Below are positions 1 through 11,628 of a DNA stretch of 11,628 bases, piece by piece; the stretch's first letter is position 1; every line of letters begins with the position of its first letter. This DNA is from an uncultured Flavobacteriales bacterium (GTDB lineage Bacteria; Bacteroidota; Bacteroidia; Palsa-965), in assembly GCA_946478675.1 (NCBI GenBank), contig CAMLEF010000122.1, forward strand, positions 1-11,628, in the 5' to 3' direction. The translations under genes and the position numbers were made by a program. The notes under the pieces were generated by a model. It made no database searches, had not been told where the DNA came from, and saw only the letters and a program-made list of their open reading frames with translations.

Positions 1-719
1 ATAAAAAGCAGACGATGGAAAGCCTTCGTCACCTGACGATCGAAGAGCTGTACGAGCTGGGAGATGCGATCCTCGATAAAAACATGACCGGCATTAAGAA
101 AGAGCTGGGCGACGTGCTGCTGCATATCGTGTTTTATGCGAAGATCGCTTCGGAGACGGGCGACTTCGATATTGCCGACGTGATCCACACGGAATGTGAT
201 AAGCTGGTGTCGCGGCATCCGCATATTTACGGCGACGTGAAAGTGGAGAACGAACAGCAGGTGAAGGAGAATTGGGAGAAGATCAAGCTGAAGGAGAAGG
301 ACAGCATCACGGGCGAAGGTTTCCGTTCGGTGCTGGCGGGTGTGCCTTCGTCGCTGCCGGCGGTGGTAAAATCGTGGCGCATCCAGGAGAAAGCGCGCGC
401 GGTGGGCTTCGATTGGGACAAACCGGAAGAAGTGTGGAATAAAGTGGAAGAGGAATTGCGCGAGCTGAAGCATGAAGTGGAGCAAACGAAAGCGCAGGAT
501 AAGATCGAAGAGGAATTCGGCGATGCGTTTTTTGCGCTCATCAACTACGCGCGATTTGTCGGCGTGAACCCGGAAGACGCGCTGGAACGCACGAATAAAA
601 AATTCATCAAACGTTTCCAGTTCCTCGAACGCGAATCGCAGAAGGATGGCAAAAAACTGGAGGATATGACGCTCGCGGAGATGGACGTGTACTGGAACCG
701 CGCAAAAACAGAAGCATAG
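1..719 (+). CDS. mazG: Nucleoside triphosphate pyrophosphohydrolase MazG (5' end outside window)
   Basis: MazG hydrolyses (d)NTPs to NMP and pyrophosphate in the cytosol and is thought to clear aberrant nucleotides. The visible part holds two all-alpha MazG domains. The first has the metal-binding pattern EELYE followed by KELGD; the second, near the C terminus, has EEELRELKHE followed by EEEFGD. The region SRHPHIYGDV followed by ENWEKIK is typical of the linker of the long two-domain form. The frame is open to the left edge: the codons before the ATG at 15 read KKQT, and the family normally has WDKKQT there. That ATG is therefore internal, and roughly 20-25 residues lie outside the window (inferred from the usual family length of about 260). 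The stop is directly followed by the GAF gene's first possible ATG, so the two are probably co-transcribed. Confidence 0.95.
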   Translation, partial: KKQTMESLRHLTIEELYELGDAILDKNMTGIKKELGDVLLHIVFYAKIASETGDFDIADVIHTECDKLVSRHPHIYGDVKVENEQQVKENWEKIKLKEKDSITGEGFRSVLAGVPSSLPAVVKSWRIQEKARAVGFDWDKPEEVWNKVEEELRELKHEVEQTKAQDKIEEEFGDAFFALINYARFVGVNPEDALERTNKKFIKRFQFLERESQKDGKKLEDMTLAEMDVYWNRAKTEA

Positions 720-1310
720 ATGACCGCTTTTATCCTGCTCGAAGCGAAGATGAACGTGATGCTTTTCACCTCGCCGGTGATCGTGCTGGTGCTGGTGGCG
801 CTGCTCGTGCGGAAGAAACGCGCGGAGCAGAAAAGGCAGCAGGAAGTGATCGAAGCGTTCCGTGCGCGGAATGATTTTCGTTCGGAATCGGAATTGTATT
901 GGTACGTGGCGCGCGAGGTGGTGTCGCGGTTGGGTTTTTCCGATTGCGTGATCTATCGTCTCGACGCGGACAAGCGCATTTGCCTGCAGGCGGCCGCGTC
1001 GGGACCGAAAGCGCCGGCGGGCAACGAGATCGTGAACCCGATCGAAATTCCATTCGGCCGCGGCATTGTCGGAACGGTTGCCGTCAGCGGAAAAACGGAA
1101 CGGCTCGGCAACGCCACGGACGACCCGCGCTACATTCCCGACGACGACGTGCGCTGCTCGGAGTTAACGGTGCCGGTGCTGCTGAACGGCGCGCCGGTAG
1201 CGATCATCGATTCGGAAGAAAAACCGTTCGATCATTTCAGCGCGCGCGACCAGGAGCTGCTCGAGCAGGTGGCGGCGGTGCTGGCGGAAAAGCTTGCGAA
1301 AAAAGTTTAG
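720..1310 (+). CDS. Membrane-anchored GAF domain protein
   Basis: A protein of up to 196 residues. It has one hydrophobic segment near the N terminus (about residues 14-30), a short basic and charged helix (31-56, possibly coiled coil) and one GAF domain (about 57-194). The GAF core is visible as GRGIVGTVAVSGKTE, DDPRYIPDD, SELTVPVL and a final IDSEE. GAF domains bind small ligands or mediate dimerisation; the ligand cannot be told from the sequence. No kinase, GGDEF or other output domain follows, so it is either a stand-alone sensor or works with a partner. The ATG at 720 touches the mazG stop. ATGs at 750 and 759 are alternatives that keep the membrane segment, and no strong ribosome site decides between them. 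It is probably in an operon with mazG. Confidence 0.8.
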   Translation: MTAFILLEAKMNVMLFTSPVIVLVLVALLVRKKRAEQKRQQEVIEAFRARNDFRSESELYWYVAREVVSRLGFSDCVIYRLDADKRICLQAAASGPKAPAGNEIVNPIEIPFGRGIVGTVAVSGKTERLGNATDDPRYIPDDDVRCSELTVPVLLNGAPVAIIDSEEKPFDHFSARDQELLEQVAAVLAEKLAKKV

Positions 1311-1324
1311 CAGCCTTATCTTTA
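1294..1324 (+). promoter_or_regulatory. Candidate promoter of the MORN-repeat gene
   Basis: TTG at 1294-1296, 20 bases, then TATCTTTA at 1317-1324. This fits the Bacteroidota pattern (TTG about -33, TAnnTTTG about -7) with one mismatch in the -7 box. Only three bases separate the box from the ATG at 1328, so the transcript would be leaderless or nearly so. The -33 part lies inside the GAF gene. Confidence 0.35.
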
Positions 1325-1327
1325 AAA

Positions 1328-2968
1328 ATGCGGCTGTCGCTGATTCCCCTCTTTTTCTTTTTTACTTTTTCCTTGTTCGCGCAAACGCCGGAGATCACGC
1401 ATCTCAATGAAGTCGACGGGATACACAGCGCCGATATTTCAAAGGTGAACGGTGTGTGGGAAGGCGTCACGACTTTTTACGAAAACGGGAAGGTGCAGCG
1501 AACGGTGACGTATCACCAGGGAAAAAAGAACGGGCCCGAGACCGAATACAACGCTTCGGGCCGCACCATCGCCGTTTCGTTTTACAAAGACGATCTGCCA
1601 GACAGCGTCTGGATCACGTGGTACGACGACGGACGATTAAAGTCCGAATCGAATTTTTCGCTCGGTCATCGCAACGGCGTGTTCCGCGTTTTTTATCACG
1701 ACGGGCACGAGCAGTTGTACGCGTATTACAACATGGACGTGGGCGAGGGCCGTTATCTCGAGAAAGATGATCGCCACCTGGTGATGCTCGAAGGATTTTT
1801 GCGCCACGGTGAATGGGTGTGGTTTCGCCGCTTCTGCGACTGGGCGGATCCTGCATTGGAGAGTTCCGTCAAACAAAACAAGCTCTGCGAATCGGGCGGC
1901 ATGGATACGCTGACGGGAAAAACCTGGCGCACGTATTACGACGAGCGCGGCTACGTGGCTTCGAAGCTGATCACGTTTCCGAAAGATTCGTTTCTCTGCC
2001 GTTATGCAGAAATGTACGAAGGCGATGAAGTGCTCGTGTCGCGTTCAACGGAAATGCCCGAAGCGAACGGTTATTTCTACCGGCGGCAAACGGAATGGTG
2101 GGACGGCGATACGACGCGGCCGGCGTATGTGTTCACCGACAGCTGCACGTTCGCAGACTATTTTTCGTGGAAGAAAAACGGAACCCGCGTTCAGCACAGT
2201 CGCTACGATTGTTTTTTTCGCAATGGAGAACTGCGCATCGCTTCGGAGCGTGAAGGAGCGCAGTCGCATTGGGCGGAGTACGATACGCTGGGCCGTGTGC
2301 GCGAAGAAGGAATGCTCGTGAATGAAAAAAGAGAAGGCCGCTGGACAGGAGGCTTTCCCGGCGACAGCACGAGCTGGCTGAGGAGGCGTTCTTATTACAA
2401 CGGCGGCACGCTTGTGATCGATTCTGTTTTTTACCCGGACGGAAAAGCGATGCGCATCTTCAGGCGAGATGAACGTTATGGAACCTCCTACGACAAGACG
2501 TATTATCCTTCGGGGCAATTGCAGAGCGACCAGACGTATTGGGACGCGAGCACCTACTCGTGTTTTGTATTCTATGCGAACGGTGAATTTTGTTCGAAGG
2601 TGACGGCGTCGAAACGGTTCGGTCGCTACGTCGAGCGCTCGAAGAAATTTTATCCCGGCGGAAAAAAGGAAAGCGTCGAAGTGCGCACGCGTTCCGTTTT
2701 CGGATCGAAGCAGCGGCAGAAGATCTGGTATACGAACGGGAAGCTGCGTGATAAGCGTGTGGAGCACGATCACTTTTCGCTGGTGCGTTTCCGTCACGTG
2801 GCGAAAGTGCGTTACAAGACCTGGTATTTCAACGGGCACCGCAACGTGAAGCAGCATTACACCTGCATTGTTACGCCGGATCTTTTCAAACGATTTATTT
2901 CAGGAAAGCGAAAATATTACGACGAGAACGGCAAGCACGTCAGCACGGTGAAGCCGTTGCCATATTAG
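1328..2968 (+). CDS. Secreted MORN-repeat (YwqK-type) protein
   Basis: 546 residues. The start at 1328 gives a clear signal peptide (MRLSLIPLFFFFTFSLFA, cleavage probably before QTPE). The frame is open further upstream, but that part overlaps the GAF gene and is not secreted-like. The rest is a chain of degenerate MORN_2 repeats with the pattern Y-x-x-G-x-hydrophobic followed by a charged strand. Examples are FYENGKVQ near residue 50, WYDDGRLKSESNF near 99, then FYPDGK, YYPSGQLQSD, FYANGE, FYPGGK, WYTNGKLRDK and WYFNGH toward the C terminus. These repeats form beta-hairpin solenoids. In Bacteroidota, such proteins are often labelled YwqK-family antitoxins because of Bacillus YwqK, but no toxin gene is beside this one and export argues against that role. 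The function is unknown; extracytoplasmic binding or a structural role is my inference. Confidence 0.8.
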   Translation: MRLSLIPLFFFFTFSLFAQTPEITHLNEVDGIHSADISKVNGVWEGVTTFYENGKVQRTVTYHQGKKNGPETEYNASGRTIAVSFYKDDLPDSVWITWYDDGRLKSESNFSLGHRNGVFRVFYHDGHEQLYAYYNMDVGEGRYLEKDDRHLVMLEGFLRHGEWVWFRRFCDWADPALESSVKQNKLCESGGMDTLTGKTWRTYYDERGYVASKLITFPKDSFLCRYAEMYEGDEVLVSRSTEMPEANGYFYRRQTEWWDGDTTRPAYVFTDSCTFADYFSWKKNGTRVQHSRYDCFFRNGELRIASEREGAQSHWAEYDTLGRVREEGMLVNEKREGRWTGGFPGDSTSWLRRRSYYNGGTLVIDSVFYPDGKAMRIFRRDERYGTSYDKTYYPSGQLQSDQTYWDASTYSCFVFYANGEFCSKVTASKRFGRYVERSKKFYPGGKKESVEVRTRSVFGSKQRQKIWYTNGKLRDKRVEHDHFSLVRFRHVAKVRYKTWYFNGHRNVKQHYTCIVTPDLFKRFISGKRKYYDENGKHVSTVKPLPY

Positions 2969-3051
2969 GCTCGGCGCTTCCGGATGGTCGTGTTCTTTTT
3001 TGCCTGGTCACGGAATCCATAGAAACGGCAGGAGAATTCTGTCCACCTGTC

Positions 3052-3080
3052 AAAGATCACCGGGCAGCGTGATCTTTTCT
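3052..3080 (+). terminator. Hairpin terminator after the MORN-repeat gene
   Basis: Perfect 9-base stem AAAGATCAC (3052-3060) / GTGATCTTT (3069-3077) with an 8-base loop, followed by TCT to give a short U-rich tail. It lies about 85 bases after the stop at 2968 and before the next operon. The stem is less GC-rich than a classic terminator. Confidence 0.6.
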
Positions 3081-3149
3081 ATAGCACAACGAATGCGGAG
3101 CGAATAGTTTTGATTCATCTTCTTTTCTGTTCGTTATCCTTTAATTGCC

Positions 3150-3611
3150 ATGAAGACTACTGCTGTGAAAACGCTTCATCTCCGGAGCTCCGCTTTCAAC
3201 GATTGCTCACCGATCCCTTCCGTTTACACGCACGACGGGGAGAATATCAACCCGGAACTTTCGATCACGCATCTTCCCGGTGAAACGAAAAGCCTGGCGT
3301 TGATCCTCGACGATCCTGATGCGCCGCGTAAAACCAGCTTCGTGCATTGGCTGCTGTGGAATATTCCGCCGGCCGGAGAAATTGCAGAAGACAGCGTGCC
3401 GGGCCTGCAGGGAAAAAATGATTTCGGGAACCAGCGTTACGATGGTCCTGCTCCGCCTTCGGGCACGCACCGTTATTTTTTCAGGATCTATGCGCTCGAT
3501 GCGGTTCTCCAGCTGAAAGCAGGCGCAACACGTGCGATGCTGGAAAAAGCAATGGAGCCGCATGTGATCGGGTACGGCGAGCTGATTGGACTTTACACCA
3601 GCAGGCCATGA
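3150..3611 (+). CDS. YbhB/YbcL family phosphatidylethanolamine-binding (PEBP) protein
   Basis: 153 residues, the usual length for bacterial YbhB/YbcL. The PEBP signature is complete: DDPDAP at 54-59, His66 in the FVHWLLWNIP strand, and GPAPPSGTHRYFF at 99-111, which form the anion-binding pocket. There is no signal peptide, so it is probably cytosolic. The biochemical role of bacterial PEBP proteins is poorly defined; the name 'Raf kinase inhibitor-like' comes from eukaryotic homologues and should not be read as a function. Its stop overlaps the start of the hydrolase gene by four bases (ATGA), so the two are very probably translationally coupled. Upstream, TTTTG (3108-3112) and TATCCTTTA (3135-3143) vaguely resemble promoter boxes, but the spacing and sequence are off. 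Confidence 0.93.
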   Translation: MKTTAVKTLHLRSSAFNDCSPIPSVYTHDGENINPELSITHLPGETKSLALILDDPDAPRKTSFVHWLLWNIPPAGEIAEDSVPGLQGKNDFGNQRYDGPAPPSGTHRYFFRIYALDAVLQLKAGATRAMLEKAMEPHVIGYGELIGLYTSRP

Positions 3612-4264
3612 AAACCACTCCTGTTTCCATCCGTCTTTCGACAGTAGCCCTGAGCGGCGACCTGGCTGTACCGCCGGACGCTGCCGGTTTGATTTTATTT
3701 TCGCACGGCAGCGGCAGCAGCAGGCAAAGCCCGAGAAATCGTTCGGTGGCAGAGACACTTCAGGCGCACGGTTTCGCGACGCTGCTCTTCGATTTGCTTA
3801 CGGAAAAAGAAGATGCGATCTACGAGAACCGGTTCAACATCGACTTGCTGACGGCGCGCCTGATCATGGCTACCCGGTGGGCCACTGGACAGTCCTCCAC
3901 GAACGGATTAGCGGTGGCGTACTTTGGTGCGAGCACCGGTGCAGCCTCCGCCTTGAAGGCAGCGGCTGTATTGGGCGATGAAATTAAAGCTGTCGTTTCG
4001 AGAGGGGGCCGGCCGGACCTGGTGCTGGATACGCTGGCAAAAGTGACGGCGCCGGTGCTGCTGCTCGTCGGAGAAAAAGATGAAGAGGTGATTGAATTGA
4101 ACCGTCAGGCGCTGGCTGAACTTCGGACAGAAAAAGAGCTTGTTATTGTTCCCGGCGCCACTCATCTCTTTGAAGAGCCGGGCAAGCTCGCCGAAGTGGC
4201 CGGCTTAGCAGCGGGTTGGTACGAAAAGTATCTCGCTCCGAAACCTGAAAAAACAATTCGATGA
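3608..4264 (+). CDS. Alpha/beta hydrolase, dienelactone hydrolase-like
   Basis: 218 residues, a small alpha/beta hydrolase. The catalytic triad can be placed: nucleophile Ser109 in GASTG (107-111), Asp158 in LVGEKDEEV and His186 in PGATHLFEE. The oxyanion region is HGSGSSRQSPRN after strand beta-3 (about residues 33-44). There is no signal peptide or lid domain. The family includes dienelactone hydrolases and small esterases, and the substrate cannot be assigned. It begins inside the stop of the PEBP gene and its own stop overlaps the next small gene, both by ATGA, so the three form one tight operon. Confidence 0.88.
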   Translation: MKTTPVSIRLSTVALSGDLAVPPDAAGLILFSHGSGSSRQSPRNRSVAETLQAHGFATLLFDLLTEKEDAIYENRFNIDLLTARLIMATRWATGQSSTNGLAVAYFGASTGAASALKAAAVLGDEIKAVVSRGGRPDLVLDTLAKVTAPVLLLVGEKDEEVIELNRQALAELRTEKELVIVPGATHLFEEPGKLAEVAGLAAGWYEKYLAPKPEKTIR

Positions 4265-4437
4265 TGAAAAGCGAACGGATAAAAGATATCATCATCGCCA
4301 TCATGGCGGTCGTGATCCTCGTGCTGACGGGATTGCTGTTTTTCAATGACAGCGGACGGTATTGCCGGCCTGTGGGGATCGGCAAACAACCTGCTGCTGC
4401 CGATACGTTACGACCGGATACGACGGGAAATCCCTGA
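4261..4437 (+). CDS. Small single-span membrane protein (58 aa), unrecognised
   Basis: A 58-residue gene starting MMKSERIKDII and ending TTGNP. It has a basic N-terminal head, one strongly hydrophobic stretch (about residues 10-28, IIIAIMAVVILVLTGLLFF) and a short polar, proline-containing tail with one Cys (Cys35). Positive charges before the span suggest the N terminus is inside. Support for a real gene is the ATGA overlap with the hydrolase stop, the same coupling used between the two genes upstream. A second ATG at 4264 would be the next possible start. I recognise no family. A small partner or membrane tether of the hydrolase/PEBP pair is only inference. Confidence 0.55.
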   Translation: MMKSERIKDIIIAIMAVVILVLTGLLFFNDSGRYCRPVGIGKQPAAADTLRPDTTGNP

Positions 4438-4439
4438 TG

Positions 4440-4470
4440 AATAAACGGGCTTTTATGCGCAGCGTTTATT
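4440..4470. terminator. Possible weak bidirectional terminator between convergent genes
   Basis: AATAAACG (4440-4447) and CGTTTATT (4463-4470) form a perfect 8-base inverted repeat around a 15-base loop, between the end of the small membrane protein gene and the convergent TPR gene. The right arm overlaps the TPR gene's stop. The stem is AT-rich, so termination strength is doubtful. Confidence 0.3.
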
Positions 4471-5209
4471 TCAGCTTCTCGTCGCAGAGCGCAATCCGTT
4501 TCGTTGCATAAGCATCGGCAGGCTTCGCAGCGAGCGCATCCTGGTATTTCACTTTTGCGCCGCGGTAATCGCCCGCATCGTAGCGACGGTCGGCTTCTTC
4601 GATCAGCATCGCGTATTGTTCGGCGTTCACCGCATTTGTCATTTTCTGATCACAGATCGCCAGCTGCGCTTTGGGATACGCTTCGTTCGGACGAATGGAG
4701 AGCGCCGTTTCATACTGCGCCTTCGCACACGACCACGATTTGATCGCGAAGCAGGAATCGGCAGTCTTCACCGCGCGCGCGTAATTCAGCGCCATCGCGT
4801 TTCGCGCCACCATGTTGTAGTTGCAGGTCTTCGCCTGGTCGCGCGCGTAGGATTCGGCCGGTTTCACCGATGAAGCCTGCAGGTAAAATGTTTTGGCGGC
4901 TTCCCAGTTTTTCAACTCGAAACAGGAATCGCCGCGGTGCACGAGCTTTTTGTATTCGACATTTTGCACCGCCGCGCGCTTGTCGCATTCCGTGAGGCGT
5001 TCCTGCGGATACGTTTCTTTCGGTTTCATTTCCGCCGCCAGCTGGTATTCGCTTTTCGCGCGCACGTAATCTTTCCCGTCGAATGCCGAATCGGCCGCCT
5101 GCAAATGCGATTGGTACAGCGCTTTCTTTTTCTTCGCCGATTGTGCAGGCAGGAGCGAGGGGAGGATGAGGAGGAGCAGGAGCAGGAGGGAGAGGTGAGG
5201 AAGTCGCAT
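4466..5209 (-). CDS. Secreted protein with four TPR-like repeats
   Basis: 247 residues with a leucine-rich signal peptide (MRLPHLSLLLLLLLILPSLLPAQS). The mature part is four repeats of about 54-57 residues, starting near Tyr32, Tyr86, Tyr143 and Tyr199. Each has the pattern Y-x-x-x-(6)-D-(3)-Y/F-x-x-x-(D/N/S)-Y/W-x-x-AK-x-x-Y-x-x-A-(4)-(K/R)P-x-x-x-Y and closes with a Cys (Cys75, 129, 186, 242, mostly as CD). This is a TPR-type helical array, likely a periplasmic or surface protein-interaction scaffold. Similar repeats occur in Bacteroidota proteins linked to OmpA or gliding/type IX components, but no such neighbours are present here. Transcribed alone and convergent with the hydrolase operon. 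A weak -7-like box TATTTTAG (5214-5221) lies four bases before the ATG. Confidence 0.78.
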   Translation of the reverse strand: MRLPHLSLLLLLLLILPSLLPAQSAKKKKALYQSHLQAADSAFDGKDYVRAKSEYQLAAEMKPKETYPQERLTECDKRAAVQNVEYKKLVHRGDSCFELKNWEAAKTFYLQASSVKPAESYARDQAKTCNYNMVARNAMALNYARAVKTADSCFAIKSWSCAKAQYETALSIRPNEAYPKAQLAICDQKMTNAVNAEQYAMLIEEADRRYDAGDYRGAKVKYQDALAAKPADAYATKRIALCDEKLK

Positions 5210-5233
5210 GTGACTAAAATACGAAAAGGGGAA

Positions 5234-5347
5234 TTGGTTGGTAAGGTTGGTTAAGTTGGTAAGGTTGGTAAGGTTGGATGAACTTCTTTATTTACAATCC
5301 AACAAACCCAACCAACTTAACCAACCCAACCAACCCAGCCAACCCCC
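5234..5347. repeat. Imperfect long inverted repeat built from 9-base tandem units
   Basis: The left arm (5238-5279) is a run of 9-base units: TTGGTAAGG, TTGGTTAAG, TTGGTAAGG, TTGGTAAGG, then a partial TTGGAT. The right arm (5297-5347) is rich in the complementary CCAAC motif. The 14-base core GTTGGTTAAGTTGG (5246-5259) pairs perfectly with CCAACTTAACCAAC (5312-5325), and TTGGAT (5274-5279) pairs with ATCCAA (5297-5302) around a 17-base loop. The whole sits between the TPR gene's start and the PepSY gene's terminator. It has no spacers, so it is not a CRISPR array. Confidence 0.8.
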
Positions 5348-5370
5348 ACGGAGCACTGCCGCTTCACCAT

Positions 5371-5399
5371 AAAAAAAGGCGCTCCCCGAAGAAAGCGCC
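5371..5399 (-). terminator. Rho-independent terminator of the PepSY-like gene
   Basis: Read on the minus strand: GGCGCT (5399-5394), a 10-base loop, AGCGCC (5383-5378), then seven T (5377-5371). A GC-rich stem with a strong U tract, 25 bases after the PepSY-like gene's stop. Confidence 0.9.
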
Positions 5400-5424
5400 C
5401 TGGACATGAACCGTGTGGAAGTGT

Positions 5425-5868
5425 TCAGTCCTGGTCTTTGTCGCCCTCTTCTGTTTCCTTTTTGATGAAGTTGCCGTTGGCATCGAAAATGTAATCGGCG
5501 TCGACTTCGGCTTCGTAAGTAACGGTTCCGTCTGCCGCGACGATCTTCGATGCTTCGTGGATCTTTTTGCCGGGGAAATTTTTTGCGAGATAATCTTTCG
5601 CGGCCTGCGGAAGCTCGTTGACGGAAATTTCGGTTTCGGTTTCGAGCAACTTGCCGGAAGCGTCGAAGAGCACGGAAGTTTCCACTTCGCTTTTTTCAAA
5701 TTCAGCTTCGTAATCCGCGCCTTCTTTCTCCCATTTTTCCGCTTTCGTATTCGGGTAGAGCTCCGCAAATTTTGTTTTTACGACAACGGGAACGTCCGCT
5801 TCTTTGATCTTTTGTGCGCTGCAAACGGTGACGATCGCAACGGCTATGAAGGTGAATGCAGTTTTCAT
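5425..5868 (-). CDS. Secreted PepSY-like domain protein
   Basis: 147 residues from the ATG at 5868. Starting there gives a clean signal peptide (MKTAFTFIAVAIVTVCSA, then QK); the frame is open 26 codons further upstream but that part lacks secretory character. The mature protein has two PepSY-like repeats, about 26-82 and 86-137. Each runs helix ((F/Y)xxxxP or NFPGKK), then strands ending in the hairpin FDASGKL (68-74) or FDANGNF (128-134). The C terminus is very acidic (ETEEGDKDQD). Such Bacteroidota proteins are periplasmic and of unknown biochemical role; inhibitor-like or metal-related roles have been proposed for relatives. It follows the histidine kinase gene by 56 bases and has its own promoter carrying the same box as the regulator gene, so it is probably a target of that two-component system. 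Confidence 0.83.
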   Translation of the reverse strand: MKTAFTFIAVAIVTVCSAQKIKEADVPVVVKTKFAELYPNTKAEKWEKEGADYEAEFEKSEVETSVLFDASGKLLETETEISVNELPQAAKDYLAKNFPGKKIHEASKIVAADGTVTYEAEVDADYIFDANGNFIKKETEEGDKDQD

Positions 5869-5891
5869 ACGTGTTTGTATTGATGATTGTA

Positions 5892-5930
5892 CAACATTAC
5901 AACACGATTCTGTAGAAATTCTGTTCAGAA
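5892..5930 (-). promoter_or_regulatory. PepSY-like gene promoter with response-regulator box
   Basis: On the minus strand: CAGAATTTCTACAGAAT (5923-5907), 7 bases, then TAATGTTG (5899-5892), a one-mismatch -7 box, and a 23-base leader to the ATG. The two CAGAA half-sites start 11 bases apart, the spacing bound by OmpR/PhoB-type dimers. An additional inverted half-site TTCTG lies just upstream (5930-5926). No TTG is present at -33; the upstream half-site covers that position. The box overlaps the kinase gene's stop. Confidence 0.55.
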
Positions 5931-7169
5931 ACGGACCTCGAAGCAATGCTGTTCGTTTTCGTACAGGTAAGCAGCTTCCATGCCATGCGTGACTGCGATC
6001 TGCTTGACCAGCGCAAGACCGAGGCCGGTGGATTCCGATGAAGGATTTTCTTTGTAAAAACGCTCGAAGAGTTGCTCTCCTGCTGCGCGGAGCGGCGGAC
6101 CGGAATTGCGTACGGTAAAACGATGCGGTGCGGTTTCAACGATGATTTGTCCGCCCGCCGGGCTGTGACGGATCGCATTTACGAGCAGGTTGGAAACTAA
6201 AATGTCGGCGAGCATCGGGTGAAGCTGCAGTGTGATATTTTCTTCCAGGCGAAGATCGGGCTGCAGCGTTTTCATTGCGAGCAGATCGTGGTAAAGCGCC
6301 GCTTTCGTGCGTACGAGTTCACCGAGATCGATCGTTTCCGTAACAAATTGTTTGTTCTCGATTTTCGCCAGCAGCAACAACGCGTGGTTGAGCTTCGACA
6401 GCCGTCTTGCGGAATCGTAAATACGCCGCAGCGCCTCCGCCTGTTTTTCATCGAGCCGCTCGTGCTGCAGCAGGCTTTCCGCGGTGGTCATGATCACCGA
6501 CAGCGGCGTTTGCATTTCATGCGAAGCATTTTCCGTGAACGCTTTCAGGCTGAGGTAATCGGTTTCGATCTTCTCCGTCATCTGCTCCAGCGCCGATTGC
6601 AGCTGCCGGAATTCGGAAGTTGTCGTGCGAAGAAAAAGCAGCTTCTTCCGCCGGCCGATCTCGTACTGACCGAGCTGCCGCATCATATGGAAGAACGGCT
6701 TCATGATCTTCCAGGCGGTAATGCGATTGACGACCAGCGTGATCAGCAGCAGGATCGCGATGATGATGCAGAACGAGGTGAGAATGCTTTCGACAAGATC
6801 ATCAGCTTCGAACAGCGGTTTGCCGAGTGTGACCTCGTACGTTTTTCCTTCGGCAGCCACCGGGAAAATCAGCCGGCGATAAGGAAGATATTCGCCTTCT
6901 TCTTTGCTGAACGCCGTGGTGTCGGAAAGCCGTTCCTGCACGGACGACGCTTCACGAAACTGGTCGAGATCGCCTGCATAAAAAACTACCGGCAACGATC
7001 CGTGCGCTTCCACCCAATTCAGCACGCGCTCTTTTTCAACGTAAAGATCTTCGGTGGTTTCTTCGTCCACCGCATGGCGAAGCGAGTTGTAAAAGATCCA
7101 GCCGCCGGCCGCAAAAACGAGCAACGTCGTCAGCAGGTATACGAGGCTGGTTTTCGTGAGCAGCTTCAT
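5925..7169 (-). CDS. Sensor histidine kinase
   Basis: 414 residues, inner membrane. Two spans (about 7-27 and 128-150) flank a periplasmic sensor region of roughly 100 residues. A HAMP-like linker follows (about 150-205), then the HisKA domain with phospho-acceptor His217 in FTENASHEMQTPLSVI, and the ATPase domain with N box NLLVNAIRHSP (Asn331 and Asn327), F box LFERFYK and G2 box STGLGLALVKQ (380-390). The G1 region reads VRNSGPPL, without the Asp of the usual DxGxG. A change of this type is, from memory, common in Bacteroidota kinases, so I do not read it as loss of activity. Its start overlaps the regulator's stop by four bases. The signal is unknown; the adjacent PepSY-like secreted protein could be an output or could act in the periplasm on the sensor. 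Confidence 0.95.
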   Translation of the reverse strand: MKLLTKTSLVYLLTTLLVFAAGGWIFYNSLRHAVDEETTEDLYVEKERVLNWVEAHGSLPVVFYAGDLDQFREASSVQERLSDTTAFSKEEGEYLPYRRLIFPVAAEGKTYEVTLGKPLFEADDLVESILTSFCIIIAILLLITLVVNRITAWKIMKPFFHMMRQLGQYEIGRRKKLLFLRTTTSEFRQLQSALEQMTEKIETDYLSLKAFTENASHEMQTPLSVIMTTAESLLQHERLDEKQAEALRRIYDSARRLSKLNHALLLLAKIENKQFVTETIDLGELVRTKAALYHDLLAMKTLQPDLRLEENITLQLHPMLADILVSNLLVNAIRHSPAGGQIIVETAPHRFTVRNSGPPLRAAGEQLFERFYKENPSSESTGLGLALVKQIAVTHGMEAAYLYENEQHCFEVRF

Positions 7170-7843
7170 GCCTTGCTGAATTTATAGCCCGAGCCGTACA
7201 CCGTCTGGATGTAATCCGCTGCGCCGCCTTCGATGAGCTTGCGACGAAGGTTTTTGATGTGCGAATAAATAAAGTCGAAAGAATCCGCCGTGTCGATGTC
7301 GTCACCCCAGAGATGTTCGGCGATTGCGGCTTTGGTGACGACGCGGTTGCGGTTGCTGATGAAAAACAGCAGCAGGTCGTATTCTTTTTTCGTGAGCACG
7401 ATTGTTTTTCGTCCGACCGTCACTGTCTGCGCATCCGGATCGACGCAGATCTCGTTGAAGACAATGCGGTTGTCGCCGTCGAAATTTCTTCTGCGCACGA
7501 CGGATTTAATGCGCGCGTTCAGCTCTGCAAGATGAAACGGTTTCGGCAAATAATCATCAGCGCCGAGGCCGAGACCAATGAGCTTGTCGTCGAGTGAATT
7601 TTTAGCGGAGATCACGATGATGCCCGCCTTCGCTTTGATCTTCTTGAGGTGCGCGATGATGTCGAGGCCGTTACCGTCGGGCAGCGTAATGTCGATCAGC
7701 ACGCAATCGTATTCGTACACGGTTGCTTTTTCGATCCCGGCTTCCCGCGCATCGACGGCTTCTACCACATACCCTTCGTGCTGCAGGAATTGCCGCACGC
7801 TGTTGCGCAACGCCGGCTCGTCTTCGATCAACAGGATCTTCAT
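7166..7843 (-). CDS. OmpR/PhoB-family response regulator
   Basis: 225 residues, cytosolic DNA-binding partner of the kinase encoded directly downstream. The receiver domain (1-about 120) has the acidic pair Glu7/Asp8, phospho-acceptor Asp51 in VLIDITLPDGNG, Ser79 and Lys101 in YLPKPF. The C-terminal winged helix (about 127-225) has the usual TKKEYDLLLFF, HLWGDD, SHIKNLRRKL and VYGSGYKF elements. The start is fixed by the fold: KILLIEDEP is the first beta strand. Its promoter carries the same 17-base box as the PepSY-like gene, so autoregulation is likely. Confidence 0.96.
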   Translation of the reverse strand: MKILLIEDEPALRNSVRQFLQHEGYVVEAVDAREAGIEKATVYEYDCVLIDITLPDGNGLDIIAHLKKIKAKAGIIVISAKNSLDDKLIGLGLGADDYLPKPFHLAELNARIKSVVRRRNFDGDNRIVFNEICVDPDAQTVTVGRKTIVLTKKEYDLLLFFISNRNRVVTKAAIAEHLWGDDIDTADSFDFIYSHIKNLRRKLIEGGAADYIQTVYGSGYKFSKA

Positions 7844-7847
7844 GACG

Positions 7848-7879
7848 TAAACTTAGCGCAGAATTCTGTAGAAAATCTG
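7848..7879 (-). promoter_or_regulatory. Response regulator promoter with shared 17-base box
   Basis: On the minus strand: CAGATTTTCTACAGAAT (7879-7863), 7 bases, then TAAGTTTA (7855-7848), a one-mismatch -7 box, then CGTC and the ATG at 7843. The 17-base element matches the one before the PepSY-like gene at 16 of 17 positions, in the same orientation and with the same 7-base gap to the -7 box. The box also faces the divergent gene at 8024, about 145 bases away. Confidence 0.55.
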
Positions 7880-8023
7880 CAGGATGGTTTTCGCCGGGAA
7901 AAGAAAGCGTGATGTTTTTCAGGAAAAAATTAAAAACCGGAAATCCGCGCTTTTTGTCCTTTCGTAAATAACGTCAAACACAATCACCTTCCCGGGGTTG
8001 GGAGGGTTCAAAAAACAAACGCC

Positions 8024-8443
8024 ATGAAAAAGATGATTTTCTGCGCGGCAGTAGCTGCGCTCGGGCTCTCGTTTGCCCACGCCGGAACGTTGAACACTAC
8101 GTTCGCTGAAAAACATGTTGTGCTTGCTGCTGCCGACTGGATGAAGTCGAACGACGGCACGTGGACCGGCATGCACGACGGCAAAAAAGCCTGGTACAAG
8201 CTGAATACGAAAGACGCAACGCTGTGGTGGTCTACCGACGGAAAAAACTGGAGCGCGGTGGCCGACGGCATGTGGCAGGACAAAGAAGGAAAGTGGCTGA
8301 AGATCGCCGACAAAAAACTGATGTGGTCGGCCGATGGCGGCAAGACCTGGTCGGAAGTGCCGGAGTGGAGCTGGCAGGATGCTAACGGCACCTGGTGCAA
8401 GTTCGACAAAGACTGGACGCTCTGGACGAAGAAGTCGATGTAA
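8024..8443 (+). CDS. Small secreted tryptophan-rich repeat protein
   Basis: 139 residues with a signal peptide (MKKMIFCAAVAALGLSFAHA). The mature part holds 15 Trp in about 119 residues and is made of repeats. The unit is W-(Q/x)-D-x-x-G-x-W-x-K, then L/M-W-S-x-D-G-x-x-W-S-x-V. It is visible at about 39-79, 80-112 and 113-139 (the last partial). Two Asp-box-like hairpins are present, STDGKNW (70-76) and SADGGKTW (102-109), resembling BNR repeats of beta-propellers, but the protein is too short for a propeller. I recognise no family with confidence. Carbohydrate or cell-wall binding through the aromatic surface is a guess. It stands alone, divergent from the response regulator across a 180-base gap, with a strong terminator behind it. 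No clear promoter box is visible before it. Confidence 0.82.
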   Translation: MKKMIFCAAVAALGLSFAHAGTLNTTFAEKHVVLAAADWMKSNDGTWTGMHDGKKAWYKLNTKDATLWWSTDGKNWSAVADGMWQDKEGKWLKIADKKLMWSADGGKTWSEVPEWSWQDANGTWCKFDKDWTLWTKKSM

Positions 8444-8460
8444 CGAGTGTTCCTTAAATG

Positions 8461-8499
8461 AAAAACGCCTGCTTGGGAGAACAGGCGTTTTTCTTTTTT
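8461..8499. terminator. Strong bidirectional terminator
   Basis: Perfect 11-base stem AAAAACGCCTG (8461-8471) / CAGGCGTTTTT (8482-8492) with a 10-base loop. On the plus strand it ends in TTTTTCTTTTTT; on the minus strand the run of A at 8461-8465 becomes the U tract. It lies between the convergent Trp-rich and DsbA-type genes and serves both. Confidence 0.92.
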
Positions 8500-9134
8500 C
8501 ATTTTTCCGAAGCGGCTTTTTCGAGCACCTGCAGGAACGTTTCCGGCGGTTGCGCACCGGAGACGCCGTACTTGCGATCGAACACGAAGAAGGGAACGCC
8601 GCGCGCGCCGAGCATTTCCGCTTCTTGTATGTCGCGCTTCACTTCTTCCGCATATTGATCGCTGTTCAGCATGTTACGCAGCTCCTGTTCATCGAGGCCG
8701 ATCGCTTTTCCCATCGCGACGAGCGTTTCGTGATCGCTGATGTCTTTGCCTTCGGTGAAATAGCCGGCGAACAATTGTTCTTCGGCCGCATCCTGTTTTC
8801 CGTATTTGGCGGCGAGATGCGAGAAGCGGTGCGCATCGAACGAATTTGCGACGATCGCTTTGTCGAAATCATAACGAAGTCCCGCTTTGGCCGCCATGGC
8901 CGTCACGTTGTCGTTCATCTGTTTCGCCCATTCGCGCGTTTGCCCTTTGCGTTCGGCGAGATAATCGTGAATGTCTTTCCCGGGCGTGCGCTGCGCATCC
9001 GGCGAGAGCTGGAAACTCTTCCACACGATTTCCACGTTGTCTTTGCCTGAAAATTCTTCCAGCGCTTTTTCGAAATGCCGTTTGCCGATATAGCAGAACG
9101 GGCACATCACATCGGACCAGATCTCTACTTTCAT
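8499..9134 (-). CDS. DsbA-family oxidoreductase, FrnE type
   Basis: 211 residues, no signal peptide, hence a cytosolic thioredoxin-fold protein of the FrnE subgroup. The active-site CPFC is at 11-14 in SDVMCPFCYIGKR, and the cis-proline loop is GARGVPFFVFD (176-186, Pro181). An all-alpha insert lies between (about 55-165), as in DsbA. FrnE-type proteins are linked to thiol-disulfide exchange and oxidative-stress tolerance; the exact substrate is unknown. The gene follows DoxX by nine bases on the same strand, and its own -7-like box overlaps the DoxX stop. Confidence 0.92.
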   Translation of the reverse strand: MKVEIWSDVMCPFCYIGKRHFEKALEEFSGKDNVEIVWKSFQLSPDAQRTPGKDIHDYLAERKGQTREWAKQMNDNVTAMAAKAGLRYDFDKAIVANSFDAHRFSHLAAKYGKQDAAEEQLFAGYFTEGKDISDHETLVAMGKAIGLDEQELRNMLNSDQYAEEVKRDIQEAEMLGARGVPFFVFDRKYGVSGAQPPETFLQVLEKAASEK

Positions 9135-9138
9135 GCTG

Positions 9139-9146
9139 CAAAGTTA
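9139..9146 (-). promoter_or_regulatory. -7 box before the DsbA-type gene
   Basis: TAACTTTG on the minus strand is a perfect TAnnTTTG. It ends four bases before the ATG and overlaps the TAA stop of DoxX. No TTG is found about 20 bases upstream. It could drive a leaderless transcript independent of the DoxX operon, or could be chance. Confidence 0.35.
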
Positions 9147-9554
9147 CGCATTCACTTTGGCGGGAGCGGCTTTGCGGTTGTCGAGGCTGAGCGCACCCGT
9201 GCCGTTGTAAGCGAAGAACAACGCAGCTCCCATCAGCCCGATATCTTTCAGGAACATGACCATATCCATTTGCCGCATCATCGGATCGGTGATCGTCCAG
9301 AAGTTGTGCATCATGAAAGTCACGGGGACGAGGAACAGGACGAGCAGCCAGGCGCCCCATTTTGCTTTGTAGCCGAGCATGATGCTGATGGCGCCGACCA
9401 GCTCCATCACGCCGGAAAACGGAACGAGGAACGAAGCCGCCGGAACGCCTTTGGCCACTGCGAAACCGACGGATGATGCGGAGAAATGTCCGAAAGATGA
9501 CATCAGGAAAATGAGCGAGAAAAGAATTCTGCCGAGAAGTGAAACGTATTTCAT
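9144..9554 (-). CDS. DoxX family membrane protein
   Basis: 136 residues from the ATG at 9554. Beginning there gives the usual DoxX N terminus (MKYVSLLGRILFSLIFL); the frame is open 45 codons upstream but that part lies in the operator-rich gap. Four hydrophobic spans (about 7-22, 45-61, 66-83, 100-118) with the family landmarks GRI (8-10), GVMELVG (48-54), MMHNFW and FLKDIGLMGAAL. DoxX proteins act in membrane redox or thiol-stress complexes; Bacillus CatD is a relative controlled by HxlR-type regulators. It is divergent from the HxlR gene and followed by the DsbA-type gene, which supports a redox role. Confidence 0.88.
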   Translation of the reverse strand: MKYVSLLGRILFSLIFLMSSFGHFSASSVGFAVAKGVPAASFLVPFSGVMELVGAISIMLGYKAKWGAWLLVLFLVPVTFMMHNFWTITDPMMRQMDMVMFLKDIGLMGAALFFAYNGTGALSLDNRKAAPAKVNA

Positions 9555-9610
9555 ACGATTTGTTTTTGGTGAGGAATGAATGAATTGACGTTGCAAAATT
9601 CCGGTAAGCA

Positions 9611-9662
9611 GGTATACTTTTGTAACTACTATACCGGGGTATACCGGTATACTCTTGTATAG
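9611..9662. promoter_or_regulatory. Operator cluster between DoxX and HxlR genes
   Basis: A near-perfect direct repeat GGTATACTyTTGTA occurs at 9611-9624 and 9646-9659 (13 of 14 identical, 35 bases apart). Overlapping palindromes are TATACC-GG-GGTATA (9630-9643) and the perfect 14-base GTATACCGGTATAC (9639-9652), with CTATAC (9629-9634) facing GTATAG (9657-9662). The repeats contain -7-like boxes (TACTTTTG at 9615-9622, with TTG at 9591-9593). These are the probable binding sites of the adjacent HxlR regulator, controlling both directions. Confidence 0.6.
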
Positions 9663-9671
9663 TGCCTTTTC

Positions 9672-9702
9672 TTTTGATAGCCTGTACAACGTCGTAATTT
9701 TG
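9672..9702 (+). promoter_or_regulatory. Promoter of the HxlR-reductase operon
   Basis: TTTTG at 9672-9676, 18 bases, then TAATTTTG at 9695-9702, a perfect TAnnTTTG -7 box. The start of transcription would fall around 9706, about a dozen bases before the ATG at 9718. The operator cluster lies directly upstream. Confidence 0.5.
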
Positions 9703-9717
9703 TATCACAATTCAACC

Positions 9718-10089
9718 ATGATCAAAACGAAAGAACGTTGCCCGGAGGGCTTGAGTAACGGCGAATGCAAAGGACGTTTGCTGCCGGTGCAGGATGCGCT
9801 GTACGTGATCAACGGCAAATGGAAGCTGCCGATCATCATTGCGCTCGGCTTCGGCAATAAGCGTTTCAAGGAGCTGCAGCGCGAGATCAGCGGCATCACG
9901 GCGCGCATGCTGTCGAAAGAGCTGCGCGACATGGAAATGAACCAGCTCGTCAAACGCACGGTGTACGATACCACGCCGGTAACCGTCGAATACGAGCTGA
10001 CGAATTACAGCCGCAGCCTCGAGAAAGTAATTTCCGCCCTGCACGAATGGGGCACGCAACATCGCAAGCGCATCCGCGCACGTTCTTAA
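9718..10089 (+). CDS. HxlR-family transcriptional regulator
   Basis: 123 residues, a single winged-helix HxlR domain. Landmarks: ALYVINGKWKLPIIIAL (27-43), RFKELQREISGITARMLSKELRDME (49-73, recognition helix region) and the wing VKRTVYDTTPVTVEYELT (78-95), ending HEWG. Cys8 and Cys17 lie in the N-terminal arm. In Bacillus YodB, CatR and HypR an N-terminal Cys at this place senses quinones, diamide or hypochlorite, so a thiol-based sensor is plausible. The ATG at 9718 is chosen because it gives the usual N terminus and follows a good promoter; in-frame codons upstream lie in the operator region. It is followed by the FMN reductase gene after 11 bases. Confidence 0.93.
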   Translation: MIKTKERCPEGLSNGECKGRLLPVQDALYVINGKWKLPIIIALGFGNKRFKELQREISGITARMLSKELRDMEMNQLVKRTVYDTTPVTVEYELTNYSRSLEKVISALHEWGTQHRKRIRARS

Positions 10090-10100
10090 AAAAACATCTT

Positions 10101-10664
10101 ATGCTGAAACTGAAAATGATTGTCGGCAGCACGCGTCCCGGAAGAAAAGGACTTGCGATCGCCGATGCCTTTTTGCCCATCCTGAAATCGCACGCCGGAT
10201 TTGAAACCGAGCTGGTCGATCTCGCGGATTTCAATCTTCCTGTGTTCGACGAGCCGAACCATCCGCGCTTCAAACAATACACGAAGGAGCACACGAAGAA
10301 GTGGAGCGCGAAGATCGACGATGCCGATGCGTTCGTGCTGGTGCTGGCGGAATACAACTACAGTGCGCCCGGCGCCATCAAGAACGCGATCGATTTCCTT
10401 TCGCAGGAATGGGCGCACAAGCCGATGGCCTTCATCAGCTACGGCGGCATTTCAGGCGGACTGCGTGCCGTCGACAGTCTGCTGCAGCCGCTGCGTGCAT
10501 TGAAAGTTGTGGCGATCCCCGAAGGCATTCACCTGGCGATGTTCGGCAAACATTTTACGGAAGACGGAAAATTCACCGTCGATGAGCCGATGGAAAAATC
10601 CGCGCACAATGTGCTGAACGAGCTCGAGAAATGGGGGAACGCGCTGAAGGGAATGAGAGGCTAA
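10101..10664 (+). CDS. NADPH-dependent FMN reductase (flavodoxin-like)
   Basis: 187 residues, flavodoxin fold, cytosolic. The FMN-phosphate loop GSTRPGR is at 9-15, the flavin-binding stretch AEYNYSAPGAIKNAIDFL at 83-100, and the second loop SYGGISGG at 113-120. This family reduces FMN, quinones, azo dyes or chromate with NAD(P)H. Start at 10101 (MLKLKMIVGSTRPGR); 10116 is possible but would shorten the first strand. Co-transcribed with the HxlR gene, and plausibly induced by electrophiles or quinones through it. Confidence 0.93.
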   Translation: MLKLKMIVGSTRPGRKGLAIADAFLPILKSHAGFETELVDLADFNLPVFDEPNHPRFKQYTKEHTKKWSAKIDDADAFVLVLAEYNYSAPGAIKNAIDFLSQEWAHKPMAFISYGGISGGLRAVDSLLQPLRALKVVAIPEGIHLAMFGKHFTEDGKFTVDEPMEKSAHNVLNELEKWGNALKGMRG

Positions 10665-10684
10665 GCGTTGCGTAAATGAAACCG

Positions 10685-10738
10685 AAAAGGCGCAAAGGAC
10701 GCAAAGTTCTTGGCGCCTTTTTCTTTGCGCACTTTGCG
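10685..10738. terminator. Bidirectional terminator with two alternative hairpins
   Basis: Between the convergent reductase and VOC genes. Hairpin A: AAAAGGCGC (10685-10693) pairs with GCGCCTTTT (10713-10721), followed by TC. Hairpin B: CGCAAAG-GA-CGCAAAG (10691-10706) pairs with CTTTGCG-CA-CTTTGCG (10723-10738) around a 16-base loop. The two share bases and exclude each other. On the minus strand hairpin B is followed by CCTTTT, suiting the VOC gene. Confidence 0.75.
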
Positions 10739-10752
10739 GTTTTACCAATCAC

Positions 10753-11169
10753 TCAATTCTCCGCATGCAACCCGACGCGATTGCCTTCCGTGTCGAGGAT
10801 CACCGCAATGTATCCCGCGTTGATCAGCATGCGCGGCACGAGCACTTTTCCGCCGGCCGCTTCTACTTTGTCGAGTACCTGTTGCAGGTCGGGACTCGCG
10901 TTGATGTACACGAGCGTTCCCTCTTTCGACGGTTTATTTTTCGTCGTTTGCGAAAGCACGCCCGTTACGCGTCCCGAAGTTGCTTGCACGATTTGTGGAT
11001 CGTAGGGGAAAAAAGTCAGCACTTCGCCGGTTTCCGGGATGGAGCGTGTAGTCATTTCGATAGCGAGGATCGTCTCGTAAAATTTCTTCGCGCGTTCCGT
11101 ATTCACGACCGGAATTTCGAACCAGGTGAGTACGTTGTTGCCGGTATTGATCTTTTGCAGCTTGCTCAT
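10753..11169 (-). CDS. VOC family (glyoxalase/dioxygenase fold) protein
   Basis: 138 residues with two beta-alpha-beta-beta-beta modules: first about 12-65 (LTWFEIPVVNTERAKKFYETIL), second about 84-137 (GTLVYINASPDLQQVLDKV, then GYIAVILDTEGNRVGLH). This is the vicinal-oxygen-chelate fold shared by glyoxalase I, ring-cleaving dioxygenases and antibiotic-binding proteins. The first strand carries Glu18 rather than His, and the end of the second module has LHAEN instead of the usual metal Glu position, so a metal centre is uncertain. No reaction can be assigned. Convergent with the FMN reductase. A Crp-like palindrome lies 52-65 bases upstream. Confidence 0.87.
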   Translation of the reverse strand: MSKLQKINTGNNVLTWFEIPVVNTERAKKFYETILAIEMTTRSIPETGEVLTFFPYDPQIVQATSGRVTGVLSQTTKNKPSKEGTLVYINASPDLQQVLDKVEAAGGKVLVPRMLINAGYIAVILDTEGNRVGLHAEN

Positions 11170-11220
11170 AGTGTTTGATTTTTATAGGGCAAATTTCTTC
11201 TGCGTTCCGGAAAAATACCC

Positions 11221-11234
11221 GTGACAATCGTCAC
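11221..11234. promoter_or_regulatory. Crp/Fnr-type palindrome upstream of the VOC gene
   Basis: GTGAC-AATC-GTCAC, a perfect 5+5 inverted repeat, equal to the Crp core GTGA-N6-TCAC and followed by A. It lies between the Crp/Fnr gene's stop and the VOC start. A poor -7 box (GAAATTTG on the minus strand, 11197-11190) would place the site centre about 41 bases before transcription start, a class II activator position. Confidence 0.5.
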
Positions 11235-11239
11235 AAAAA

Positions 11240-11628
11240 TCAAGCCCTGGAGCGGCGGCTGCGAATGCGGCTGAGTGTCTCGCGCGAAACGCCGAGGAAG
11301 GAGGAAAGCTGCGAAAGCGGAACGCGCTGCAAAAGAAACGAGAAATGCTGTTCGATGTATTCCAGTCGGGCAGCAGCGTCGTACAGCTGGAAAAGCTTCG
11401 TGAATTCTTCCTGCTTCGAAGCGAAAAGGCGAATGCAGTTCCTGCCGAGCGTTTCAATCTCCGGCGACTGCTTCGAAGCCTCCATTAATTTCTTCTTGTC
11501 GAAGAGGATCGCGTCCAACGACTCGCAAGCGATGATGGAATAAGCCGAAGGTTGCCCGTTGCCAAAGCTCGCGACGTTGGTGGCAATCTCGTTTTCGAAA
11601 TAAAAGGCTGTATTCTTTTCTTCGCCGT
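11240..11628 (-). CDS. Crp/Fnr-family transcriptional regulator (5' end outside window)
   Basis: The C-terminal 128 residues are visible; the frame is open to the right edge (reads GEEKNTAFYFENEIATNVAS at the edge), so the gene is cut by the window and not by mutation. A TTG codon at 11518 could be mistaken for a start but lies inside the family's conserved region. Visible parts: the end of the cyclic-nucleotide-binding-like beta barrel (through ILFDKKKL), the long dimerisation helix, and the winged helix with LSQLSSFLGVSRETLSRIR. The recognition helix keeps the Arg-Glu-(3)-Arg residues that in E. coli Crp read the GTGA half-site. Bacteroidota members of this type usually lack obvious cAMP-binding residues; that part lies outside the window. 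Confidence 0.93.
   Translation of the reverse strand, partial: GEEKNTAFYFENEIATNVASFGNGQPSAYSIIACESLDAILFDKKKLMEASKQSPEIETLGRNCIRLFASKQEEFTKLFQLYDAAARLEYIEQHFSFLLQRVPLSQLSSFLGVSRETLSRIRSRRSRA

Follow-up and report, generated by a model that had tools for sequence, protein, structure and literature searches.

A conserved 11-bp direct repeat at the promoters of a two-component regulator and a PepSY_like gene, a probable operator in Bacteroidota

Two promoters of an uncultured Flavobacteriales bacterium carry nearly the same 17-base box at the same distance from a -7 element. Both lie in one stretch of 11,628 nucleotides (contig CAMLEF010000122.1), referred to here as the window, whose minus strand encodes an OmpR/PhoB-type response regulator, a histidine kinase and a PepSY_like protein, in that order. 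One box precedes the regulator gene and the other the PepSY_like gene. The box recurs at related loci, and its half-sites co-vary between the two promoters of a genome. Judged from these sequence patterns, the regulator is likely to control both its own operon and the PepSY_like gene through the paired box, as an activator (probability of roughly 0.83).

The locus and its two boxes

The regulator is of the OmpR/PhoB type, with a receiver domain and a Trans_reg_C winged helix that both score above cut-off (Table 1), and its gene is presumed to be the first in the operon. The kinase gene overlaps it by 4 bases. The PepSY_like protein begins with a signal-like sequence and is presumably exported. 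Its predicted structure (mean pLDDT 88) shows a repeated alpha-beta pattern, and the top PDB matches to this model are Bacteroidales periplasmic proteins, several with DUF2874 in the title; beyond the five top VIA rows, the structure matches are no better than common arrangements. We take DUF2874 to be the older name of PF11396 (PepSY_like), which agrees with the PDB titles found here.

Table 1. Boxes, -7 elements and genes of the two-component locus in the window
Feature	Position	Strand	Details
Box at PepSY promoter, CAGAATTTCTACAGAAT	5907..5923	-	model R1 16.3 bits, E 1.5e-4 within window
Box at regulator's own promoter, CAGATTTTCTACAGAAT	7863..7879	-	model R1 24.9 bits
-7 element of PepSY promoter, TAATGTTG	5892..5899	-	7 bases downstream of box
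-7 element of regulator promoter, TAAGTTTA	7848..7855	-	7 bases downstream of box
OmpR/PhoB-type response regulator gene, 225 aa	7166..7843	-	PF00072 94.6 bits, PF00486 72.9 bits
Sensor histidine kinase gene, 414 aa	5925..7169	-	PF00512, PF02518; NF052314.1 424.8 bits
PepSY_like protein gene, 147 aa	5425..5868	-	PF11396 49.5 bits

A sequence-only reading of the window had described two 17-base boxes with half-sites 11 bases apart and a -7-like box 7 bases downstream. The boxes are present at those positions and agree in 16 of 17 bases, the two CAGA motifs of each box are offset by 11 bases, and the spacing to the -7 element is as described at both promoters. The half-site itself had been given as CAGAW; the 11-bp repeat stood, but the unit is longer, approximately CTwCAGAwTt every 11 bp in 34 aligned promoters of related regulators. 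When up to 3 mismatches are allowed, the only matches in the window are the two boxes, with 0.04 expected, and two matches were obtained in none of 200 shuffled windows. The PepSY box begins 2 bases past the last base of the kinase stop codon. A description of the box was not found in the open-access papers searched.

The boxes were also scored with R1, a sequence-only model made from the 23 regulator boxes, out of 34, whose spacing is 7 bases. The regulator box of the window is a member of this training set, and the PepSY box was found by R1 although it is absent from it. A third target within the window was sought and rejected: apart from the two boxes, no site reaches an E below 3.8 with R1, and this holds for the divergent gene at 8024 too.

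Other features lie near the pair. The divergent gene (8024-8443, plus strand) encodes a W- and K-rich protein of 139 aa with a signal-like start, for which no Pfam or NCBIfam match was found. DoxX-like and HxlR-like genes, named by eye, occur both in the window (9144-10089) and at locus L126 (11565-12502), which indicates local synteny. Downstream of the PepSY gene, at 5236-5335, there is a 41-nt inverted repeat, 80% complementary, with TTGGTAAGG-like units.

Conservation, co-variation and promoter type

The regulator was searched in 395 Bacteroidia genomes, 33 of which contain a match at E<=1e-85. A further contig search supplied 13 loci from at least 80 listed, most of the listed loci being distant regulators of other phyla. 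The comparison comprises 40 regulators (the window's and L125-L163) from 38 genomes including the window's; they are 52-71% identical to the regulator of the window, and up to 250 upstream bases were read for each. The repeat occurs (at least 12/14) upstream of 34 of the 40, as against 2.8% of random 250-base windows from the same loci. When box and -7 element are scored together (at least 16/20, with a spacing of 7 or 8 bases only), the pattern is found at 34/40 regulator promoters, a figure that is partly circular because the pattern was fitted after these promoters were seen, and at 18/22 PepSY promoters of the same loci. The same score is reached by 2.0% of 6,000 random windows and by none of 21 paralogous OmpR-type regulators taken from 8 of the same genomes. 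Thus, the box is conserved at related two-component and PepSY loci and is not frequent at random, as had been anticipated.

The geometry is conserved as well. With offsets of 0-11 allowed and ties assigned to 7, the -7 element stands 7 or 8 bases past the box in 33/34 regulator and 17/17 PepSY promoters. Alignment on the box places information only in the two CTwCAGAwTt-like units, 11 bp apart, and in TAnnTTTg; it is near zero in the 5′ flank. By these alignments, a head-to-tail half-site repeat of about 11 bp, a feature of OmpR/PhoB dimers, appears to be present, conserved and co-varying.

A good CAGAAT box is missing from 6/40 regulators, 4/22 PepSY genes and a strong PepSY relative, L284. 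Nine PepSY_like loci were scored in addition. Two of these, L269 (19/20) and L278 (17/20), carry the box on contigs other than the regulator's, and the box therefore does not need linkage to the regulator. L272 and L273 (17/20 each) are near-regulator PepSY genes that were counted before. The remainder score 13-14/20 (L265, L266, L284), 12/20 with a doubtful start (L277) and 10/20 with just 40 upstream bases (L264). The box is absent from some PepSY_like genes.

Regulator promoters scoring 16-18/20 are also found in Chitinophaga polysaccharea (L015), Nonlabens antarcticus (L036), which has a PepSY gene close by, an Ekhidna, two Bacteroides and Dysgonomonas hofstadii. At the last three loci (L017, L018, L020), the PepSY gene after the kinase scores 16-18/20 too. 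The regulator promoters of L019, L021, L022 and L024 reach 11-13/20, which counts as no box. An exact box scan of viral contigs returned 14 stretches, a weak result.

The two boxes of a genome resemble each other beyond the consensus. Half-site identity between regulator box and PepSY box is 9.58/12 within and 8.39/12 between genomes, a difference equalled in none of 20,000 permutations (24 genomes, which are related, so the sequences are not independent). Co-variation is weak for the 5 bases between the half-sites (94/20,000 permutations) and not clear for the 7 bases ahead of the -7 element (1,321/20,000). None is seen in the upstream and downstream flanks of the 24 genomes (19,251 and 17,214 of 20,000), where identity is 2.92/12 within a genome and 3.47/12 between genomes. 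Co-variation in the half-sites but not in the flanks is strong evidence against an effect of base composition or local copying. The test quoted is the third version, with a fixed register, flank controls and 24 pairs; L139 and L160, whose PepSY pick is not a box, were left out and the window was added. An earlier fixed-register version with 25 pairs gave 9.2 for a genome's own pair versus 8.04 (0/50,000 permutations). The first, consensus-free version was weak, with 5,423, 2,349 and 366 of 20,000 permutations reaching the observed value at cut-offs of 9, 10 and 11 (28, 24 and 17 pairs); its repeat finder is noisy because the register slips.

The box type largely follows the recognition helix of the regulator. 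Among 58 distinct regulators, all 38 with a box (at least 16/20) have His195, and the 20 without one comprise 13 with His195 and 7 with Gln195; the CAGAAT box is thus lacking in 7/7 Gln195 regulators. In Gln195 lineages, CC(A/C)AAT-type repeats occur at the PepSY promoter (L213), at both promoters (L214, L222) or at the regulator promoter (L226). A CC-type repeat is partly readable at PepSY in L159 and was not found in L224, and L233 has an A-rich variant. Most boxes that go with VHLRN helices have (A/T)AGA half-sites. CTAAAT repeats occur with AHVKN and AHIKN helices (L221, L232), and at these two loci the regulator box equals the PepSY box over 17 bases. The match between helix and box has exceptions: CAGAAT-like halves persist in L229 and L237 (AHVKN), and the PepSY promoter of L147 (His195) bears a CC-type repeat. 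His195 aligns with His193 of BasR/PmrA, which the passage cited from a docking study of Klebsiella pneumoniae PmrA places among the DNA-specific residues (PMC3973317).

The upstream half-site had been proposed to replace the usual -33 TTG. On sequence this holds, as TTG is found in the -33 zone of 0/34 regulator and 0/18 PepSY promoters. It is weaker evidence than claimed, because the -33 motif was not identified in Flavobacterium johnsoniae RNA-seq either, according to the passage cited (PMC7366714). The transcription start computed from sequence is 7843 for the regulator, which is the A of the start codon, and 5887 for PepSY, with a leader of 19 bases. The distance from the start of the -7 element to the A of the start codon is exactly 12 bases in 18 of the 34 box-bearing regulator promoters, among them that of the window; in L141 and L144 the element has GA in place of TA. 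The regulator mRNA is probably leaderless, starting at AUG, because the -7 element stands at this distance and the sigma-A box of F. psychrophilum is placed at -12 to -5 (PMC9723704). In the sections cited, 5.5% of the examined mRNAs of F. psychrophilum are leaderless (PMC9723704) and approximately 3.7% of the leaders of B. thetaiotaomicron are shorter than 10 nt (PMC7366714).

Candidate regulon and proposed control

The genome-wide scan with R1 covered relatives, namely 16 genomes with the regulator and 16 without a match at E<=1e-85; the E-values of R1 are rough. At E<=0.01, 22 hits came from the genomes with the regulator, and 11 of these are regulator promoters (all members of the training set), leaving 11 non-regulator hits as against 3 in the genomes without it. 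The scan that the sequence-only reading had proposed thus came out in favour of the box. R1 is weak on regulator promoters with 8-base spacing outside its training, with E 0.3-0.8 in G227, G257, G314 and G200; that of G070 is not among the R1 hits listed.

The 11 other hits lie upstream of PepSY genes (2), TonB-dependent receptors or related barrels (4), a TolC-type efflux gene (1, in G402, followed by HlyD- and RND-type genes), genes for proteins with a T9SS sorting domain (3) and one further protein judged by eye to be exported. TolC-type genes also follow weaker hits in G048 (E 0.011), G375 (E 0.023) and G204 (E 0.056, gene named by eye). The T9SS sorting domain genes downstream of boxes (L195, L196, L207) encode cargo, not parts of the T9SS; their presence is worth noting beside a PorY-family kinase. 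At L203 (G154:C7:71679-71845), there are three tandem copies of box and -7 element, 66 bases apart, and the gene after them encodes a protein of 131 aa, GxxExxY-type by eye.

Direct control of the PepSY gene and the two-component operon by the regulator is strongly supported at the level of sequence because the box is conserved, is missing from the paralogues, occurs at PepSY genes on other contigs, is enriched in genomes with the regulator and co-varies between the two promoters. The direction of control is a separate matter. The regulator could bind the box as a repressor that blocks polymerase next to the -7 element, with phosphorylation releasing or strengthening the block. The second half-site stands in the spacer beside the -7 element, where it could occlude polymerase, and the passage cited describes HaeR of Porphyromonas gingivalis as activating some targets and repressing others (PMC5706477). 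Yet none of the 34 regulator and 18 PepSY promoters has a TTG left in its -33 zone, as would be expected of activator-dependent promoters, even if such motifs are hard to find in the phylum, and the tight spacing of 7-8 bases fits contact with polymerase. Repression is considered unlikely.

A box at both genes might also be a general promoter variant, such as an extended Bacteroidota -33 element, or the site of another global regulator. R1 does have background hits in 14/16 control genomes at E<=1, with three hits at E<=0.01. A general promoter element was rejected on the paralogous regulators (0/21 with the box); moreover, the box sequence largely tracks the recognition helix and co-varies between the two promoters, which makes readings of this kind highly improbable. 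The agreement of 16/17 bases inside one window would be expected if the PepSY promoter were a recent local duplicate of the regulator promoter without functional control, but the flanks of the boxes are no more alike within than between genomes, and the box is also present at two PepSY genes away from the regulator's contig. Local duplication was rejected on the unrelated flanks and is hardly credible.

Under activation by the regulator, the neighbouring kinase would phosphorylate the regulator, which would then bind as a head-to-tail dimer to the two CTwCAGAwTt half-sites, 11 bp apart, in the place of the -33 element. The bound regulator would recruit sigma-A RNA polymerase to the -7 element 7 bases downstream. 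At its own promoter the regulator would thereby raise transcription of the regulator-kinase operon (positive autoregulation), probably as a leaderless mRNA, and the separate PepSY_like promoter would be activated in the same way. In relatives, activation may extend to TolC-type efflux genes and to those of TonB receptors and further surface proteins. In the periplasm, the PepSY_like protein would most likely damp the kinase via its sensor domain, closing a feedback loop. The signal may be envelope or metal stress.

Relation to known systems and to PorY

The closest known systems are DbfQRS/BqsRS and HaeSR of P. gingivalis. BqsR binds TTAAG-N6-TTAAG, an 11-bp direct repeat too. As in DbfQRS (Vibrio cholerae) and BqsRS (Pseudomonas), a small and presumably exported PepSY-type protein appears to be coded with the regulator and the kinase; the passage cited also reports positive feedback inside the cascade, and binding of the PepSY protein DbfQ to the DbfS sensor domain, which shifts the kinase to a phosphatase (PMC12714742). 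In contrast, the protein here is of PF11396 whereas DbfQ is described there by Pfam PepSY, and the PepSY gene stands behind the kinase with its own promoter, not at the operon head. That study screened gene neighbourhoods with IPR025711; the groups given in the passage are Proteobacteria, Terrabacteria and Fusobacteria, with Bacteroidota not among them (PMC12714742).

HaeSR is, like the present system, a Bacteroidota two-component pair. In the sections cited, its region in P. gingivalis W83 includes the lipoprotein PG0717, which has four DUF2874 domains, and HaeR binds the promoters of TonB receptors and of an efflux protein in addition to its own; no such box is described in them (PMC3764172). 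The likeness is one of gene arrangement only, seen in the regulator-kinase-PepSY order of L017, L018 and L020. PmrA/BasR boxes, given as CTTAAG-N5-XTTAAT in the part cited (PMC3973317), share the 6-N5-6 head-to-tail repeat, and the window regulator aligns with BasR over its full length, but half-site letters, phylum and sigma factor all differ. A literature search on the PmrA transcription complex gave nothing useful.

The likeness to PorXY-SigP of P. gingivalis lies in the kinase. The window kinase exceeds the cut-off of 350 bits of the NCBIfam PorY-family model NF052314.1 (Table 1), as do 6/6 kinases of relatives. Among 198 genomes, 46 have a kinase above this cut-off, and in 30/30 listed loci examined (L213-L242) an OmpR-type regulator adjoins the kinase on the same strand. 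In the passages cited, P. gingivalis PorY is an orphan kinase, unlinked to its partner PorX, a CheY-PglZ protein (PMC4800418, PMC5005315); in the window, the kinase gene instead overlaps that of an OmpR-type regulator. A CAGAAT box (at least 12/14) is present at 15/30 of these loci. Twelve are shared with the first sample, 11 of them with the box, and 4 of the 18 new, more distant loci reach 12/14, L213 among them without a -7 element; the CAGAAT type therefore belongs to part of the kinase family. Several other loci have variant repeats, and some have no visible repeat.

A broader and rather doubtful reading may be offered tentatively. The PorY-like kinases of Bacteroidota could be the sensors of an ancestral self-limiting envelope circuit consisting of regulator, kinase and PepSY_like brake, in which operator and helix would have switched together several times and the regulator mRNA would be leaderless. 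P. gingivalis PorY would then have lost its regulator and been recruited to PorX and the control of secretion.

To our knowledge, few two-component operators are known in Bacteroidota. The box would be such an operator, with its promoter geometry and with natural specificity variants that could be swapped. It also provides a testable candidate regulon of PepSY, TolC-type efflux and TonB receptor genes. The orphan T9SS kinase PorY is placed in a family whose members stand beside an OmpR-type regulator at all 30 loci examined, which makes its origin testable. The findings suggest that the DbfQRS principle, whereby a PepSY protein tunes a kinase, may extend to a phylum and a domain family that the passage cited does not mention (PMC12714742).
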